Assembly: GCF_009735645.1 (NCBI RefSeq)
Contig: NZ_CP032550.1
Coordinates: forward strand, 2,542,001-2,606,000
Direction: 5' to 3'
Source: Microbacterium oryzae
Lineage (GTDB): Bacteria > Actinomycetota > Actinomycetes > Actinomycetales > Microbacteriaceae
Length of the DNA: 64,000 bases
Shown here one piece after another: positions 1-64,000 of the stretch. A program made the translations under genes and the position numbers. The notes beneath the pieces are model-generated. The model saw nothing but the letters and a program-made list of their open reading frames with translations. It searched no databases and was not told where the DNA came from. Within the stretch, counting starts at the first letter, position 1. Each line of letters begins with the position of its first letter.

Positions 1-343
1 AGGCGACGCGCGCGCCCACCTGTCCCATCCACTCCAGCACGCCGTGCCCGAAGCCCGCCACGAAGCGGCCCGGCTCGAGCCGCGCGAGGGTGGCGACCTC
101 CATCGCCGCCAGTGACGGATTGCGCAGCGGAACAGGGAGCAGGCCGATCCCGACGCGCACGCGCTCGGTCGCCGCCAGCGCCGCAGCGGAGGTTGTCAGA
201 CCGCCCTCGAGGAAGCAGTCCTCCCAGAGCCACAGCTCGGGCACGCCGGCGTCCTCCACTGCGCGCGCGACCGCCCGGAGGTCCTCGGGAGCCGACTGGG
301 GACGGAAGACGATGCCGATCTCGGGCGTCGATGCCGCTGTCAT
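1..343 (-). CDS. LLM-class (luciferase-like) flavin/F420 oxidoreductase, N-terminal part
   Basis: The first 114 codons of a gene that runs off the left edge. The protein starts MTAASTPEIGIVFRPQSAPE and continues with a strand-helix pattern typical of bacterial luciferase-like TIM barrels: a VPELWLWEDCF segment (strand 2 with an acidic residue) and RVRVGIGLLPVPLRNP (strand 3), followed by FVAGFGHGV. Members of this family are FMN- or F420-dependent oxidoreductases; the cofactor cannot be decided from this fragment. The start ATG follows the hexamer CACGAT by 6 nt, the pattern seen at several starts here that suggests a leaderless transcript. It is divergent from the next gene with 76 bp between starts. 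Confidence 0.8.
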   Translation of the reverse strand, partial: MTAASTPEIGIVFRPQSAPEDLRAVARAVEDAGVPELWLWEDCFLEGGLTTSAAALAATERVRVGIGLLPVPLRNPSLAAMEVATLARLEPGRFVAGFGHGVLEWMGQVGARVA

Positions 344-419
344 GTCCTCATCGTGCCATCCGCCCCCGACGTCGCGCGCGGCCATCCGCGATGTCGGCGC
401 CCCGTGCCATCCTGGTCGC

Positions 420-1088
420 GTGACGACGCAGGAGCCGGGCACTGCCGGCGGGACGGACGAGCGGCCCGCCATCTTCTTCCGCGATGCCGCGGAGTTCCGC
501 GCGTGGCTCGAGCGGAACCACGACACCGCGACGGAGCTGTGGATGGGGCTGCGTCTCGCTCACGTGCCCGACCGGGGTTTGACGTGGGGCGACGCGGTGC
601 TGGAGGCGCTGTGCTTCGGATGGATCGACTCGGTCTCCCAGCGGATCGACGACGACTCCCGACGTCAGCGGTGGACGCCGCGCAAGCGGGGGAGCACCTG
701 GTCGAAGGTCAACATCGCGCACGTGGAGAGACTGCTGGCGGAGGGGCGGATGCATCCGGCTGGCGTGGCGGCGTTCGAGCGCCGACGCGAGGACCGCTCG
801 GGGACGTACTCGCACGAGAACCCGGAGTCCGAGCTGACCCCGCCGCTGCAGGCGCTCATCGACGCGTCGCCCGGCGCGACCGGGTTCCTGGCCGAAGCCG
901 CGCCGGGGTACTGCAAGGCGGTGCGGCACTGGATCATGTCGGCGAAGCAGGAAGCGACCCGCGAGCGGCGTACGCGCCAGCTCGTGGAGGACTCCGAGGC
1001 GGGCCGGCTCGTACCGCCGCAGCGTCCCGGGACCACTCCGGCCTGGCTGGCTCGCGCGGCTGCGGCAGCGGCAGAGGCGCCCCGGTGA
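420..1088 (+). CDS. YdeI/OmpD-associated family protein
   Basis: 222 residues from a GTG start. The protein opens with PAIFFRDAAEFRAWLERNHD and carries LTWGDAVLEALCFGWIDS and RRQRWTPRKRGSTWSKVN, the two best-conserved blocks of the YdeI/OmpD-associated (bacteriocin-protection) family, whose biochemical role is not established. An upstream ATG at 90 is in frame, but the residues it would add are low-complexity and lie antiparallel to the luciferase-like gene, so the GTG at 420 is chosen. CATCCT lies 6 nt before that GTG, consistent with a leaderless mRNA. Its stop overlaps the next GTG by 4 nt, implying translational coupling. Confidence 0.85.
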   Translation: MTTQEPGTAGGTDERPAIFFRDAAEFRAWLERNHDTATELWMGLRLAHVPDRGLTWGDAVLEALCFGWIDSVSQRIDDDSRRQRWTPRKRGSTWSKVNIAHVERLLAEGRMHPAGVAAFERRREDRSGTYSHENPESELTPPLQALIDASPGATGFLAEAAPGYCKAVRHWIMSAKQEATRERRTRQLVEDSEAGRLVPPQRPGTTPAWLARAAAAAAEAPR

Positions 1089-1906
1089 GGTCGCAGGCGG
1101 CGGCGGCGCGCCGCGCGCTCGCGCTCGCCGCGGGAATCGGCCTTCTGTCCGGGTGCGCACCGAAGGAGCCTGCCGAGCCGCTCGTGACGGTCGACGATCT
1201 CTGCGCATCGGAGATCGTCGTCGCCTGTGCGCCGGGCAGCGTCACCGTGACTGTCGACGCTTCGGAGGAGGCGTCGAGGGCGCTTGCGCACGAGTTGCGG
1301 GAGGCCGCGGAGCGCGAGGAGATGCGCCTCGTGCTCACGCGTGCGGACGACCTTCCCGGCGGCTCGCGTGGGCCCTGGTCGGTGCAGGTGTTCCCCTCAG
1401 GCGAGGAGGAGCTCGACGCCGCCCTCGAGGGTCTGCAGCTGGCCGCGGCGCTGCCGGACGTCCGCTCCTTCAGTGTGATCGACGGATGGCGGTATGTGGC
1501 CATCGCGGACATCGACCGGTTCGTCGAGGTGTTCGACGAGCTCTCCGCCCGGTCGGCGTTCGCTGCGGGTGCCACCTACCGTCTCGACGCGGGCGAGGAC
1601 CGGCTGCGCATCGTGCATGTCCCCTCCCGCACGACGGATGAGGCCGTGCACGGCGTCGTCGAGATCTCTCGCCGGCTTCCGTCCGCCGAGGTTCTGCTCG
1701 AAGCGCCCACCGCCGGGCCGCAGTGGCCGACCCTGTACGTCTCGCGCCTGAGCGCGGAGGAGGTGGGCCCCCTCGCCGCCGAGCTTCGCGGCCCTGACTG
1801 GGCCGACGCCGACGTGGACGGGCTCCCCGTGGAGTTCGTTCTCGGCACAGTCGGCGCGGAGGGCGCGACCTACACCACGGGAACGCTCGGCGACATCCCC
1901 GGCTGA
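1085..1906 (+). CDS. putative lipoprotein of unknown function
   Basis: 273 residues starting at a GTG that overlaps the previous stop (GTGA). The N-terminus has Arg residues, a short hydrophobic stretch and the lipobox LLSGC with Cys24, so the product is probably exported and lipid-anchored on the outer face of the membrane. The mature part alternates strands and helices and is rich in Glu/Asp. Two segments resemble each other loosely (each has a helix followed by a [10 protein letters not shown] or [14 protein letters not shown] strand), suggesting an internal duplication. I recognise no catalytic motif. The tight coupling to the YdeI-like gene suggests co-expression only. Confidence 0.75.
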
Positions 1907-2035
1907 TCCCCGCCATCCCGCGTCGCCCCCTTGAGCGGGGTCGCCTCGGGAGCCGGACGCATCCACCGGAGGACGGCGGTATCCGCGGTGCAGGCGCGCG
2001 AGCCCGGCTCGGCGGCTCCTCGCAGGGCTCCGGAC

Positions 2036-2041
2036 TAGGAT
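2036..2041 (+). promoter_or_regulatory. probable -10 hexamer for glycyl-tRNA synthetase
   Basis: TAGGAT fits the actinobacterial -10 consensus TANNNT and lies about 72 bp before the synthetase start, in a 206-bp gap (1907-2112) that otherwise contains only weak GC-rich inverted repeats. No convincing -35 was seen. Confidence 0.4.
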
Positions 2042-2112
2042 CGAACCGGTGCCCGGGATCCTCGCGGACCCGCGTCGCGCCATCCCCACCCCTTCCGACC
2101 ATTGGAGCCACC

Positions 2113-3498
2113 GTGGCCGAGCAGTCCCGCCTCGACAAAGTCATCGCCCTCGCCCGTCACCGCGGGTTCGTGTTCCAAGCGGGCGAGATCTACGGCGGTT
2201 CGAGGTCCGCGTGGGACTACGGGCCCCTCGGCACCGAGCTCAAGGAGAACATCCGCCGCCAGTGGTGGCAGACGTTCGTGCGCGGACGCGGCGACATGGT
2301 CGGCCTCGACTCCTCGATCATCCTGCCGACGAAGGTCTGGGAGGCATCCGGCCACGTCGCGACGTTCACCGACCCGCTCGTCGAGTGCCTGCAGTGCCAC
2401 AAGCGCCACCGCGAGGACCACCTCCTCGAGGCGTACGAGGCGAAGAAGGGCCGCGCCCCCGAGAACGGGATGGCCGACATCGTCTGCCCCGACTGCGGCA
2501 CCCGCGGCCAGTGGACCGAGCCCCGTTCGTTCTCCGGCCTCATGAAGACGTACGTCGGCGTGGTCGACGACGAGTCGGGCCTGCACTACCTGCGCCCGGA
2601 GACCGCGCAGGGCATCTTCGTGAACTTCGCGAACGTCGTCACCGCCGCGCGCAAGAAGCCGCCGTTCGGCGTCGGCCAGGTCGGCAAGGCGTTCCGCAAC
2701 GAGATCACCCCCGGCAACTTCATCTTCCGCACGCGGGAGTTCGAGCAGATGGAGATCGAGTTCTTCACCCCACCCGCCGAGGCGGGGGAGTGGTTCGAGC
2801 ACTGGGTCGACGCGTGCTGGAACTGGTTCATCGACCTCGGCATCGATCCCGCGAACATGCGAAGGTTCGACGTGCCGGATGGCGAGCGCGCGCACTACTC
2901 GGATCGCACGATCGACGTGGAGTACGCCTTCGGCTTCGCCGGCAAGGGCTGGGGCGAGCTCATGGGCATCGCGAACCGCACCGACTTCGACCTGTCGAAC
3001 CACATCGAGCACTCCAAGTCGAACCTGTCGTTCTTCGACCAGGCCTCGGGCGAGAAGTACGTGCCGTACGTCATCGAGCCGTCGTTCGGCCTCACCCGCT
3101 CGATGATGGCGTTCCTCGTCGACGCGTACCGCGAGGAGGAGGTGCCGAACGCGAAGGGCGGCACCGACACCCGCACCGTGCTGAAGCTCGACCCGCGCCT
3201 CGCGCCTGTGAAGGCCGCCGTCCTCCCGCTCTCCCGCAACGAGCGCCTGTCGCCCCTCGCCCGCGAGGTCGCCGACCAGCTGCGCGCGTCGTGGAACGTG
3301 GACTTCGACGACGCCGGCGCCATCGGCCGCCGCTACCGTCGCCAGGACGAGATCGGCACGCCGTTCTGCGTCACGGTCGATTTCGACTCCCTCGACGACC
3401 GCGCCGTCACGGTGCGCGACCGCGACACGATGGCGCAGGAGCGCGTGCCGCTCGACGCGCTGCAGAGCTACCTCACGGAGCGCCTCCGCGGCGCCTGA
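2113..3498 (+). CDS. glyS: glycine--tRNA ligase (dimeric alpha2 type)
   Basis: 461 residues, the normal size of the single-chain, eukaryote/archaea-like GlyRS found in actinobacteria. It charges tRNA-Gly in the cytoplasm. Visible class II features include [17 protein letters not shown] near the N-terminus, motif 2 around [20 protein letters not shown] with its ATP-binding Arg, [12 protein letters not shown], and the C-terminal anticodon-binding segment ending at [11 protein letters not shown]. Two CxxC pairs (ECLQC and VCPDC) near residues 95-137 probably form a zinc-binding insertion. The GTG start is supported by alignment of the opening [19 protein letters not shown] with the family. Confidence 0.97.
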
Positions 3499-3510
3499 GT
3501 CCTCCAAGCG

Positions 3511-3542
3511 AGCGCCCCGTCCCGGTCCCGGGGCGGGGCGCT
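3511..3542 (+). terminator. stem-loop terminator after glyS
   Basis: A 9-bp perfect stem AGCGCCCCG/CGGGGCGCT with a GC-rich loop, starting 13 bp after the stop codon. There is no long T run, as is usual in high-GC actinobacteria. Confidence 0.6.
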
Positions 3543-3647
3543 TCTGCGCGCGGGGCTACCCGGGGACGCCGCCTGACGCAACCCCGAGACATCCGACCGG
3601 TCGCGGGCGCAGAGTGGACGCATCCCACACGAACGGAAGGATGCGAC

Positions 3648-4544
3648 ATGGCACGCGATCAGTACACGTTCACCGACCCCACGGCGCTCTACAGCGACAT
3701 CGAGCCGAAGAAGCAGCACCAGACCGAGCCCGGGCTCGATGCGGACATGACCCCGCAGCCCGACCTCGGCGAGGACACCTACCGCGGCACCGGCCGTCTC
3801 GCCGGGCGCAAGGCGCTCATCACGGGCGGCGACTCCGGCATCGGCGCGGCGACCGCCATCGCCTTTGCGCGCGAGGGCGCCGATGTCGCCATCGCCTACC
3901 TTCCGCAGGAGGAGGAGGACGCCGCGCGCATCGCCGGCCTCATCCGCGACGCCGGCGTGAAGGTCGCGCAGCTGCCCGGCGACCTGAGCGACCCCGACTA
4001 CTGCCGTGGACTCGTCGACCAGGTGGTCGCCGAGCTCGGCGGCATCGACATCCTCGTCAACAACGGCGGCAAGCAGATCTTCAACGAGGACATCACCACG
4101 CTGCCCGACGAGCAGTGGCAGGAGACGTTCGACGTCAACGTGCGCGCGACGTTCCTCCTCACGAAGGCCGCCGTGCCGCACATGAAGCCCGGCTCGACGA
4201 TCATCAACACCACGTCGCACCAGGCCTACACGCCGTCGCCCACGCTGCTCGACTACGCGTCGACGAAGTGGGCGATCAACGGCTTCACGAAGGCCGTCGC
4301 GCAGCAGCTCGCGCCGAAGGGCATCCGCGTGAACGCCGTCGCGCCCGGCCCGGTCTGGACGGTGCTGCAGGTGACGGATGGCCAGCCGCAGGAGAAGGTC
4401 GCGGAGTTCGGCAAGCAGACGCCGCTCGGGCGGATGGGCCAGCCCGCGGAGATGGCGCCGGCCTACGTCTTCCTCGCCTCGGCCGAGTCGAGCTACATCA
4501 TCGGCGACACCGTCAACGCGAACGGCGGCAGCCCCACCCCGTGA
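3648..4544 (+). CDS. SDR family oxidoreductase (general-stress type)
   Basis: 298 residues. It has the Rossmann motif TGGDSGIG (near residues 56-63), NNGG in place of the usual NNAG, and the catalytic Ser plus YxxxK in SHQAYTPSPTLLDYASTK. The roughly 45-residue N-terminal extension with KKQHQTEPGLDADMTPQPD is characteristic of the YghA/YhdG/general stress protein 39 subgroup of NAD(P)-dependent dehydrogenases, whose natural substrate is generally unknown. The start is set by GAACGGAAGG about 8 nt upstream. It ends 9 bp from the convergent DUF1801 gene. Confidence 0.9.
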   Translation: MARDQYTFTDPTALYSDIEPKKQHQTEPGLDADMTPQPDLGEDTYRGTGRLAGRKALITGGDSGIGAATAIAFAREGADVAIAYLPQEEEDAARIAGLIRDAGVKVAQLPGDLSDPDYCRGLVDQVVAELGGIDILVNNGGKQIFNEDITTLPDEQWQETFDVNVRATFLLTKAAVPHMKPGSTIINTTSHQAYTPSPTLLDYASTKWAINGFTKAVAQQLAPKGIRVNAVAPGPVWTVLQVTDGQPQEKVAEFGKQTPLGRMGQPAEMAPAYVFLASAESSYIIGDTVNANGGSPTP

Positions 4545-4553
4545 CCGCGAGTC

Positions 4554-4979
4554 TCACGCGGTGGCGGTGAGGGCCATCCCCTCGCCGCCGCCGGAGACCG
4601 CCCAGCGGAGGGACCGCTCGAGGACGCCGCGCAGGACCGCGAGGTCGACGCCCTCCAGCGAGCGCAGGTAGAGGCACCCGGCGCCCGTGGTGTGCGGACC
4701 GAGCCGGGAGAGCGCGTCCGCGTGCGCCGCGACGCCGTCGAGCAGGTACACGGTGGTCGCGGCCTTCCGGGGCGCGAACGCGAGGAGCGGGGCGTCGCCC
4801 TCGGTGCCCGTGGGGTAGCGGTAGTGGCAGGCGCCGAACCCGACGATGGTGCCCCAGAGTCGCGGCTCGCGGCCCGACACCTCGCGCACGAGGTCGACGA
4901 GGACCGCGGCGTCCGCGCGTCGACGAACCGGCTGCACGCCGGCGAGGAACGCGTCGACGTCGCCGTCTGTCTGCTTCAC
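4554..4979 (-). CDS. DUF1801 domain protein
   Basis: 141 residues from a GTG that overlaps the stop of the upstream gene (GTGA). The segments DVDAFLAGV, WGTIVGFGACHYRYPTGTEGD and FAPRKAATTVYLLDG match the DUF1801/YdhG-like small alpha/beta fold, for which no biochemical activity is firmly established. Its coupling to the HhH-GPD gene suggests a two-gene unit. Confidence 0.85.
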   Translation of the reverse strand: MKQTDGDVDAFLAGVQPVRRRADAAVLVDLVREVSGREPRLWGTIVGFGACHYRYPTGTEGDAPLLAFAPRKAATTVYLLDGVAAHADALSRLGPHTTGAGCLYLRSLEGVDLAVLRGVLERSLRWAVSGGGEGMALTATA

Positions 4980-5548
4980 GCGCTCGCCTTCGCGGCGGCC
5001 TTCACGGCGCGCTTGTGCTCGCGCACCTTCGCCAGCGACTCCGGGCTCGTGATGTCGGCGACCGAGCGGAAGGCGCCCTCCTCGCCGTACGGAGCCGACG
5101 CCTCCCGCCATCCGTCGCCGGCGAAGCCGCACTGCTTGCCCAGGAGCGCGAGGAAGATCCGCGCCTTCTGATCGCCGAACCCGGGCAGGGCCTTCAGGCG
5201 CTTGAGAACCTCCGCACCCGACGGATGGCCGTGCGTCCAGATCTGCGCGGCGTCGCCATCCCAGTCGTCGACGATGGCCTGGCAGAGCTGCTGCACGCGG
5301 CCCGCCATCGAACCGGGGAAGCGGTGCACGGCCGGCGTCTGGCGGAAGGCCTCGACGAAGCCCTCGGGGTCGTGGGAGGCGATCGCGGCCGCGTCGACCG
5401 ACCCGATGCGCTCGCGGATCTTCTCGGGCCCCGCGAACGCCGTCTCCATCGCGATCTGCTGATCGAGCAGCATGCCGATGAGGAGCGCGAGCGCGTTGTC
5501 GCTTAGGAGGGTGTCGGCGGCGTCGTCGCCCGTGATCGTGAGAGCCAT
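4976..5548 (-). CDS. HhH-GPD-type base excision repair protein
   Basis: 190 residues. LSDNALALLIGMLLDQQIAMETAF near the N-terminus and the helix-hairpin-helix LKRLKALPGFGDQKARIFLALLGKQCG (about residues 113-139) identify a DNA glycosylase-fold protein of the short actinobacterial HhH-GPD branch. An Asp in the following AGDGWREA is the candidate catalytic residue. There are no iron-sulphur cysteines as in Nth/MutY, so the substrate base cannot be assigned. GACGAT lies 6 nt before the ATG, suggesting its own leaderless promoter although it lies only 41 bp downstream of hemA on the same strand. Confidence 0.85.
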   Translation of the reverse strand: MALTITGDDAADTLLSDNALALLIGMLLDQQIAMETAFAGPEKIRERIGSVDAAAIASHDPEGFVEAFRQTPAVHRFPGSMAGRVQQLCQAIVDDWDGDAAQIWTHGHPSGAEVLKRLKALPGFGDQKARIFLALLGKQCGFAGDGWREASAPYGEEGAFRSVADITSPESLAKVREHKRAVKAAAKASA

Positions 5549-5589
5549 GCCTCTATCGTCTCAGGGCGAGCCGGGACATGCCGCAGGGC

Positions 5590-6909
5590 TCAGGACGCCT
5601 GCGCCTCGCCCGTGAACGGGCAGACCGGCGCGGCCGCGACCGGCGCCGCCGAAACGGCCGAAGCCGGACGCGCGTCGATGCCGAAGAGCGTCTCCAGCGC
5701 GTCGAACACGTCGTCGGAGCGGCCCTCTGCCGCGAGCTGCGCGGCGCGCGAGGTCGGGGTGTGCAGCAGCACGCCCACGAGGTGGCGCATGGCCTGCTCG
5801 ACCTGCTCGGCCTCGCCGCGACCGCGCGCGCGGTCGACCTCGGCCTGGGTGAGCTCGAAGACGTGCTTGCGCAGCGCGATGATCGCGGGCTGCGCGCTCT
5901 GCTGACGGCCGGCGAGATGGAACTTCGCGGCGGCGTCCTGCACGATCGCGCGGGCGGCGTCGGTGGCCTGCAGCTCCTCGAGCGGAGCGTGCAGGCGGAT
6001 GGTCTCGAGGTCGAGCAGCGTGATGCCGGGCACGGTCGCGACGTCGGGAGCAACGTTCCGCGGCATGCCGAGGTCGATGATCATCCCGGTGCCGGCGAAG
6101 CCCGCGTCGACGAGGAGCGCCGCGTCGATGACCGGCTCCTCGCGCGAGGTGCACGTGATGACGAGGTCGGCGGCGACGGCGGCCTGCGCGAAGTGCTCGG
6201 GCGCGACGCTCGAGAGCCCGTGCTTGGCGGCGAAGCGCGCACCGCGGCCGGAGGGGGAGTGGACCGTGATGTCCTCGACGCCGTGGTCGCGGAGGGCGGC
6301 GATCGTCGCTGCGGCGTACGAGCCGGTGCCGACGAGCAGCACCTGCTGCGTGGACCAGTCGGCGATGCGGCTGCCGGCGAGGTCGAGGGCGAGGCGCACG
6401 AGCGAGCGGCCGGCGCGGCCGAGCGCGGTGCCGTTCTTCACGCCCTTCTGCGTCTCGGTGGCGCGCTGGAAGAGACGCTCCAGCTCGCTCGAGGTGGTGC
6501 CGTGCTCGCGGGCCTCGTCGAGGGCGCGGCGCACCTGGCCGCCGATCTCGCCCTCGCCGACGATGACCGACTCGAGCCCGGATGCGACGGAGAAGAGGTG
6601 CTCGGCGACCTTCGGGCCGGCAGCGACCTCCACCGCGCCGTCGAGGTCGTCGGCGGTGACGCCGGTGGCGACGCGGATGGCCTCGTGTGCGGCCGCGAGA
6701 CCCGTCTCGCGAGCGGCGTCCGACGGGACGTCGAGGTCGATGTACGCCTCGAAGCGGTTGCAGGTCGAGAGCACGACCGTGCCCTTGACCTCTTCGCCGT
6801 GTGCGGCGATGAGCGGAGCAAGGGCTGTGGTCTGCGTGCTCAGGCGCTCGAGGAGGTCGAACGGCGCGGTCTTGTGACTCGCAGAAAGGCAGAACAGCAC
6901 ATCCGTCAT
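5590..6909 (-). CDS. hemA: glutamyl-tRNA reductase
   Basis: 439 residues. It reduces Glu-tRNA(Glu) to glutamate-1-semialdehyde, the first committed step of the C5 tetrapyrrole pathway, supplying HemL encoded in this window. The N-terminal SASHKTAPFDLLERL and TVVLSTCNRFEAYIDLD (catalytic Cys in STCNR) are diagnostic, followed by GEGEIGGQVRRAL and the NADPH-binding LLVGTGSYAAATIAALRDHG. The start at 6909 is preferred over an in-frame ATG at 6945 because AAGGAG lies about 7 nt upstream and the family starts at this Met. It is divergent from hemE across a 143-bp region holding two possible operators. The C-terminus ends with CPFTGEAQAS, a short Cys-containing tail. Confidence 0.96.
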   Translation of the reverse strand: MTDVLFCLSASHKTAPFDLLERLSTQTTALAPLIAAHGEEVKGTVVLSTCNRFEAYIDLDVPSDAARETGLAAAHEAIRVATGVTADDLDGAVEVAAGPKVAEHLFSVASGLESVIVGEGEIGGQVRRALDEAREHGTTSSELERLFQRATETQKGVKNGTALGRAGRSLVRLALDLAGSRIADWSTQQVLLVGTGSYAAATIAALRDHGVEDITVHSPSGRGARFAAKHGLSSVAPEHFAQAAVAADLVITCTSREEPVIDAALLVDAGFAGTGMIIDLGMPRNVAPDVATVPGITLLDLETIRLHAPLEELQATDAARAIVQDAAAKFHLAGRQQSAQPAIIALRKHVFELTQAEVDRARGRGEAEQVEQAMRHLVGVLLHTPTSRAAQLAAEGRSDDVFDALETLFGIDARPASAVSAAPVAAAPVCPFTGEAQAS

Positions 6910-6933
6910 TCTACTCCTTGTAAAAGTCAGTTC

Positions 6934-6944
6934 TGAATGATTCA
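6934..6944. promoter_or_regulatory. 11-bp palindrome in the hemA-hemE intergenic region
   Basis: TGAATGATTCA is a perfect dyad around a central base in an unusually A/T-rich stretch just upstream of the hemA Shine-Dalgarno. It could be an operator for a haem-pathway regulator; no regulator is identified. Confidence 0.35.
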
Positions 6945-6951
6945 TGAAAAG

Positions 6952-6970
6952 AAAGGGTTGCCTAACCGGC
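6952..6970. promoter_or_regulatory. possible DtxR/IdeR iron box between hemA and hemE
   Basis: AAAGGGTTGCCTAACCGGC agrees with the DtxR/IdeR consensus TTAGGTTAGCCTAACCTAA at 12 of 19 positions, including the whole GCCTAACC half. It lies between the divergent hemA and hemE starts. Iron-responsive control of haem synthesis is established in several actinobacteria; binding here is inferred. Confidence 0.4.
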
Positions 6971-7052
6971 GCTTTCCGGGCATCCTGTGCGAACCCGTCG
7001 GCCGGCGCCGGCCATCCTGCTCGTTCGCGGCGGCGGATGGGAGGATGAGGGC

Positions 7053-8087
7053 ATGCCTTCCCTCGATGCGCCCCTCCTGCGCGCCCTGCGCGGCGAGCGC
7101 CCGGAGACGACCCCCGTCTGGTTCATGCGGCAGGCCGGCCGCTCGCTTCCCGAGTACCGCGAGCTGCGGGTCGGTACGCGCATGCTCGACGCGTGTCTGA
7201 CGCCCGACCTCGCCGCGGAGATCACGCTGCAGCCCGTCCGCCGTCACGGCGTCGACGCGGGCATCTTCTTCAGCGACATCGTCGTGCCGCTGCGCGTCGC
7301 GGGCATCGACGTCGAGATCGTGCCGGGCCGCGGTCCCGTGTTCGCAGACCCCGTGCGCACCCGTGCCGACGTGGACCGCATCACCGCGATCGACCCCGCC
7401 GCGGTCGTCGCGGCGGCGGAGCCCGTGCGCGAGGCCGTCCGCGCGGTCGTGGCCGAGCTCGACACCACCGGCACGCCGCTCATCGGCTTCGCCGGCGCCC
7501 CGTTCACGCTCGCGGCGTACCTCGTCGAGGGCGGCCCGTCGAAGGAGCACCTGCGCGCCCGCGCCATGATGCACGCCGACCCCGAGGCCTGGCACGCGCT
7601 GGCCGGATGGCTCGCGCAGGTCTCGCGCGGATTCCTCCGCACGCAGATCGAGGCGGGCGCCGCCGCCGTGCAGCTCTTCGACTCGTGGGCAGGGTCGCTC
7701 GCCCCCGCGGACTTCCGCGCGTTCGTGGCGCCGCACTCGGCGGTCGCCGTCGACGGCCTCGAGGTTCCCGTCATCCACTTCGGCGTCGGCACGGGGCCCG
7801 TGCTCGCCGACATGCGGCTCGACGGGCGCGCTGCTGCGGTGGGCGTCGACTGGCGCGTGCCGCTCGACGAGGCCGCCGCGATCGTCGGCGAGGGCACGAC
7901 GCTGCAGGGCAACATCGATCCCGCGCTTCTCACCGCGCCGTGGGAGGTCCTCGAATCCCACGTGCGCGATGTCGTCGAGCGCGGCCGCTCTGCCCGCGCG
8001 CACATCGTGAACCTCGGTCACGGCGTGCCGCCGGAGACCGATCCGACCGTGCTGACCCGCATCGTCGAGCTCGTCCACAGCCTCTGA
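7053..8087 (+). CDS. hemE: uroporphyrinogen decarboxylase
   Basis: 344 residues. It decarboxylates the four acetate side chains of uroporphyrinogen III to give coproporphyrinogen III in the cytoplasm. The signature [19 protein letters not shown] with the two catalytic-site Arg residues is at residues 21-39, and [18 protein letters not shown] follows in the middle. The sequence then has [18 protein letters not shown] and [13 protein letters not shown], all conserved in the family. The hexamer GAGGAT lies 6 nt before the ATG, suggesting leaderless transcription. It is followed 71 bp later by hemG on the same strand. Confidence 0.97.
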
Positions 8088-8101
8088 CGCGTTCTCGTCA
8101 C

Positions 8102-8115
8102 CGCCCCGCGGGGCG
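8102..8115 (+). other. GC-rich palindrome between hemE and hemG
   Basis: CGCCCCGCGGGGCG is a perfect palindrome 14 bp after the hemE stop; the decamer GGGCGCTCGC occurs twice around it (8111-8120 and 8133-8142). It may act as a weak terminator; hemG then has its own -10-like GAGGAT at 8147. Confidence 0.35.
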
Positions 8116-8158
8116 CTCGCGGCCGCCCCGCCGGGCGCTCGCCTGAGAGGATGGGGCG

Positions 8159-9763
8159 GTGACCGAGAAGCTCGACGAACTGTACGCGCACGCCCACGAG
8201 AAGCACGCGGTCGTCGTGGGCGGCGGCATCGCCGGACTCGTCGCGGCCTGGGAGTGCGCGAAGGTCGGCATGCGCGTGACCGTGCTCGAGGCCGGCGAGC
8301 GCACCGGCGGCGTGTTGCGCTCGGGCGAGGTCGGCGGCGTGGTGCTCGACCTCGGGGCGGAGAGCTTCGCGACCCGCGGCGGGCACGTGCGCGCGCTCAT
8401 CGACGAGCTGGGTCTCGGCGACGACGTCGTCACGCCCGGCACCGGGGCCGGCGGCGCGTGGGTCGCGGGCGTGCCGGGAGTCGGCGCAGCGCCCCTCCCG
8501 GCCGGTGGCCTCCTCGGGATCCCCGCGAACCCGTTCGCGCCCGACGTGCGCCGCATCCTCGGCTGGGGCGGCGCATGGCGCGCGTACCTCGACCGCGTGA
8601 AGCCGGTCCTCACGATCGGCCACGCCGCGAGCCTCGGGCGCCTCGTGCGCACGCGTCTCGGATCCAAGGTGCTCGACCGCCTCGTCGCGCCCGTGACGAC
8701 GGGGGTCTACTCCGCGCACCCCGACGACATCGACCCGGACGTCGCCGCCCCCGGTCTCAACGCCGCCCTCACGCGCGCGGGCTCGCTCACCGGCGCCGTC
8801 GCCGAGCTCGTCGGCGCCCGAAAGAGCGCACCGGGCGGCGCCGTGCTCGGGCTGCGGGGCGGGATGGCGCGCCTCGCCGATGCGCTCGTCGAGCGTCTCG
8901 AGGTGCTCGGCGCCGACATCCGCACGCTCAGCCCCGTGGAGCGGCTCGACCGCACGGACGCGGGGTGGACGGTGCACCTCGCGGCGGGCGCTGCGGGCGC
9001 TGCGGGCGCGGCCGGTGCTCCGGGCGCTCCCCACCGCCAGACGATGTCGTCTCATCCAGGCGACACGGAATCCCGCGACTTCTCGGGTGCGCTCGATGAG
9101 ACGACATCATATGGAGCCCAGGATGGCCCCGCCTCGCCCGCGCCCGCCGCCGCGGCCCTCGACGCGCACGTCGTCATCGTCGCGACGGATGAGGCGACCG
9201 CGCGCCGACTGCTCGCGCCGCACGCCGAGGGCCTCGCGGCGGAGCCCGCGCGACCCGGCCCCGTCGTCGAGATCGTCACGCTGGTCCTCGACGCCCCCGC
9301 CCTCGACGCCAAGCCGCGCGGCACGGGCGTGCTCACGGTCCCCGGGTCGCACCGCGCGAAGGCGCTCACCCACGCCAACGCCAAGTGGCAGTGGGTCGCC
9401 GACGCCGCGGGCGACCGGCACGTCGTGCGGGTGTCGTTCGGCACGCAGGACGAGGAGCCCGCCACCGCGCACCTCTCCGATGACGACACGGCCGCGCTCG
9501 CCCTCCAGGAGGCCGCGGCGCTCCTCGGCGTCCCGCTCGCGGCGGACCAGCTCCGCGGCGCCCGCCGCGAGCGGTACCTCCAGTCGCAGCCCGCCGCGAC
9601 CGTGGGCCTGCGCGCGACGACCGATCAGGCGCGCACGGCCATCCGCGCCATCCCCGGCGCCATCGCGGTCGGCGCGTGGCTCGCGGGCACGGGGCTCGCC
9701 CAGGTCATCCCCGACGCGATCGCCGAGGCCGAGCGCGTGCGCCGGTCGGCGCTGTTCGACTGA
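8159..9763 (+). CDS. hemG: coproporphyrinogen III / protoporphyrinogen oxidase (HemG/HemY, CgoX)
   Basis: 534 residues, longer than the usual 460-500. This FAD enzyme oxidises coproporphyrinogen III to coproporphyrin III in the coproporphyrin-dependent pathway used by Gram-positives. The dinucleotide motif VVVGGGIAGLVAAWECAK (about residues 19-36) is followed by EAGERTGGVLRSGEVGG and LDLGAESFATRGG. The C-terminus has YLQSQPAATVG and AIAVGAWLAGTGLAQVIPDA, the second FAD-binding segment. The extra length is an Ala/Gly-rich loop (about residues 278-330) that includes a 66-bp palindromic DNA element read in frame. The GTG start has GAGGAT 6 nt upstream. hemQ, the last enzyme of this pathway, lies 1.2 kb downstream, which supports the coproporphyrin route. 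Confidence 0.92.
   Translation: MTEKLDELYAHAHEKHAVVVGGGIAGLVAAWECAKVGMRVTVLEAGERTGGVLRSGEVGGVVLDLGAESFATRGGHVRALIDELGLGDDVVTPGTGAGGAWVAGVPGVGAAPLPAGGLLGIPANPFAPDVRRILGWGGAWRAYLDRVKPVLTIGHAASLGRLVRTRLGSKVLDRLVAPVTTGVYSAHPDDIDPDVAAPGLNAALTRAGSLTGAVAELVGARKSAPGGAVLGLRGGMARLADALVERLEVLGADIRTLSPVERLDRTDAGWTVHLAAGAAGAAGAAGAPGAPHRQTMSSHPGDTESRDFSGALDETTSYGAQDGPASPAPAAAALDAHVVIVATDEATARRLLAPHAEGLAAEPARPGPVVEIVTLVLDAPALDAKPRGTGVLTVPGSHRAKALTHANAKWQWVADAAGDRHVVRVSFGTQDEEPATAHLSDDDTAALALQEAAALLGVPLAADQLRGARRERYLQSQPAATVGLRATTDQARTAIRAIPGAIAVGAWLAGTGLAQVIPDAIAEAERVRRSALFD
9043..9108. repeat. 66-bp palindromic element inside hemG
   Basis: A perfect 14-bp inverted repeat, GATGTCGTCTCATC at 9043-9056 and GATGAGACGACATC at 9095-9108, encloses a 38-bp spacer. 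The 66 bp equal exactly 22 codons, so the hemG frame is kept; it is translated at about residues 295-317 in a low-complexity loop. It looks like a REP/MITE-type element without its own coding capacity. No second full copy was found in the window. Confidence 0.65.
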
Positions 9764-9800
9764 ACGCGGCTACACCCCGGGCGACGCGCGCGCAAGGCGG

Positions 9801-9816
9801 ATGCCGAAAACGGCAT
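9801..9816 (+). other. short hairpin after hemG
   Basis: ATGCCG/CGGCAT stem with an AAAA loop, 37 bp after the hemG stop, in the 106-bp gap before the YtxH gene. A TACTGT hexamer at 9824-9829 could be the -10 for the next gene. Confidence 0.35.
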
Positions 9817-9869
9817 ACATGGTTACTGTGGAGTCCTGAGCAAGCCGGAACGACTGTGAGGAGAACCCG

Positions 9870-10196
9870 ATGCGGGGGAAGCTGGGACTCGTGATCGGCC
9901 TCGGTGCGGGCTACGTGCTCGGCACGCGCGCCGGACGTGCGCGCTACGAGCAGATCAAGGACAGGGCGCAGGAGGTGTGGGAGCTTCCCGTCGTGCAGGC
10001 GCAGGCGGCGAAGGTCTCCAAGCTCGCGAAGTCGAGCGCGCTCGCGGTTCCGCGTGTGGCCTGGAACGGCGCGATCAAGGTCGTGAAGGCCGCCACCACG
10101 TCCGGCACGCCGGGCCAGCGTCTGGACGCCGCGCTCGATGAGACCGGCGACGCTGTCGACGACGTGAAGGGCGCCACGGGGAAGGCCGAGGGCTGA
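9870..10196 (+). CDS. YtxH-like small membrane-associated protein
   Basis: 108 residues starting MRGKLGLVIGLGAGYVLGTRAGRARYEQIKD. A glycine-rich N-terminal membrane segment followed by GTRAGRARYEQI is the hallmark of actinobacterial YtxH-type proteins, whose function is unknown. The C-terminal part is helical and charged. GTGAGGAG lies about 8 nt upstream. Its stop overlaps the next ATG, so it forms a unit with the holin-like and DUF3618 genes. Confidence 0.75.
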   Translation: MRGKLGLVIGLGAGYVLGTRAGRARYEQIKDRAQEVWELPVVQAQAAKVSKLAKSSALAVPRVAWNGAIKVVKAATTSGTPGQRLDAALDETGDAVDDVKGATGKAEG

Positions 10197-10612
10197 TGGC
10201 GCAGCTCCCGCCGTCGCCGGTGCGAGATCGCGCCGACGACAGTCTCTTCACGCTCATCGGCGATGTGCCGGAGCTGGTGCGCAACCTCGTCATCGCCGAG
10301 GTCGACGCCGCGAAGAAGTGGGCGGCGAAGACCGCGAAGGATGCGGGGTTCGGCACCGGCTGGATGCTCGTCGCGCTGTTCTTCCTGTTCTGGGCCATCC
10401 CCGCCTTCCTGTGCTTCGTCATCGCGCTGCTGTCGCTGTGGCTGCCGGTGTGGGCGTCGGCGCTCATCGTCTTCGGCGTCGGCGTGATCCTCGCCGCCGT
10501 CTTCGCGCTCCTGGGGCTGCTGCGATTCAAGCGCCTCGCCAAGAGCGAGAACCCCGCCAGCGCGGCCCGCACGGACGTCGCCATCGTCAAGGAGGTCGCG
10601 AATGAGTTCTGA
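10196..10612 (+). CDS. phage holin family (DUF1469-type) membrane protein
   Basis: 138 residues. An N-terminal amphipathic part (LVRNLVIAEVDAAKKWAAKTAKDAG) precedes two hydrophobic helices at about residues 57-82 and 84-110, ending with a charged tail. This is the layout of the actinobacterial holin superfamily III/DUF1469 proteins. Despite the name there is no lysis context; in actinobacteria these travel with YtxH and DUF3618 genes and are thought to be membrane-stress or envelope proteins (inference). Confidence 0.8.
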   Translation: MAQLPPSPVRDRADDSLFTLIGDVPELVRNLVIAEVDAAKKWAAKTAKDAGFGTGWMLVALFFLFWAIPAFLCFVIALLSLWLPVWASALIVFGVGVILAAVFALLGLLRFKRLAKSENPASAARTDVAIVKEVANEF

Positions 10613-10889
10613 TCGCATGCACGGCGAGGCGCTCATCTCGAAGACCGTCGTGCCGAGCGGCATCGAGGACCCGGTGGAGCGTGCGCGCGCGGAGCTGCGG
10701 GCCGCCCTCAACGCGATCGAGGTCAAGGGCAACCTGCCCCGCCGCGCATCCGACGCCATCCAGCGCGGCGCGGTGAAGGCGCGTGCGTTCGCCGACGGCA
10801 ACCCCGGCGCGGCCGTCGCGGCGGCCGTGGGCGCCGCAGCGGCCGTCGGCGCCGTCGTCTGGGGCCTCGCGCGGCTCATCGCCCGCTGA
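10602..10889 (+). CDS. DUF3618 family protein
   Basis: 95 residues overlapping the previous gene by 11 nt. EDPVERARAELRAALNAIEVKGNLPRRASDAI matches DUF3618, and the C-terminus is one Ala/Val-rich membrane helix (AAVGAVVWGLARL). Function unknown. Third member of the small envelope-gene cassette inserted between hemG and hemQ. Confidence 0.78.
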   Translation: MSSDRMHGEALISKTVVPSGIEDPVERARAELRAALNAIEVKGNLPRRASDAIQRGAVKARAFADGNPGAAVAAAVGAAAAVGAVVWGLARLIAR

Positions 10890-10937
10890 ACGGGCGGACG
10901 TTTTCGCCTTCCGCGCGAGCGGGAGCATGATGGAGTC

Positions 10938-11615
10938 ATGCCTGACGAACTCGAGACGACCGGAGACAGCTACAGCCTCTGGGCGGTGTGGCGACGCAAC
11001 CCCGACCGCCCGGTGACGGAGACCGATGCGACGGAGCTCGAGGACATCGTCTCCCTCCTCGCCGGGGAGGGCGTGACCGTCCGCGGGTTCTACGACGTCA
11101 GCGGCCTGCGCGCCGACGCCGACCTCATGGTGTGGGTGCACGGCGCGGTCCCCCAGGACCTGCAGCGGGCCATCCGCCGCCTGCGTCGCACCGAGCTGCT
11201 GAAGAACCTCCTGCCGACCTGGAACGGGATGGCGGTGCACCGCGACGCGGAGTTCAACAAGCGCCACGTGCCCGGCTACATGCGCGGCATTGCCGCGAAG
11301 GGCTGGCTGACGGTCTACCCCTTCGTGCGCAGCTACGAGTGGTATCTGCTTCCCGACGAGGAGCGCAGCGCGATGCTCGCCGACCACGGCCGGAAGGGTG
11401 CGGCGTTCCGCGGCGTCACCGCGAACACGATGGCGTCCTTCGCGCTCGGCGACTACGAGTGGATGCTCCCGATCGAGTCCGACCAGCTGAACGACCTCGT
11501 CGACATGATGCGCGACCTGCGCTACACCGAGGCTCGCCGCCATGTGCGCGAGGAGGTGCCGTTCTTCACCGGTCGACGCATCCCCGCATCCGAGGTGGCC
11601 GAGGTGCTGCAGTGA
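10938..11615 (+). CDS. hemQ: coproheme decarboxylase (HemQ/ChdC), chlorite dismutase family
   Basis: 225 residues, the usual size for actinobacterial HemQ. It decarboxylates coproheme with peroxide to haem b, the final step of the coproporphyrin-dependent pathway. YSLWAVWRR near the N-terminus, YPFVRSYEWYLLPDEERSAMLADHG (about residues 127-151), TANTMASFALGDYEWMLPIE and the C-terminal VREEVPFFTGRRI are conserved family segments. CATGAT lies 6 nt before the ATG, suggesting leaderless transcription. The stop overlaps the hemC GTG by 4 nt, opening a tightly coupled hemQ-hemC-hemD-hemB unit. Confidence 0.94.
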   Translation: MPDELETTGDSYSLWAVWRRNPDRPVTETDATELEDIVSLLAGEGVTVRGFYDVSGLRADADLMVWVHGAVPQDLQRAIRRLRRTELLKNLLPTWNGMAVHRDAEFNKRHVPGYMRGIAAKGWLTVYPFVRSYEWYLLPDEERSAMLADHGRKGAAFRGVTANTMASFALGDYEWMLPIESDQLNDLVDMMRDLRYTEARRHVREEVPFFTGRRIPASEVAEVLQ

Positions 11616-12601
11616 CCACCGCCATCCGCCTCGGCACCCGCCGCAGCGCGCTGGCGATGTCGCAGTCGTCGATGGTGGCGCGCGCCCTCGAGGAGAAGGC
11701 GGGCCGCCCGGTCGAGCTCGTCGAGATCGTCTCCGAGGGCGACGTGTCGCGCGCCTCGCTGTCGCAGCTCGGCGGCACCGGCGTCTTCGCCACCCGCCTG
11801 CGCGAGGCGCTCCTCGCCGGCGAATGCGACCTGCTCGTCCACTCGCTGAAGGACCTCCCCACCGCGGGGGCGCCCGGCCTCCTCGTGGCCGCGACGCCCG
11901 TCCGCGCGGATGCGCGCGACGTCGTCCTCACGCGCGACGGCACGCCGCTCGCCGAGCTCCCAGTCGGAGCCCGCGTCGGCACCGGATCGCCGCGTCGCAT
12001 CGCCCAGGTGCGGCGCGCCAACCCCGGCGTGCAGGTGCACGACCTCCGCGGCAACGTCGACTCGCGTATGCAGCGCGTGCGCGACGGGGAGCTCGACGCG
12101 ATCGTGCTGGCCGCCGCCGGACTCTCTCGGCTCGGATCGGACATCGACCTCGCGATGGAGTTCCAGGACCTCGGCGGATGGCCGACCGCGGCCGGGCAGG
12201 GCGCTCTCGCCGTCGAGACGCGGCTGGACATCGACGACGACCTGCTCCGCGCCATCCGCGCCCTCGACGACCCCGCGACGCGGTTCGCGGTGACGGTCGA
12301 GCGCGCGGTGCTGGCCGGCGTCGAGGCGGGCTGCCATGCGCCGGTCGGCATCCACGCCGACTTCGCGGGCGACGAGCTGCGGGTGTCGGCGGTGGTCTAC
12401 GGGGAGCCCGGCGTCGAGATCACGGCGGAGAGCGCCGAGGTCGTGGCGCAGGAGTATATTCATGCGCAGGGCGGCGGCGACGGTGCAGATGCCGCCCGTC
12501 GCGTCGTCCCCCGACGAGCGAGCGAGATCGGCACCGAAGTCGCCGGTCAGCTTCTCGACCGAGGGGCGTCCGACATCGTGACACCCTCGACCACTACATG
12601 A
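11612..12601 (+). CDS. hemC: hydroxymethylbilane synthase (porphobilinogen deaminase)
   Basis: 329 residues. It polymerises four porphobilinogens to hydroxymethylbilane. Conserved segments include IRLGTRRSALAMSQS, LVHSLKDLPT, GTGSPRRIAQVRRANPGVQVHDLRGNVDSRM, and VEAGCHAPVG with the Cys that carries the dipyrromethane cofactor. The C-terminal 45 residues contain an unusual Gly/Asp-rich stretch (AQGGGDGADAARR) next to a locally A/T-rich codon run (GAGTATATTCAT), possibly a small insertion in a tolerant loop. The start GTG overlaps the hemQ stop and its own stop overlaps the hemD ATG. Confidence 0.96.
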   Translation: MTTAIRLGTRRSALAMSQSSMVARALEEKAGRPVELVEIVSEGDVSRASLSQLGGTGVFATRLREALLAGECDLLVHSLKDLPTAGAPGLLVAATPVRADARDVVLTRDGTPLAELPVGARVGTGSPRRIAQVRRANPGVQVHDLRGNVDSRMQRVRDGELDAIVLAAAGLSRLGSDIDLAMEFQDLGGWPTAAGQGALAVETRLDIDDDLLRAIRALDDPATRFAVTVERAVLAGVEAGCHAPVGIHADFAGDELRVSAVVYGEPGVEITAESAEVVAQEYIHAQGGGDGADAARRVVPRRASEIGTEVAGQLLDRGASDIVTPSTTT

Positions 12602-13458
12602 AGCCACTGGATCATATGACCGCTAAGCCTCTCGCCGGATGGCGGGTGCTCGTGCCGCGCGGCGGCCCCTGGGGCGACAGCGTCGCCGCTCGGCTCCGCA
12701 CGGGCGGTGCGACGCCGGTGATCGCGCCCCTGATCAACTTCGCTCCCACCGAGGACAAGGCCGCACTCGAGCAGGCGCTCCGCGACCTCGCCGACGGCCG
12801 GTTCCACTGGCTGACGGTCACGAGCGCCACGACCGTCGACGTGCTCTTCTCCTACGGCGCGCGGATCCCCGAGGGGACGAAGGTCGCCGCCGTGGGCGAG
12901 ACCACCGCGACCGCGCTGCAGGCTGTGGGCTACGGCGTCGACCTCGTGCCCGACACCGACAACTCCGCCGCGGGCCTCGCCCGGCAGCTCCTCGCGCTCG
13001 AGTCCGAGCCGCGGCGCATCCTCACGCTGCGCAGCGAGATCGCCAAGCCCGTCCTCACCGACGCGCTCATCGCCGCGGGGCACGACGTGCACAGCGTGGT
13101 CGCATACCGCACGGTGGGCGTGCCCGCTCCCGAGCGCGCGCACCGCGACGTCCTGAACGGCCGCATCAACGCCATCCTCGTGACGAGCGGCTCGGTCGCC
13201 GAGCAGGTGCGCGAGCAGTTCCCCGTCATCCCCGACGAGACGATCATCGCCGCGATCGGCCCGCGCACCGCGCGGGATGCGAACGCGGCGGGCCTCCCCA
13301 TCCATCTCGTCGCCCCGCGGCAGAGCGTGGAGTCGCTGATCGACGCGCTCGCCGACATCCCGGTCCCGCCGCCGAGCGCCGAGGCGCGCGCCATCCCGGA
13401 GACCACCCCCACCGAGGTCGTGCGCATCCCCCACGCGGCCACCAAGGACGATCGATGA
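12598..13458 (+). CDS. hemD: uroporphyrinogen-III synthase
   Basis: 286 residues. It cyclises hydroxymethylbilane with D-ring inversion. The weakly conserved fold is recognisable from [69 protein letters not shown] and [16 protein letters not shown], in the expected order of two Rossmann-like domains. The ATG at 12598 overlaps the hemC stop (ATGA); a second in-frame ATG at 12616 is possible, but coupling favours the first. The Pro-rich C-terminus is probably disordered. Confidence 0.9.
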
Positions 13459-14438
13459 GCTTCCCCACGCACCGCCCGCGGCGACTCCGCACCTCTCCGG
13501 CGGTCCGCCGTCTCGTCCGCGAGACGCACCTGGCGCCATCCCAGCTCGTGCTGCCCGCCTTCGTGCGCGAGGGCATCACGGAGCCCGTCGACATCGGATC
13601 GATGCCGGGCGTCCGCCAGCACACGCTGGACTCGCTGCGGCGCGCGGCGGTCGAGGCCGCCGAAGCGGGCGTCGGCGGGATCATGCTGTTCGGCATCCCC
13701 GAGGTGCGCGACGCGATCGGCTCCGGCGCGGACGACCCCGAGGGCATCCTCAACGTCGCCGCGGCCGCGCTCGCGGCCGAGGTCGGCGACGCGCTCGTCG
13801 TGCAGACCGACCTGTGCCTCGATGAGTTCACCGACCACGGCCACTGCGGCGTGCTGCGCGCCGACGGCGGCGTCGACAACGACGCCACCCTCGAGCGGTA
13901 CGCGGCGATGGGCGTCGCGCAGGCGCGCGCAGGCGCGACCCTGCTGGGGCTGTCGGGCATGATGGATGGCCAGGTGGCGGCCGTCCGCGAGGCTCTCGAC
14001 ACCGAGGGCTTCATCGACACGATCATCATGGCCTACTCCGCGAAGTACGCCGGCGCGTTCTACGGCCCGTTCCGCGAGGCCGTCGACTCTCAGCTGAAGG
14101 GCGACCGCCGCACCTACCAGCTCGACCCGGGCAATGCGCGCGAGGGCGTCCGCGAGGCGATCGCGGACGTCGAGGAGGGCGCCGACATCGTCATGGTGAA
14201 GCCCGCCATGCCGTACCTCGACGTGCTCGCCGACGTGCGCGCGACCGTCGACGTGCCGGTCTGGGCGTACCAGGTGTCGGGCGAGTACGCGATGATCGAG
14301 GCCGCTGCCGGCAACGGCTGGATCGACCGCCGCGGCGCCATCCAGGAGTCGCTGCTGGGCATCCGGCGCGCGGGCGCGGACGCCATCCTCACCTACTGGG
14401 CCGTCGAGGCCGCGGGCTGGCTGCGCGAGGCTCACTGA
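13455..14438 (+). CDS. hemB: delta-aminolevulinic acid dehydratase (porphobilinogen synthase)
   Basis: 327 residues. It condenses two 5-aminolevulinates to porphobilinogen. The Schiff-base lysines lie in [15 protein letters not shown] and [10 protein letters not shown]. The metal segment reads [14 protein letters not shown]: two of the three zinc cysteines of the classical DVCLCxYxxHGHCG are kept and the middle one is Asp, a mixed type. The usual SDMMDG segment is SGMMDGQV here. Both differences are visible directly; whether they alter metal dependence is not known from sequence. The start overlaps the hemD stop (ATGA). Confidence 0.96.
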
Positions 14439-14498
14439 CCCGTCGTCGGTCGGTCGCCTCCGGCCCGCCCTGCAGGAGCGGTGCGGGAGAATAGAGGC

Positions 14499-15821
14499 AT
14501 GACCGACCGGAACGACGCCCTGTTCGAGCACGCCCGCGCTGTGATCCCCGGCGGGGTGAACTCGCCGGTGCGCGCATACGGCTCGGTCGGCGGCACGCCG
14601 CGCTTCCTCGCGTCGGCCCGGGGCGCGTACGTGACGGATGCCGCCGGTCGCGAATACGTCGACCTCGTCGCCTCGTGGGGTCCCGCTCTCCTCGGCCACG
14701 CCCATCCGGAGGTCGTCGCCGCCGTGCAGGAGGCCGCCACCCGCGGACTCTCCTTCGGCGCGCCCACCGAGGGCGAGGTGGAGCTCGCCGACCTCATCGT
14801 CGAGCGCGTGCAGGCCGGGGGCCTGAAGCCCGTCGAGCAGGTGCGCCTGGTGTCCACCGGCACCGAGGCGACCATGACGGCCATCCGGCTCGCCCGCGGC
14901 GCGACCGGCCGCGACCTGCTGGTGAAGTTCGACGGCAACTACCACGGCCACTCCGACGGGCTCCTCGCGTCGGCCGGGTCCGGTGTCGCGACGCTCGCGC
15001 TCCCCGGCACGGCGGGCGTTCCCGCGGCGATCGCGGGGCAGACCCTCGTTGCCCCCTACGGCGACCTCGACGCCGTGCGCGAGATCTTCGCCGCGCACGG
15101 GCACGAGATCGCCGCGATCATCGTCGAGGCCGCGCCCGCGAACATGGGCGTCGTGCAGCCGCAGCCGGGCTACAACGCGGCGCTCGCGCAGATCGCGCAC
15201 GACGCGGGTGCGCTGCTCATCCTCGACGAGGTGCTGACCGGGTTCCGCGTGCATCCCGCGGGGCACTGGGGCCTGCAGGTCGAGGCGGGCGAGCTGTTCG
15301 AGCCCGACATCATCACGTTCGGCAAGGTCGTCGGCGGCGGCATGCCGCTGGCCGCCCTCGGCGGGAAGCGCCGCGTCATGGACCAGCTCGCACCCGTCGG
15401 CCCCGTCTACCAGGCGGGCACCCTGTCCGGGAACCCGCTCTCTGTCGCGGCCGGTCTCGCCACGCTGCGCCTCGCGACCCCCGAGGTCTACGCGACCGTC
15501 GACGCCGCCGCGAAGACGGTGGCGGATGGCCTGGGTGCTGCCCTGACGGAAGCGGGCGTCGTGCACGCGATCCCGCGCGCCGGCAGCCTCTTCGGCCTCG
15601 CGTTCCTGCCCGAGGAGCCGCGCGACTACGCGACGGCGAAGACGCAGGAGGCGTTCCGCTACACGCCGTTCTTCCACGCCATGCTCGACGCGGGCGTCGC
15701 CCTGCCGCCGAGCGTGTACGAGGCGTGGTTCCTCACCGCCGCGCACGACGAGGACGCGCTCGGCCGCATCCTCGAGGCGCTGCCCGGCGCCGCGCGGGCG
15801 GCGGCGGCCGCCACCGCATGA
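14499..15821 (+). CDS. hemL: glutamate-1-semialdehyde 2,1-aminomutase
   Basis: 440 residues. This PLP enzyme makes 5-aminolevulinate from the product of HemA. It shows [21 protein letters not shown] at the N-terminus, the [15 protein letters not shown] phosphate-binding region, LDEVLTGFR with the pyridine-N Asp, and the PLP lysine in [24 protein letters not shown] lies 6 nt before the ATG, so it probably has its own leaderless promoter 60 bp after hemB. With hemA, E, G, Q, C, D and B this gives every step from Glu-tRNA to coproporphyrin III, plus the final decarboxylase; ferrochelatase is not in the window. Confidence 0.96.
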
Positions 15822-15844
15822 GCGGATCCGCCGCCCTCTGAGCG

Positions 15845-15876
15845 GATCCGTCGCCCTCTGCACAGGGCGACGGATC
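15845..15876 (+). terminator. 13-bp-stem terminator after hemL
   Basis: GATCCGTCGCCCT (15845-15857) pairs perfectly with AGGGCGACGGATC (15864-15876) around a 6-nt loop. The left arm belongs to a direct repeat: GAGCGGATCCG(C/T)CGCCCTCTG occurs twice (from 15819 and 15840). Confidence 0.65.
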
Positions 15877-15965
15877 GCGCGTGTCCTCCCCAGAGGCGTC
15901 GAGCGCTGCCCGCGGGCGGGGGTGGTCCCTTCGAGGATGTGAGGCATCCGATCGAGGAGGAGATC

Positions 15966-16694
15966 ATGACGGAAGCGAAGCTGGATCTCATCGCGAAGCT
16001 GCTCGCGAAGGCCGAGAGCACGACGCCCGAGGAAGCCGAGGCGCTCACCGAGCACGCCGCGCGGCTGATGGTGAAGTACGGCATCGACCAGGCGCGCATC
16101 GACGAGCGGCGTGCGCGCGGCGGGCACCCGCCTGAGGAGATCGTGCAGGAGCGGATGGTCTTCACGGGCGCGTACGCCCGCGACCTCCGTGATCTCGGCG
16201 GGGCCGTCGCGCACGCGGTGGGGACCATCCGACCGCTCCAGGCCGAGCTCGCCGGGGTCGGATCGATCCTCATCCTCGTCGGCTACGCCTCCGACGTGCG
16301 GCAGGCGCAGGTGCTGATCGGAAGCCTCCGCATCCAGGCGATGGTCGCGATGCGCGCCTGGTGGGACGCCGCTCGGGTCGCGTACGAGTGGCACACGGAG
16401 AGCGAGCGGCGTCGTGCGCGCAGCGGGTTCGTCCGCGGCTTCGGCGGAGGCGCGGCCGCAAGGATCGCGGAGAACCGGAACGCCGTCGTCGAGGAGGCCG
16501 GCTCGGGCACCGACCTGGTGCTCGCCTCCCGGCGACAGCGCGTGGACGCGTTCGTCGACGGGATGCCCACCAGGCGCGCGCGGCGTCGCAGCGGGGCGGA
16601 TGCCGGTGCCTACGTCTCGGGACACCGCTCAGGTCGGCAGGCGAACACCGGCGAGGCGGCGATCAGGGAGCGAAGGTCCCTTCCGCAGGGGTGA
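15966..16694 (+). CDS. DUF2786 domain protein
   Basis: 242 residues. The N-terminal LIAKLLAKAESTTPEEAEALTEHAARLMVKYGID is a clear DUF2786 domain, often found in phage-related and actinobacterial proteins of unknown function. The middle has VGSILILVGYASDVRQAQVLIGSLRIQ; the C-terminus is Arg-rich and probably disordered or nucleic-acid binding. GAGGAGGAG upstream gives a strong ribosome binding site. The last 85 bp overlap the convergent cofC gene. Confidence 0.82.
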   Translation: MTEAKLDLIAKLLAKAESTTPEEAEALTEHAARLMVKYGIDQARIDERRARGGHPPEEIVQERMVFTGAYARDLRDLGGAVAHAVGTIRPLQAELAGVGSILILVGYASDVRQAQVLIGSLRIQAMVAMRAWWDAARVAYEWHTESERRRARSGFVRGFGGGAAARIAENRNAVVEEAGSGTDLVLASRRQRVDAFVDGMPTRRARRRSGADAGAYVSGHRSGRQANTGEAAIRERRSLPQG

Positions 16695-17368
16695 GCGAGG
16701 AGCGCGGCCGTGCGCGGTCCGAGCCCGAGGGCCGCGGCCGCGCGGAGCTGCGCGAGCGTGTCGACGTCGCGCCGCAGCGTCGAGCCCGACCCGACGTCCA
16801 GGTCGACGTGCGCGAGGGCGCGGTGCCGTGCGGCCGAGCCCTCGCCGAACGCCGGTTCGAGCGCGACGGCGGGGAGCGCCGTGATGAGCGTCGACCCGGT
16901 GCCCTCGGCGTCGGCGACGAGCCCGCGCGGCACGGCCTCGGCGAGGGCGAGCGCCGCGTCGAGATCGGATGGCCGCAGCGCCGGCAGATCGCCCAGCAGC
17001 ACCGCGCGCGGACGGCGCGGGTCGAGCGTCGCGAGTCCCGCGCGGATGGCCGGCGCGAGACCCCTCGGCGCGCTTTCAGCGACGAAGCGCAGCACCGGAG
17101 ATTCCGCGAGCCCCGGATCCGCCGGCGCCTTCCGGTCCGGCTCACGCGGGATCTCCGGCGCTCGGGCCTCGAGGTCCGGCCAGGGGCCATCCGCCGTCAC
17201 CACGACCACCTCGGCGACGCGCGTCGACCGGGCCACCGCCGCGACGGTGTCGCGGGCGATCGCGCGGGCCAGCGCGACGCGGTCGACGCCGGGCACCGCG
17301 AGGCGCGACTTCCCGACTGCCGCAGGCTTCACGGGGATGACGACGTGCCATCCCGCCGCCGCCGTCAC
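16610..17368 (-). CDS. cofC: 2-phospho-L-lactate / phosphoenolpyruvate guanylyltransferase (CofC/FbiD)
   Basis: 252 residues from a GTG. It activates 2-phospholactate or PEP with GTP to supply the side chain of coenzyme F420-0. WHVVIPVKPAAVGKSRLAVPG (residues 7-27) is the nucleotide-binding signature of this MobA-like fold, followed by EVVVVTADG, GLAPAIRAGLATL and AVLLGDLPALRP. The GTG overlaps the stop of the fgd gene, coupling it to the F420 operon. The product is slightly long; the C-terminal residues overlap the end of the DUF2786 gene on the other strand. Confidence 0.88.
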   Translation of the reverse strand: MTAAAGWHVVIPVKPAAVGKSRLAVPGVDRVALARAIARDTVAAVARSTRVAEVVVVTADGPWPDLEARAPEIPREPDRKAPADPGLAESPVLRFVAESAPRGLAPAIRAGLATLDPRRPRAVLLGDLPALRPSDLDAALALAEAVPRGLVADAEGTGSTLITALPAVALEPAFGEGSAARHRALAHVDLDVGSGSTLRRDVDTLAQLRAAAALGLGPRTAALLAHPCGRDLRSLIAASPVFACRPERCPET

Positions 17369-18378
17369 GCGCCGTATTCGGCGCGCAGCCGCGGCAGGAC
17401 CTCCGTGCCGTACAGACGCAGGAACGCCTCCTGGTCGTGGCCGGGGTCGTGGAACACGAGGTGGCGGAACCCGAGATCGACGTACCCGCGGATGGCGGCG
17501 AGGTGCTCCTCGACGTCGTCCGACACGATGAAGCGCGACGCCGCGCGCTCGATCGGCAGAGCATCGGCGAGGCGCTGCATCTCGCGGGGGTCGTCGACGC
17601 CGGTCTTCTCATCGGGGCTCAGCGCGAGCGGCGCCCAGAAGCGCGTGTTCTCGAGGGCCTGCGCGCGGTCGGGGCGGAACGAGACCTTGACCTCCAGGAG
17701 GGTGTCGACGTCGTCGCGGGTGCGCCCGGCCTTCGCGAGCCCCTCCTCGAACGCGGGCAGGAGCTTGTCGGCGTAGAGCGCGGGGTCCTTGCCGCTCGTG
17801 GTGATGTATCCGTCGGCCATGCGGCCGGCGAGGCGGGTGGCGGCGGGCCCGGAGGCGCCGATGTAGATCGGCACGAGCTGGTCGGAGCGGTCGTAGATGG
17901 TCGCGTTCTGCACCGAGTAGTACGTGCCGTCGAAGGTGACGCGCTCGTCGGTCCACAGACGGCGGATGAGGGTGATGGCCTCCTTCATCCGCTGGAAGCG
18001 CTCGGGCGGCTCCGGCCATTCGAGCCCGAGCGTCACCTCGTTGAGCGCTTCGCCCGTGCCCACGCCGAGGATCATGCGCCCGGGGTGCATGGCGCCGAGC
18101 GTCGCGAACGCCTGCGCGACGACGCCCGGGTGATAGCGGAAGGTGGGCGTCAGCACCGACGTGCCCAGCAGCACGCGCGACGTGCGCTCGGCCGCCGCGC
18201 CGAGCCACGGAAGCGCGGCCGGAGCGTGACCGCCGTCGTGCCGCCAGGGCTGCAGGTGGTCGCTGAGGAAGACCGAGTCGAAGCCGACCTCCTCGGCGAG
18301 GACCGCGAAGTCCAGCAGCTCGCGCGGGCCGAACTGCTCCGACGATGCCTTGTATCCGAACCGGAACGGGATGGTCAT
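17365..18378 (-). CDS. fgd: F420-dependent glucose-6-phosphate dehydrogenase
   Basis: 337 residues, nearly identical in length to mycobacterial Fgd1 (336). It oxidises glucose-6-phosphate to 6-phosphogluconolactone and provides reduced F420H2. The active-site segment FLSDHLQPWRHDGGHAP has the His and Trp equivalent to His40 and Trp44 of Fgd1, and VGTGEALNE carries the catalytic Glu near 109. TTSGKDPALY and ASRFIVSDDVEEH hold candidate phosphate-binding Lys and Arg. The start ATG overlaps the upstream flavoprotein stop and its stop overlaps cofC. Confidence 0.92.
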   Translation of the reverse strand: MTIPFRFGYKASSEQFGPRELLDFAVLAEEVGFDSVFLSDHLQPWRHDGGHAPAALPWLGAAAERTSRVLLGTSVLTPTFRYHPGVVAQAFATLGAMHPGRMILGVGTGEALNEVTLGLEWPEPPERFQRMKEAITLIRRLWTDERVTFDGTYYSVQNATIYDRSDQLVPIYIGASGPAATRLAGRMADGYITTSGKDPALYADKLLPAFEEGLAKAGRTRDDVDTLLEVKVSFRPDRAQALENTRFWAPLALSPDEKTGVDDPREMQRLADALPIERAASRFIVSDDVEEHLAAIRGYVDLGFRHLVFHDPGHDQEAFLRLYGTEVLPRLRAEYGA

Positions 18379-19964
18379 GGCTGGGCTCCTTCGTGCACGA
18401 GCGCGGGCAGGGGATCGAGTTCGCGGGCGACGCGGGCGAGGCGCTCGCGGAAGGCCGCGACGGTGCCGGGCCAGAGGAGGGTGAGGCGGCCGCTCCGGGC
18501 GTCGACGTACCAGTTGTCGCAGCCGCCGGCGATCCACGGCGTGCGGGCCGAGCGCTCCACGATCTCGCGCGTGTAGGCGGCCTCGGCCTCCGCGGTCACC
18601 CGCACGTCGCGCCCGCCGAGGATGCGCGCGGCGGTGAACGCGGCCTGCTCCTCGAGGATGAGGACGGCGGAGCTGTGCCCGAGAGCGGCATTCGGGCCGC
18701 CGAGGATGAAGAGATTCGGGAAGCCGTGCACGAGCGTCGACCCGACCGAGGTCATTCCGTCGGCCCAGTGCTCGTCGAGCGTCCGCCCGTGCTCGCCGGT
18801 CACGAGCGGCGCATACGGCTGCCGAGTCGAGGCGAAGCCCGTCGCGAGGACCACGACGTCGGCGGCGTGACGCGTTCCGTCGGCCGCGATCAGCTCGTCG
18901 CCCTCGACGGCCGCGAGAGCGGATGGCACGAGTCGGACCGCGGGCGAGGCGACGGCCGGGTAGAACGCATCGCTCAGCAGCACGCGCTTGCAGCCGAAGG
19001 CGTAGTCGGGGGTGAGTGCGTCGCGCAGCGCGGGATCGGAGACCTGCGTGGCGAGATGCGCGCGCGCCACTGCCTCCGCGGCGGCAGCGGCCGCCGCATC
19101 GCCGGACCGGGAGGCGAAGCGCGCCTCGCCCTCGGCGTGCAGCTCGTCGCGGAGGCGTGCCGCCGCCGCCGGGTCGTGCAGCGCGTCGATCTCCTGCGGC
19201 GTGTACGCGCGATCGCCCTTGGGCACGATCCAGGCGGGGGTCCGCTGGAACAGCGTGACCTCCGCGCCCGCCTGGACGAGGGCGGGCACGAGCTGGACCG
19301 CGCTCGCGCCGGTGCCGACGACGGCGACGCGGCGCCCGGCGACGTCCGCGTCGTGGTTCCACCGTGCCGAGTGGAAGATCGGGCCCGGGAACGCCTCCAG
19401 GCCGGGCACCTCGGGGATCCGAGGCTCCGTCAGCCGCCCGCACGCGAGGATCAGGTGCCGCGCGCGAACCACCGCGGGACAGTTCGCAGGAGATCGACTG
19501 CCCTCGACGCCGAGAGACCGCTTCCCGGCAGCCCCGGCGCCTGGATCTCCTGCGGTGTGTCCGGCTCGGACTTCGATGATCCAGCCCTCGCCATCCCACC
19601 GTGCCCCGGCGAGCGCGGTCTTCAGCCGCAGCTGCCGGTCGAGGCCCTCGTCGCGGACGACGCCCTCGAGGTAGGCGCGGATCTCGGCGCCCGGAGCGAA
19701 GACGCGCGACCATGCGGGCGACGGATGGCCGGAGAGCGCGTAGAGGTGGGAGGGCACGTCGCACGCGACGCCGGGATAGGTGTTGTCGCGCCAGGTGCCG
19801 CCGACCGACGCGCCGCGTTCCAGCATCACGAAGTCGTCGTCTCCCGCCGCACGCAGGGCGAGCGCGGCCGCGATCCCCGCGAACCCGGCGCCGACGATGA
19901 CGGTGCCGACCTCGCCCGTGCCGACCTCGCCCGTGCCGGTCGCGCCTCCGCCGGTCGTGGTCAT
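18375..19964 (-). CDS. flavin-containing monooxygenase (Baeyer-Villiger type)
   Basis: 529 residues. There are two Rossmann motifs, VIVGAGFAGIAAAL (FAD, about residue 22) and VAVVGTGASAVQLVPAL (NADPH). Between them FPGPIFHSARWNHD fits the Baeyer-Villiger fingerprint FxGxxxHxxxW. GGTWRDNTYPGVACDVPSHLY is the usual flavin-pocket segment. Class B monooxygenases use FAD and NADPH to oxygenate ketones or heteroatoms; the substrate is unknown. Two oddities: the N-terminus contains a 15-bp tandem repeat (19903-19939, peptide GEVGTGEVGT), and residues 137-160 are an insertion that coincides with a palindromic DNA element. It is coupled by 4-nt overlaps to fbiC and fgd. Confidence 0.88.
   Translation of the reverse strand: MTTTGGGATGTGEVGTGEVGTVIVGAGFAGIAAALALRAAGDDDFVMLERGASVGGTWRDNTYPGVACDVPSHLYALSGHPSPAWSRVFAPGAEIRAYLEGVVRDEGLDRQLRLKTALAGARWDGEGWIIEVRAGHTAGDPGAGAAGKRSLGVEGSRSPANCPAVVRARHLILACGRLTEPRIPEVPGLEAFPGPIFHSARWNHDADVAGRRVAVVGTGASAVQLVPALVQAGAEVTLFQRTPAWIVPKGDRAYTPQEIDALHDPAAAARLRDELHAEGEARFASRSGDAAAAAAAEAVARAHLATQVSDPALRDALTPDYAFGCKRVLLSDAFYPAVASPAVRLVPSALAAVEGDELIAADGTRHAADVVVLATGFASTRQPYAPLVTGEHGRTLDEHWADGMTSVGSTLVHGFPNLFILGGPNAALGHSSAVLILEEQAAFTAARILGGRDVRVTAEAEAAYTREIVERSARTPWIAGGCDNWYVDARSGRLTLLWPGTVAAFRERLARVARELDPLPALVHEGAQP
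19485..19554. repeat. 70-bp palindromic element inside the monooxygenase gene
   Basis: Perfect 11-bp inverted repeat CGCAGGAGATC (19485-19495) / GATCTCCTGCG (19544-19554) with a 48-bp spacer, located in codons for residues 137-160, a Gly/Ser/Arg loop just before VRARHLILACG where relatives are usually shorter. Length and layout resemble the element in hemG, but the arm sequence differs. Confidence 0.5.
19903..19939. repeat. 15-bp tandem repeat, about 2.5 copies
   Basis: GTGCCGACCTCGCCC occurs twice in direct succession followed by a partial third copy, encoding the N-terminal TGTGEVGTGEVGT of the monooxygenase. Typical of replication slippage in a tolerant region. Confidence 0.7.
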
Positions 19965-22324
19965 CCGTCGCCCCGCGGGACGTCGCCGTACGTCGTCGTC
20001 CGCTGCCGGAAGGGCCGGAAGAGCCGTCGCGCGATGCCGCGCGCGGTCTCCACGGGCAGCTCCAGGCCCGTCTCGACGCCCGCGCGGGGGCCGACCCGGC
20101 CATCCCGCAGCGTGCCGCCGAGGTCGTCGCCGCCCGCGCGCAGGAGATCGGCGGAGAGCTCGAGACCGTGCCGCGTCCACGGGATCTGCACGTGCGGGAT
20201 GGCGCCCGACAGCATGAGGCGCGCGACCGCGACCATCGCGCGGTGCTCGTCCGCCGGGCTGCGGCCCGCGACGAGCGGCACGCCCCAGCCGGGCATCGGA
20301 ATCGGCACGAACTCCGTGAAGCCGCCCGTCTCGGCCTGGATCGCGAGCAGCCTCCGCAGGTGCGCGACCCGCTCCGCCGCCGTCTCGACGTGCCCGTAGA
20401 ACAGCACCGACGTCGAGCGGAACCCGGCCCGATGCGCGGCGGTGATCGTCTCGATCCAGCGGTCGACCTCGAGGTCGCCCGGCGCGACCTCTCGGCGCAC
20501 CCGCTCGCTCAGCACCTTCACGCCCGTGCCCGGCACGGTGTCGACGCCCGCCTCGCGCAGCGCCGCCAGCGCGCCCGCGAGTCCGAGGCCGGTGCGGTCG
20601 GCGAGGTCGGCGACGTCCTGCGGACGGAACGCGTGCAGATGGATGGCCGGGGCCGCGCGCTTCACGGCTCGCGCGATGTCGAGGTAGGCGTCGGGCGCCT
20701 CGGACGGCGCCACCACGCCCTGCACGCAGATCTCGGTGAGGCCGAGGTCCACGGCATCTCGCGCCATGGCCTCGAGGAGGGCGAGGTCGTACTCGTCGTC
20801 CGCGCTCCCGCCCGCGGCTCGAAATCCGGTGCCGGCGATGTTCCGGTTCGCCACGACGCTGACGGTCTCGCCGACGGTGTACCGGCGCACGTCGTCCGCG
20901 GTCTGCGCGAGCGCGTCGAGCTCGTCGCCGGTGGCCGCCAGCAGCCGCTCCCACTCGGCGTCGTCGAGCGACGCGGGATCCTGTGCGGCGCGCTCGATGA
21001 CCGCCGCGATGAGACCGCCGGGTGCCGACAGGGTGACGCCCGGGTCGACGGCGGGAACCGCGGCCGCCCCGGAAGGCGCCCGTCCCTCGGGGCGCAGCAC
21101 CGCGCCATCCGCCCCGTGCCGCGCGAGCCCGTCGTCGCCGGCGAGGGCCCGCGTCGCATCGCGGATGGCCGGGTCGAGCCACGCGTCGTCGCGCACGTAC
21201 TCCGGGTGCGCGGTGAGGCGCTCGCGGAGGGTGAAGCCGAGGTCTGCCGTCCGCGCGGCGAGGTCGTCGACGTGCGGCCAGGGGCGCTCGGGGTTCACGT
21301 GATCGGCGGTGAGCGGCGAGACGCCGCCCCAGTCGTCGGCGCCCGCGCGCAGCAGCAGCGCGAACTCCTGCGGGTCGGAGAGGTTCGGGGGCACCTGCAC
21401 GCGCATGCGCGGGCCGAGCACGAGGCGCGTGACGGCGACCGCCGACGCGTGCTCGTGCAGCGCGGCGTCGGGGGCGTCCTGCATCGCGGTCCGCGGCTTG
21501 GCGCGGAAGTTCTGGACGATGACCTCCTGGATGTGCCCGTGCCGGTCGTGCGCATCGCGCAGCGCGATCATCGACTCGGCGCGGTCGCGGAGGCTCTCGC
21601 CGATCCCCACGAGGATGCCCGACGTGAACGGGATGCGCGCGCGGCCCGCGTTCTCGAGCAGCTCGAGCCGCACCGCCGGGTCCTTGTCGGGCGAGAGGTG
21701 GTGCACGCGGCCGGGCTCGGTGAAGAGCGTGCGCGAGGTCGTCTCCAGCATGACGCCCATCGACGGGGCGGATGGTCGCAGCGCGGCGAGCTCGTCCGGT
21801 CTCATCACACCGGGGTTGAGATGGGGGAGGAGCCCGGTCTCGTCGACGATGAGCCGCGCCATCGCGCCGACGTACTCGAGAGTGGAGGCGTAGCCGTGGA
21901 CATCGAGCCATGCGCGGGCCTCGGGCCAGCGGTCCTCCGGCCGGTCGCCGAGCGTGAGGAGCGCCTCCTTGCAGCCGAGCGCCTGCCCCTGCCGTGCGAC
22001 GGCGAGCACCTGCTCCGGCGACATGTACGCGGGCTTGGCCTTCTTGAGGAGCTGGTTCGGAGTGTCCACGAAGACGCAGTAGTGGCACCGATCGCGGCAC
22101 AGGGTGGTCAGCGGGATGAACACCTTGCGCGAGTAGGTGATGACGCCGGGGCGCCCGGCGAGGGCGAGCCCCTCGTCCCGCGTGCGGGCGGCGAGATCGA
22201 GCACGCGCTCCCGGTCGGGGCCGTCGGCCTCGAGGAGCGCGAGCGCGTCGTCGACGTTCAGCCGCTCGCCAGCCTCGGCGCGCTGCAGGGCGGACTCGAC
22301 GGCGGTCGCGCTGAGCAGGGTCAC
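19961..22324 (-). CDS. fbiC: FbiC-type FO synthase (CofG-CofH fusion) with degenerate CofH half
   Basis: 787 residues. FbiC normally joins two radical-SAM domains that make FO, the deazaflavin core of F420, from tyrosine and 5-amino-6-ribitylaminouracil. The CofG half is intact: CRDRCHYC gives Cys76, Cys80 and Cys83, with VFIPLTTLCRD before it. The CofH half aligns well (NRNI at about 493, EICVQG, IHLHAFRPQD, FYGHVETAAERVAHLR, TGGFTEFVPIP, RQRTTTYGDVP), but the CxxxCxxC segment expected after NRNI is replaced by a shorter AGTGFRAAGGSADDEYDL without cysteine. The GTG at 22324 is chosen because GAGACT lies 6 nt upstream and the start at 22387 would overlap the divergent gene; ATG 22387 is an alternative. 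It is first in the fbiC-monooxygenase-fgd-cofC unit. Confidence 0.88.
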   Translation of the reverse strand: MTLLSATAVESALQRAEAGERLNVDDALALLEADGPDRERVLDLAARTRDEGLALAGRPGVITYSRKVFIPLTTLCRDRCHYCVFVDTPNQLLKKAKPAYMSPEQVLAVARQGQALGCKEALLTLGDRPEDRWPEARAWLDVHGYASTLEYVGAMARLIVDETGLLPHLNPGVMRPDELAALRPSAPSMGVMLETTSRTLFTEPGRVHHLSPDKDPAVRLELLENAGRARIPFTSGILVGIGESLRDRAESMIALRDAHDRHGHIQEVIVQNFRAKPRTAMQDAPDAALHEHASAVAVTRLVLGPRMRVQVPPNLSDPQEFALLLRAGADDWGGVSPLTADHVNPERPWPHVDDLAARTADLGFTLRERLTAHPEYVRDDAWLDPAIRDATRALAGDDGLARHGADGAVLRPEGRAPSGAAAVPAVDPGVTLSAPGGLIAAVIERAAQDPASLDDAEWERLLAATGDELDALAQTADDVRRYTVGETVSVVANRNIAGTGFRAAGGSADDEYDLALLEAMARDAVDLGLTEICVQGVVAPSEAPDAYLDIARAVKRAAPAIHLHAFRPQDVADLADRTGLGLAGALAALREAGVDTVPGTGVKVLSERVRREVAPGDLEVDRWIETITAAHRAGFRSTSVLFYGHVETAAERVAHLRRLLAIQAETGGFTEFVPIPMPGWGVPLVAGRSPADEHRAMVAVARLMLSGAIPHVQIPWTRHGLELSADLLRAGGDDLGGTLRDGRVGPRAGVETGLELPVETARGIARRLFRPFRQRTTTYGDVPRGDG

Positions 22325-22385
22325 CGCCCCAGTCTCGCACCGCGAGGGCCCCCGGGCGCGGCGCGGCGCTGGCAGGATGGTCGTC

Positions 22386-22829
22386 ATGGTGACGCTGCTC
22401 CTCGATCACGCGCAGCTCGAGATCGGGCTCTCGCCCCTCGAACGCGCCCTCGCCTTCCGTCGGGAGAGCATCCGCATCGCGCGCGCATCGATCGCGAAGG
22501 TCCAGCTGACCGGCGATCCGTGGACCTGGCTCCGCGGCGCGCGCGCTCGCGGGACGCTCGTCCCCGGCACCGTCGCGCTCGGCACGTGGCGCCTGGCCGA
22601 CGGCGACGACTTCGTCGCGGTCCGCGGGCGGCGCCTGCCGGGCGTCGTCATCGACCTGGATGGCACGGGCGAGTTCCAGCGTCTCGTGCTGTCGACGCGG
22701 CACGGCCTCGCGCTCACGCGCGCGCTGCGCCTCGACCTCGATGCGGCCGCCGAAGCGGTGGAGCTCGGGACTCAGTCCCTCAAGACGCCGCAGCCCGCAC
22801 CGCGGCCGGTGCCCCGCCCCGCGATCTGA
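22386..22829 (+). CDS. conserved hypothetical protein, PH-like
   Basis: 147 residues. IARASIAKVQLTGDPWTWLRGAR, GTVALGTWRLADGDDFVAVRGRRLPGVVIDL and RLVLSTRHG look like the strand-rich pattern of small bacterial PH-like domains, but I cannot name the family with certainty. The C-terminus is Pro-rich. CAGGAT lies 7 nt before the ATG. It stands alone between the F420 operon and the importer; its last 50 bp overlap the convergent ATPase gene. Confidence 0.7.
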   Translation: MVTLLLDHAQLEIGLSPLERALAFRRESIRIARASIAKVQLTGDPWTWLRGARARGTLVPGTVALGTWRLADGDDFVAVRGRRLPGVVIDLDGTGEFQRLVLSTRHGLALTRALRLDLDAAAEAVELGTQSLKTPQPAPRPVPRPAI

Positions 22830-23592
22830 GCGCTCCGGGACGGAATGCCACAAGGAGGCCTCCCGCCTCGTCGCACACGACATCGGCGCGCACGCCGTAC
22901 ACCTGGGCGATGAGCTCGGAGGTGAGAACATCGGCCGGGGCGCCGCCCGCGACCACCCGCCCGCGGTCGAGCACGACGAGATGATCGCAGAACATCGCCG
23001 CGAGATTGAGATCATGAAGGGCGATGACGGCGGTGACCGGGAGGTCGGCGATCAGGCGCAGGATCTCGAGCTGATGGCGGATGTCGAGGTGGTTCGTGGG
23101 CTCGTCGAGGAGGATCTCCCGGGGCTCCTGCGCGAGGGCCCGGGCGATCTGCGCCCTCTGGCGCTCGCCGCCGGAGAGGGTGTGCCAGAGACGGTCCGCC
23201 TTGCCCGCGAGCCCCGCGTGCCGCAGCGCGGCTTCCACCGCGCGGTCGTCGGCGGCGCTGTCGAGCCCGAACGGCGAGCGGTAAGGCGTCCGGCCCAGGC
23301 GCACCACGTCGCGGACGACAAGGTCGACGTCGGTGTCCGCATGCTGCGTGACGGTCGCGACGGTGCGGGCGAGGTCGCGACGGCGCAGCGTTCTGAGGTC
23401 TGCGCCGTCCAGGAGCACGGTGCCGGATTCGGGTCGCGCCACACCCTGCAGGAGGCGCAGGAGCGAGGACTTGCCGGAGCCGTTCGGCCCGAGCAGCCCG
23501 ACGGTGTCTCCCGGCTGTGGATGGAGGGTGACCTCGTCCACGACGAGCACGCCGCCGCGTCGCCACGAGACCCGATCCGCCTGCAGCGTCAT
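22780..23592 (-). CDS. FecE/HmuV-type ABC transporter ATP-binding protein
   Basis: 270 residues. Walker A GPNGSGKSS, signature LSGGERQRAQIARALAQ, Walker B ILLDEPTNHLD and the switch His in IALHDLNLAAMFCDH are all present, so the ATPase is complete. Sequence style (TLRRRDLARTVATVTQHAD) is that of the iron-siderophore/haem/cobalamin importer class. It is coupled to the permease gene by a 4-nt overlap and powers the transporter encoded by the next two genes. Confidence 0.93.
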   Translation of the reverse strand: MTLQADRVSWRRGGVLVVDEVTLHPQPGDTVGLLGPNGSGKSSLLRLLQGVARPESGTVLLDGADLRTLRRRDLARTVATVTQHADTDVDLVVRDVVRLGRTPYRSPFGLDSAADDRAVEAALRHAGLAGKADRLWHTLSGGERQRAQIARALAQEPREILLDEPTNHLDIRHQLEILRLIADLPVTAVIALHDLNLAAMFCDHLVVLDRGRVVAGGAPADVLTSELIAQVYGVRADVVCDEAGGLLVAFRPGALRSRGGAPAAVRAAAS

Positions 23593-24698
23593 GCGCGACC
23601 CCGCTGCCGGACGAGGAGCAGCACGAAGACGGGGACGCCGACGATCGCCGTCGCGACGCCCACGGGGAGGGGCGTGGGCGCGAAGGCGACGCGAGCGGCC
23701 GCGTCCACCCACACCATGAACACGGCGCCGAGGACGACCGTGGCCGGCAGCACCCGCGAGTGGCGCTGGCCGACGAGCATGCGGGAGGCGTGCGGCAGCA
23801 CCAGGCCGACGAACCCGATCGCGCCCGCGACGCTCACGAGCGTCGCGGTGAGGAGCGCGGTGAGGGTGAGCAGCAGGAAGCGGGTGCGCGCGACGTGGAT
23901 GCCGAGCGACGCGGCCACATCCTCGCCGAAGGCAAACGCGTCGAGCGACCGGGCGGAGCCGAGGCCGAGGGCTGTCCCCGCGACCACGACGGCCGCGCAG
24001 AGGGCCACATCGTCCCAGCGCATGCCCTCGAGCGAGCCGAGCAGCCAGAACATCACGCCGCGCGTCTCGTCGGAGTCGGCGAACGCGAAGATCACCAGCG
24101 ACGTGAGGGCGCTGAAGAGCTGCGTCCCGGCGACGCCGGCGAGGATGATGCCGGAGGTGCCGCCGCTGGTGTACCGAGCCAGCACCACCACGAGGCCGAA
24201 GGCGATCAGGGCACCCGCGAACGCACCGCCCGAGAGCCCGAGTGCTCCGCCGGAGACGCCGAGCACGCCGACGAGCACGGCACCGGTGGAGGCGCCCGAG
24301 GACACTCCCAGCACATAGGGGTCCGACAGCGGGTTGCGCGTCAGCGACTGCAGGATCGCGCCGCACAGTCCGAGCCCGGCGCCAGATGCGGCGGCGACGA
24401 GCGCACGGGGCAGGCGCTCCTCCCACACGATCGCGTCCTCCGACACCCGCACGGGGGTCTGCGCGAGACCGAGGTGGTTGAGCAGGATGTCGCGCACATT
24501 CACGAGAGACACATCCGCGGGGCCGAGGGTCACGGCGACTCCGACCGAGAGCAGCAGCGCCAGCGCGCCGGCCGCGATGAGCGCGAGACCCAGCGCGAGA
24601 CGGGCAGGAGTCGAGCGGCGGCGGGGAGCCGGAGTCTCGACCGGCGTCGTGGTGGCCTCGGAGCGCTCGGTGTGCTCGATCGTCACCGACACCGTCAT
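23589..24698 (-). CDS. FecCD-family ABC transporter permease
   Basis: 369 residues with a roughly 35-residue cytoplasmic N-terminus and about ten membrane helices. RLPRALVAAASGAGLGLCGAILQ and QSLTRNPLSDPYVLGVSSGA are the defining FecCD/BtuC segments, and GAIGFVGLVLPHASRMLVG contains the ATPase-contacting loop. One permease gene is present, so it probably works as a homodimer. Genes for the binding protein and ATPase flank it with 4-nt overlaps. Confidence 0.94.
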   Translation of the reverse strand: MTVSVTIEHTERSEATTTPVETPAPRRRSTPARLALGLALIAAGALALLLSVGVAVTLGPADVSLVNVRDILLNHLGLAQTPVRVSEDAIVWEERLPRALVAAASGAGLGLCGAILQSLTRNPLSDPYVLGVSSGASTGAVLVGVLGVSGGALGLSGGAFAGALIAFGLVVVLARYTSGGTSGIILAGVAGTQLFSALTSLVIFAFADSDETRGVMFWLLGSLEGMRWDDVALCAAVVVAGTALGLGSARSLDAFAFGEDVAASLGIHVARTRFLLLTLTALLTATLVSVAGAIGFVGLVLPHASRMLVGQRHSRVLPATVVLGAVFMVWVDAAARVAFAPTPLPVGVATAIVGVPVFVLLLVRQRGRA

Positions 24699-25747
24699 CC
24701 CTCGCCCTCGTCCTGGTGCTCGAGCGCCCAGGTACGGATCTTCTCCAGCGCGTCGACGAAGCGGATGGACGGATTCATCTCTGCCCCGTGCAGTGCGATG
24801 AAGTCCGCTCGCTGCACCGCGCTGAGGGTCCGGGTGAGCGGATCGGCCGTGAGGAAGGCGATCTTGTCGTCCAGGCGGTCGCCGGGGAACCGGTCGCGCT
24901 GCAGGTCGCCGAGCACGAGGATGCTCGGGTCGGCGTCGACGACGCTCTCCCAGCCCACCGCGGGCCAGTCATCGGCGGTGTCGGCGAACACGTTGGTCAT
25001 GCCGGTCAGCTCCGCCAGCAGCGACGCGGAGCCGAACCCGCCCGCGGTGTACGGCGTCTTCGTGTCGGCGAACCAGAACACCGCGCTCCGCCCGCCGAGG
25101 TCGACGCCCTCCGTCGCGGCAGTCGCGCGCTCCTGGAGGTCGGCGATGAGCGCCGCCCCTCGGTCGGCGACGTCGAAGATGTCGGCGAGCTCCTGGATCT
25201 CCTGGTAGAGCGCCTCCACCTGCAGCGGCTCCGTGCGGGTGCCGCCGCCGTTGACGCTGATCCCGTTGTCGCAGTCGGTCGGGGACAGGTACGAGCCGAC
25301 GCTCGTCTCAGCGAGACGATCGCGCGTCACCACGCCGCCCTCGTTGTAGTGACGACCGAACGACGCGGTCACGAAGTCCGGATCCGCCCCGAGCACGACC
25401 TCGTAGGTGGGCGCGTTGTCGGACAGACGCGGCACGCCCTCGTTCTCGTCGGCGAGCGACGGGAGGATCGGATCCGTCCAGGACGCGGTTCCCACGATGC
25501 GGCCGGCGAGGCCGAGCGAGAGGAGGATCTCCGTCGAGTTCTGGTCGAGTGACACGACACGCTGCGGCGCGCGCTCGATCTCGACTGTCTGGCCGCAGTT
25601 CTCGATGACAAGCGGATACCGCGTGTCACCCTGTCCGACGGCGTCCGCGGAGTCCTCGACCACCTCCGACGCTCCGCAGCCCGTCAGGGCGACGAGGGTC
25701 ACGAGGGACGCCGAGGCGGCGATCGCGCGCAGGCGAGTGAAGATCAC
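24695..25747 (-). CDS. FecB-type substrate-binding lipoprotein (siderophore/haem-like importer)
   Basis: 350 residues. The lipobox ALTGC (Cys24) marks an exported lipoprotein. APQRVVSLDQNSTEILLSLGLAGRIVGT and a C-terminal partner domain give the two-lobed TroA/FecB fold. GTG 25747 is the start because AAGGAG lies 6 nt upstream. A DtxR/IdeR-like box about 60 bp upstream suggests iron repression and therefore an iron-chelate or haem ligand. The nearby F420 genes raise the alternative of the proposed F420-0 importer family, but the signature I remember for that family is not evident, so I rank it second. Confidence 0.85.
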   Translation of the reverse strand: MIFTRLRAIAASASLVTLVALTGCGASEVVEDSADAVGQGDTRYPLVIENCGQTVEIERAPQRVVSLDQNSTEILLSLGLAGRIVGTASWTDPILPSLADENEGVPRLSDNAPTYEVVLGADPDFVTASFGRHYNEGGVVTRDRLAETSVGSYLSPTDCDNGISVNGGGTRTEPLQVEALYQEIQELADIFDVADRGAALIADLQERATAATEGVDLGGRSAVFWFADTKTPYTAGGFGSASLLAELTGMTNVFADTADDWPAVGWESVVDADPSILVLGDLQRDRFPGDRLDDKIAFLTADPLTRTLSAVQRADFIALHGAEMNPSIRFVDALEKIRTWALEHQDEGEG

Positions 25748-25805
25748 GGGGACTCCTTGTGCTCGAGCCCCGGACGATGACGGGCGCAGCGTAGGTCGGA
25801 CCAAG

Positions 25806-25824
25806 TAAGGATAGCCTCATCTTC
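25806..25824. promoter_or_regulatory. DtxR/IdeR-like iron box upstream of the importer operon
   Basis: TAAGGATAGCCTCATCTTC matches the consensus TTAGGTTAGCCTAACCTAA at 13 of 19 positions, with AGG and the TAGCCT core intact, 59 bp upstream of the binding-protein start in an otherwise GC-rich gap. Confidence 0.55.
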
Positions 25825-25845
25825 GTCGCGCCTCCGCAGCGGTCC

Positions 25846-27942
25846 TCAGACCGGGTGCGAGGAGCCCATCTCGTCGTCCCTCCGGTCCGCGTCGTGCTCG
25901 TCGGCCTCGTGAGGCTCACCGCCGCTGAGGATGTCGTCGAACGAGTACCCTTCCTCGTTCTCGCCCTCGACGACCGCGGCGTCCTCGTCCTCGGTGGACT
26001 CCTCGACGCCGAAGGTCGGGATGAGGATCGTCCGCGTGGCGAGGTCGTCGACGGTGGGCGCGGTCACCGGGGGGTGGGCGGCATCGTCCGCGAGCGGATC
26101 GTGCCCCAGGAAGGCGGCGGCGCCGGCTACCGGCTCAGATCCGCCGGCGAGGAGGTTCGCCAGCCGTGCCGAGCCGGGAAGGCTCAGCGGCGGGAGGTCG
26201 ACGCGGGTGTCGTCCGCGGTCGGCTCGTCCTCCTGCGGCTCGTCCTCGTCCAGCTCGATGACCTCGTCCGGCTCCTCGAGGACGTCGGGCACGTCGGCGT
26301 CGTCCTCCCCGTCGACCGCTGCGGTGGCCTCCACCTCGGACTCGCGCTCGGTCTCGTCGTCGCCGCCGTCATCGACGATCTCGCCCTCGATCTCGTCGGC
26401 CGCGGCCTCGTCCTCGTCCTCGTCCAGCTCGACGATCTCATCGGGCTCCTCGAGGACGTCCGGGACGTCGGCGTCGTCGCGCTCGCCGTCGGCGCGGTCG
26501 GCCTGCGCGCTCTCGTCCGGCTGACCGTGGTCGTCGTCCGCCGCCGCGTGCTCCGCGCCTTCGGCCGATGCGCTCGGGGACACGCCCTCGGCTGCGGCGG
26601 CGTCGTCCTGCGTGAGCTGCGGAGCGACGTCCTCGTCGTCCCAGGCATGGGCGGCACCGGGGTCGCCGTCGAGGGCCGGTGCCTGCAGGAAGGCGTCGGC
26701 CTCGGCGACCTCGCGCGCGAACTCCTCGTCGCTCGTCGGCTCGCTGGATGCCGGCCTGCCCCAGGTGGCGGGTGTGGCCTCGGTCATGCCGCCGGCGTCC
26801 GCGGTCGCGGGGTCGCCGGCCGAGTCGCGGCCCTCGGCAGGATCCGGCTCGGAGCCCTCGACCTGCTCGGGATCGATCACGACGTCCTCGGACGCCGCGC
26901 CGTCGGTCGGCTCGGTCGCCTCGGCAGCCGCGCCGTCCGTCGCCTCGGCACCCGCGCCATCCGTAGCACCGGCACCTGCGCCACCCGCCAGACCGCCACC
27001 CGCCAGGCCGCCGCTCGCGGGCGGCAGCGCCGCGGTCATGGGCGCGACGTACTGCCCGCTGACGAGCTGGATGAAGACGTCCTCGAGGCTGGGGCTGCGC
27101 TGCTGCAGCGTGGTGAGGGCGATGCCGGCCGATGCGGCGAGTGCGCCGATCTGCGCGGCCGACGCGCCGTGCACGCTGATGCCGGAGCGGAGGAGCTCGA
27201 ACTCGTAGCCCGCGTCACGGAGCGCGCGGGACAGAGCGGTGCGGTCGGCGGCGTCGACGGTGACGCTGAGGGAGGACGCGTCCTCGAGGTCCTCGATGGC
27301 GCCGGCGAAGACGAGCGACCCGTTGGAGATGACGAGGAGGCGGTCGGCGACCTGCTGGATCTCGCTGAGCAGGTGCGAGGACACCAGCACGGTGCGGCCC
27401 TCGTCGGCGAGGCGGCGCATGAGCAGGCGCATCCAGCGGATGCCCTCGGGGTCGAGGCCGTTGGCCGGCTCGTCGAGGATGAGCACGCCGGGGTCGCCGA
27501 TGAGCGCCTCGGCCACCGCGAGCCGCTGGGTCATGCCGAGGGAGTAGCCGGAGATGCGCATGTCGGCGACGTCGGAGAGCCCGACGAGCGAGAGCACCTC
27601 CGCCACGCGCGTCGCGGGTACCCCCGTCTGACGCGCGACCGTCGTGAGGTGCTTGGTCGCGGTGCGGCGGGCGCGGAAGCTCGGGGACTCCGGAACCCAG
27701 CCGACGTGACGGCGGGGGCTCGTGAGCTGCGCGAAGGTCCGGCCGTCGATCGTCGCGGTGCCCGCGTTCGCGCGGAGCTGGCCGAGGAGGATGCGCAGAG
27801 TCGTCGTCTTCCCCGCCCCGTTCGGGCCGAGGAACGCGGTGACGAACCCGGGGTCGACGCGGGCGGTGAAGTCCGACACGGCCGCGATCCCGTCGAAGGT
27901 CTTGGTGACGCCCGTGAACTCGAGCACCTTGCCGTCGGTCAT
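25846..27942 (-). CDS. ABC-2-type transporter ATPase with long acidic C-terminal extension
   Basis: 698 residues. The first about 310 residues are a normal ATPase: Walker A GPNGAGKTTT, GYSLGMTQRLAVAEAL as the variant signature, Walker B LILDEPANGLDPEG, and the C-terminal SLEDVFIQLVSGQY typical of ABC-2 exporters. The following about 390 residues are Ala/Gly then Asp/Glu-rich and probably disordered, with a 24-residue block duplicated (DDADVPDVLEEPDE followed by ELDEDE, near residues 487 and 545). No ABC-2 permease gene is adjacent, so it is an orphan here. MTDGK is taken as the start; an ATG 8 codons upstream (27966) also has a good ribosome binding site. Confidence 0.85.
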   Translation of the reverse strand: MTDGKVLEFTGVTKTFDGIAAVSDFTARVDPGFVTAFLGPNGAGKTTTLRILLGQLRANAGTATIDGRTFAQLTSPRRHVGWVPESPSFRARRTATKHLTTVARQTGVPATRVAEVLSLVGLSDVADMRISGYSLGMTQRLAVAEALIGDPGVLILDEPANGLDPEGIRWMRLLMRRLADEGRTVLVSSHLLSEIQQVADRLLVISNGSLVFAGAIEDLEDASSLSVTVDAADRTALSRALRDAGYEFELLRSGISVHGASAAQIGALAASAGIALTTLQQRSPSLEDVFIQLVSGQYVAPMTAALPPASGGLAGGGLAGGAGAGATDGAGAEATDGAAAEATEPTDGAASEDVVIDPEQVEGSEPDPAEGRDSAGDPATADAGGMTEATPATWGRPASSEPTSDEEFAREVAEADAFLQAPALDGDPGAAHAWDDEDVAPQLTQDDAAAAEGVSPSASAEGAEHAAADDDHGQPDESAQADRADGERDDADVPDVLEEPDEIVELDEDEDEAAADEIEGEIVDDGGDDETERESEVEATAAVDGEDDADVPDVLEEPDEVIELDEDEPQEDEPTADDTRVDLPPLSLPGSARLANLLAGGSEPVAGAAAFLGHDPLADDAAHPPVTAPTVDDLATRTILIPTFGVEESTEDEDAAVVEGENEEGYSFDDILSGGEPHEADEHDADRRDDEMGSSHPV
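26233..26487. repeat. duplicated acidic coding block
   Basis: Two imperfect copies of about 75 bp (26410-26487 and 26233-26313) encode DDADVPDVLEEPDE(I/V)(V/I)ELDEDE twice in the ATPase tail, separated by about 33 residues of acidic spacer. The DNA copies differ mainly at synonymous positions, so the duplication is not recent. Confidence 0.65.
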
Positions 27943-28075
27943 CTCGACCCCTTCATCTGCATGCATGTTCCCCCTATCTTGGCCGAATCCCGAGGGAAAC
28001 CGTGGGACATCCGGGGGAAACCCCCACAGGAGGGGCCTGTCGGGCGTGCCCCGTGCGAGCGGTAACGTGGCTGAC

Positions 28076-29182
28076 GTGATCGACACCGCCGCGCCCACCC
28101 GAGTCCGCTCGATGATGCGCGGCGGGGTCGGACGCCTCACGCTCGACCGCCCCGAGAGCATCAACGCGCTGACGCAGGAGATGCTCGAGACGGTCGGCGA
28201 GACCCTCGACGGATGGCGCGCGGAGCCGGATGTCTCGATCGTCCTGCTGCAGGGAGCGGGGGAGCGCGGGTTCAGCGCGGGCGGCGACATCCGCGACCTC
28301 CACGCGCGCATCACGGCGGGCGGCGAAGCGGCGGCGGACTCCTTCTTCCGCGTCGAGTACCGGGTCGACGCTGCGGTGGCGGAGTACCCCAAGCCGGTCG
28401 TCGCGATCGCCGACGGCGTCACCATGGGCGGCGGCATCGGCCTGGCGGGCAACGCGCACGTGCGCATCGTCACGGAGCGCTCACGACTCGCGATGCCGGA
28501 GACCCGCATCGGGTTCTCGCCCGACGCGGGCGGCTCGTGGCTGCTCGCGCACGCGCCAGGGCGCCTCGGCGAGTACCTCGCCCTCACGAGCGACACGATG
28601 GACGCGGCCGACGCCATCCACTGCCGCTTCGCGGACCACTTCGTGCCGCACGACAGCATCGAGTCGGTCGTCGACGCGCTCGAGATGCGCGCCGATCCGT
28701 CGAGCCCCACCGAGCTCGTCATGCTCTTCGACGAGACGCCGCCCGCCGGGCCCATCCAGCGCGCGCAGCCGTGGATCGATCACGCGTTCGCCGCCGACAC
28801 CGTCCTGGAGATCCGCCACCGGCTCGAGCAGCTCGTCGCCTCCGGCATCGGCGCGGGGGAGGAGCGCACCCCCGCCTCGGCGCTCGCCGCCCTCGACGAG
28901 CGCTCGCCCACCGCGCTCGTCGTGAGCCTCGCGGCCATCCGCTCGGCTCGCGCGCTGCCGTCGCTGCGGCACGCGCTCGAGCAGGAGTACCACCTCATGT
29001 CGTGGTACCTCCGCACGCAGCCCGACATGGCGGAGGGGATCCGCGCCCAGGTCATCGACAAGGACCGGCAGCCGCGGTGGCAGCCCGCCACCGTGGCCGA
29101 GGTTCCGGACGACACCGTGGGGCGGGCCTTCGCGCATCGCGCCGCACGGCCGCTGTTCTCCGAGACGGAAGGACGATCATGA
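28076..29182 (+). CDS. 3-hydroxyisobutyryl-CoA hydrolase (enoyl-CoA hydratase/isomerase family)
   Basis: 368 residues. The crotonase core shows GERGFSAGGDIRDLHAR (oxyanion-hole strand), DGVTMGGGIGLAGNAHVRIVTERSRLAMPETRIGFSPDAGG and a long C-terminal helical part with HLMSWYLRTQPDMAEGIRAQ. MPETxIGxxPDxGG is the mark of the HIBYL-CoA hydrolase branch, which acts in valine catabolism. The GTG has no ribosome binding site but TAACGT lies 7 nt upstream, so the message is probably leaderless. Its stop overlaps the following luciferase-like gene (ATGA). Confidence 0.9.
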   Translation: MIDTAAPTRVRSMMRGGVGRLTLDRPESINALTQEMLETVGETLDGWRAEPDVSIVLLQGAGERGFSAGGDIRDLHARITAGGEAAADSFFRVEYRVDAAVAEYPKPVVAIADGVTMGGGIGLAGNAHVRIVTERSRLAMPETRIGFSPDAGGSWLLAHAPGRLGEYLALTSDTMDAADAIHCRFADHFVPHDSIESVVDALEMRADPSSPTELVMLFDETPPAGPIQRAQPWIDHAFAADTVLEIRHRLEQLVASGIGAGEERTPASALAALDERSPTALVVSLAAIRSARALPSLRHALEQEYHLMSWYLRTQPDMAEGIRAQVIDKDRQPRWQPATVAEVPDDTVGRAFAHRAARPLFSETEGRS

Positions 29183-30012
29183 CGCAGAAGTCGGATCTCG
29201 GCGCCTGGGGCGTCTGGCGGTCGGCGGGTCAGGCGGATGGCGGCTTCGCCCGTCGCGTGGAGGAGCTCGGCTACCGCACGCTGTGGGTGGGCGGCTCGCC
29301 CGCCGCCGACCTCGTCATCGTCGAGGAGCTGCTCGACGCCACGGCGGACCTGGTCGTCGCGACCGGCATCGTCAACATCTGGCAGGCCGACGCCCCGAGC
29401 GTCGCGCAGGCCTTCCATCGCATCGAGGACTCCCATCCCGGGCGGCTGGTGCTCGGCATCGGGTCGGGCCACCGGGAGGCGACGCCCGAGCGCGTGAAGC
29501 CGCTCGCCGCGCTCGGCTCCTACCTCGACGTGCTGGACGCGGAGGGCGTGCGTCAGGACCAGCGCCTGCTCGCCGCACTCGGCGATCGCACCCTCGCGCT
29601 CGCCGCGGAGCGCACACTCGGCGCTCACCCGTACCTCACGCTCCCGCCGCACACCGCGCACGCGCGGACGCTCCTCGGCGACGCGCTGCTCGCGCCCGAG
29701 GTGACGGTCTCGCTCGGGTCGGATGGCGATGGTGCGCGCGACGTCGCCCGTGCGTTCTGGGGGCGATACTCCCGCCTGTCGAACTACGTCGGCGCGCTGG
29801 AGCGCTTCGGCGCGACGGCCGAGGACCTGGCCGACGGCGGGTCGGATGAGCTCCTCGACCGCCTCATCGCCGGTCCCGACGCCGAGCGTGCGACCGCGGC
29901 CATCCGCTCGCATCTCGACGCGGGAGCCGACCACGTCGCCGTGCAGGCGCTCGGCGACGATCCGCTCGGGTCGCTCGAGCGCATCGCGGAGGGACTCGGC
30001 GTCTCCCGCTGA
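29179..30012 (+). CDS. LLM-class F420-dependent oxidoreductase
   Basis: 277 residues. GAWGVWRSAGQADGGFARRVEELGYRTLWVGG, ATGIVNIWQADAPSVAQAFHRI and GRLVLGIGSGHREATPE are the TIM-barrel segments of a subfamily of probable F420-dependent oxidoreductases (the TIGR03620-like group, from memory). The substrate is unknown. With the fragment at 1-343 and fgd this makes at least three luciferase-like genes in the window, which fits an F420-using organism. It is translationally coupled to the hydrolase gene. Confidence 0.85.
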   Translation: MTQKSDLGAWGVWRSAGQADGGFARRVEELGYRTLWVGGSPAADLVIVEELLDATADLVVATGIVNIWQADAPSVAQAFHRIEDSHPGRLVLGIGSGHREATPERVKPLAALGSYLDVLDAEGVRQDQRLLAALGDRTLALAAERTLGAHPYLTLPPHTAHARTLLGDALLAPEVTVSLGSDGDGARDVARAFWGRYSRLSNYVGALERFGATAEDLADGGSDELLDRLIAGPDAERATAAIRSHLDAGADHVAVQALGDDPLGSLERIAEGLGVSR

Positions 30013-30019
30013 CGCGAGA

Positions 30020-30073
30020 CCGACGCCGGAGCGCCCCGCCCTCTCCGAGGAGGACGGGGCGCTCCGGCGTCGG
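30020..30073. terminator. bidirectional 19-bp-stem terminator
   Basis: CCGACGCCGGAGCGCCCCG (30020-30038) pairs perfectly with its complement at 30055-30073 around a 16-nt loop, between two convergent genes whose stops lie 7 bp and 2 bp away. Confidence 0.8.
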
Positions 30074-30075
30074 CG

Positions 30076-32781
30076 TCAGCGCGTGCCGCAGGCGAGGGCC
30101 TCGAACGCGGCGGTCGCGGTCGCGGCGGTGACCTGATCGGTCACCGTGACCGTGCCCGCCGGAACGGAGCCCAGGCGCGCGTTGAACGCGATCGAGACGG
30201 TCTTGCCGGCTCCCAGCGCGCCGAGGGTCTTCGCGCCGTACGGCGTCGAGAGGGTGGCGTCGAGCGGCGCCGCGCTCTCGTTCGTCACGCTGACGGCCAG
30301 CACGACCCTGCCCGCGACGCATCGCGTCGAGGTCGCCACCGTCGCGCCGGCGGCCGATGGAGTCACGACGACGTCGGCCGTCACCCTGATGGCGGTGGAG
30401 CTGTAGAGCTTCCGGTCCGGCGCGTTCCACGCCGTGGAGCCGCCCGCCCCCTGCCACTGGTTGAGGTTCGCCCCGATCGACCGCACGGTGCCGGTGACGC
30501 GCTGGGGTCCCTCCGCATCGGCATCGAGCGAGGCGAGATCCCAGTCGACGGGCAGCGTCGCGACGCCTCGGCCGTAGGCCAGGTTCACCCGCGCCTCCGC
30601 GGGCAGCGCGCCTCGCACCTCGGCCGCGGCGCTGCCCGACGGCACCTCGACCGCGCCGAGGTGCGTGTCGACGGCCGACACGGCGTCGGCATTCCGCACG
30701 ACGTCGTACTGCCCCTTCGTGAGCGACACCACGCCGCCGTGCTTCGTGCTCGGCGCCATGAAGAAGTCGGGCGAGGTGAGCTCCGACCAGCCGGCATCGA
30801 GGTCCGTCGTCTCCATCGGGCGATAGCCCGTGCTCGGGATGACATCGACGTAGAGGTACCACTCCTCGGCGTCGTGTCGCGGGAAGACGGCGGGCCCTTC
30901 GACCCCGCCGGCGTTGCCGCCGGCCCAGCCCGCGCCGATGCGCGTCTGGATCGTCTTCCAGGTCGTCGTGGGCAGCCACCACTCGCGCGCAGTGGTCGAC
31001 TCCATGTAGATGCCCTTGCCCAGGCCGTTGTCCTTCGTGATCCGGTAGGTGGTCCCCTCGTTCTGGATCAGCGTCGTGTCGATGGCGTCGGCACCGGCGT
31101 CGACGAACACGCCGCCGTACGCGTACGACTCCTGCGTGAAGTCCGTCGTGGCGCCCCACAGCACGCGGCTGTAGGTCGCGCCGGTGTGCGCGCTGTCGGA
31201 GTAGACGTTCGACGACCAGTAGAGGACGAACGCGCCCTTCCCCTCCCCGTGGAAGTCCGGCACCCACGTCGCCTCCGGAGCCCACGCCATCCCGAGTTCG
31301 GCGTGGGTGACGCCGTCGGCCGTGGCGGCCACATCGAACTGGCGCAGATCGCTCCAGGTGACGAGGTCCTTCGACTCCCACACGTTCAGCTTCGTGCTGC
31401 CCTGCGACGACCAGTGGCACCAGGACGTGCAGGATCCCGAGCCCTGGTCGCCGCCGAACACGCGCAGGTCCGTCGCGATGATGTAGTACGTCTCGTTCTC
31501 GGGGTTGTACGTCAGGTACGGGTCGCGCACGCCGGTGGTGCCCAGGTCGGACGCGAGGATCGGCTTCCCCCCGTTCAGCGGATCCCACTGCTCCGGGTCG
31601 TCGCCGCGTGAGACGTCGAGGTAGATCTTCTCGGCGTATCCGGCCGAGTCCTCCACGAAGTGCACCATCACGTACCCGAAGGGCGTGTCGACGCCGGGAG
31701 CCGGCTCGATGGTGACGGGCACGCTTCGAGAGACCTCCTGCCCGCGCACGACCGCGGTCGCGGTGAGTTCGGCCGTCATCGCGGGCTCGCCGGTCTCCGG
31801 CTGGGCGACGGTGGCGGTGCGGCCGTCCGCGGCCACGGTCACCGCCGGGTCGGACGACGACCATCGGACGATCCCGCCGTAGTCGGGAAGCGTCGTGCTC
31901 GCCTCCTCGAACACGACGTCGGCGACCCCGGCCAGGGTCTTCTGCGCGGTCTCCCGGTGCGCGTCGGAGTGGATGGCGCCGTCGGCGTCGGAGACCGCCG
32001 CCACCTCCTCGGCAGCGAGCGCGCGGTCGTAGACCCGGAACGTCGACACCTCGCCCTTGTAGAAGGGGTCGGGGTAGGGGGAGCGGCCGATCGCGTTGAG
32101 CGACTGATCGGTGAGCGCGGCCGGCGTGAGGTCCGTCGCCGTCTTCCCCACCAGAACGCCGTCGACGTAGAACGACAGGGTGTGCGCGGAGCCGTCGAGC
32201 ACCGACGTCAGGCTGTACCAGCGGTCGGCCGCGAGAGGGCCCTTCGCGGGCGCATTCGCCTCGCCGCGATTGCCCGAGGTCGTGATCGCCGTGCGCGCGA
32301 CATCCCGCACGGAGGTGAACCAGTACTGGCTGGTCGCGTCGTCGCCGATGTTCCAGAGGAAGTTGTAGCTGCTCTTCATCGTCGCGTCGAGCTTCGTCTC
32401 GATGGTGATCGAGGCGGAGTCCTCTCCGCTGAGCAGGTCGGCGGGCAGACGCACCCAGTCGGCCGTCGTGCTCGACTTGGAGCCGCCCGTGAGCACGAGC
32501 GACGACCCCGTCCAGAGCGAGTCCGAGCCGTTGACCACCTCCGCCGCACCGGGCCCGTCCGCGACGAGGTTGGAAACGGCGGTGCCGCTGGTCTGCGAGA
32601 AGGCGTACTCCGCCACGAGTCCGTCGCGCGGCGCTTCGCCATCTCCGTCCGCTTCCGATGCGGCGGCGCTCGCCGGCAGGCCTGCGGCGACCAGGGCCGC
32701 CCCGGCCAGCACGGCGGCCGACGCGCGGATGCGCTGGAACCGCACGCGAAGCGGATCCCGAAGCGAGGGGTCTGAGGACAC
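30076..32781 (-). CDS. secreted LamG-GH43-type glycoside hydrolase
   Basis: 901 residues. A signal peptide ends near ASAAASEA. Domains, roughly: LamG 50-265, bacterial Ig-like 272-352, GH43 five-bladed propeller 358-715, Big_4-like 728-800, shared two-Cys C-terminal module 812-901. Candidate catalytic residues are the Asp in GVRDPYLTYNP, the Asp in AIDTTLIQN and the Glu in GGVEGPAVFP. GH43 enzymes are mostly exo- or endo-acting on arabinofuranose, xylose or galactofuranose polymers; the subfamily cannot be fixed here. The GTG start has AAGGAG 6 nt upstream, and a LacI-type operator lies 85 bp upstream, shared with the divergent lacI gene. Confidence 0.87.
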   Translation of the reverse strand: MSSDPSLRDPLRVRFQRIRASAAVLAGAALVAAGLPASAAASEADGDGEAPRDGLVAEYAFSQTSGTAVSNLVADGPGAAEVVNGSDSLWTGSSLVLTGGSKSSTTADWVRLPADLLSGEDSASITIETKLDATMKSSYNFLWNIGDDATSQYWFTSVRDVARTAITTSGNRGEANAPAKGPLAADRWYSLTSVLDGSAHTLSFYVDGVLVGKTATDLTPAALTDQSLNAIGRSPYPDPFYKGEVSTFRVYDRALAAEEVAAVSDADGAIHSDAHRETAQKTLAGVADVVFEEASTTLPDYGGIVRWSSSDPAVTVAADGRTATVAQPETGEPAMTAELTATAVVRGQEVSRSVPVTIEPAPGVDTPFGYVMVHFVEDSAGYAEKIYLDVSRGDDPEQWDPLNGGKPILASDLGTTGVRDPYLTYNPENETYYIIATDLRVFGGDQGSGSCTSWCHWSSQGSTKLNVWESKDLVTWSDLRQFDVAATADGVTHAELGMAWAPEATWVPDFHGEGKGAFVLYWSSNVYSDSAHTGATYSRVLWGATTDFTQESYAYGGVFVDAGADAIDTTLIQNEGTTYRITKDNGLGKGIYMESTTAREWWLPTTTWKTIQTRIGAGWAGGNAGGVEGPAVFPRHDAEEWYLYVDVIPSTGYRPMETTDLDAGWSELTSPDFFMAPSTKHGGVVSLTKGQYDVVRNADAVSAVDTHLGAVEVPSGSAAAEVRGALPAEARVNLAYGRGVATLPVDWDLASLDADAEGPQRVTGTVRSIGANLNQWQGAGGSTAWNAPDRKLYSSTAIRVTADVVVTPSAAGATVATSTRCVAGRVVLAVSVTNESAAPLDATLSTPYGAKTLGALGAGKTVSIAFNARLGSVPAGTVTVTDQVTAATATAAFEALACGTR

Positions 32782-32865
32782 GGCAGCTCCTTTGCTGAGA
32801 CGGCGCGACAGCGCGCACGGTGAGGACAGTCGACCGCGAAGGTCCGGCCGCGGCGAGGCGGGCGT

Positions 32866-32879
32866 TGTTCCCGGTAACA
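32866..32879. promoter_or_regulatory. LacI-type operator, copy 1 (GH43/lacI intergenic)
   Basis: TGTTCCCGGTAACA, a dyad around a central CpG as is usual for LacI-family sites. Found almost unchanged before the transporter operon (35639) and the last GH43 gene (51378). Confidence 0.65.
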
Positions 32880-32948
32880 GTCAGCCGTCATGCTAGCCGT
32901 CTCCGCTCCGCAGGACCAGTGCCGCGATTCCCGTCGGAGGACCCGCCG

Positions 32949-32962
32949 TGTTCCCGCTACCA
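32949..32962. promoter_or_regulatory. degenerate LacI-type operator, copy 2
   Basis: TGTTCCCGCTACCA matches copy 1 at 12 of 14 positions, 97 bp before the lacI start and 70 bp from copy 1; a spacing that could allow co-operative or looped binding for autoregulation. Confidence 0.4.
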
Positions 32963-33058
32963 TCGACCTGCTGGCTATGCTGAGGGGGCCGAGCGCGAGG
33001 CCGCGCGGCACCCTCGGCCGTCGTCGCGGCCGGCGGCCCCGAAGGCGATGGAGAGCAC

Positions 33059-34081
33059 GTGGCGACCAGCGGTGCCGACAAGCCGAACATCCGGCAGGTC
33101 GCCCAGCTCGCCGGCGTCTCGCACATGACGGTCTCGCGGGTTCTCAACGACTACCCGCACATCAAGGAGGCCACGCGCCGCCGGGTGATGGAGGTCATCG
33201 AGGAGCTCGACTACCGGCCGAACATGGCGGCGAGAGCGCTGGCCACGCAGAAGAGCCGGCGGATCGGCGTCGTCGTGGAGAGCGCCGTCGAGTTCGGACC
33301 GACGAGCACGCTGCGCGCGGTCGAATTCGCCGCCCGCGCATCCGGCTACGCGGTCAGCTCGATCGCGCTGCGCGACGGCGACGAGATCACACCGCAGGAG
33401 GCGGTGGACAACCTCACCGCTCAGGGCATCGACGCGCTCTGCGTGGTGGCGCCGCGGTCGTCGTCGGTCGCCGCGCTGCGCAAGATCTCGATCAGCATCC
33501 CGGTCCTCGTCGTCAAGCCCGACAAGGATCCGACGTTCCTCACCGTCTCGGTCGATCAGCAGGAGGGGACGAAGCTGGCCGTGGACCACCTGGTGTCGCT
33601 CGGGCATCGCGACATCCTCCATCTCGCCGGCCCTCTGGATTGGCTGGACGCCCGTGCCAGGGAACGGGCCTTCCACGCGCGCGCGAAGGCCTGGGGCATC
33701 CGGGAGCGGCCGATCGTCGTGGGCGACTGGACCGCCGACTTCGCGTACGACTTCGCCATGGGCATCCGATCGATCCCGGAGTACACCGCCGTCTTCGTCG
33801 CGAACGACGAGATGGCGGTCGGGCTCGTCCACGGCCTGCACGACCGGGGGATCTCGGTCCCCGACGACCTGAGCGTCATCGGCTTCGACGACGTGCCGCT
33901 GGCCGCCCACGTGCTTCCGCCGCTCACGACCGTGCGGCAGAACTTCCATGCGCTGGGGGTGTCCGCCGTCGACATGCTGCGCGCGGCCATCGAGGAGCGG
34001 GAGATCCCCCGGGTCACCCGCATCCCCGCCGAGCTCGTCGTGCGCTCTTCCACGACCGCCCCGCGGGAGACGGGCTCATGA
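33059..34081 (+). CDS. LacI-family transcriptional regulator of the glycan locus
   Basis: 340 residues. The N-terminal helix-turn-helix NIRQVAQLAGVSHMTVSRVLN (residues 10-30) and the hinge helix RPNMAARALA are typical, followed by a periplasmic-binding-like sugar domain with IGFDDVPLAAHVLPPLTTVRQ. GTG start with GGAGA upstream. It is divergent from the first GH43 gene and its stop overlaps the following ATPase gene (ATGA). The matching palindromes in front of the GH43 genes and the transporter make it the probable local repressor; the inducer is presumably the imported furanose sugar (inference). Confidence 0.92.
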   Translation: MATSGADKPNIRQVAQLAGVSHMTVSRVLNDYPHIKEATRRRVMEVIEELDYRPNMAARALATQKSRRIGVVVESAVEFGPTSTLRAVEFAARASGYAVSSIALRDGDEITPQEAVDNLTAQGIDALCVVAPRSSSVAALRKISISIPVLVVKPDKDPTFLTVSVDQQEGTKLAVDHLVSLGHRDILHLAGPLDWLDARARERAFHARAKAWGIRERPIVVGDWTADFAYDFAMGIRSIPEYTAVFVANDEMAVGLVHGLHDRGISVPDDLSVIGFDDVPLAAHVLPPLTTVRQNFHALGVSAVDMLRAAIEEREIPRVTRIPAELVVRSSTTAPRETGS

Positions 34082-35604
34082 CTGCCGGGCGCCCGGTCAT
34101 CGAGATGACCGGCATCGTGGTGGAGTTCTCCGGCGTGCGGGTGCTCGATGACGTGGACCTCACGCTGCGGGCGGGCGAGGTGCACGCGCTCATGGGGGAG
34201 AACGGCGCGGGCAAGTCGACCCTGATCGGCGCGCTCACCGGCACTCTCGCCATCCGCTCGGGCGTGGTTCGCGTCGACGGCGAGGAGCGCACGCCCGTGG
34301 GCGTCGCGCGCAGCCGCGCCGAGGGCATCGCGACCGTGTTCCAGGAGACGCGGCTCAGTCCGCAGCTGACCGTGGCCGAGAACGTGATGCTCGGCAACGA
34401 GGTCCGCGGCAGGTTCGGCATCGACTGGAGGGCGAATCGCGCCCGAGCCGGTCAGGTGCTCCGGCAGCTGGGCCTCGCCGACCTCGACCCGCGCACGCCG
34501 CTGTCCGTCCTGTCTCCCGCGGTCAAGCAGCTCGTCGCCGTGGCTCGAGCCCTCGTGGTGGAGCCGCGCGTGCTCATCCTCGACGAGCCCACCTCGAGCC
34601 TCGACGCCGCCGAGGTGCAGACGCTGCTGCGGGTGGTCCGGACCCTCCGCGACCAGGGGGTGGCCATCCTCTTCGTCTCGCACTTCCTCGAGCACGTCTT
34701 CGCCATCGCCGACCGCATGACCGTGCTGCGCGGTGGGCGGGTCGTGGGGGAGCACCTCGCCGCCGAGGTCGACCGCGCGGACGTCATCTCCAAGATGATC
34801 GGCGAGGACATCGAGGCGCTGCGGGCGCTTCGCTCCGAACGGCTCGCGCATCACTACGAGGCCTCGGGCCAGCAGACGCTGCGCGCGGCATCCCTCGGTC
34901 GCCGCGGCGTGCTGGAGCCGACGGATCTGGAGCTGTCGCGGGGAGAGGTCGTCGGCTTCGCGGGGCTGCGCGGATCCGGACGAACGGAGCTCGCCCGGCT
35001 GCTGGGCGGGGTGGAGAAGGCCGACACGGGCGAGCTCTGGGTGGATGGCCGGCGCGTGCAGCTGCGCGGGCCGGGTGCGGCCCTGCACCATCGCGTCGCG
35101 ATGTCGACGGAGAACCTGCGCGAGGACGGCATCATCGACGGCCTGACGGCCCGCGAGAACATCGTGCTCGCGCTCCAGGCCTTGCGCGGATGGTCCCGGC
35201 CCCTCTCCCGCGGCGAGCAGGACGCGCTCATCGACACCTACCTCGACGCGCTCCACCTCGATCCCGACGACATCGACCGTCCCGTCGAAGAGCTCTCCGG
35301 CGGCACGCAGCAGAAGATCATGCTCGCCCGGCTGCTGGCCACGCGGCCGCACGTGCTCATCCTCGACGAGCCGACCCGCGGCATCGACATCGCCGCCAAG
35401 CTCGACATCCAGCGTCGGGTCGCGCAGCTCGCCGGGGATGGGGTGGCGGTGGTCTTCATTTCCTCCCAACTCGAAGAGGTCGTGCGGCTCAGCGATCGCA
35501 TCGTGGTGCTGAAGGACCGCGAGAAGATCGGCGAACTCAGCAACGGACCCGGCGTCACCGTGGACACCATCGTGGAGATGATCGCGGCCGACCTCGACGA
35601 GTGA
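34078..35604 (+). CDS. RbsA/YtfR-type sugar ABC transporter ATPase (extra copy)
   Basis: 508 residues with two fused nucleotide-binding domains. The first has GENGAGKST, LSPAVKQLVAVARAL and ILDEPTSSLD; the second has a degenerate Walker A (GLRGSGRTEL), LSGGTQQKIMLARLLA and ILDEPTRGID, as normal for this class. It is closely related to the ATPase at 36846 (shared ENVMLGxEVxGxxGI-WRA). It is coupled to lacI and separated from the binding protein by 151 bp, with no permease of its own, so it is either a spare energiser for the same permeases or for permeases elsewhere. Confidence 0.9.
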   Translation: MTAGRPVIEMTGIVVEFSGVRVLDDVDLTLRAGEVHALMGENGAGKSTLIGALTGTLAIRSGVVRVDGEERTPVGVARSRAEGIATVFQETRLSPQLTVAENVMLGNEVRGRFGIDWRANRARAGQVLRQLGLADLDPRTPLSVLSPAVKQLVAVARALVVEPRVLILDEPTSSLDAAEVQTLLRVVRTLRDQGVAILFVSHFLEHVFAIADRMTVLRGGRVVGEHLAAEVDRADVISKMIGEDIEALRALRSERLAHHYEASGQQTLRAASLGRRGVLEPTDLELSRGEVVGFAGLRGSGRTELARLLGGVEKADTGELWVDGRRVQLRGPGAALHHRVAMSTENLREDGIIDGLTARENIVLALQALRGWSRPLSRGEQDALIDTYLDALHLDPDDIDRPVEELSGGTQQKIMLARLLATRPHVLILDEPTRGIDIAAKLDIQRRVAQLAGDGVAVVFISSQLEEVVRLSDRIVVLKDREKIGELSNGPGVTVDTIVEMIAADLDE

Positions 35605-35638
35605 TCACGATCGGGAAACGCTCTTGCGGAGAACAAAT

Positions 35639-35652
35639 TGTTCCCGGTAACA
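35639..35652. promoter_or_regulatory. LacI-type operator, copy 3 (transporter operon)
   Basis: TGTTCCCGGTAACA, identical over 14 bp to copy 1, 104 bp upstream of the binding-protein start in the 151-bp gap after the extra ATPase. Confidence 0.65.
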
Positions 35653-35755
35653 TCTCGAGCACGACGCACCATCGCGTCACTGCAATCAGCGATGGGTCCA
35701 TGACGGATCCACGTTGCCGGGCGACCCTGCGCCCGGTATCTCGAGGAGGAGAACC

Positions 35756-36745
35756 ATGTCTGCAAAGAAGCGCGTCATCCAGCTGCTGGGCCTGGCCAGC
35801 GTCGGCGCCCTCTCGCTCGGCCTCGCCGCCTGCTCCGGCGGTGCGGACGCCTCCAGCGGCGAGGACGTCACCACGATCGGCTTCGTCGCGGTCGGCCCCG
35901 AGGGCGCCTGGCGTGAAGCCAACGAGAGCAACATCCAGGACACGTTCACCGAGGACGCCGGCTACGAGCTGAAGTACGCGCCGGCGACGAACCTCGACCA
36001 GAAGTCGCAGATCGACGCCTTCACGTCGTTCGTCGACGAGGGCGTGGACGTCATCCTCCTGTCGGCGACGGAGGGCTCGGGCTGGGAGGACTCCCTGAAG
36101 CGCGCCCAGGAGGCGGAGATCCCCGTCATCCTCATCGACCGCGGCATCGAGCCCGACGACAACAGCCTCTACGTCACGCGGATCGCTCCCGACAACATCG
36201 AGGTCTCCACGTCGGTCGCGGAGTGGGCGACGTCGCAGTTCCCGGACGGCGCGAACTACTTCGTACTCGAGGGCCCCGCGGGCGTCTCCGTCGTCAACGA
36301 GCGCAACGAGGGCTTCGACGCCGTCGTCGGCGGCGAGTCGGGCTTCACCAAGGTCGGCGCGCAGACGGCGAACTGGTCGACGGAGGAGGCGAAGAGCGTC
36401 GTGGAGACGGTGCTCAAGTCCAACGGCAACGACGTGCAGTTCATCTTCGCCCAGAACGACGAGATGGGCCTCGGAGCGGTGCAGGCCGTCGAGGAGGCCG
36501 GCCTCACCCCGGGTGAGGATGTCAAGGTCGCGACGATCGACGGCACGAAGGGCGCCCTCGAGGCGCTCGCCGCCGGCGAGCTGAGCTTCGTCGCCGAGTA
36601 CAACCCGCTGTTCGGCGAGACCGCGCTCGACGTGGTGGAGACCGTCCTCGACGGCGGCGACGTGGAGCCCTACATCGTGGTGCCGAGCGAGACCTTCGAC
36701 TCGCCCGAGGCGGCCGAGACCGCCCTCCCGGAGCGCAAGTTCTGA
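35756..36745 (+). CDS. YtfQ-like sugar-binding lipoprotein
   Basis: 329 residues. Lipobox LAAC with Cys26. FVAVGPEGAWREANESNIQDTF and FIFAQNDEMGLGAVQAVEEAG follow the pattern of the galactofuranose-binding YtfQ branch of ribose-type binding proteins, which in Escherichia coli prefers furanose sugars. GAGGAGGAG gives a strong ribosome binding site. The gene heads the ytfQRT-yjfF-like operon and is preceded by a LacI-type operator. Ligand galactofuranose or arabinofuranose is inferred from family plus the neighbouring furanosidases. Confidence 0.88.
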   Translation: MSAKKRVIQLLGLASVGALSLGLAACSGGADASSGEDVTTIGFVAVGPEGAWREANESNIQDTFTEDAGYELKYAPATNLDQKSQIDAFTSFVDEGVDVILLSATEGSGWEDSLKRAQEAEIPVILIDRGIEPDDNSLYVTRIAPDNIEVSTSVAEWATSQFPDGANYFVLEGPAGVSVVNERNEGFDAVVGGESGFTKVGAQTANWSTEEAKSVVETVLKSNGNDVQFIFAQNDEMGLGAVQAVEEAGLTPGEDVKVATIDGTKGALEALAAGELSFVAEYNPLFGETALDVVETVLDGGDVEPYIVVPSETFDSPEAAETALPERKF

Positions 36746-36770
36746 CCCACTGAGGCCGACGCCTCTCTTC

Positions 36771-36797
36771 GGTGCGGGGCCCTCGCGGCCCCGCACC
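36771..36797 (+). terminator. strong hairpin between binding-protein and ATPase genes
   Basis: GGTGCGGGGCC/GGCCCCGCACC, 11-bp perfect stem with a CTCGC loop, 26 bp after the binding-protein stop and inside the operon. Probably a partial terminator or 3'-stabilising stem that lets the binding protein be made in excess. Confidence 0.65.
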
Positions 36798-36845
36798 CTC
36801 GGACCACCCGCGACGGCGCTCGCGGCGACAGATGTGGAGCATGCG

Positions 36846-38411
36846 ATGCCGGATTCGCTTCCGATCGTGGAGATGAAGGACATCTCGATCTCCTTCCCCG
36901 GCGTGAAGGCGCTCGACGAGGTGAGCTTCCGGCTCTTCCCCAGCGAGGTGCACACGCTCATGGGAGAGAACGGCGCGGGCAAGTCGACGCTGATCAAGGC
37001 GCTCACCGGCGTCTACCGGATCGACGAAGGCGAGATCCGCATCGCGGGCGAGCCTCGCCGCCTCGGCGGCACCGCCGACGCGCAGAGCGCGGGGATCTCG
37101 ACGGTGTACCAGGAGGTGAACCTCTGCGCGAACCTGACGATCGGCGAGAACGTGATGCTCGGGCACGAGGTCAAGGGGGCGGCGGGCATCAACTGGCGTG
37201 CCACGCACCGGGCGGCGAGCGCGGCCCTCGAGAAGCTCGGCCTCGGCCATCTCAATCCCAAGCAGTCGCTGGCCACCCTGCCGCTGGCCATCCAGCAGCT
37301 GGTCGCGATCAGCCGGTCGATGGTCGCCCAGTGCAAGGTGCTCATCCTCGACGAGCCCACCTCCAGCCTCGACGCGAACGAGGTCGAGCAGCTGTTCGGC
37401 GTCATCCGTCGCCTCCGCGACCAGGGCGTCGCCATCCTCTTCGTCTCGCACTTCCTCGACCAGGTCTACGCGATCAGCGACCGGCTGACGGTGCTGCGCA
37501 ACGGCCGATTCGAGGGCGAGTACCTCACGCGCGAGATCGAACGCGGCCAGCTCATCTCCAAGATGATCGGCAAGGACATCGCCACGCTGAAGTCGCTCGA
37601 CGCGAAGGCCGCACGACGCGTGCGCTCCGACGAGTCGGCGCTGTATTCCGCGAAGGGCATCAGCCGCAAGGGCGCGCTCGAGCAGGTCGACCTCGACCTG
37701 CACCGCGGCGAGGTCGTCGGCATCGCCGGCCTGCTGGGCTCCGGCCGCACAGAGCTCGCGCGCCTCGTCTACGGCGCCGATCGCGCCGACACGGGCGAGG
37801 TCACCCTCCGCGGGAAGAAGGCCGACATCGGCGCTCCCGCCAAGGCGCTCGCCGAGCGGATCGCCTTCTCAAGCGAGAACCGCCGCGACGAGGGGATCAT
37901 CCGCGACCTCAGCGTCCGCGAGAACCTCATCCTCGCGGTGCAGGCCAAGCGCGGCTGGGCTCGACCGCTGCCGCGACGCGAGCAGGACGAGCTCGTCGAG
38001 AAGTACATCTCGGCTCTCGGCGTCCGACCGGCGGACCCCGAGCGGCCCATCCGCCTGCTGTCCGGCGGCAACCAGCAGAAGGTGCTCCTCGGGCGCTGGC
38101 TGGCCACGGATCCCGAGATCCTCATCCTCGACGAGCCCACGCGCGGCATCGACGTCGGCGCGAAGGCGGAGATCCAGGAGTACGTCGCCGCGCTCGCCGA
38201 CCAGGGGCTCTCGGTGGTCTTCATCTCCTCCGAGCTCGACGAGGTGGTGCGTCAGAGCGACCGGATCATCGTCCTGAAGGACCACCGCAAGATCGCGGAG
38301 CTCGAGGCCGGGCCCGGAGTCTCGGCCGATTCCATCGTCACCATCATCGCCGAGGACGGCCTCGACGACGAGACCGCGGACGTCGCCGTCCGCGAGGAGG
38401 TCGCATCATGA
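36846..38411 (+). CDS. YtfR-type sugar ABC transporter ATPase
   Basis: 521 residues, two fused ATPase domains: GENGAGKSTLIKALTG, LPLAIQQLVAISRSM, ILDEPTSSLD in the first half; GLLGSGRTEL, LSGGNQQKVLLGRWLA, ILDEPTRGID in the second. ATG 36846 is preferred over the in-frame GTG 36834 because GGAG lies 6 nt before it. It is coupled to the first permease by ATGA and drives the furanose transporter. Confidence 0.94.
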   Translation: MPDSLPIVEMKDISISFPGVKALDEVSFRLFPSEVHTLMGENGAGKSTLIKALTGVYRIDEGEIRIAGEPRRLGGTADAQSAGISTVYQEVNLCANLTIGENVMLGHEVKGAAGINWRATHRAASAALEKLGLGHLNPKQSLATLPLAIQQLVAISRSMVAQCKVLILDEPTSSLDANEVEQLFGVIRRLRDQGVAILFVSHFLDQVYAISDRLTVLRNGRFEGEYLTREIERGQLISKMIGKDIATLKSLDAKAARRVRSDESALYSAKGISRKGALEQVDLDLHRGEVVGIAGLLGSGRTELARLVYGADRADTGEVTLRGKKADIGAPAKALAERIAFSSENRRDEGIIRDLSVRENLILAVQAKRGWARPLPRREQDELVEKYISALGVRPADPERPIRLLSGGNQQKVLLGRWLATDPEILILDEPTRGIDVGAKAEIQEYVAALADQGLSVVFISSELDEVVRQSDRIIVLKDHRKIAELEAGPGVSADSIVTIIAEDGLDDETADVAVREEVAS

Positions 38412-39478
38412 GCGCGAGCACAGCGCGCCCCGGCGAGGCCCTGAAGGGCCTCCTGAAGCACCAGTACGTATGGGGCGTCGTCGCCATCGTGCTGCTGCTC
38501 ATCGTCAATCTCATCAAGGACCCGGGCTATCTCGCCATCAGCGTCGGCTCATCGGGCAATCTCGTCGGCAACGTCATCGACATCCTCCGCGCGGCCGCCC
38601 CGATCATGCTGATCGCGGTGGGCATGTGCCTGGTGGTCGCCACGGGCGGCATCGACCTCTCGGTCGGATCGGTGATGGTGGTCGCCGGCGCGGTGTCCAT
38701 GGAGCTCCTCAAGGCCATGGACGCGCCGAGCTCGTTCGGCGCCGCGATGGCCGCGCTCGCGCTCGTGGTCGTCGTCAGCGCCGCGCTCGGGGCCGTCAAC
38801 GGCGTCCTCGTGTCCGTGGTCGGTCTGCAGCCCTTCATCAGCACCCTCGTCATCATGCTCGCCGGACGCGGGCTGGCAAAGGTCATCACGGGCGGGCAGA
38901 ACACGGCCGCGACGAACGACTCCTTCCGCTGGATCGCCAACGGCTACGTGCTCGGTCTGCCGGTCGTCTTCCTCCTCGCGCTGCTCATCGTCGTCGCGGT
39001 GGGACTGCTCGTGCGGCGCAGCGCCCTCGGTCTCATGCTGGAGGCGATCGGGATGGACGCGAAGGCCGCGCGCCTCGCCGGCGTCAACCGCCGCGCGCTG
39101 CTGCTCACGGTCTACATCGTCAGCGGCATCCTCGCCGGCATCGCCGGCGTGTTCGCGACAGCCAGCGTGATGACGGTGGACGTCTCCCGCACCGGCTACC
39201 AGCTGGAGCTCGACGCCATCCTCGCCGTCGTCATCGGCGGGACCTCGCTCGCCGGCGGCAAGTTCAACGTGACCGGCGCCGTCGTGGGCGCGATCCTCAT
39301 CGCCACCCTCGACAAGACCGTCGTGTTCCTGGGCGTCTCCTCCTCGGCGACGCCCGCCTTCAAGGCCATCGTCATCGTCGCGCTCTGCCTGCTGCAGTCC
39401 GAGCGGGTGCGGCGCATGTTCCGTCAACGTCGGGCGGGCGCTTCCCGCTCCGTCAAGAGAGAGGTCGTCGCGGCATGA
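38408..39478 (+). CDS. YtfT-like sugar ABC transporter permease
   Basis: 356 residues, about eight to ten membrane helices. MCLVVATGGIDLSVGSVMVVAGA, LQPFISTLVIMLAGRGLAKVITGGQ and AIGMDAKAARLAGVNRRALLL (ATPase-coupling loop) are typical of the ribose/galactofuranose permease family (BPD_transp_2). It overlaps genes on both sides by 4 nt and probably forms a heterodimer with the next permease. Confidence 0.93.
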   Translation: MSASTARPGEALKGLLKHQYVWGVVAIVLLLIVNLIKDPGYLAISVGSSGNLVGNVIDILRAAAPIMLIAVGMCLVVATGGIDLSVGSVMVVAGAVSMELLKAMDAPSSFGAAMAALALVVVVSAALGAVNGVLVSVVGLQPFISTLVIMLAGRGLAKVITGGQNTAATNDSFRWIANGYVLGLPVVFLLALLIVVAVGLLVRRSALGLMLEAIGMDAKAARLAGVNRRALLLTVYIVSGILAGIAGVFATASVMTVDVSRTGYQLELDAILAVVIGGTSLAGGKFNVTGAVVGAILIATLDKTVVFLGVSSSATPAFKAIVIVALCLLQSERVRRMFRQRRAGASRSVKREVVAA

Positions 39479-40515
39479 GCGCTCTGACCACGTCGCCGGC
39501 GACTCCGCCGGCGCAGCATCGAGGCGACTCGCTTCTGAAGCGGCTGTCGCTCCACCTCGACACGCTCCCGACCGCGGCCGCGATCATCATCTTCCTCGGG
39601 ATGATCATCTACGGCGAGGCCGCATACGGGCAGATCGTGCAGTTCAACACGCTGTCGAACCTCCTCATCAACAACGCGCACCTCATCATCCTCGCGGTGG
39701 GCCTGACCTTCGTGATCATCACGGGCGGCATCGATCTGTCGGTCGGCGCCATCATCGCCTTCAGCAGCGTCGCCGGCGTGCTCCTCATCAACGCCGGCTG
39801 GAACCCGTGGCTCGCGATGGTGCTCATGGTCCTCATCGGGACGGTCTTCGGCGCCGTGTCGGGAGTGCTCATCCAGTACTTCAACGTGCAGCCCTTCATC
39901 GCGACGCTCGCGATGATGTTCCTCGGGCGCGGCCTGGCGTCGATGCTGAGCACGGTTCCCGAGCGGCTCGCCGACGACTCGGCCGTCCGCCTGCTGGGCG
40001 TGCAGGTGAAGATCCTCGACGGCCCGAAGGTCAATGACATCGTCATCACACCGGGCGTCCTCATCGCCGTCCTCGTCGTCGCCGCGGCGTTCTTCGTGCT
40101 GCACCGCACGCGCACCGGGCGCACCGTGTACGCGATCGGCGGCTCCGAGCAGTCCGCGGCGCTCATGGGCCTCCCCGTGACCGCCACCAAGCTCTGGGTG
40201 TACGTGATCAGCGGAACGCTGGCGGGCCTCGCGGCCGTCGTCTACACGGCGCGACTGGGAAGCGCGCAGAACATCACCGGCATCGGCTGGGAGCTGGATG
40301 CCATCGCCGCCGCCGTCATCGGCGGCACGCTCCTCACCGGCGGCGCGGGCTTCGTGCTCGGCTCCGTGATCGGCGCGCTCGTCCTGGGACTCATGAACGT
40401 CCTCATCACGCGCGACGGCGGCATCCCGCCGGAGGCGACGACCATCATCACGGGAGGAATCCTCCTCGTGTTCGTGCTGCTCCAGCGGGCCGTGCTCGCC
40501 CGCCGCCGCGAGTAG
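39475..40515 (+). CDS. yjfF: YjfF-like sugar ABC transporter permease
   Basis: 346 residues. VGLTFVIITGGIDLSVGAIIAFSSV, VQPFIATLAMMFLGRGLASML and YAIGGSEQSAALMGLPVTATKLWVY match the second permease of the YtfQRT-YjfF galactofuranose system. It ends the transporter operon and is followed by a 14-bp-stem terminator. Confidence 0.9.
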   Translation: MSALTTSPATPPAQHRGDSLLKRLSLHLDTLPTAAAIIIFLGMIIYGEAAYGQIVQFNTLSNLLINNAHLIILAVGLTFVIITGGIDLSVGAIIAFSSVAGVLLINAGWNPWLAMVLMVLIGTVFGAVSGVLIQYFNVQPFIATLAMMFLGRGLASMLSTVPERLADDSAVRLLGVQVKILDGPKVNDIVITPGVLIAVLVVAAAFFVLHRTRTGRTVYAIGGSEQSAALMGLPVTATKLWVYVISGTLAGLAAVVYTARLGSAQNITGIGWELDAIAAAVIGGTLLTGGAGFVLGSVIGALVLGLMNVLITRDGGIPPEATTIITGGILLVFVLLQRAVLARRRE

Positions 40516-40526
40516 CGCCCCCGACT

Positions 40527-40569
40527 GCGCCGGCGCCTCATCGACCGAACGGGTCTGAGGCGCCGGCGC
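40527..40569 (+). terminator. terminator after the furanose transporter
   Basis: GCGCCGGCGCCTCA (40527-40540) pairs perfectly with TGAGGCGCCGGCGC (40556-40569); 15-nt loop; starts 12 bp after the stop. Confidence 0.75.
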
Positions 40570-40615
40570 CACCCGCTCCCGGGCGCGCCCGATCGGCGCG
40601 CCATCCGAACGACCG

Positions 40616-40635
40616 CGACGTCGACGACGACGTCG
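40616..40635. promoter_or_regulatory. palindrome upstream of the GH43/GH127/GH43 cluster
   Basis: CGACGTCG-ACGA-CGACGTCG, 32 bp before the GTG at 40667. It differs from the LacI operator, though GTTCCC follows directly. May be an operator or an mRNA hairpin in the leader. Confidence 0.3.
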
Positions 40636-40666
40636 TTCCCACCTCGAAGACGAGAGGCACGCACCC

Positions 40667-43564
40667 GTGCGAACACTGCTCCGCCCCACCGCCGTCGGCA
40701 TCGCCGCGGCCCTCACCATCGGCCTCGCCGCCGCCAGCGCGCCGGCTTCGGCCGCCGACGTGGAGCCCCTGCTCCACTACTCCTTCGACGCCGCGCCCGC
40801 AGACGGCGTGACGATCGCGGATGTCAGCGGGCACGGCCACGACGCCACGCTGCGGCAGTCGGGCGCCTCCTTCTCGGATGGCGTCCTCTCCCTTCCCGGC
40901 GGATCGGCCTCGAGCGCGGCGGCGTACGTCCAGCTGCCGTCGGCCGCCCTCGCCGGCAAGAAGGACCTCACGGTGTCGGCGTGGGTGCAGACGCGCTCGG
41001 GGGCGGGCAACGTGTCCGCGGCCTTCGTCGGGGCACCCGTCGCCTCCGGGGCGTCCTATTCGAGCGCCTACTGGCTGCTGAACCCGTCGAACCTCAGCGG
41101 CTATGTGAAGTCCGTGATCACGAACACCGCGAACCCCTCCGCCCCCTGGGGCACTGAGGTCGGCGCCGGCGCGACGGGAACGCCGACATCCGGCGTGCGC
41201 ACACCGGCGGGGATGGCGCTCTACACGACGGTCATCGACGGCACCAACGGCAAGCTGACCGTCTACGTCAACGGCGCGAAGGTGTCGGAGAACACCATCG
41301 CGCGCAACGTCTCCAGCTTCGGCAGCAGCCTGGTGGCCTATCTCGGCCGCTCGACGTACTCGGACGCGTTCTTCGCCGGCGACTACGACGATGTCGCGAT
41401 CTACGACGCGGCGCTCGACGCGAGTCAGGCAGCGGGCCTCTACAGCGACGGCGCCCTCGACCGCGCGGTGGCCTCGGTCGAGCTCCCGAGCACGGCGGAG
41501 CAGGACTTCGCGCTGCCGACCACGGCATACGGCGCCGCCATCGCCTGGAGCTCCGACAGCCCGGCCGTCACGGTCGGCGCGGGAGGCGCTGCGTCGGTCA
41601 CGCGTCCGGAGCCCGGCTCGGGAGACGCGAGCGTGACGCTGACCGCCGTCTTCACCGCCGGCGGCGCCTCGCGCACCGAGCGGTACGCGCTGACGGTGCC
41701 GGAGGACCTCACCGACGCGCAGAAGGCCGACGCCGACCTCGACGCGATCCAGCTGGCGAACCTCGACGACGTCCGCACGAACCTCTCGGTGCCCACGCGG
41801 GGTGCGAACGGCGCGTCGATCTCGTGGGCGCTGTCGGACTCCGCTCGCGCGACCCTGCGCGAGGGATCTGCGGCGGACACCGAGACGGTGGTCGTGGAGC
41901 GGCCGGCGGCCGGACAGCCGAGCGCGGAGGTCATCGCGACCGCCACCGCCCGGGTGGGCGACGCCGTCCGCACGCGCGCCTTCACGCTGAAGCTGCAGCC
42001 GCTCCCGGCGGGCGACGCGGAGGAGGAGGAGGCGTACGTCTGGGCGTTCTTCACGGGCGAGGGCGACGGCGCCGAGCGCGTGAGCCTCGCGGCCTCCCGC
42101 GGCAACGACGCCCTCAGCTGGAACACCCTCAACGAGGGGCAGCCGATCTTCACCTCCACGCAGGGCACGCAGGGGCTCCGCGATCCGTTCATCATCCGCT
42201 CGGCGGAAGGCGACCGCTTCTACATGCTCGCCACCGACCTGAAGGTCGCGGGCCTCGCGGGCGGCTTCGACACGGCGCAGCGCACGGGCTCGCTCCACAT
42301 GGAGGTGTGGGAGTCGAACGACCTCGTGCACTGGTCCGAGCAGCGCCACGTGAAGGTGTCCGGCGACAACGCGGGCAACACCTGGGCGCCCGAGGCGTAC
42401 TGGGATGAGGAGCTCGACACCTACGTCGTCTACTGGGCCTCCAACCTCTACGACACGACCGACCCCGCGAAGCGCACGGCGGTCACATACAACCGCATGA
42501 TGTACGCCACCACCGACGACTTCGTGACGTTCTCGGAGGCGAAGCCGTGGGTCGACGTCAAGCGCGGCACCGGCCGGGGGACGATCGATGCGAGCATCGC
42601 GCGCGTCGGCGACACCTTCTACCGCTTCCTGAAGGACGAGGCCTCCATGACCATCCGTCAGGAGAAGTCGACCGACCTGCTCGCGACGGTGACCGGCGCG
42701 CTTCCCGATGCGACCGGCCCCGCCGACGAGTGGACCCTCGTCAAGGACAAGGTGGCGACGGGCCTGCCCAACGGCGAGCCGGGCGGCACCTTCACGCAGG
42801 GCGAGGGGCCGAGCATCTTCCCCGCCAACGAAGGGGACGTGAACGAGCACGAGTGGTACCTCTTCATCGATCAGCCCTCGTACCACGCCGGGCCGAACTA
42901 CTACATCCCGTTCGCGACCGACGACATCGCGGATGGTGACGCCTGGGAGCCGGTCGGGGCCGCGCTGCGCGCGAACCTGCCGCAGAACGCGGACGGCGGC
43001 AAGCCGCGGCACGGCACCGTGCTCCCGGTGACCCGCGACGAGTACGAGGCGGTGCTGCGCTCGTTCGCGCCGGACATCGCCGTGGCGAAGGCCGACGCGA
43101 TCGCCGTCGACACGACCGCCGGCACCGCGCCGGTGCTGCCGGGCGCTCACCTCACCATGGCCGACGGCACGCAGCAGGACGTCGCCGTCGCCTGGAACGA
43201 GATCGACGCCGCGTCGTATGCGAAGGCCGGCACGTTCACCGTCTCCGGCGTCGCACAGGACGCATCGCGTGCACCGGTCCAGGCCACCGTCACAGTGACC
43301 GCACCGCTCGAGGTCGTGGCCTCCGCGCGGTGCCTCGCCGGGAAGGCGACCATCGCGGTCACCGCGAAGAACGTCGGCGACGACCCGATCGACGTGACGC
43401 TGACGACGGCGTACGGCGCGAAGACGATTCCCGGGCTGAAGCCGGGGGCGAGCTCCTCTGCCGCCTTCAGCACCCGCAAGGACAGCATCCCCGCCGGAAC
43501 CGTCACCGCGACCGCCGACGGCGCCACCATCGGCGCCGCCTACCCCGCGACCGCCTGCCGCTGA
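40667..43564 (+). CDS. secreted LamG-Ig-Ig-GH43-type glycoside hydrolase
   Basis: 965 residues. The signal peptide ends near ASAPASAA. Domains, roughly: LamG 32-260, two Ig-like 265-345 and 350-450, GH43 propeller 453-800, Big_4-like 805-880, shared C-terminal module 885-965. Candidate catalytic residues: Asp in GLRDPFIIRSAEGDRFYMLATD, Asp in TIDASIARVG, Glu in GEGPSIFPANEG. The GH43 domain is a paralogue of the one at 51425 (same EVWESxDLVxWSxQRHV and NRMMYATTxDFVTFSE). First of three tightly spaced hydrolase genes (gaps of 22 and 14 bp), which probably form one operon. Confidence 0.88.
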   Translation: MRTLLRPTAVGIAAALTIGLAAASAPASAADVEPLLHYSFDAAPADGVTIADVSGHGHDATLRQSGASFSDGVLSLPGGSASSAAAYVQLPSAALAGKKDLTVSAWVQTRSGAGNVSAAFVGAPVASGASYSSAYWLLNPSNLSGYVKSVITNTANPSAPWGTEVGAGATGTPTSGVRTPAGMALYTTVIDGTNGKLTVYVNGAKVSENTIARNVSSFGSSLVAYLGRSTYSDAFFAGDYDDVAIYDAALDASQAAGLYSDGALDRAVASVELPSTAEQDFALPTTAYGAAIAWSSDSPAVTVGAGGAASVTRPEPGSGDASVTLTAVFTAGGASRTERYALTVPEDLTDAQKADADLDAIQLANLDDVRTNLSVPTRGANGASISWALSDSARATLREGSAADTETVVVERPAAGQPSAEVIATATARVGDAVRTRAFTLKLQPLPAGDAEEEEAYVWAFFTGEGDGAERVSLAASRGNDALSWNTLNEGQPIFTSTQGTQGLRDPFIIRSAEGDRFYMLATDLKVAGLAGGFDTAQRTGSLHMEVWESNDLVHWSEQRHVKVSGDNAGNTWAPEAYWDEELDTYVVYWASNLYDTTDPAKRTAVTYNRMMYATTDDFVTFSEAKPWVDVKRGTGRGTIDASIARVGDTFYRFLKDEASMTIRQEKSTDLLATVTGALPDATGPADEWTLVKDKVATGLPNGEPGGTFTQGEGPSIFPANEGDVNEHEWYLFIDQPSYHAGPNYYIPFATDDIADGDAWEPVGAALRANLPQNADGGKPRHGTVLPVTRDEYEAVLRSFAPDIAVAKADAIAVDTTAGTAPVLPGAHLTMADGTQQDVAVAWNEIDAASYAKAGTFTVSGVAQDASRAPVQATVTVTAPLEVVASARCLAGKATIAVTAKNVGDDPIDVTLTTAYGAKTIPGLKPGASSSAAFSTRKDSIPAGTVTATADGATIGAAYPATACR

Positions 43565-43586
43565 CCCGGGAAACGGACGAAACGCC

Positions 43587-46500
43587 ATGCGCACGACGAC
43601 ACGTCGGGTGAGGGGCGCGAGCATCGCGGCGGTCGCCGCCGTCGCGATGCTGGCCTCCGGGCTCGCTCCCGCCACCGCCTCCGAGGCCTCGTTCGAGGAC
43701 GCGAAGGTCCTCGACCTCCGCTTCGACGGATCCCTCGCCGACACCAGCGAGCAGGCCGCCGCCATCGCGATGCAGAAGGGCGCCCCGCGCTTTGCCGCCG
43801 GTCTCGACGGCGGCCAGGCCTTCGAGTTCGACGGCGCCAGCGCCATCCGCCTCGGCACCGGAGCGCATCTCCAGCCGCAGGATCTCACCGTGTCGTTCTG
43901 GTACAACCCGACGACAGCGATGACGGGCGAGCAGGTGTTCGCCTGGAGCAAGGACGCCTACAACTCCGACGGGTGGTATCTCACCTCGGAGAGCGCAGGC
44001 ACCCCGCTCGCGCTCTCGATCGGGCCGTCCTCCGGGCAGCCCTACAAGGTCGCCGTCGACGTGCCGCGCGCCGAGTTCTTCCCGACCGGGGAGTGGACGC
44101 ACGTCGTCGCCACGTACGACCACGAGACCAAGGGCGTCGCGTTCTACCGCAACGGAGAGCGCCAGCCCGCGACAGTGAAGTACGCCGTCGGTCCGACGGC
44201 CTCGGGCGTGCTCGAGTCGGAGACGACGACCGTCAAGACGCTCGGGTTCAACGGGCCGCGGTACAACGGCTCGCACCTGAAGGGCCTCCTCGACGACTAC
44301 GCGCTCTACGACGCGGTGGCGTCGGTCGACGATGTCGTGGCGCTCACCCGCGTGCACGACGCGGACTTCGATGCGAGCGCCGTGGCCCAGGCCGACCTGG
44401 AGCGCATCACGCTCCCCGAGAAGGTCTCGACCGACTTCGACCTGCCCGCGGAGGGCCGGTCGGGCACCGCGATCACGTGGACGTCCTCCGATCCGGAGAT
44501 CGTCGCGATCGAGGCGGGCCACGCCCGCGTCAGCGCGCCCGAGCGGGGGACGTCGCAGGTGACCCTGACGGCGACCGGCGCCTACGGCTCGAGTGCACCC
44601 GTCACGCGCGACTTCGCCCTCGCCGTCGAGCCCCTGAACGCGGAGGCTGCGATGCACCTCCTCGAGGCGGGCCTCGAGAACGTGACGGTGGCCGATCCGT
44701 ACCTGCAGAACGCGAACGAGAAGACCGTCGACTACCTCCTCGAGCTCGACTCCGAGAAGTTCCTCCACTCGTTCTACACGACCTCGGGCCTCACGCCCAC
44801 GACGGACTACGGGTACGGCGGCTGGGAGCGCGCGAGCGGCACCCGCTTCCAGGGGCACTTCTTCGGCCACTACATCTCCGCGCTCGCGCAGTCGTCGGCG
44901 ACGGTGACGGATGGCGCCACGCGCGAGCGTCTGCTGCAGGAGCTGACCGAGGCGGTCGACGGGCTGAAGCGCAGCCAGGACGCCTACGCCGCGGCCCACC
45001 CCGCCAGCGCCGGCTACGTCGCGCCATTCGCGACGAACGTCCTGCCGAGCGGCGGCGACGGCCTGCTCGTGCCGTTCTACAACCTGCACAAGGTGCTCGC
45101 CGGGCTCCTCGACGCCCACCGATACGGGCCGTCCGAGACCTCCGCCGAGGCGCTCGAGGTCGCATCGCGCTTTGGCACGTGGGTGCGGAACTACGCCGCG
45201 TCGCTCCCCGACCCCTCCGTCATCCTGCGCACAGAGTACGGCGGGATGAACGAGGCGCTGTACGAGCTGTACGAGATCACGAAGGATCCCGCGCACAAGC
45301 GCGCCGCCGAGTACTTCGACGAGGTGTCGCTGTTCCAGCAGCTCGCGGCCGGGCAGGACGTGCTGAACGGCAAGCACGCGAACACCACCATCCCGAAGCT
45401 CGTCGGGGCGCTCAAGCGCTACACGGTCTTCACGGAGAACCCCGACCTCTACGCGAAGCTGACGGACGCCGAACGTGCGAGCCTCGACATGTACCGGACG
45501 GCGGCCGAGCGCTTCTGGCAGATCGTCGTCGACGACCACACGTACGCCAACGGCGGCAACAGCCAGTCCGAGCACTTCCACGGTGCCGACGAGCTGTATG
45601 CGCACGCCAACAACGGGATCACCACCGGCTACGGCGAGAACTCCACCTCCGAGGGCTGCAACGAGTACAACATGCTCAAGCTCAGCGAGGCGCTGTTCGC
45701 CGTGACGAAGGACGTGAAGTACGCGGACTTCTACGAGTCCACGTTCATCAACACCATCCTCGCGTCCCAGAACCCCGAGACCGGGATGGTCACGTACTTC
45801 CAGCCCCAGACGGCGGGCTACGCCAAGGTCTTCGGAACGAAGTTCGACCAGTTCTGGTGCGACCACGGGACCGGCGTCGAGAGCTTCACCAAGCTCGGCA
45901 CGGCGTTCTACTTCCGGGACGACGAGTCGGTCTACGTGAACCAGTTCCGGTCGTCCGAGCTCAGGGACGCGGCGCGGAACCTGCGCCTGACGCAGACCGC
46001 CGACATCCCACGGGAGGACACCGCGCGATTCACCGTGGCCGCCCTCGACGGGGGCGCTGTCGCGGCCGGGACCGTGCTCCGGCTGCGGGTGCCGAGCTGG
46101 GTCGCGGGCACCCCGACGCTCAGCGTGAACGGGCAGGACCTCGATGTCTCCGCGCTCGCCGTCGACGGCTACGTGTCGTTGGAGGTCGCCGCGGGCGACG
46201 AGATCGCGTACACCCTGCCCGCCGAGGTGCGCGTCTCCGACGACACCGAGAACCCGAACTGGGTGGCCTTCACCTACGGGCCGGTGCTGCTGGCCGCCGA
46301 GCTCAGCCGCGCGAACGTCGAGGCGTCGTACACCGCCGGTGTGCTCGTGCAGATGGGGACGGCGGACACCTCGCTGACGGGGAACGTCGTCGTCGACGAC
46401 GCCGACGCCTGGAAGGCCGACATCGGCGACAACCTCGTGCGCATCGAAGACGGCGCCAACGCGAACGGGATCGACACCGTGCGGTTCGAGCTGCGGGGCG

Positions 46501-47717
46501 TCGACGCCGCCGCCGCGGAGTGGACGTTCGAGCCGTACTACAGCCTCTACGGCGCGCGGTACGCGACGTACGTCACGCTCGTCCAGCCCGACTCCGCGGA
46601 GGCGCAGGCGCTCATCCTCGAGCAGAAGGAGCAGCTGCGGGTCGCCGAGACCACCATCGACGCGCTGACCTCGTTCGACGACAACAACTCCGAGGCCGAC
46701 AAGAACTACGCGTTCAACAAGTCCGGCGTGGGCGTGTACCGGGGCGAGGCGTATCGCGACGCGCAACGGGCGACCGACGCGTACTTCCAGTACGACATGA
46801 TCGTCGATCCGGATCTCGCCGAGAACTACCTGGGCGTGCGGTACTACGGCGGCGACAGCGGGCGCACCTTCGACGTCTACGTCGACGACGTGCTGCTGAA
46901 GCACGAGACCGTGACGAATGCGCAGGGTGCGACGAGCTGGTACATCCAGTACGACGAGATCCCGCGGGCGGTGCTGGACGGCATCGCGGCGAGGGATGGC
47001 TACAAGCGCGACCAGAACGGGCAGTACGTGCTCGACGAGGACGGGGAGCGCATCCCGGTGGTGACGGTGCGCTTCCAGGGCAACGGCACGAGCTTCGTCG
47101 GCGGGGTGTACGGCGTGTACACCTCCTCGTCGGATCGCTACGCGACGGATGCGGCGCTGTCCGCGCTGTCGTTCGACGACGGGACCCTGTCGCCGTCGCT
47201 CGATCCCGAGGTCCGCGAGTACACGGTGACGGTGCCGGCGGATGCGCAGACGGCCACCATGCGGATCGCCCCCGCCACGCCGAGCGGCCTCGTGTACGTC
47301 GGCGACGTGCTCATCGACGACGGGCAGCCGCGCGTCATCGCGCTCGCCGACGGCGACACCGAGATCCCGGTGCGGGCGGTCGCGCAGGATCATCGGACGT
47401 CGCTCGAGTACACGGTGCGCATCGTCCGCGCCGCCGAGGCCCCCGTCGCCCTGACGGCGAGCACCCGCTGCGTGGCCGGCAAGCTGCAGGTCGTCACCAG
47501 GGCGACGAACGTGTCCGACGGTGCGGTCCAGGTCGTCGTGACGACCCCGTACGGCTCCAAGACGATCGCGTCGCTGGCGCCGGGAGCGTCCGCCGCCCAG
47601 ACCTTCGCGACGCGGTCGACCGCCGTCGACGGCGGCACGGCCACGGCGACCGTGCGGTCGGCGGACGGCCGCAGCTCCGATGTGAACGAGCAGTACCCCG
47701 CCGCGACCTGCGGCTGA
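43587..47717 (+). CDS. secreted LamG-GH127/GH146-type beta-L-arabinofuranosidase
   Basis: 1376 residues. The signal peptide ends near APATASEA. Domains, roughly: LamG 35-255, Ig-like 265-350, DUF1680 (GH127/146) catalytic barrel 352-875, a C-terminal beta region with a DUF6805-like part 1020-1175, cadherin-like 1180-1275, shared module 1290-1376. GGWERASGTRFQGHFFGHYISALA, NLHKVLAGLLDAHRY, TSEGCNEYNMLKLSEALF and FWCDHGTGVESFTKLGTAFYF are family segments. In characterised members the last has Cys-Cys (nucleophile plus zinc ligand); here it is Cys-Asp. It probably removes beta-L-arabinofuranose, a rare linkage in plant glycans. Confidence 0.88.
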   Translation: MRTTTRRVRGASIAAVAAVAMLASGLAPATASEASFEDAKVLDLRFDGSLADTSEQAAAIAMQKGAPRFAAGLDGGQAFEFDGASAIRLGTGAHLQPQDLTVSFWYNPTTAMTGEQVFAWSKDAYNSDGWYLTSESAGTPLALSIGPSSGQPYKVAVDVPRAEFFPTGEWTHVVATYDHETKGVAFYRNGERQPATVKYAVGPTASGVLESETTTVKTLGFNGPRYNGSHLKGLLDDYALYDAVASVDDVVALTRVHDADFDASAVAQADLERITLPEKVSTDFDLPAEGRSGTAITWTSSDPEIVAIEAGHARVSAPERGTSQVTLTATGAYGSSAPVTRDFALAVEPLNAEAAMHLLEAGLENVTVADPYLQNANEKTVDYLLELDSEKFLHSFYTTSGLTPTTDYGYGGWERASGTRFQGHFFGHYISALAQSSATVTDGATRERLLQELTEAVDGLKRSQDAYAAAHPASAGYVAPFATNVLPSGGDGLLVPFYNLHKVLAGLLDAHRYGPSETSAEALEVASRFGTWVRNYAASLPDPSVILRTEYGGMNEALYELYEITKDPAHKRAAEYFDEVSLFQQLAAGQDVLNGKHANTTIPKLVGALKRYTVFTENPDLYAKLTDAERASLDMYRTAAERFWQIVVDDHTYANGGNSQSEHFHGADELYAHANNGITTGYGENSTSEGCNEYNMLKLSEALFAVTKDVKYADFYESTFINTILASQNPETGMVTYFQPQTAGYAKVFGTKFDQFWCDHGTGVESFTKLGTAFYFRDDESVYVNQFRSSELRDAARNLRLTQTADIPREDTARFTVAALDGGAVAAGTVLRLRVPSWVAGTPTLSVNGQDLDVSALAVDGYVSLEVAAGDEIAYTLPAEVRVSDDTENPNWVAFTYGPVLLAAELSRANVEASYTAGVLVQMGTADTSLTGNVVVDDADAWKADIGDNLVRIEDGANANGIDTVRFELRGVDAAAAEWTFEPYYSLYGARYATYVTLVQPDSAEAQALILEQKEQLRVAETTIDALTSFDDNNSEADKNYAFNKSGVGVYRGEAYRDAQRATDAYFQYDMIVDPDLAENYLGVRYYGGDSGRTFDVYVDDVLLKHETVTNAQGATSWYIQYDEIPRAVLDGIAARDGYKRDQNGQYVLDEDGERIPVVTVRFQGNGTSFVGGVYGVYTSSSDRYATDAALSALSFDDGTLSPSLDPEVREYTVTVPADAQTATMRIAPATPSGLVYVGDVLIDDGQPRVIALADGDTEIPVRAVAQDHRTSLEYTVRIVRAAEAPVALTASTRCVAGKLQVVTRATNVSDGAVQVVVTTPYGSKTIASLAPGASAAQTFATRSTAVDGGTATATVRSADGRSSDVNEQYPAATCG

Positions 47718-47731
47718 CCAAGGAGAGTGCG

Positions 47732-50700
47732 ATGAAGCAGAGATTCCGCCGCAGAGCCGCGACGGCGATCGCCGTCGGGGCGATGATCCTCGGAGCGGGG
47801 GCGACCGCAGCGCACGCGGACGCCCCCACCGAGGGACTCGTCGCCCAGTACCTGTTCGACCGGACGACCGGGGCCCAGGTCCCCAACACCGCACCCGACG
47901 CCTCACTCGGCGCCGCGACCGTGCGGAACGCGCAGGACGCCGACTGGACGGGCGATGCGCTGACCCTGCGCGGCGGCGCCAAGACCTCGACGGGCAACTG
48001 GGTGGAGCTGCCGGACGATCTCCTCGCGGGGGAGACCTCCGGGACCGTCGTCGCCGAGGTGAAGGCCTCGACGGCCATGCTCAGCACGTTCCACTTCCTG
48101 TGGAACATCGGCAACGAGTCCTCCGCGACTGAGTACCTCTTCGCCTCGTTGAACTGCGGCTCCGGTCGCTCGCCCCTGGTGGGTCTCAAGACAGGCGGCA
48201 CCGAGCGGCTGGTGCAGTCCGGCTCCTGCGGGGTGACCGCGAACCAGTGGGTGAACGTCGCCTCGACGGTCGGGGCGGATGGCACGGGCCGGCTCTACAT
48301 CGATGGTGCGCTGGCAGCGGAGGGCTCCCTCGGCGGCACCTCCGCGGGGGTCGTGGACCAGTCCGTCAACGCGATCGGCCGCGGCCCCTGGCCGGACCCG
48401 CTGTTCCAGGGCGCGATCTCGTCGTTCCGCGTGTACGACCGCGCGCTGAGCGCGGGCGAGATCGCGGAGGTCTCCGCCACCGACGGCGCCGTCCACGAGG
48501 ACGAGCTCCGCGCGCAGGCGCAGCGCGTTCTCGACGGCCTCGCCCTGTCCGACATCGAGACGAGCGGCGACATCGACCTGCCGACCGCCGGCGGGAAGGT
48601 CGTCTGGACCTCCAGCGCCCCCGACCTCGTCGCACCGGACGGCGCGGTGAACGCGCCGCTTCAGTGGGAGCCCTCCGCCGAGGCGACGCTCACCGCGACC
48701 GCGGCCATCCGCGGAATCAGCGCCAGCGCCTCGATCACAGTGACCGTGCTCCCGTCCGACGAGACGACGCAGGATCGCGCGCAGCGTCTGGCGCAGCGCT
48801 TCGTCATCCCCTCGGTCGTCGCATCGGGCGCCGCGCTGCCCGCCGCGCCCGACGGCCTGGACGTCGACGTGGTCTCGGCGACCGACGGGCTGGAGGTCGG
48901 CGACACCATCGTGTCGACCGCGGCGGAGCCCGTCGACGGCGAGATCGTCGTCAAGGCGACCGACGCCGCCACCGGCGCCTCGGTCACGCGCACCTTCGCC
49001 GTTCGCGTGCTTCCCGCCGACGGGTCCGCTCCGCTCCTCGCCTACGACCGCGAGCCCACGACCGCTGCGGAGGCCAACAACGCCGACGTGGCGCTCAGCA
49101 TGCACCTCGCCCTCGGGCAGGGCGACGCCTGGACGCCGCTCAACGAGAACTACGGCATCTTCTTCGCGAAGACGGCGCAGACCCCCGCGCCAAGCGGCAC
49201 GACCGAGAGCATCCTGCGGAGCCTCCGCGATCCCCACCTGTTCCACCTGGAGGACGGCGGCTTCGGCGTCGTCGCGACGCGCACCGCGCGCGGCGGCGGA
49301 GCCGACGGCACGCAGACCGGGAAGATCCTGTTCGCCCGCAGCGACGATCTGCTCTCCTACGAGGAGGTCGGGCTCGTCGACCTCGGCGTGACCAGCGGCG
49401 TGCGCGAGCCCGCCGCGGTGTGGGACTCCGCCGCGCAGCGCTACGTCGTGACCTGGACGTCCGACGCCGGCGTCGCGATGTACACGACGTTCGGCGATCT
49501 CGCAGATGCGACCACGCGCGGACCTGTCGAGCGAGGCGTCGTGACCGCGACCGCGGGCGAGAGCTCGGCGGAGGTCGAGGACTACGCCACGGGCAACGCC
49601 ATCGCCGTCTCCCGGAACGTGGCGGACGCGCTGCAGGTGCGCTTCGGACGCACGGTCAACACCGGCGTCTCCGCGCTGCCGGACACGGAGATCGGAGCGG
49701 GTGACGAGCTCGCACCCGGCTCGCTGCCGCAGCGCGCGGAGCTCTCGTACAGCGACGGCTCGACCGCGACGCGGGCGATCGACTGGGACGCCGACGCGAT
49801 CGCCGGCGTCGACACCGCGACGCCCGGCACCTACGAGGTCGCCGGCACGATCGCGCAGCCGACGTACCCGACGCCGTTCGCGGACGAGCGGGCGGACCCG
49901 TCGGTGTTCCGGTACGACCTCAACGGCGCGCAGAAGTTCCTCATGATCGCCACCGAGGACCTCAACATGAATCCGATCGACCCCGCGAACGGCCCGCACA
50001 TGCCGTTCCGGATCGCCGACCGCATCGAGGACCTCTCCGACGAGGCGATCGACGCGGGCCGCAACACCGAGGTCGACCTCCTGCGTGCGGGAGATGTCGA
50101 CGCCGCCGGCAAGGTCATGACCGGATGCTTCTGGGCGCCCGAGTTCCACGTCATCGACGGAACCCTCTCCATCCTGTTCATGCCCTGCTACAACGGCGCG
50201 AACGGGCGGCCGGACATGTGGACGGGGCGTGCGTCGATCATCCAGCTGCAGAAGGACGCGCAGGGGAACGACCTCGACCCGGCGGTCGCGGCGAGCTGGA
50301 GCAAGGCGGAGCCCGTGCTGCGCGCCGACGGCTCGACCCTCAACCCGATCCAGCAGATCTCGCTCGACATGACGTACTTCGAGGACTCCGGTCAGTCGTA
50401 CTACGCCTGGCAGATGCTGGGCTCCATCTTCATCGCGGAGATGGACCCCGCCGACCCCACGCGGCTCACGTCGGAGCCGGTGCGCATCCTCGCCCCGGAG
50501 TACGCCTGGGACAACACGATCGCGGAAGGGCCCAACGTGCACGCGCACGACGGGAAGCTCTTCCTCATCTACTCGGGCTCGACCGTGGGCGACACCTACA
50601 CGACCGGACTCGCCACGGCGACGGCCGGCGAGGGCGTCGACCTGACCGACCCGGCGGCGTGGACGAAGCTGAACTACCCCATCCAGAAGTCCGGCGAGTT

Positions 50701-51217
50701 CAACGGCGCCTGGCAGCTGGGCACCGGGCACGGCATGTGGTCGCACGACGAGGACGACAACCTCCTCTACGTCTTCCACGCGCGCACGGACAACGGCGGC
50801 CTCACCGGCCGCGACACGTTCGTGCGTCGCGTCCACTGGGCGGCCGACGGGATGCCCGTCCTCGACCAGGAGGGCGACGAGGAGGTCGCGCCGGCCCACC
50901 GCTCCGTCACGGCGACCGTCACGGTGACGGCGGCCGCTCTCGATGTCGCGACGACCGTTGACTTCCGCTGCGTGGCAGGACGAGTCGTGCAGACCGTCAC
51001 GCTCGCGAACGAGGGCGACGCCGCGGTCTCCGCGACCGTGACGTCGCCGTACGGCACGAAGAGCGTCGCGAAGCTCGCGGCCGGGAAGGCCTCGTCGATG
51101 GCCTTCACGACGAGGGCCGCGGCCATCCCGGCGGGCGATGTGAAGGTGCGCCTGACGGATGAGGCGGGCGGAGCATCCGAGCAGGAGGTCGCGTTCGCCG
51201 CGGCGAGCTGCCGCTGA
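47732..51217 (+). CDS. secreted LamG glycoside hydrolase with two GH43-like propeller regions
   Basis: 1161 residues. The signal peptide ends near TAAHADAP. Domains, roughly: LamG 33-245 (similar to that of the enzyme at 30076, both with FHFLWNIGN/YNFLWNIGD), Ig-like repeats 250-430, a short GH43-like part 432-620 with LRDPHLFHLEDGGFG, Big_4-like 655-710, a full GH43 domain 708-1060 with ADPSVFRYDLNGAQKFLMIATED and EGPNVHAHDGKLFLIYSGS, and the shared C-terminal module 1078-1161. The first propeller looks truncated and may be a binding domain. AAGGAGAG gives the start. Third gene of the hydrolase operon, followed by a terminator. Confidence 0.85.
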   Translation: MKQRFRRRAATAIAVGAMILGAGATAAHADAPTEGLVAQYLFDRTTGAQVPNTAPDASLGAATVRNAQDADWTGDALTLRGGAKTSTGNWVELPDDLLAGETSGTVVAEVKASTAMLSTFHFLWNIGNESSATEYLFASLNCGSGRSPLVGLKTGGTERLVQSGSCGVTANQWVNVASTVGADGTGRLYIDGALAAEGSLGGTSAGVVDQSVNAIGRGPWPDPLFQGAISSFRVYDRALSAGEIAEVSATDGAVHEDELRAQAQRVLDGLALSDIETSGDIDLPTAGGKVVWTSSAPDLVAPDGAVNAPLQWEPSAEATLTATAAIRGISASASITVTVLPSDETTQDRAQRLAQRFVIPSVVASGAALPAAPDGLDVDVVSATDGLEVGDTIVSTAAEPVDGEIVVKATDAATGASVTRTFAVRVLPADGSAPLLAYDREPTTAAEANNADVALSMHLALGQGDAWTPLNENYGIFFAKTAQTPAPSGTTESILRSLRDPHLFHLEDGGFGVVATRTARGGGADGTQTGKILFARSDDLLSYEEVGLVDLGVTSGVREPAAVWDSAAQRYVVTWTSDAGVAMYTTFGDLADATTRGPVERGVVTATAGESSAEVEDYATGNAIAVSRNVADALQVRFGRTVNTGVSALPDTEIGAGDELAPGSLPQRAELSYSDGSTATRAIDWDADAIAGVDTATPGTYEVAGTIAQPTYPTPFADERADPSVFRYDLNGAQKFLMIATEDLNMNPIDPANGPHMPFRIADRIEDLSDEAIDAGRNTEVDLLRAGDVDAAGKVMTGCFWAPEFHVIDGTLSILFMPCYNGANGRPDMWTGRASIIQLQKDAQGNDLDPAVAASWSKAEPVLRADGSTLNPIQQISLDMTYFEDSGQSYYAWQMLGSIFIAEMDPADPTRLTSEPVRILAPEYAWDNTIAEGPNVHAHDGKLFLIYSGSTVGDTYTTGLATATAGEGVDLTDPAAWTKLNYPIQKSGEFNGAWQLGTGHGMWSHDEDDNLLYVFHARTDNGGLTGRDTFVRRVHWAADGMPVLDQEGDEEVAPAHRSVTATVTVTAAALDVATTVDFRCVAGRVVQTVTLANEGDAAVSATVTSPYGTKSVAKLAAGKASSMAFTTRAAAIPAGDVKVRLTDEAGGASEQEVAFAAASCR

Positions 51218-51223
51218 TCCAGG

Positions 51224-51255
51224 GGAGGGGCCGGGGCACATGCTCCGGCCCCTCC
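51224..51255 (+). terminator. terminator after the three-hydrolase operon
   Basis: GGAGGGGCCGGGGCA and TGCTCCGGCCCCTCC pair over 15 bp with one G-T wobble, 7 bp after the stop. Confidence 0.7.
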
Positions 51256-51266
51256 GCGTGCGCACT

Positions 51267-51337
51267 CCGGAGGAGATGCGCACTCAGGAGGACACTTCCG
51301 GCCGGATCCACCCTGCCGAGCGCGCATCTCCTCCCGG
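51267..51337. repeat. about 70-bp palindromic element upstream of the last GH43 gene
   Basis: GGAGGAGATGCGCACTC (51269-51285) and GAGCGCGCATCTCCTCC (51318-51334) form a 17-bp inverted repeat with one mismatch around a 32-bp spacer. Size and layout match the elements in hemG and in the monooxygenase gene; the arm shares AGGAGAT with the latter. Confidence 0.5.
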
Positions 51338-51377
51338 ATGGCCGCTCTTGCCGCGGCCCTCCCGTCCCGCTACAGTC

Positions 51378-51391
51378 TGATACCGGTAACA
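51378..51391. promoter_or_regulatory. LacI-type operator, copy 4 (last GH43 gene)
   Basis: TGATACCGGTAACA keeps CCGGTAACA and the dyad TACCGGTA of the other copies; 34 bp before the ATG at 51425, so it could overlap the promoter. Confidence 0.6.
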
Positions 51392-51424
51392 ATTGCGTTG
51401 CCACGACCCCTCGAAGGAGAGCGG

Positions 51425-54400
51425 ATGGTCGCCTCACCCCGCGCAGCGCGCCTCGCCCGCCGCGCCCTCGTCGCCACCGCGACGACGCTCGGCATCGTCG
51501 CGGCCGGGCTCGCGCCCGCGCATGCAACCTCGACAAACGAGCACCTCGTCGCGCACTATGCGCTCGATGAGACCGGCGGCTCCGTCGCCGCGGACAGCTC
51601 CGGGCACGGCCGCGATGCCGCGATCGTCGGCGGCGCGACCCTCGCCGGCAGCGAGGGCATCCGCCTCGACGGCGCGGATGATCACGTGAAGCTGCCCGAC
51701 GACATCCTGAAGGGCTTGAACTCGATCACGGTCAGCACCGACGTGCTGGTGCGCGCCGAGCAGGGCACCCCCTACTTCATCTACGGGCTCGGCAACCCCG
51801 CGAGCTCCAGCTCCGGGACCGGGTACCTCTTCTCCACGGGCAACGCCTACCGCACCGCCATCACGACGGGCAACTGGTCGGGGGAGCAGAACACGACGAG
51901 CGGTGCGAACCTCGCGCGCGGCGTGTGGAAGACGATCACGTACACGCTCGACGACGCGTCCGACACCGCCCGTCTCTACCTCGACGGCGTCCAGGTCGCG
52001 GTGAAGACGGGCGTCACCGTCACGCCCGCTCAGATCGGCGGCGGCACGACCACGGCGAACTACCTCGGCCGCTCGAACTACTCCTCCGACCGGTACCTCG
52101 CGGGCAGCCTCCGCGACTTCCGCATCTACGACACCGCGCTCTCCGCAGCGGATGTGGCGGCACTCGCGCCCGGCGACGAGACCCGGGCCCAGCGCGACGT
52201 CGATGCGCTCTCGCTCGGCGACCTCTCGAACGTCACGGCCGACCTGGCCCTGCCCACCGCGGCGCCGAACGGATCCACGATCACCTGGGCCACGAGCGAC
52301 GCCGCCGTGATCTCGACCTCCGGCACGGTGACGCGTCCGTCGTCGGGCGCGGCGGAGGTCACCCTGACCGCCACGGCGACGAAGGGCGCGGCGTCCGCGT
52401 CGCGAACCTTCACCGCCACGGTCCCGGCCACGGGCGAAGCAGACCTCCGCGCGGATCTCGATGCCATCGCCATCCCGAACGCCTCGGACATCCGCGGCAA
52501 CATCACGCTGCCGACGAAGGGGGCGGTCCATGGCAACGTGATCGCCTGGTCCTCCTCCGCCGAGGACGTGGTGTCGGCGAGCGCCGCCGGCGAGGTCGCC
52601 CCGGGCGTCGTCAGGCGCGGCGCCGTGGATCGCGAGGTCGTGCTGACGGCCGCGGTGGGCGGGCTCACGCGCGACGTCACCGTCACCGTGCGCGCGGCGC
52701 GCGAGCAGGCCGAGTACGAGGGCTACGCGTTCGCCTATTTCACCGGCGACTCCGTGGCGGGCGAGAGCATCCACTTCGCCGCGAGCGAGGGCAACAACGC
52801 CCTCGACTGGAACGAACTCAACAGCGGCCTGCCGGTGCTCAGCTCCCAGTACGGCGAGCAGGGCCTCCGCGACCCCTTCATCATCCGCTCTCCCGAGGGC
52901 GACACCTTCTACCTCATCGCCACCGACCTCTCGATCGGGTCCGGCACGTCCTGGGACGCCTCGCAGCGGCAGGGCAGCAAGTACCTCGAGGTGTGGGAGT
53001 CCCACGATCTCGTGAACTGGTCCGCGCAGCGGCACGTCCGGGTGTCGCCCGACACCGCAGGCAACACCTGGGCACCCGAGGCGTACTACGACGAGTCGCT
53101 CGGTGCGTACGTGGTGTTCTGGGCGTCGAAGCTCTACGCCGAGACGGACCCCGCGCACAGCGGCAGCACCTACAACCGCATGATGTACGCCACCACGCGC
53201 GACTTCGTGACGTTCAGCGAGCCGCAGATCTGGCAGGACGGGAAGTCTCGCATCGACTCGACCGTGACCCGCCACGACGGCGTCTACTACCGCTTCACGA
53301 AGGACGAGGGGGCCGGCACCACCGGCTGCTCCGACATCATCCAGGAGTCGTCGACCGAGCTGCGCGCGCCGCTGGACGAGTGGGAGCTGATCGACTCCTG
53401 CATCGGCCGTGACGCGGGAACGCGCGCGGTCGAGGGGCCCTCGATCTTCCAGGCGAACCCGGGCGACGTGAACGGCGGCGGTACGCACTACCTCTTCGTC
53501 GACGAGTACGGCGGGCGCGGGTACATCCCGCTGCGCACCGACGACATCGCGAAGGGCGACTGGTCCGTCGCGCCCGAGTACGACCTGCCCGCGAGCCCTC
53601 GGCACGGCACGGTGATCCCCGTGACCGCCGCCGAGCTCGCCGGTCTGTACGCCGGGAAGGAGCCGATCTCGTCCAACGAGGACGGCGAGGTGCTGCGCTA
53701 CGACTTCTCGGATGGCGCGGGCGCGACCCTGAAGGACGTCTCCGGCAACGGACGGGACGCGACCGTGAACGGCGCGACCTGGGCGGACGGCGCGCTGCGG
53801 TTCGACGGCACGGACGACTACGTCGACCTGCCGGACGACGTGCTGGCCGGCCTCGAGGACATTACCGTCGACGCCGATGTCTGGGTCGACCCCGCACAGT
53901 CCGGCAACTACTTCATCTGGGGCCTCGGCAACACCGATGCCGCCGGGGCCGGGCGCGGCTACCTCTTCACCACCGGCAACAGCGCGTACCGCACGAGCAT
54001 CACCACCGGCACCTACTCGTCGGAGCAGACCGTGAGCCAGGGCGCCGCTCTGCCGCGGGGCCGCTGGGCGCACCTCACCTACACGCTGCAGGGCGACACC
54101 GCGCGTCTCTACCTCGACGGCGTGCTCGTGGCGACGAAGGAAGGCGTCACGGTCGACCCGGGCGACATCTCCGGGGGCGAGACCTGGGCGAACTACCTCG
54201 GCCGCTCGCTCTACGAGCAGGACGGCCGCTTCAAGGGCAGCTTCCGCGAGTTCGCGATCTACGACCGGGCGCTGAGCTCGACCGAGGTGCTCGAGATCGC
54301 GGGGGCGCCGGGCGCGATCGGCGCGGTGTCGCTGAAGGACCCGTCCGCGCTCAAGACGGCGCCCATCGTCGACTCGGCAGCGCACACGGTCGTGCTGCCG

Positions 54401-55774
54401 GTCGTGAAGGGCACAGACCTGACGAAGCTCGCGCCGACCTTCGGCACCGCGGCGGGGGCGACCGCGTCGCCCGCCTCGGGAACGACGGTCGACCTCTCGA
54501 AGCCCGTCTCGTACGCCATCACGTCGGGTGGGCAGACGACGACGTGGACCTTCACGGCGCAGGTCATGAACAGCCCGGTGCTGCCGGGGCTGAACGCGGA
54601 CCCGAACATCGCGGTGTTCGGCGACACGTACTACCTCTACGCCACGACGGATGGCACGGCGGGCTGGGGCGGCAAGGACTTCTACGTCTGGTCGTCGAAG
54701 GACCTCGTCGACTGGACCCGCTCCGAGGAGCCCATCCTCACGCTGGACGGCGCGAACGGCGATGTCCCGTGGGCGAGCGGCAACGCGTGGGCGCCGACGA
54801 TCATCGAGCGCGACGGGAAGTACTACTTCTACTTCTCGGGCCACAACACCGCCCTCAACCGCAAGACGATCGGCGTCGCGGTAGCCGACAGCCCCACGGG
54901 GCCCTTCACGGCACAGCCGCAGGCGATGATCCTCAACAACGAGGCGGTCACCTCCGGGCAGGCGATCGACCCGGCGGCGTTCCGCGACCCGATCAGCGGG
55001 AAGCACTACCTCACGTGGGGCAACGGCGGTCCGTCGAACGGTCCCGTGATCGCGGAGCTGAACGACGACATGACCTCGATCAAGGCGGGGACGTACCGGC
55101 GGATCTCCGGGCTCACCGACTTCCGCGAGGGCATCTTCCTCAACTACCGTGACGGGCTGTACCACCTGACCTACTCGATCGACGACACCGGCTCGGAGAA
55201 CTACCGCGTCGGCTACGCCACGGCGACGAGCCTCGACGGGCCGTGGACCTCCCGCGGCGTGATCCTCCAGAAGGACCTGTCGCTGGGCATCAAGGCGACG
55301 GGGCACAGCTCGATCATCAACGTCCCCGGAACCGACGACTGGTACATCGCGTACCACCGCTTCGCAATCCCGGGCGGCGACGGCACCCACCGCGAGACGA
55401 CCATCGACAAGCTCGAGATCGGCGAGGACGGACTCTTCCAGCCCGTGAAGCCGACGCTCACGAGCGTCGCTCCGCAGCCGGTTCCGTCGGCAGGGCCCGA
55501 TGTCACCACCACGGTCGGCTCGCGGTGCGTCGCCGGCAAGGCGGTCCTGACCGTCTCGGTCCGCAACGACAGCGACGGCCCGGTGGCGGCGACGATCGCG
55601 ACCCCCTACGGCGACAAGTCGATCGCCAGCATCGCGCCGGGCAAGACGGCGGCGAGCGCGTTCTCGGCGCGCATCGCCCAGCTGCCGGCCGGCGAGGTGC
55701 AGGTGTCCGCGACGGATGGCCAGCAGGCGTCGTCGAGCGAGGCGGTGGCTTTCAAGGGGGTGAGCTGCGGCTGA
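51425..55774 (+). CDS. secreted glycoside hydrolase with two GH43 domains and two LamG domains
   Basis: 1449 residues, the largest protein here. The signal peptide ends near APAHATS. Domains, roughly: LamG 40-250, two Ig-like 258-430, GH43 A 431-746 (GLRDPFIIRSPEGDTFYLIATD; IDSTVTRHDG; VEGPSIFQ), LamG 755-960, Ig-like 962-1045, GH43 B 1053-1350 (GLNADPNIAVFGDTYYLYATTD; IDPAAFRDP; FREGIFLNYRDG), shared module 1363-1449. The two GH43 domains belong to clearly different branches, so one chain may cleave two linkages. The two LamG domains are close copies (FIYGLGN/FIWGLGN, GYLFSTGNAYRTAITTG/GYLFTTGNSAYRTSITTG). GAAGGAGAG precedes the ATG. Confidence 0.9.
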   Translation: MVASPRAARLARRALVATATTLGIVAAGLAPAHATSTNEHLVAHYALDETGGSVAADSSGHGRDAAIVGGATLAGSEGIRLDGADDHVKLPDDILKGLNSITVSTDVLVRAEQGTPYFIYGLGNPASSSSGTGYLFSTGNAYRTAITTGNWSGEQNTTSGANLARGVWKTITYTLDDASDTARLYLDGVQVAVKTGVTVTPAQIGGGTTTANYLGRSNYSSDRYLAGSLRDFRIYDTALSAADVAALAPGDETRAQRDVDALSLGDLSNVTADLALPTAAPNGSTITWATSDAAVISTSGTVTRPSSGAAEVTLTATATKGAASASRTFTATVPATGEADLRADLDAIAIPNASDIRGNITLPTKGAVHGNVIAWSSSAEDVVSASAAGEVAPGVVRRGAVDREVVLTAAVGGLTRDVTVTVRAAREQAEYEGYAFAYFTGDSVAGESIHFAASEGNNALDWNELNSGLPVLSSQYGEQGLRDPFIIRSPEGDTFYLIATDLSIGSGTSWDASQRQGSKYLEVWESHDLVNWSAQRHVRVSPDTAGNTWAPEAYYDESLGAYVVFWASKLYAETDPAHSGSTYNRMMYATTRDFVTFSEPQIWQDGKSRIDSTVTRHDGVYYRFTKDEGAGTTGCSDIIQESSTELRAPLDEWELIDSCIGRDAGTRAVEGPSIFQANPGDVNGGGTHYLFVDEYGGRGYIPLRTDDIAKGDWSVAPEYDLPASPRHGTVIPVTAAELAGLYAGKEPISSNEDGEVLRYDFSDGAGATLKDVSGNGRDATVNGATWADGALRFDGTDDYVDLPDDVLAGLEDITVDADVWVDPAQSGNYFIWGLGNTDAAGAGRGYLFTTGNSAYRTSITTGTYSSEQTVSQGAALPRGRWAHLTYTLQGDTARLYLDGVLVATKEGVTVDPGDISGGETWANYLGRSLYEQDGRFKGSFREFAIYDRALSSTEVLEIAGAPGAIGAVSLKDPSALKTAPIVDSAAHTVVLPVVKGTDLTKLAPTFGTAAGATASPASGTTVDLSKPVSYAITSGGQTTTWTFTAQVMNSPVLPGLNADPNIAVFGDTYYLYATTDGTAGWGGKDFYVWSSKDLVDWTRSEEPILTLDGANGDVPWASGNAWAPTIIERDGKYYFYFSGHNTALNRKTIGVAVADSPTGPFTAQPQAMILNNEAVTSGQAIDPAAFRDPISGKHYLTWGNGGPSNGPVIAELNDDMTSIKAGTYRRISGLTDFREGIFLNYRDGLYHLTYSIDDTGSENYRVGYATATSLDGPWTSRGVILQKDLSLGIKATGHSSIINVPGTDDWYIAYHRFAIPGGDGTHRETTIDKLEIGEDGLFQPVKPTLTSVAPQPVPSAGPDVTTTVGSRCVAGKAVLTVSVRNDSDGPVAATIATPYGDKSIASIAPGKTAASAFSARIAQLPAGEVQVSATDGQQASSSEAVAFKGVSCG

Positions 55775-55781
55775 GGGAAGT

Positions 55782-55885
55782 GAGGACGCGGCGCCGCCGA
55801 CGTCCTCGCCGCGCCGGCACCCGAGCCGGAGCGGCGCCCCGCGCGACGCGGAAGTCGCGCGGTGCCGTCGGGCGATCGTCGCCCG
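55782..55885 (+). other. three consecutive hairpins in the 136-bp gap before the WxL-like gene
   Basis: GAGGACG/CGTCCTC (55782-55807, possible terminator of the GH43 gene), CCGCGCGAC/GTCGCGCGG with a 6-nt loop (55839-55862) and CGGGCGA/TCGCCCG with a 3-nt loop (55869-55885). The last two end 26 bp before the ATG and could be a structured 5' leader. Confidence 0.45.
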
Positions 55886-55910
55886 GGGCAGGAACGAGGA
55901 GAGATCTCTC

Positions 55911-56534
55911 ATGATGAAGCGAGCTATCACGAAGCGGATGTCCGTGGCTGCGGTCGGCGGCGTCCTGCTGGCGGGCGTTGCCGGCGCGGCCTTCGCCGAG
56001 GAGCAGGTCGGCGACGGCAACGACGTCGACGTCTCGGTCACGATCGAGGACGCGAACCCCGGCGTGCTGGCGATGAGCGTGGCCGGCACGTCGTCCGCGC
56101 TCGCCGAGGACGGCTCGACCGCCACGGTGCGGCAGTTCACGGGCACGCTGCCCACCGTCACGGTCACCGACACCCGCACGGCGGAGGAGATCCCCGACGG
56201 CGCGTACTGGTGGGTGGAAGGCACCGCCTCCGCGTTCACCGGCGACGCCGGACAGGCGCCGATCGGCGCCGAGAACCTCGGCTGGGTGCCTGCGCTCCTC
56301 AACGACGACGGTTCGGGCGCGGTGGCCGAGGGCGACAATGTCGCACCGGCGCTGGACGAGACCGAGGCGCCCAACAACGTCGGCCTCGAGGGCCGCGAGC
56401 TGCTCGCGATGGCGGTCACCAGCGAGGAGGCCATCGGCTCCTGGCAGGCGAACGCCGGCCTCGTGCTGCAGGTGCCCGTCGACACCGCGCCCGGTTCGTA
56501 CTCGTCGACGCTCACCCTGTCGCTGTTCGAGTGA
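55911..56534 (+). CDS. secreted WxL-like surface protein
   Basis: 207 residues with a signal peptide ending near GAAFAEE. The mature part is beta-rich with VDVSVTIEDANPGVLAMSVAG at the start, FTGTLPTVTVTDTR in the middle and ANAGLVLQVPVDTAPGSYSSTLTLSLFE at the very C-terminus. The terminal strand pattern and the partner gene (DUF916) resemble WxL-type cell-wall-binding proteins of Firmicutes, but the two WxL motifs themselves are only partly visible (YWWVEG, GSWQAN). GAGGAGAG lies upstream. Start could also be the second ATG one codon later. Confidence 0.65.
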   Translation: MMKRAITKRMSVAAVGGVLLAGVAGAAFAEEQVGDGNDVDVSVTIEDANPGVLAMSVAGTSSALAEDGSTATVRQFTGTLPTVTVTDTRTAEEIPDGAYWWVEGTASAFTGDAGQAPIGAENLGWVPALLNDDGSGAVAEGDNVAPALDETEAPNNVGLEGRELLAMAVTSEEAIGSWQANAGLVLQVPVDTAPGSYSSTLTLSLFE

Positions 56535-56631
56535 GCGCACGGGCGGGCGCGTGCAGCGCCCGCCCTGCGTCATGCTGGGGTGTGCGCCGGATCCGGCGCA
56601 CACCCCCGCCTGAGCCCCCGGAGAGACGTCC

Positions 56632-57693
56632 ATGGACCTGCCCTTCCGCTCGCGATTCGCCGCGCTGCGCATCGTGACCGCCGCCGCGGTCGCCCTGCTG
56701 CTCCCCCTGGCGGCGGCGTCGCCTGCCCTCGGCGCGGAGGGCGACGAGGCGGGCACCATCACCTGGTCCGTCCGGCCCGCCGACGAGAGCGGCGAGGATG
56801 GCCGGGCCTGGGTGGAGCAGGAGCTCGACCCGGGGGAGAGCGCGACCGAGCATCTCGCCGTCCACAACCTGAGCGAGCAGGACGTGACGTTCCGCCTCTC
56901 CACCGCCGACGGCTACTTCCGGGAGAACGGCCGGTTCAGCATGCGCTCGTCCGACGAGGAGTCCGTGGATGCCGGAACCTGGATCGACGTCGTGGACGAG
57001 GTGAGCGTCCCGGCACAGGAGACGGTCATCGTGCCGTTCACGACGGCCGTGCCCGACAACGCCACGCCGGGGGACCACGCGGCGGGGATCGCCGCCTCAG
57101 TCCTGTCCGAGCAGGTGAGCGAGGACGGCGCCACGGTCGGCGTGGAGTCGCGGGTGGGCTTCCGTGTGATGACGCGCGTGACCGGCGAGATCGCGCCGGC
57201 CGCAGAGGTGCAGAACGTCTCCTCGGACTACCGGATGTCCTGGAATCCGATCTCGCCCGGCGACGCGACGGTGCGCTTCGAGGTCGTCAACACGGGGAAC
57301 ACGCGGCTGCTCGTCACCGGCGCGGTCGACGTGCAGGGCGGCGAGATCGCGTTCCCGGCCGCGGACGAGGCCGATCAGGAGCTGATGCCCGGCGACCGCC
57401 GGTCCTTCGCCGTCGCGGCGGAGGACGTCTGGCCCCTCGTCTCCGTGCCCGTCGGTGTGGAGGTGGCGCCCGCGGTCACCGGAGAGGGAGAGGGGACCGC
57501 CCTCGACTCGATCACCGCGGAGACGCGCATGTGGGCCATCCCCTGGCCGCAGCTGATCGTCCTGGCCGGCATCGTCCTGCTCGTGGTGTCCGCGACGTGG
57601 GGCCGCCGGCGCTCGCGGCGCCGCATGGCGGAGCTGATCGCCCGTGCGCGCGACGAGGGGCGCCGCGAGGCGATCGTCGACGAGACCGTCTGA
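56632..57693 (+). CDS. DUF916-type (WxL-interacting) membrane-anchored surface protein
   Basis: 353 residues. Signal peptide ending near ALGAEGD, then ITWSVRPADESGEDGRAWVEQELDPGESATEHLAVHNLSEQDVTFRL, the hallmark of DUF916, the peptidoglycan-binding part of WxL-associated proteins. A second beta domain follows (FEVVNTGNTRLLVTGAVDV), then one C-terminal membrane helix (LIVLAGIVLLVVSATWG) and a basic cytoplasmic tail. It lies 97 bp after the WxL-like gene, the usual pairing in cell-surface complexes. In this locus the pair follows directly on the secreted hydrolases. Confidence 0.83.
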   Translation: MDLPFRSRFAALRIVTAAAVALLLPLAAASPALGAEGDEAGTITWSVRPADESGEDGRAWVEQELDPGESATEHLAVHNLSEQDVTFRLSTADGYFRENGRFSMRSSDEESVDAGTWIDVVDEVSVPAQETVIVPFTTAVPDNATPGDHAAGIAASVLSEQVSEDGATVGVESRVGFRVMTRVTGEIAPAAEVQNVSSDYRMSWNPISPGDATVRFEVVNTGNTRLLVTGAVDVQGGEIAFPAADEADQELMPGDRRSFAVAAEDVWPLVSVPVGVEVAPAVTGEGEGTALDSITAETRMWAIPWPQLIVLAGIVLLVVSATWGRRRSRRRMAELIARARDEGRREAIVDETV

Positions 57694-57701
57694 GACGGAT
57701 C

Positions 57702-57741
57702 TCCCACCTGAGGGGGATGAGAATGTCCCCGGTCGGTGGGA
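57702..57741 (+). promoter_or_regulatory. nested hairpin in the leader of the ABC exporter operon
   Basis: TCCCACC (57702-57708) pairs with GGTGGGA (57735-57741) and, inside it, GGGGA (57713-57717) with TCCCC (57726-57730). It ends 10 nt before the GTG, close to where a ribosome would bind, and could be an operator dyad or an attenuator. Confidence 0.35.
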
Positions 57742-57751
57742 TCCTGTCGAG

Positions 57752-59479
57752 GTGCTCCTGAAGCTCCTCATCCGCTATCTGCGGCAGTACCGCTGGCTGC
57801 TCGTCGGCGTCCTCGTCTTCCAGCTGGCCTCGGCGCTCGCCGCCCTGTACCTGCCCACGCTCAACGCCGACATCATCGACAACGGCGTCGCGCGCGGCGA
57901 CACCGGCTACATCGTCCGCACCGGCCTGTTCATGCTGGCGGTGTCGCTGGGCCAGATCCTCGCGTCGATCGTCGCGACGTTCTGCGCCGCGCGCGCGGCC
58001 ATGAGCGCGGGGCGCGACATCCGCCGCGACGTCTTCGGCAAGGTCAGCGGCTTCAGCGAGCGCGAGGTCTCGCAGTTCGGCGCGGGCTCGCTCATCACCC
58101 GCAACACCAACGACGTGCAGCAGATCCAGATGGTGTCGATGATGAGCGCGACGATGCTCGTCCAGGCGCCCATGCTGGCGATCGGCGGCATCATCATGGC
58201 GCTGCGGCAGGACGTCGGACTCAGCTGGATCCTCGCGGTCTCGATCCCCGCGCTGCTCCTCATCGCCGGCCTCATCATCGGCCGGATGGTGCCGCTGTTC
58301 CGCGCCTACCAGCAGAAGCTCGACGGCGTGAACCGCGTCATGCGCGAGCAGCTGACGGGTGTCCGCGTGGTGCGCGCCTTCGTGCGCGAGGACATCGAGG
58401 AGGAGCGGTTCCGCGGGGCCAACACCGACATCATGGTGGTCGGGCGCAAGGTCGGATCGCTGTTCGTGCTCATGTTCCCGCTCGTGATGCTCGTGCTCAA
58501 CGTCACGATCGTCGCGGTGGTGTGGTTCGGCGGCATCCAGGTCGACGCCGGCGAGACGCAGATCGGCACGCTCTTCGCCTTCATGCAGTACGTCGGTCAG
58601 ATCCTCGGGGGCGTCATGATGGCGAGCTTCATGACGATCATGATCCCGCGGGCCGCGGTGTCCGCCGACCGCGTCGGCGAGGTGCTGGCGAGCGAGTCCA
58701 CCCTCGTGCGCCCCGCGAGCCCGCTGACGGAGTTCCCGCGGCGCGGCGCCGTGCGACTGCAGGACGTCGCCTTCACGTACCCCGGCGCCGAAGCGCCCGT
58801 GCTCGAGGGCGTGAGCTTCCGGGCGGAGCCGGGCAAGACGCTCGCCGTCATCGGCTCGACGGGATCGGGCAAGACCACGCTCGTCTCGCTCATCCCGCGG
58901 CTGTTCGACGTCACCGCCGGCAGCGTCGAGGTGGGCGGCGTCGACGTGCGCTCGGCCGACCTCGAGCGCCTCTGGAAGACCATCGGCCTGGTGCCGCAGC
59001 GGCCGTTCCTCTTCAACGGAACGGTGGCGAGCAACCTGCGCTTCGGCCGCGAGGACGCCACAGACGAGGAGCTCTGGCGTGCGCTCGAGATCGCGCAGGC
59101 GAAGGACTTCGTCGAGGAGATGCCGGATGGCCTGGAGTCGCGGATCGCGCAGGGCGGCACGAACGTGTCGGGCGGCCAGCGGCAGCGGCTGTCCATCGCA
59201 CGGGCCATCGTCCACGCCCCCGACATCCTCGTCTTCGACGACTCGTTCTCCGCGCTCGATCTGACGACCGATGCGCGGCTGCGGCAGGCGCTGTGGCGCG
59301 AGCTGCCGCACGTGACGAAGATCGTCGTCGCGCAGCGCGTCTCGACGATCACCGACGCCGACCGCATCATCGTGCTCGACGGCGGACGGATGGTGGGGGC
59401 AGGCACCCATGAGGAGCTCGTCTCCGAGAACGAGACCTACCGCGAGATCGTCGAGTCGCAGCTGGGAGTGGAAGCGTGA
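57752..59479 (+). CDS. ABC exporter subunit A (half transporter with atypical catalytic site)
   Basis: 575 residues: six membrane helices (about 1-310) fused to an ATPase with Walker A GSTGSGKTT, signature VSGGQRQRLSIARAI and Walker B VFDDSFSALD. Asp stands where the catalytic Glu normally is, as in one half of heterodimeric exporters such as TM287/288. The next gene keeps the Glu, so the two products probably form a heterodimer that exports drugs, lipids or peptides. GTG start has GATCCT 6 nt upstream. Confidence 0.92.
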   Translation: MLLKLLIRYLRQYRWLLVGVLVFQLASALAALYLPTLNADIIDNGVARGDTGYIVRTGLFMLAVSLGQILASIVATFCAARAAMSAGRDIRRDVFGKVSGFSEREVSQFGAGSLITRNTNDVQQIQMVSMMSATMLVQAPMLAIGGIIMALRQDVGLSWILAVSIPALLLIAGLIIGRMVPLFRAYQQKLDGVNRVMREQLTGVRVVRAFVREDIEEERFRGANTDIMVVGRKVGSLFVLMFPLVMLVLNVTIVAVVWFGGIQVDAGETQIGTLFAFMQYVGQILGGVMMASFMTIMIPRAAVSADRVGEVLASESTLVRPASPLTEFPRRGAVRLQDVAFTYPGAEAPVLEGVSFRAEPGKTLAVIGSTGSGKTTLVSLIPRLFDVTAGSVEVGGVDVRSADLERLWKTIGLVPQRPFLFNGTVASNLRFGREDATDEELWRALEIAQAKDFVEEMPDGLESRIAQGGTNVSGGQRQRLSIARAIVHAPDILVFDDSFSALDLTTDARLRQALWRELPHVTKIVVAQRVSTITDADRIIVLDGGRMVGAGTHEELVSENETYREIVESQLGVEA

Positions 59480-61608
59480 GCGAGAAGACGCAGCTGACCG
59501 CCGATGAGCAGGCGGAGCTCGAGCTCGCCGAGCAGGCGCGCCGGAGCTCGGGCGACTGGGACGCCGTGGCGCCGGGCAAGCCCGCGGAGTTCGGCAAGAG
59601 CTTCGCGCGCTTCATCGGGCTGCTCCGCCCCTATGCATGGGTGTTCGCCTTCGTGTCGCTGCTGGGCGCGATCGGCGTCGTGCTCGCCGTCATCGCGCCG
59701 AAGGTGCTCGGCGAGGCGACGAACATCGTGTTCGAGGGCGTCATCTCGTCGACGCTGACCGGGCAGTTCCCCGCCGGCGCCTCGCAGGCCGAGGTCGTCA
59801 CGGCGCTGCGGGCGGCGGGGGAGGACGAGCTCGCGAACCTCGTCGGCGCGATGGAGCACTTCCAGCTCGGCGCCGGCATCGACTTCGACGCCCTCCGCGT
59901 GGTGATCGCATGGGCGCTGGTGATCTACGTCCTCTCGTCGCTGCTGCAGTGGGTGCAGGGCTACGTCATCAACGTGATCATGGTCCGCACCATGTTCACC
60001 CTCCGCGAGGACGTCGAGCGGAAGATCAACCGCCTGCCCCTGGCCTACTTCGATCGCGTGCAGCGCGGCGAGCTCATCTCGCGCGTGACCAACGACATCG
60101 ACAACATGACGCAGACGCTGCAGCAGGCGCTGTCGGGGGCGATCACCTCGCTCCTCACCGTCGTCGGCGTCCTCGTCATGATGTTCTCGATCTCGTGGCA
60201 GCTCGCACTGGTCGCGCTGGTGGCGCTGCCGCTCATCGCGTTCGTCATGCTCGTCATCGGTCCGCGCTCGCAGAAGGCGTTCCAGACGCAGTGGACGAAG
60301 GTCGGCCGCCTCAACGCGCGCGTCGAGGAGTCGTTCTCCGGCCACGCCCTCGTGAAGGTCTTCGGTCGCGAGCAGTCGATGAGCGCGGCGTTCCAGGAGG
60401 AGAACGAGGAGCTCTACCAGGCCGCCTTCAAGGCGCAGTTCCTCTCCGGCGTGATGATGCCGAGCATGCAGTTCATCGGCTCGCTCACCTACGTCGGCAT
60501 CGCGGTGCTCGGCGGCCTCATGGTCGCGAGCGGCCAGCTGCGCATCGGCGACGTGCAGGCGTTCGTGCAGTACTCGCAGCAGTTCACCCAGCCGCTCACG
60601 GAGCTCGGCGGCATGCTGCCGGTCGTGCAGTCCGGCACGGCCTCGGCCGAGCGCGTGTTCGCGCTGCTGGACGAGGACGAGCAGGAGCCCGACGACGAGC
60701 AGGCGCCGGCGGTTCCGGATGGCCGTGGCGTCATCGAGTTCCGCAACGTCTCGTTCTCGTACTCGCCGGACAAGCCGCTCATCCGCGACCTGTCGTTCCG
60801 CGTGGAGCCGGGGCAGACCGTCGCCATCGTGGGCCCGACGGGGGCCGGCAAGACCACCCTCGTCAACCTCGTGATGCGCTTCTACGAGCTCGACGGCGGG
60901 GCAATCCTCCTCGACGGGCAGGACATCTCGAAGCTCACGCGCGCCGACGTCCGCTCCCGCACCGGCATGGTGCTCCAAGATCCCTGGCTCTTCGCCGGCA
61001 CCATTCGCGAGAACATCCGGTACGGCCGCGCGTCGGCGAGCGACGAGGAGATCGCCACGGCCGCCCGCGCCACGTACGTCGACCGCTTCGTGCACTCGCT
61101 GCCGGACGGCTATGACACGGTCCTCGACGAGGATGCGGCCAATCTGTCGGCGGGGGAGCGGCAGCTCGTCACGATCGCGCGCGCGTTCGTGCGGCGGCCG
61201 AGCGTGCTGATCCTCGACGAGGCGACGAGCTCGGTCGACACCCGCACCGAGCTGCTGCTGCAGCAGGCGATGGCCGCGCTGCGGGAGGGGCGCACGTCGT
61301 TCGTCATCGCGCACCGGCTCTCCACCATCCGCGACGCCGACCTCATCCTCGTCATGGAGCACGGCGACATCGTCGAGCAGGGCACGCACGATGAGCTCAT
61401 CCGACGGCAGGGCGCGTACTGGCGGCTGTACCAGTCGCAGTTCGAGCACGCCGCCGTGGACCTCGACGAGGAGGCCGCCGCGCTCGTCGACGCCGAGGAC
61501 GCGCCCGCGCACGGCGCCGCCCCGGTGCCGGTCACGGCGAGCCCGGCGCCCGTCGTCGCGCCGACCGCGCAGGCCGTCGACGCGGCAGACGAGGCGACCG
61601 AGCGCTGA
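59476..61608 (+). CDS. ABC exporter subunit B (half transporter, canonical ATPase)
   Basis: 710 residues: an acidic about 45-residue N-terminus, six membrane helices with a long extracellular segment after the first (EGVISSTLTGQFPAGASQAEV), and an ATPase with Walker A GPTGAGKTT, signature NLSAGERQLVTIARAF and Walker B LILDEATSSVD with the catalytic Glu. The last about 65 residues are Ala/Asp/Pro-rich and likely disordered. The GTG overlaps the stop of subunit A, and its stop overlaps tag. Confidence 0.93.
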   Translation: MSEKTQLTADEQAELELAEQARRSSGDWDAVAPGKPAEFGKSFARFIGLLRPYAWVFAFVSLLGAIGVVLAVIAPKVLGEATNIVFEGVISSTLTGQFPAGASQAEVVTALRAAGEDELANLVGAMEHFQLGAGIDFDALRVVIAWALVIYVLSSLLQWVQGYVINVIMVRTMFTLREDVERKINRLPLAYFDRVQRGELISRVTNDIDNMTQTLQQALSGAITSLLTVVGVLVMMFSISWQLALVALVALPLIAFVMLVIGPRSQKAFQTQWTKVGRLNARVEESFSGHALVKVFGREQSMSAAFQEENEELYQAAFKAQFLSGVMMPSMQFIGSLTYVGIAVLGGLMVASGQLRIGDVQAFVQYSQQFTQPLTELGGMLPVVQSGTASAERVFALLDEDEQEPDDEQAPAVPDGRGVIEFRNVSFSYSPDKPLIRDLSFRVEPGQTVAIVGPTGAGKTTLVNLVMRFYELDGGAILLDGQDISKLTRADVRSRTGMVLQDPWLFAGTIRENIRYGRASASDEEIATAARATYVDRFVHSLPDGYDTVLDEDAANLSAGERQLVTIARAFVRRPSVLILDEATSSVDTRTELLLQQAMAALREGRTSFVIAHRLSTIRDADLILVMEHGDIVEQGTHDELIRRQGAYWRLYQSQFEHAAVDLDEEAAALVDAEDAPAHGAAPVPVTASPAPVVAPTAQAVDAADEATER

Positions 61609-62222
61609 TGGCGGAGTCCGAGCCCGTCCCCGATCTCATCGTCGGGGCGGATGGCCTCGCCCGGCCGCGCTGGGCGGCAGCCGACGAGCTGATGCGCGCC
61701 TACTACGACACCGAATGGGGGATGCCGATCCGGGACGAGACCGGGCTCTTCGAGCGGCTGAGCCTCGAGGCGTTCCAATCCGGGCTGTCGTGGGCGACCG
61801 TGCTGCGGAAGCGCGCGGCCTTCCGCGAGGCCTTCGCCGGGTTCGATCCCGACGCGGTCGCCGCCTTCGGGGACGACGACGCGGAGCGGCTGCTCGGCGA
61901 CGCGCGCATCATCCGCAACCGGGCGAAGATCCTCGCCACCATCGGCAACGCGCGGGCCACGGTCGCCCTGCGGGAGGAGGGCGGGCTGGCCGACCTCGTC
62001 TGGCGGCACCGGCCATCCGAGACCCCCGTCCCGACGACGCACGCCGAGATCCCGACCACGTCGCCGGAGTCGCTCGCGCTGTCGAAGGCGCTGAAGGCGC
62101 GCGGATTCCGCTTCGTCGGCCCGACGACGATGTTCGCGCTCATGGAGGCGGTCGGCATCGTCGACACGCACCTCGTCGGCAGCCATCGCCGCGGCACGAG
62201 CGGGGTGTGGCGCGCTACTTGA
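61608..62222 (+). CDS. tag: DNA-3-methyladenine glycosylase I, zinc-snap-less variant
   Basis: 204 residues. RAYYDTEWGMPIRDETGLFERLSLEAFQSGLSWATVLRKR is the Tag signature, with Glu54 in the position of the catalytic Glu38 of Escherichia coli Tag. FVGPTTMFALMEAVGIVDTHLVGSH is the conserved C-terminus. The zinc-snap residues are mostly missing: the N-terminal CGW is PRW, HD is YD, and the C-terminal Cys is Ser. It removes 3-methyladenine from alkylated DNA. Overlap with the exporter gene is 1 nt; its end overlaps the convergent permease gene by 8 nt. Confidence 0.88.
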   Translation: MAESEPVPDLIVGADGLARPRWAAADELMRAYYDTEWGMPIRDETGLFERLSLEAFQSGLSWATVLRKRAAFREAFAGFDPDAVAAFGDDDAERLLGDARIIRNRAKILATIGNARATVALREEGGLADLVWRHRPSETPVPTTHAEIPTTSPESLALSKALKARGFRFVGPTTMFALMEAVGIVDTHLVGSHRRGTSGVWRAT

Positions 62223-63021
62223 CCGCGCCCTCGATCATGCCCTTGATGAAGTGCCGCTGGAGGATGACGTAGAGCACCACCACGGGCAGGGCGACGAGGA
62301 TGGCTCCCGCCGCGAGGAGCGCGGTGCCCTGCGTGTACTGCCCCTGGAAGAACGCCAGCCCGAGCGGTGCGGTGCGCACGGTGCCGTTGGGCGACATGAC
62401 GAGCGGGATGAGGAACTCGTTCCACGTCCACATGAAGGTCAGCAGCACGAGGGTGAGGATGGCCGGGCGCCCGATCGGGACGAGGATCTGCCACAGGATG
62501 CGCCACGAGCCGGCGCCGTCCAGGCGCGCCGCCTCGATGAGCTCGCGGCTCGCGCCGCGGAAGTAGGTGCGCATCCAGAACGTGCCGAACGCGATGGACA
62601 TCGCGATCTGCGGCAGCGCGACACCCCAGATCGTGTTCGTGAGGCCGAGCGAGCGCATGTCGAAGAACATCGGCACGATGAACGCCTCCGTCGGCACCAT
62701 GATGCCGAGCAGGAAGAGGTAGAAGAACGCGGTCGCGCCGCGGAAGGTCATCGCCCCCAGCGCGTAGCCCGCGAGAATAGATGCCGTCACCGCCACCACC
62801 ACGACGATGGCGGCGACCGAGACCGACGTCGCCATGTACTGCCCGAAGCGGCCCACCTCCCATGCGCGCGCGAAGTTCTCGAAGTGGAGGCCGCCGCCGG
62901 AGGAGAAGCGCTCGGGGCCGAGCGCCAGCGTCACGATCACGCCGATCGGGGCGAGGATCACCAGCGCGAAGCCGATGAGGATGACGTAGTTCGCGGCCGT
63001 CTCGAAGCGGGACACTGTCAT
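62215..63021 (-). CDS. carbohydrate ABC transporter permease (MalG type)
   Basis: 268 residues, six membrane helices. The EAA loop RELIEAARLDGAGSWRILWQILVPIGRPA (coupling to the ATPase) and GIMVPTEAFIVPMFF identify a MalG/UgpE-like permease of the CUT1 class. It is coupled to the upstream permease by a 4-nt overlap. No ATPase gene is visible, as is common for CUT1 systems that share a MsiK-type ATPase. Confidence 0.93.
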   Translation of the reverse strand: MTVSRFETAANYVILIGFALVILAPIGVIVTLALGPERFSSGGGLHFENFARAWEVGRFGQYMATSVSVAAIVVVVAVTASILAGYALGAMTFRGATAFFYLFLLGIMVPTEAFIVPMFFDMRSLGLTNTIWGVALPQIAMSIAFGTFWMRTYFRGASRELIEAARLDGAGSWRILWQILVPIGRPAILTLVLLTFMWTWNEFLIPLVMSPNGTVRTAPLGLAFFQGQYTQGTALLAAGAILVALPVVVLYVILQRHFIKGMIEGAVK

Positions 63022-63935
63022 CGGCGCTCTCCGATCACGTTCACGACGGCGTTGATGAGGAACACGATGACGGTGAGGACGATGCCGACCGCGGCCGCGG
63101 CGCCGACCTCGCCGATGGTGAAGGCCAGGCGGTACACCTCGTAGCTCGGCACGGTGGTCGAGGTCCCGGGGCCGCCGCTCGTGGTCACGTAGACGAGGTC
63201 GAACGTCTTCAGCGCCGCGACGATCGTGAGGGTCAGCGCGACCGTGATCTCGCCGCGGACCGAGGGGAGCGTGATCGCGAGGAACTCGCGGACCGCGCCC
63301 GCGCCATCCAGCCGGGCCGCCTCGTACTGCTCGCGGGGGATCCGCGCCATGCCCGCCATGAGCAGCACCGTGACGAGGCCGGTCGACACCCAGGTGCCGA
63401 TGAGTCCGACCGCGGGCAGCGCCCAGTCGTAGTCGCCGAGCCACGCGCGGGCGAGCGAGTCGAGGCCGATCGCGCGGAGCGCGGTGTTGAGCGGACCCTC
63501 CGGCGCGTAGATCTGCCGCCAGGTCACCGCGATCACCACCATCGCGATGACCTGCGGCAGGAAGACGATCGTCCGGAAGAACCCCAGGCCGCGCACGCGT
63601 GCACGGGTGAGGAGCGCCGCCAGCACGAGGCCGAGCGCGAGCGGCAGGACGGCGAAGAACACGATGAGGACCAGCGCGTGCGCGAAGGCCTCCCGCAGCT
63701 GCGCGCTCTGGAAGACGGCCGCGTAGTTGTCGAGACCGACGAAGGTCGACGCACCCAGGCCATCCCACTCGTACAGCGAGAACTGCGCAGCGCGCCCGAG
63801 GGGGACGAGCAGGAACAGGCCGTACAGGAGCAGGGCGGGAGCGAGGTAGGCGTACGGCAGCCAGCGCCGCCGCGTCACGCGGGCGGGGGGACGCCTGGCC
63901 CTCCGCCCGGTGACGATCGCGACGGTGTCGGTCAT
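63018..63935 (-). CDS. carbohydrate ABC transporter permease (MalF type)
   Basis: 305 residues, six membrane helices after a basic N-terminus. PYAYLAPALLLYGLFLLVPL, FFRTIVFLPQVIAMVVIAVTWRQIY and the EAA loop PREQYEAARLDGAGAVREFLAITLPSV are typical of MalF/UgpA-like permeases. The start ATG overlaps the stop of the binding-protein gene at the window edge. Confidence 0.93.
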   Translation of the reverse strand: MTDTVAIVTGRRARRPPARVTRRRWLPYAYLAPALLLYGLFLLVPLGRAAQFSLYEWDGLGASTFVGLDNYAAVFQSAQLREAFAHALVLIVFFAVLPLALGLVLAALLTRARVRGLGFFRTIVFLPQVIAMVVIAVTWRQIYAPEGPLNTALRAIGLDSLARAWLGDYDWALPAVGLIGTWVSTGLVTVLLMAGMARIPREQYEAARLDGAGAVREFLAITLPSVRGEITVALTLTIVAALKTFDLVYVTTSGGPGTSTTVPSYEVYRLAFTIGEVGAAAAVGIVLTVIVFLINAVVNVIGERR

Positions 63936-64000
63936 CCGCCGGCGGTGAAGTCGCTGTAGTCGGCTTCGAGCGTCTCGGTGAACTCCGCCGGGGTCACGCG
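63932..64000 (-). CDS. C-terminal end of a sugar-binding protein (partial)
   Basis: The last 22 codons of a gene entering from the right edge: VTPAEFTETLEADYSDFTAGG before the stop. The helix TPAEFTETLEADY is typical of the C-terminus of CUT1 solute-binding proteins, and the position directly before the MalF-type permease with a 4-nt overlap supports this. Confidence 0.6.
   Translation of the reverse strand, partial: RVTPAEFTETLEADYSDFTAGG

What the first reader, a model, noticed from the sequence alone, without database searches (positions are those of the whole stretch)
20700..20900. FbiC whose CofH half has lost the radical-SAM cysteine cluster
Seen: after the conserved NRNI of the CofH domain (about residue 493), where FbiC proteins have a CxxxCxxC-containing segment, this protein reads AGTGFRAAGGSADDEYDL with no cysteine and is about 9 residues shorter. 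The rest of the domain (EICVQG, HAFRPQD, FYGHVETAAERVAHLR, TGGFTEFVPIP, RQRTTTYGDVP) is well conserved and the frame is open. The CofG half keeps Cys76/80/83. Known: both halves need a 4Fe-4S cluster to make FO. Inference: the CofH half is catalytically dead but kept as a scaffold, or has a new role, with a separate CofH or an imported precursor completing FO; the gene still heads a coupled fgd/cofC operon, so it is unlikely to be a decaying pseudogene.
Basis: partly seen in the sequence, partly recalled or inferred. Interest (0 to 1): 0.82.

Follow-up and report, generated by a model that had tools for sequence, protein, structure and literature searches.

The report
Clusterless CofH paired with a monooxygenase
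Some bacteria that carry the genes for the redox cofactor F420 have a version of a key enzyme that has lost its iron-sulfur centre and is encoded beside an oxygen-using flavin enzyme, which suggests an unrecognised oxygen-dependent way of making the cofactor's core.

Summary
FbiC at 19961-22387(-) keeps the CofG cysteines (C97/C101/C104); its CofH half lacks CxxxCxxC, has one cysteine (C554) and falls below the CofH cut-off. It is neither error nor decay: 120 of 120 listed homologues share the loss, and the half is under purifying selection. It lies in 133 of 134 clusterless-CofH loci (119 of 120 without known repeats; the exception is a contig end) and in 0 of 124 intact-CofH loci scanned. 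Of 149 Microbacterium genomes the same 76 have both; all 76 have a CofD hit (75 over its cut-off). No CofH over the cut-off was found in these 149 or in 54 other clusterless genomes. In 18 loci the clusterless CofH is a separate gene, still beside the BVMO. Best reading: the pair replaces the radical-SAM CofH step of FO synthesis with an O2-dependent reaction; a 4-hydroxybenzyl ester/quinone-methide route is proposed, untested. None of ten searches of open-licence papers listed a description.

The parts
19961..22387 (-). fbiC variant, 808 aa (787 aa from the start at 22324): CofG half plus clusterless CofH half
   Evidence: NF006687 (CofGH) 925.3 bits, below its cut-off of 1018
21158..22315 (-). 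CofG half (residues 25-410), radical-SAM motif intact
   Evidence: TIGR03550 466.6 bits, over cut-off 213.35; C97/C101/C104 at 22076-22099; 138 of 179 intact-invariant columns kept
19979..21025 (-). clusterless CofH half (residues 455-803), MqnE-like TIM barrel without a Fe-S motif
20783..20836 (-). segment in place of the CxxxCxxC loop (AGTGFRAAGGSADDEYDL)
20717..20734 (-). EICVQG: E552, C554, Q556 and G557 kept, the next glycine lost
18375..19964 (-). type I BVMO-like FAD/NAD(P)H monooxygenase gene, 4-nt ATGA overlap with the fbiC stop
   Evidence: PDB relatives: cyclohexanone, steroid and phenylacetone monooxygenases; FPGPIFHSARW motif and conserved R in GCKR; overlap
17365..18378 (-). [quoted passage not shown]
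   Evidence: TIGR03554 451.2 bits, over cut-off 420; overlap
16610..17368 (-). cofC, 4-nt GTGA overlap with fgd (exact start not tested)
   Evidence: TIGR03552 113.5 bits, over cut-off 105; overlap

Best explanation
The CofH half belongs to a distinct clusterless CofH family (CofH*). CofH* and the adjacent BVMO-type flavoenzyme are one functional unit that replaces the radical-SAM CofH step, so that FO is still made and passed through the ordinary CofG, CofC/CofD and CofE steps to F420. Shown here: the loss, its position on one side of one branch, purifying selection, the near-perfect CofH*-BVMO pairing, the lack of any CofH over the family cut-off, and the presence of the F420 genes. Inferred: that the pair makes the CofG substrate. 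Proposed chemistry (my inference): the BVMO inserts oxygen next to the carbonyl of a tyrosine-derived 4-hydroxyphenyl-CH2-C(=O)-R compound, such as 4-hydroxyphenylpyruvate or 4-hydroxyphenylacetaldehyde. That gives a 4-hydroxybenzyl ester, which loses its acyl group to form a p-quinone methide. CofH*, keeping the old barrel, holds 5-amino-6-ribitylaminouracil so that its C5 attacks the quinone methide, giving the same 5-(4-hydroxybenzyl) adduct that CofH makes by radical chemistry. I put about 0.6 on the replacement and about 0.25 on this particular chemistry.
For: (1) Pairing: first set, BVMO in 109 of 110 CofH* loci (95 of 96 distinct; L135 has only 142 bp downstream) and in 0 of 92 intact loci; order-wide set, 23 of 23 CofH* and 0 of 32 intact; one more CofH* locus, L327. 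(2) The linked BVMOs are a family of their own: 59 linked rows lie on one side of a branch (SH-aLRT 100) against 8 BVMOs found elsewhere in genomes, four of them from intact-CofH genomes. (3) Genus: 76 of 149 genomes have FbiC at E<=1e-20 and the same 76 have the BVMO at E<=1e-60; adjacent and co-directional in 75 of 76, the other a contig break. (4) Contrast inside Microbacteriaceae: 21 intact loci have no BVMO in the stretch held, and in GTDB genera g12, g17 and g77 some species have intact FbiC and others CofH*+BVMO, as expected of interchangeable systems. (5) CofH* is a separate gene in 17 order-wide loci and in L327, where the order is cofH*-BVMO-cofG, so its constant partner is the BVMO rather than the fusion to CofG. 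(6) No substitute: 0 of 149 and 0 of 54 genomes have CofH over the cut-off; three intact control proteins pass it. (7) Demand for FO: all 76 FbiC genomes have a CofD hit, 75 over the cut-off; the own genome has CofD, CofE, CofC and Fgd. (8) Selection: dN/dS against M. barkeri 0.119 for CofH*, 0.126 for CofG. (9) In the CofH tree 79 CofH* rows are on one side of a branch, SH-aLRT 100; 62 positions are at least 95% conserved in them, three of which (R588, E668, G763) replace residues 100% conserved in the 44 intact rows. (10) Nearest known chemistry: phenylacetone monooxygenase turns phenylacetone into benzyl acetate (PMC3404926, passages seen).
Against: No experiment; I found no report of F420 production by a CofH* organism in the papers listed or read. 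Adjacency and co-occurrence do not show a reaction. Six of 149 genus genomes have CofD but neither FbiC nor this BVMO, so F420 genes can persist without the pair. Four of 21 intact genomes have a 40-47% similar BVMO elsewhere, though outside the linked family. The linked BVMO evolves no more closely with CofH* than with CofG (partial r 0.375 and 0.367, 44 loci). In two more distant pairs dN/dS is higher for CofH* than for CofG (0.280 vs 0.245, 0.347 vs 0.233). With alpha-keto acids a flavin peroxide often causes oxidative decarboxylation instead of a Baeyer-Villiger shift (recalled), which counts against 4-hydroxyphenylpyruvate as the substrate.
Confidence: 0.6

Rival explanations
1. The CofG half has taken over both radical steps; CofH* is a scaffold or substrate-holding domain and the BVMO has some other F420-related job.
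For: CofG keeps its cluster motif in 49 of 49 CofH* proteins examined and most invariant residues.
Against: CofH* is a separate gene in 18 loci, next to the BVMO. The CofG half shows no column switched to another conserved residue (0 of 179), so it bears no mark of a new duty. The BVMO association would be unexplained.
Confidence: 0.12
2. CofH*+BVMO make a different molecule: a modified or alternative deazaflavin precursor that CofG cyclises into an F420 variant.
For: 145 of 207 positions invariant in intact CofH are not kept in CofH*, so its substrates may differ.
Against: CofC, CofD, CofE and Fgd of the ordinary pathway score over their family cut-offs in the own genome, and congeners swap intact FbiC for the CofH*+BVMO form.
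Confidence: 0.13
3. The CofH half is functionally dead and FO or F420-0 is imported; FbiC survives only for the CofG half.
For: A FecCD-type ABC transporter upstream (22780-25747) resembles the putative F420-0 importer models; six genus genomes have CofD without FbiC.
Against: All three transporter hits are below their cut-offs, and my gene clustering placed these genes beside fbiC only in the window among 70 neighbourhoods. CofH* is under purifying selection and exists as a separate gene. CofG works on the CofH product, so import of FO would leave CofG idle (inference).
Confidence: 0.08
4. A second, unrelated enzyme makes the adduct, and CofH*/BVMO serve another pathway that happens to be linked.
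For: Only relatives of CofH were searched for; an unrelated replacement would not be seen.
Against: Besides fbiC, the BVMO is the one gene family found in nearly all 49 CofH* neighbourhoods (48 by gene calls, the 49th, L169, by tblastn) and in none of 21 intact ones.
Confidence: 0.06
5. Sequencing or assembly artefact.
For: None.
Against: 120 of 120 listed homologues share it, from many genomes and sources; the frame is open.
Confidence: 0.01

Closest known systems
FbiC / CofGH, bifunctional FO synthase
   Same: Domain order, close CofG half (68.9% mean identity to intact Microbacteriaceae), F420 gene setting
   Different: CofH half without the Fe-S loop or the second glycine of QGG, 44.8% mean identity, BVMO neighbour, NF006687 below cut-off
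CofH (5-amino-6-ribitylaminouracil--L-tyrosine 4-hydroxyphenyl transferase)
   Same: TIM-barrel fold; 62 of 207 intact-invariant positions kept
   Different: No CxxxCxxC (0 of 79 rows against 44 of 44); below the TIGR03551 cut-off
MqnE (aminofutalosine synthase), PDB 6XIG/6XI9
   Different: MqnE is a radical-SAM enzyme of menaquinone synthesis (recalled)
Type I BVMOs (cyclohexanone, steroid and phenylacetone monooxygenases)
   Same: Sequence similarity over most of the length, nucleotide-binding motifs, FxGxxxHxxxW, the Arg of the KR motif
   Different: A separate linked family, genetically tied to CofH*; substrate unknown

Membership tests
Radical SAM superfamily (CofG half) | CxxxCxxC cluster motif | tested here: met
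   C97/C101/C104; 49 of 49 CofH* proteins examined
Radical SAM superfamily (CofH half) | CxxxCxxC or another set of cysteines able to hold a 4Fe-4S cluster | tested here: not met
   Single cysteine C554; 45 of 49 examined have one cysteine in this half, and no other column is conserved as cysteine
CofH (TIGR03551) | Score over the curated cut-off of 374.1 bits | tested here: not met
   306.8 bits; three intact controls 554-569
FbiC/CofGH (NF006687) | Score over the curated cut-off of 1018 bits | tested here: not met
   925.3 bits; three intact controls 1457-1471
CofG (TIGR03550) | Score over the curated cut-off of 213.35 bits | tested here: met
   466.6 bits
Type I Baeyer-Villiger monooxygenase | FxGxxxHxxxW motif (recalled as the core of the family fingerprint; the P/D recalled after W is N here) | tested here: met
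   FPGPIFHSARWN in the window; core motif in 46 of 48 called family members, the window included
Type I Baeyer-Villiger monooxygenase | Catalytic arginine of the KR motif (role recalled) | tested here: met
   GCKR aligned with GAKR and YAKR of solved BVMOs; R at least 95% conserved in the linked family
Type I Baeyer-Villiger monooxygenase | Oxygen insertion next to a carbonyl | not testable with these tools
   Needs an assay
[quoted passage not shown]
   451.2 bits
Putative F420-0 ABC importer (TIGR03868/03869/03873) | Scores over the curated cut-offs | tested here: not met
   192.7 of 392.4, 328.9 of 437.35, 329.1 of 372.4 bits

The most novel reading that the evidence does not exclude
Actinomycetota have a second, oxygen-dependent route to FO. 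A flavin monooxygenase creates a tyrosine-derived 4-hydroxybenzyl electrophile, and a former radical-SAM protein that lost its Fe-S cluster has become its polar condensing partner, joining it to 5-amino-6-ribitylaminouracil. Radical chemistry at a C-C bond forming step would thus have been replaced by polar flavin chemistry on the inherited scaffold.
Probability: 0.45. Interest if true: 0.95.

Novelty: new variant of a known kind. Interest (0 to 1): 0.88.

Why it matters
A 2021 review states that in all studied F420 producers FO is made by a universal mechanism with two radical-SAM domains (PMC8498797, passages seen). If these bacteria make F420, that is not universal. The case would be a record of a radical-SAM fold re-used without its cluster, and it would offer an FO synthase whose first step does not need an oxygen-sensitive cluster, useful for making F420 in aerobic hosts. 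It also warns that database labels such as 'FO synthase' on stand-alone CofH* proteins hide a different enzyme. The prediction can be tested directly with two genes.

Tried and rejected
Stand-alone CofH elsewhere: none over the cut-off, and a single FbiC locus in the own genome. A second cluster ligated elsewhere in the half: rejected, one cysteine only. Pseudogene: rejected by dN/dS (that script stopped with a division error at the sixth locus, L199, so only the pairs printed before it are used: L002 and L003 with their repeats L082 and L083, and L085). Type-II switches: a Microbacterium-heavy set of 158 clusterless and 71 intact proteins shows many columns changed to another conserved residue, but the family-wide set of 49 and 44 shows only four; I rely on the latter. 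Mirror-tree: no preference of the BVMO for CofH* over CofG. The BVMOs of four intact genomes as members of the linked family: rejected by a tree. Importer: below cut-offs. Literature: ten searches, seen as listings of titles and abstract starts, some capped (20 of 45, 30 of 87, 15 of 23), listed no paper describing this; passages were seen in six papers. Only open-licence PMC papers are held. The VIA-align list is filled mostly by CofG-half matches, so folds absent from it mean nothing.

Limits of counts: 8 of the 92 first-set intact loci have under 1500 bp downstream. Repeats were removed inside the first set only; repeats between sets were not tested. Of the 60 order-wide loci, 4 had no CofH part (L261, L289, L292, L293) and one (L290) was a fragment 74% like intact CofH without BVMO; these 5 are outside the 23 and 32. 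In L256 the CofH* hit is split between frames. Of 30 phylum-wide loci 27 carry the intact motif (L300 with NFSN), 2 are Microbacterium loci already seen and 1 is CofH*; the 27 have short flanks and were not scanned for the BVMO. In the genus the motif was read only in the loci held; for the rest I rely on scores below the cut-off. G078 has two FbiC and two BVMO; one pair was used. The CofH tree uses a hand-picked part of the 120 stand-alone hits (17) and of the order-wide loci (12), plus L327, and at least one protein is in it twice (P0121 and L237); it is a quick tree with long branches. The homologue lists are the best 120 of 7998 and of 1586. Gene calls outside the window come from my own simple caller. 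Tree rows with internal stops in my reading or a frame change between pieces were left out.

Full report
FbiC occupies 19961-22387 on the minus strand and is open throughout. The CofG half keeps C97, C101 and C104. Where intact CofH has NFTNxCYxGCRFCAFAQR the window reads AGTGFRAAGGSADDEYDL (20783-20836). The CofH half holds one cysteine. It scores 306.8 bits against TIGR03551, cut-off 374.1, while three intact actinobacterial FbiC proteins score 554-569. The missing loop is not all: of 207 columns invariant in 44 intact proteins, 62 are kept in 49 clusterless ones; in the CofG half 138 of 179 are kept.

The decisive feature lies next door. In the window four genes overlap by 4 nt each: fbiC, a flavoprotein monooxygenase, fgd and cofC. 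The monooxygenase is related over most of its length to cyclohexanone, steroid and phenylacetone monooxygenases, carries the BVMO core motif (46 of 48 called family members) and the arginine of the KR motif. In the first set of loci it is present with 109 of 110 CofH* genes and 0 of 92 intact ones; the exception ends 142 bp after fbiC. Without repeats that is 95 of 96. In the order-wide set it is present with 23 of 23 CofH* and 0 of 32 intact. One further locus from the phylum-wide search, L327, has it too. In total 133 of 134, or 119 of 120 without the known repeats, against 0 of 124.

Whole genomes agree. Of 149 Microbacterium genomes 76 have FbiC, exactly the 76 that have this BVMO at E<=1e-60. 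The genes are adjacent and co-directional in 75, the last being a contig break. None of the 149 has a CofH over the cut-off, nor does any of 54 CofH* genomes of other genera. CofD, which acts on FO, has a hit in all 76 (75 over the cut-off, G131 a partial hit) and in six genomes without FbiC. The own genome also has CofC, CofE and Fgd.

Two natural experiments separate the possibilities. First, Microbacteriaceae contain both forms; in GTDB genera g12, g17 and g77 some species have intact FbiC without BVMO in the stretch held and others CofH*+BVMO, as if the two were interchangeable. Seventeen of 21 intact genomes have no BVMO above 200 bits anywhere; four have one of 40-47% identity elsewhere. 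Since linked BVMOs of distant genera are no more alike than that, I tested them: in a tree the 59 linked rows lie on one side of a branch (SH-aLRT 100) and the eight BVMOs from elsewhere on the other, so the linked BVMO is a family of its own. Second, in 17 order-wide loci CofH* is a separate gene next to the BVMO; CofG is on the opposite strand in 15 of them and on another contig in 2. In L237 CofH* and BVMO overlap by 4 nt; in L327 the order is cofH*, BVMO, cofG. Named database relatives of the stand-alone form are from Kineococcus, Actinomycetospora, Actinoplanes missouriensis and others; 120 of 120 listed lack the motif. So CofH* is tied to the BVMO, not to its fusion with CofG.

The simplest account is that CofH* and the BVMO together do what CofH does. 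A chemically sensible way is as follows. Phenylacetone monooxygenase makes benzyl acetate from phenylacetone (PMC3404926, passages). The same shift on a 4-hydroxyphenyl-CH2-carbonyl compound would give a 4-hydroxybenzyl ester, which readily yields a p-quinone methide (my knowledge of chemistry). Attack by C5 of 5-amino-6-ribitylaminouracil gives the adduct that CofG uses. In eight of 49 CofH* neighbourhoods an alpha/beta-hydrolase gene lies between fbiC and the BVMO (L177 fits PF00561/PF12697), and L255 has fbiC, hydrolase and BVMO overlapping. An esterase beside an ester-forming enzyme would fit, but most loci lack it. Other chemistries, such as oxidation of the diaminouracil itself, are not excluded.

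What is not shown: no activity was measured, no F420 measurement in a CofH* species was found, and the substrate is a guess. The 2021 review calls the two-radical-SAM mechanism universal among studied producers (PMC8498797, passages), and the ten paper searches listed nothing on this variant; only open-licence papers are held, and some listings were capped.

Noticed in passing
window 22780-25747 (-): FecCD-type ABC importer genes upstream of fbiC resemble the putative F420-0 transporter models but fall below all three cut-offs; my clustering found them beside fbiC only in the window among 70 neighbourhoods.
   Followed up: partly
genomes G002, G060, G065, G076, G115, G126: Six Microbacterium genomes have CofD over its cut-off but neither FbiC nor the BVMO: possible FO importers or relics.
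   Followed up: no
L164, L177, L183, L184, L185, L192, L194, L195; L255: An alpha/beta-hydrolase gene sits between fbiC and the BVMO; in L191 a 671-aa BVMO reading frame begins with a stretch that looks hydrolase-like (not searched).
   Followed up: partly
window 22398-22829 (+): Small protein without a Pfam or NCBIfam match, divergent from fbiC; its family was called beside fbiC in 34 of 40 neighbourhoods.
   Followed up: partly
P0121-P0240: Stand-alone CofH* proteins are named 'FO synthase' or 'CofH subfamily radical SAM' by several sources although they have no cluster motif.
   Followed up: yes
L010 (CAJCHX010000732.1): A contig labelled Acidobacteriaceae MAG carries CofH*+BVMO genes and groups with Promicromonospora in the CofG tree; probably mis-binned.
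   Followed up: no
window 29179-30012 (+): A second LLM-class F420-dependent oxidoreductase (TIGR03620, 290 bits over cut-off 219.8) lies near by.
   Followed up: no
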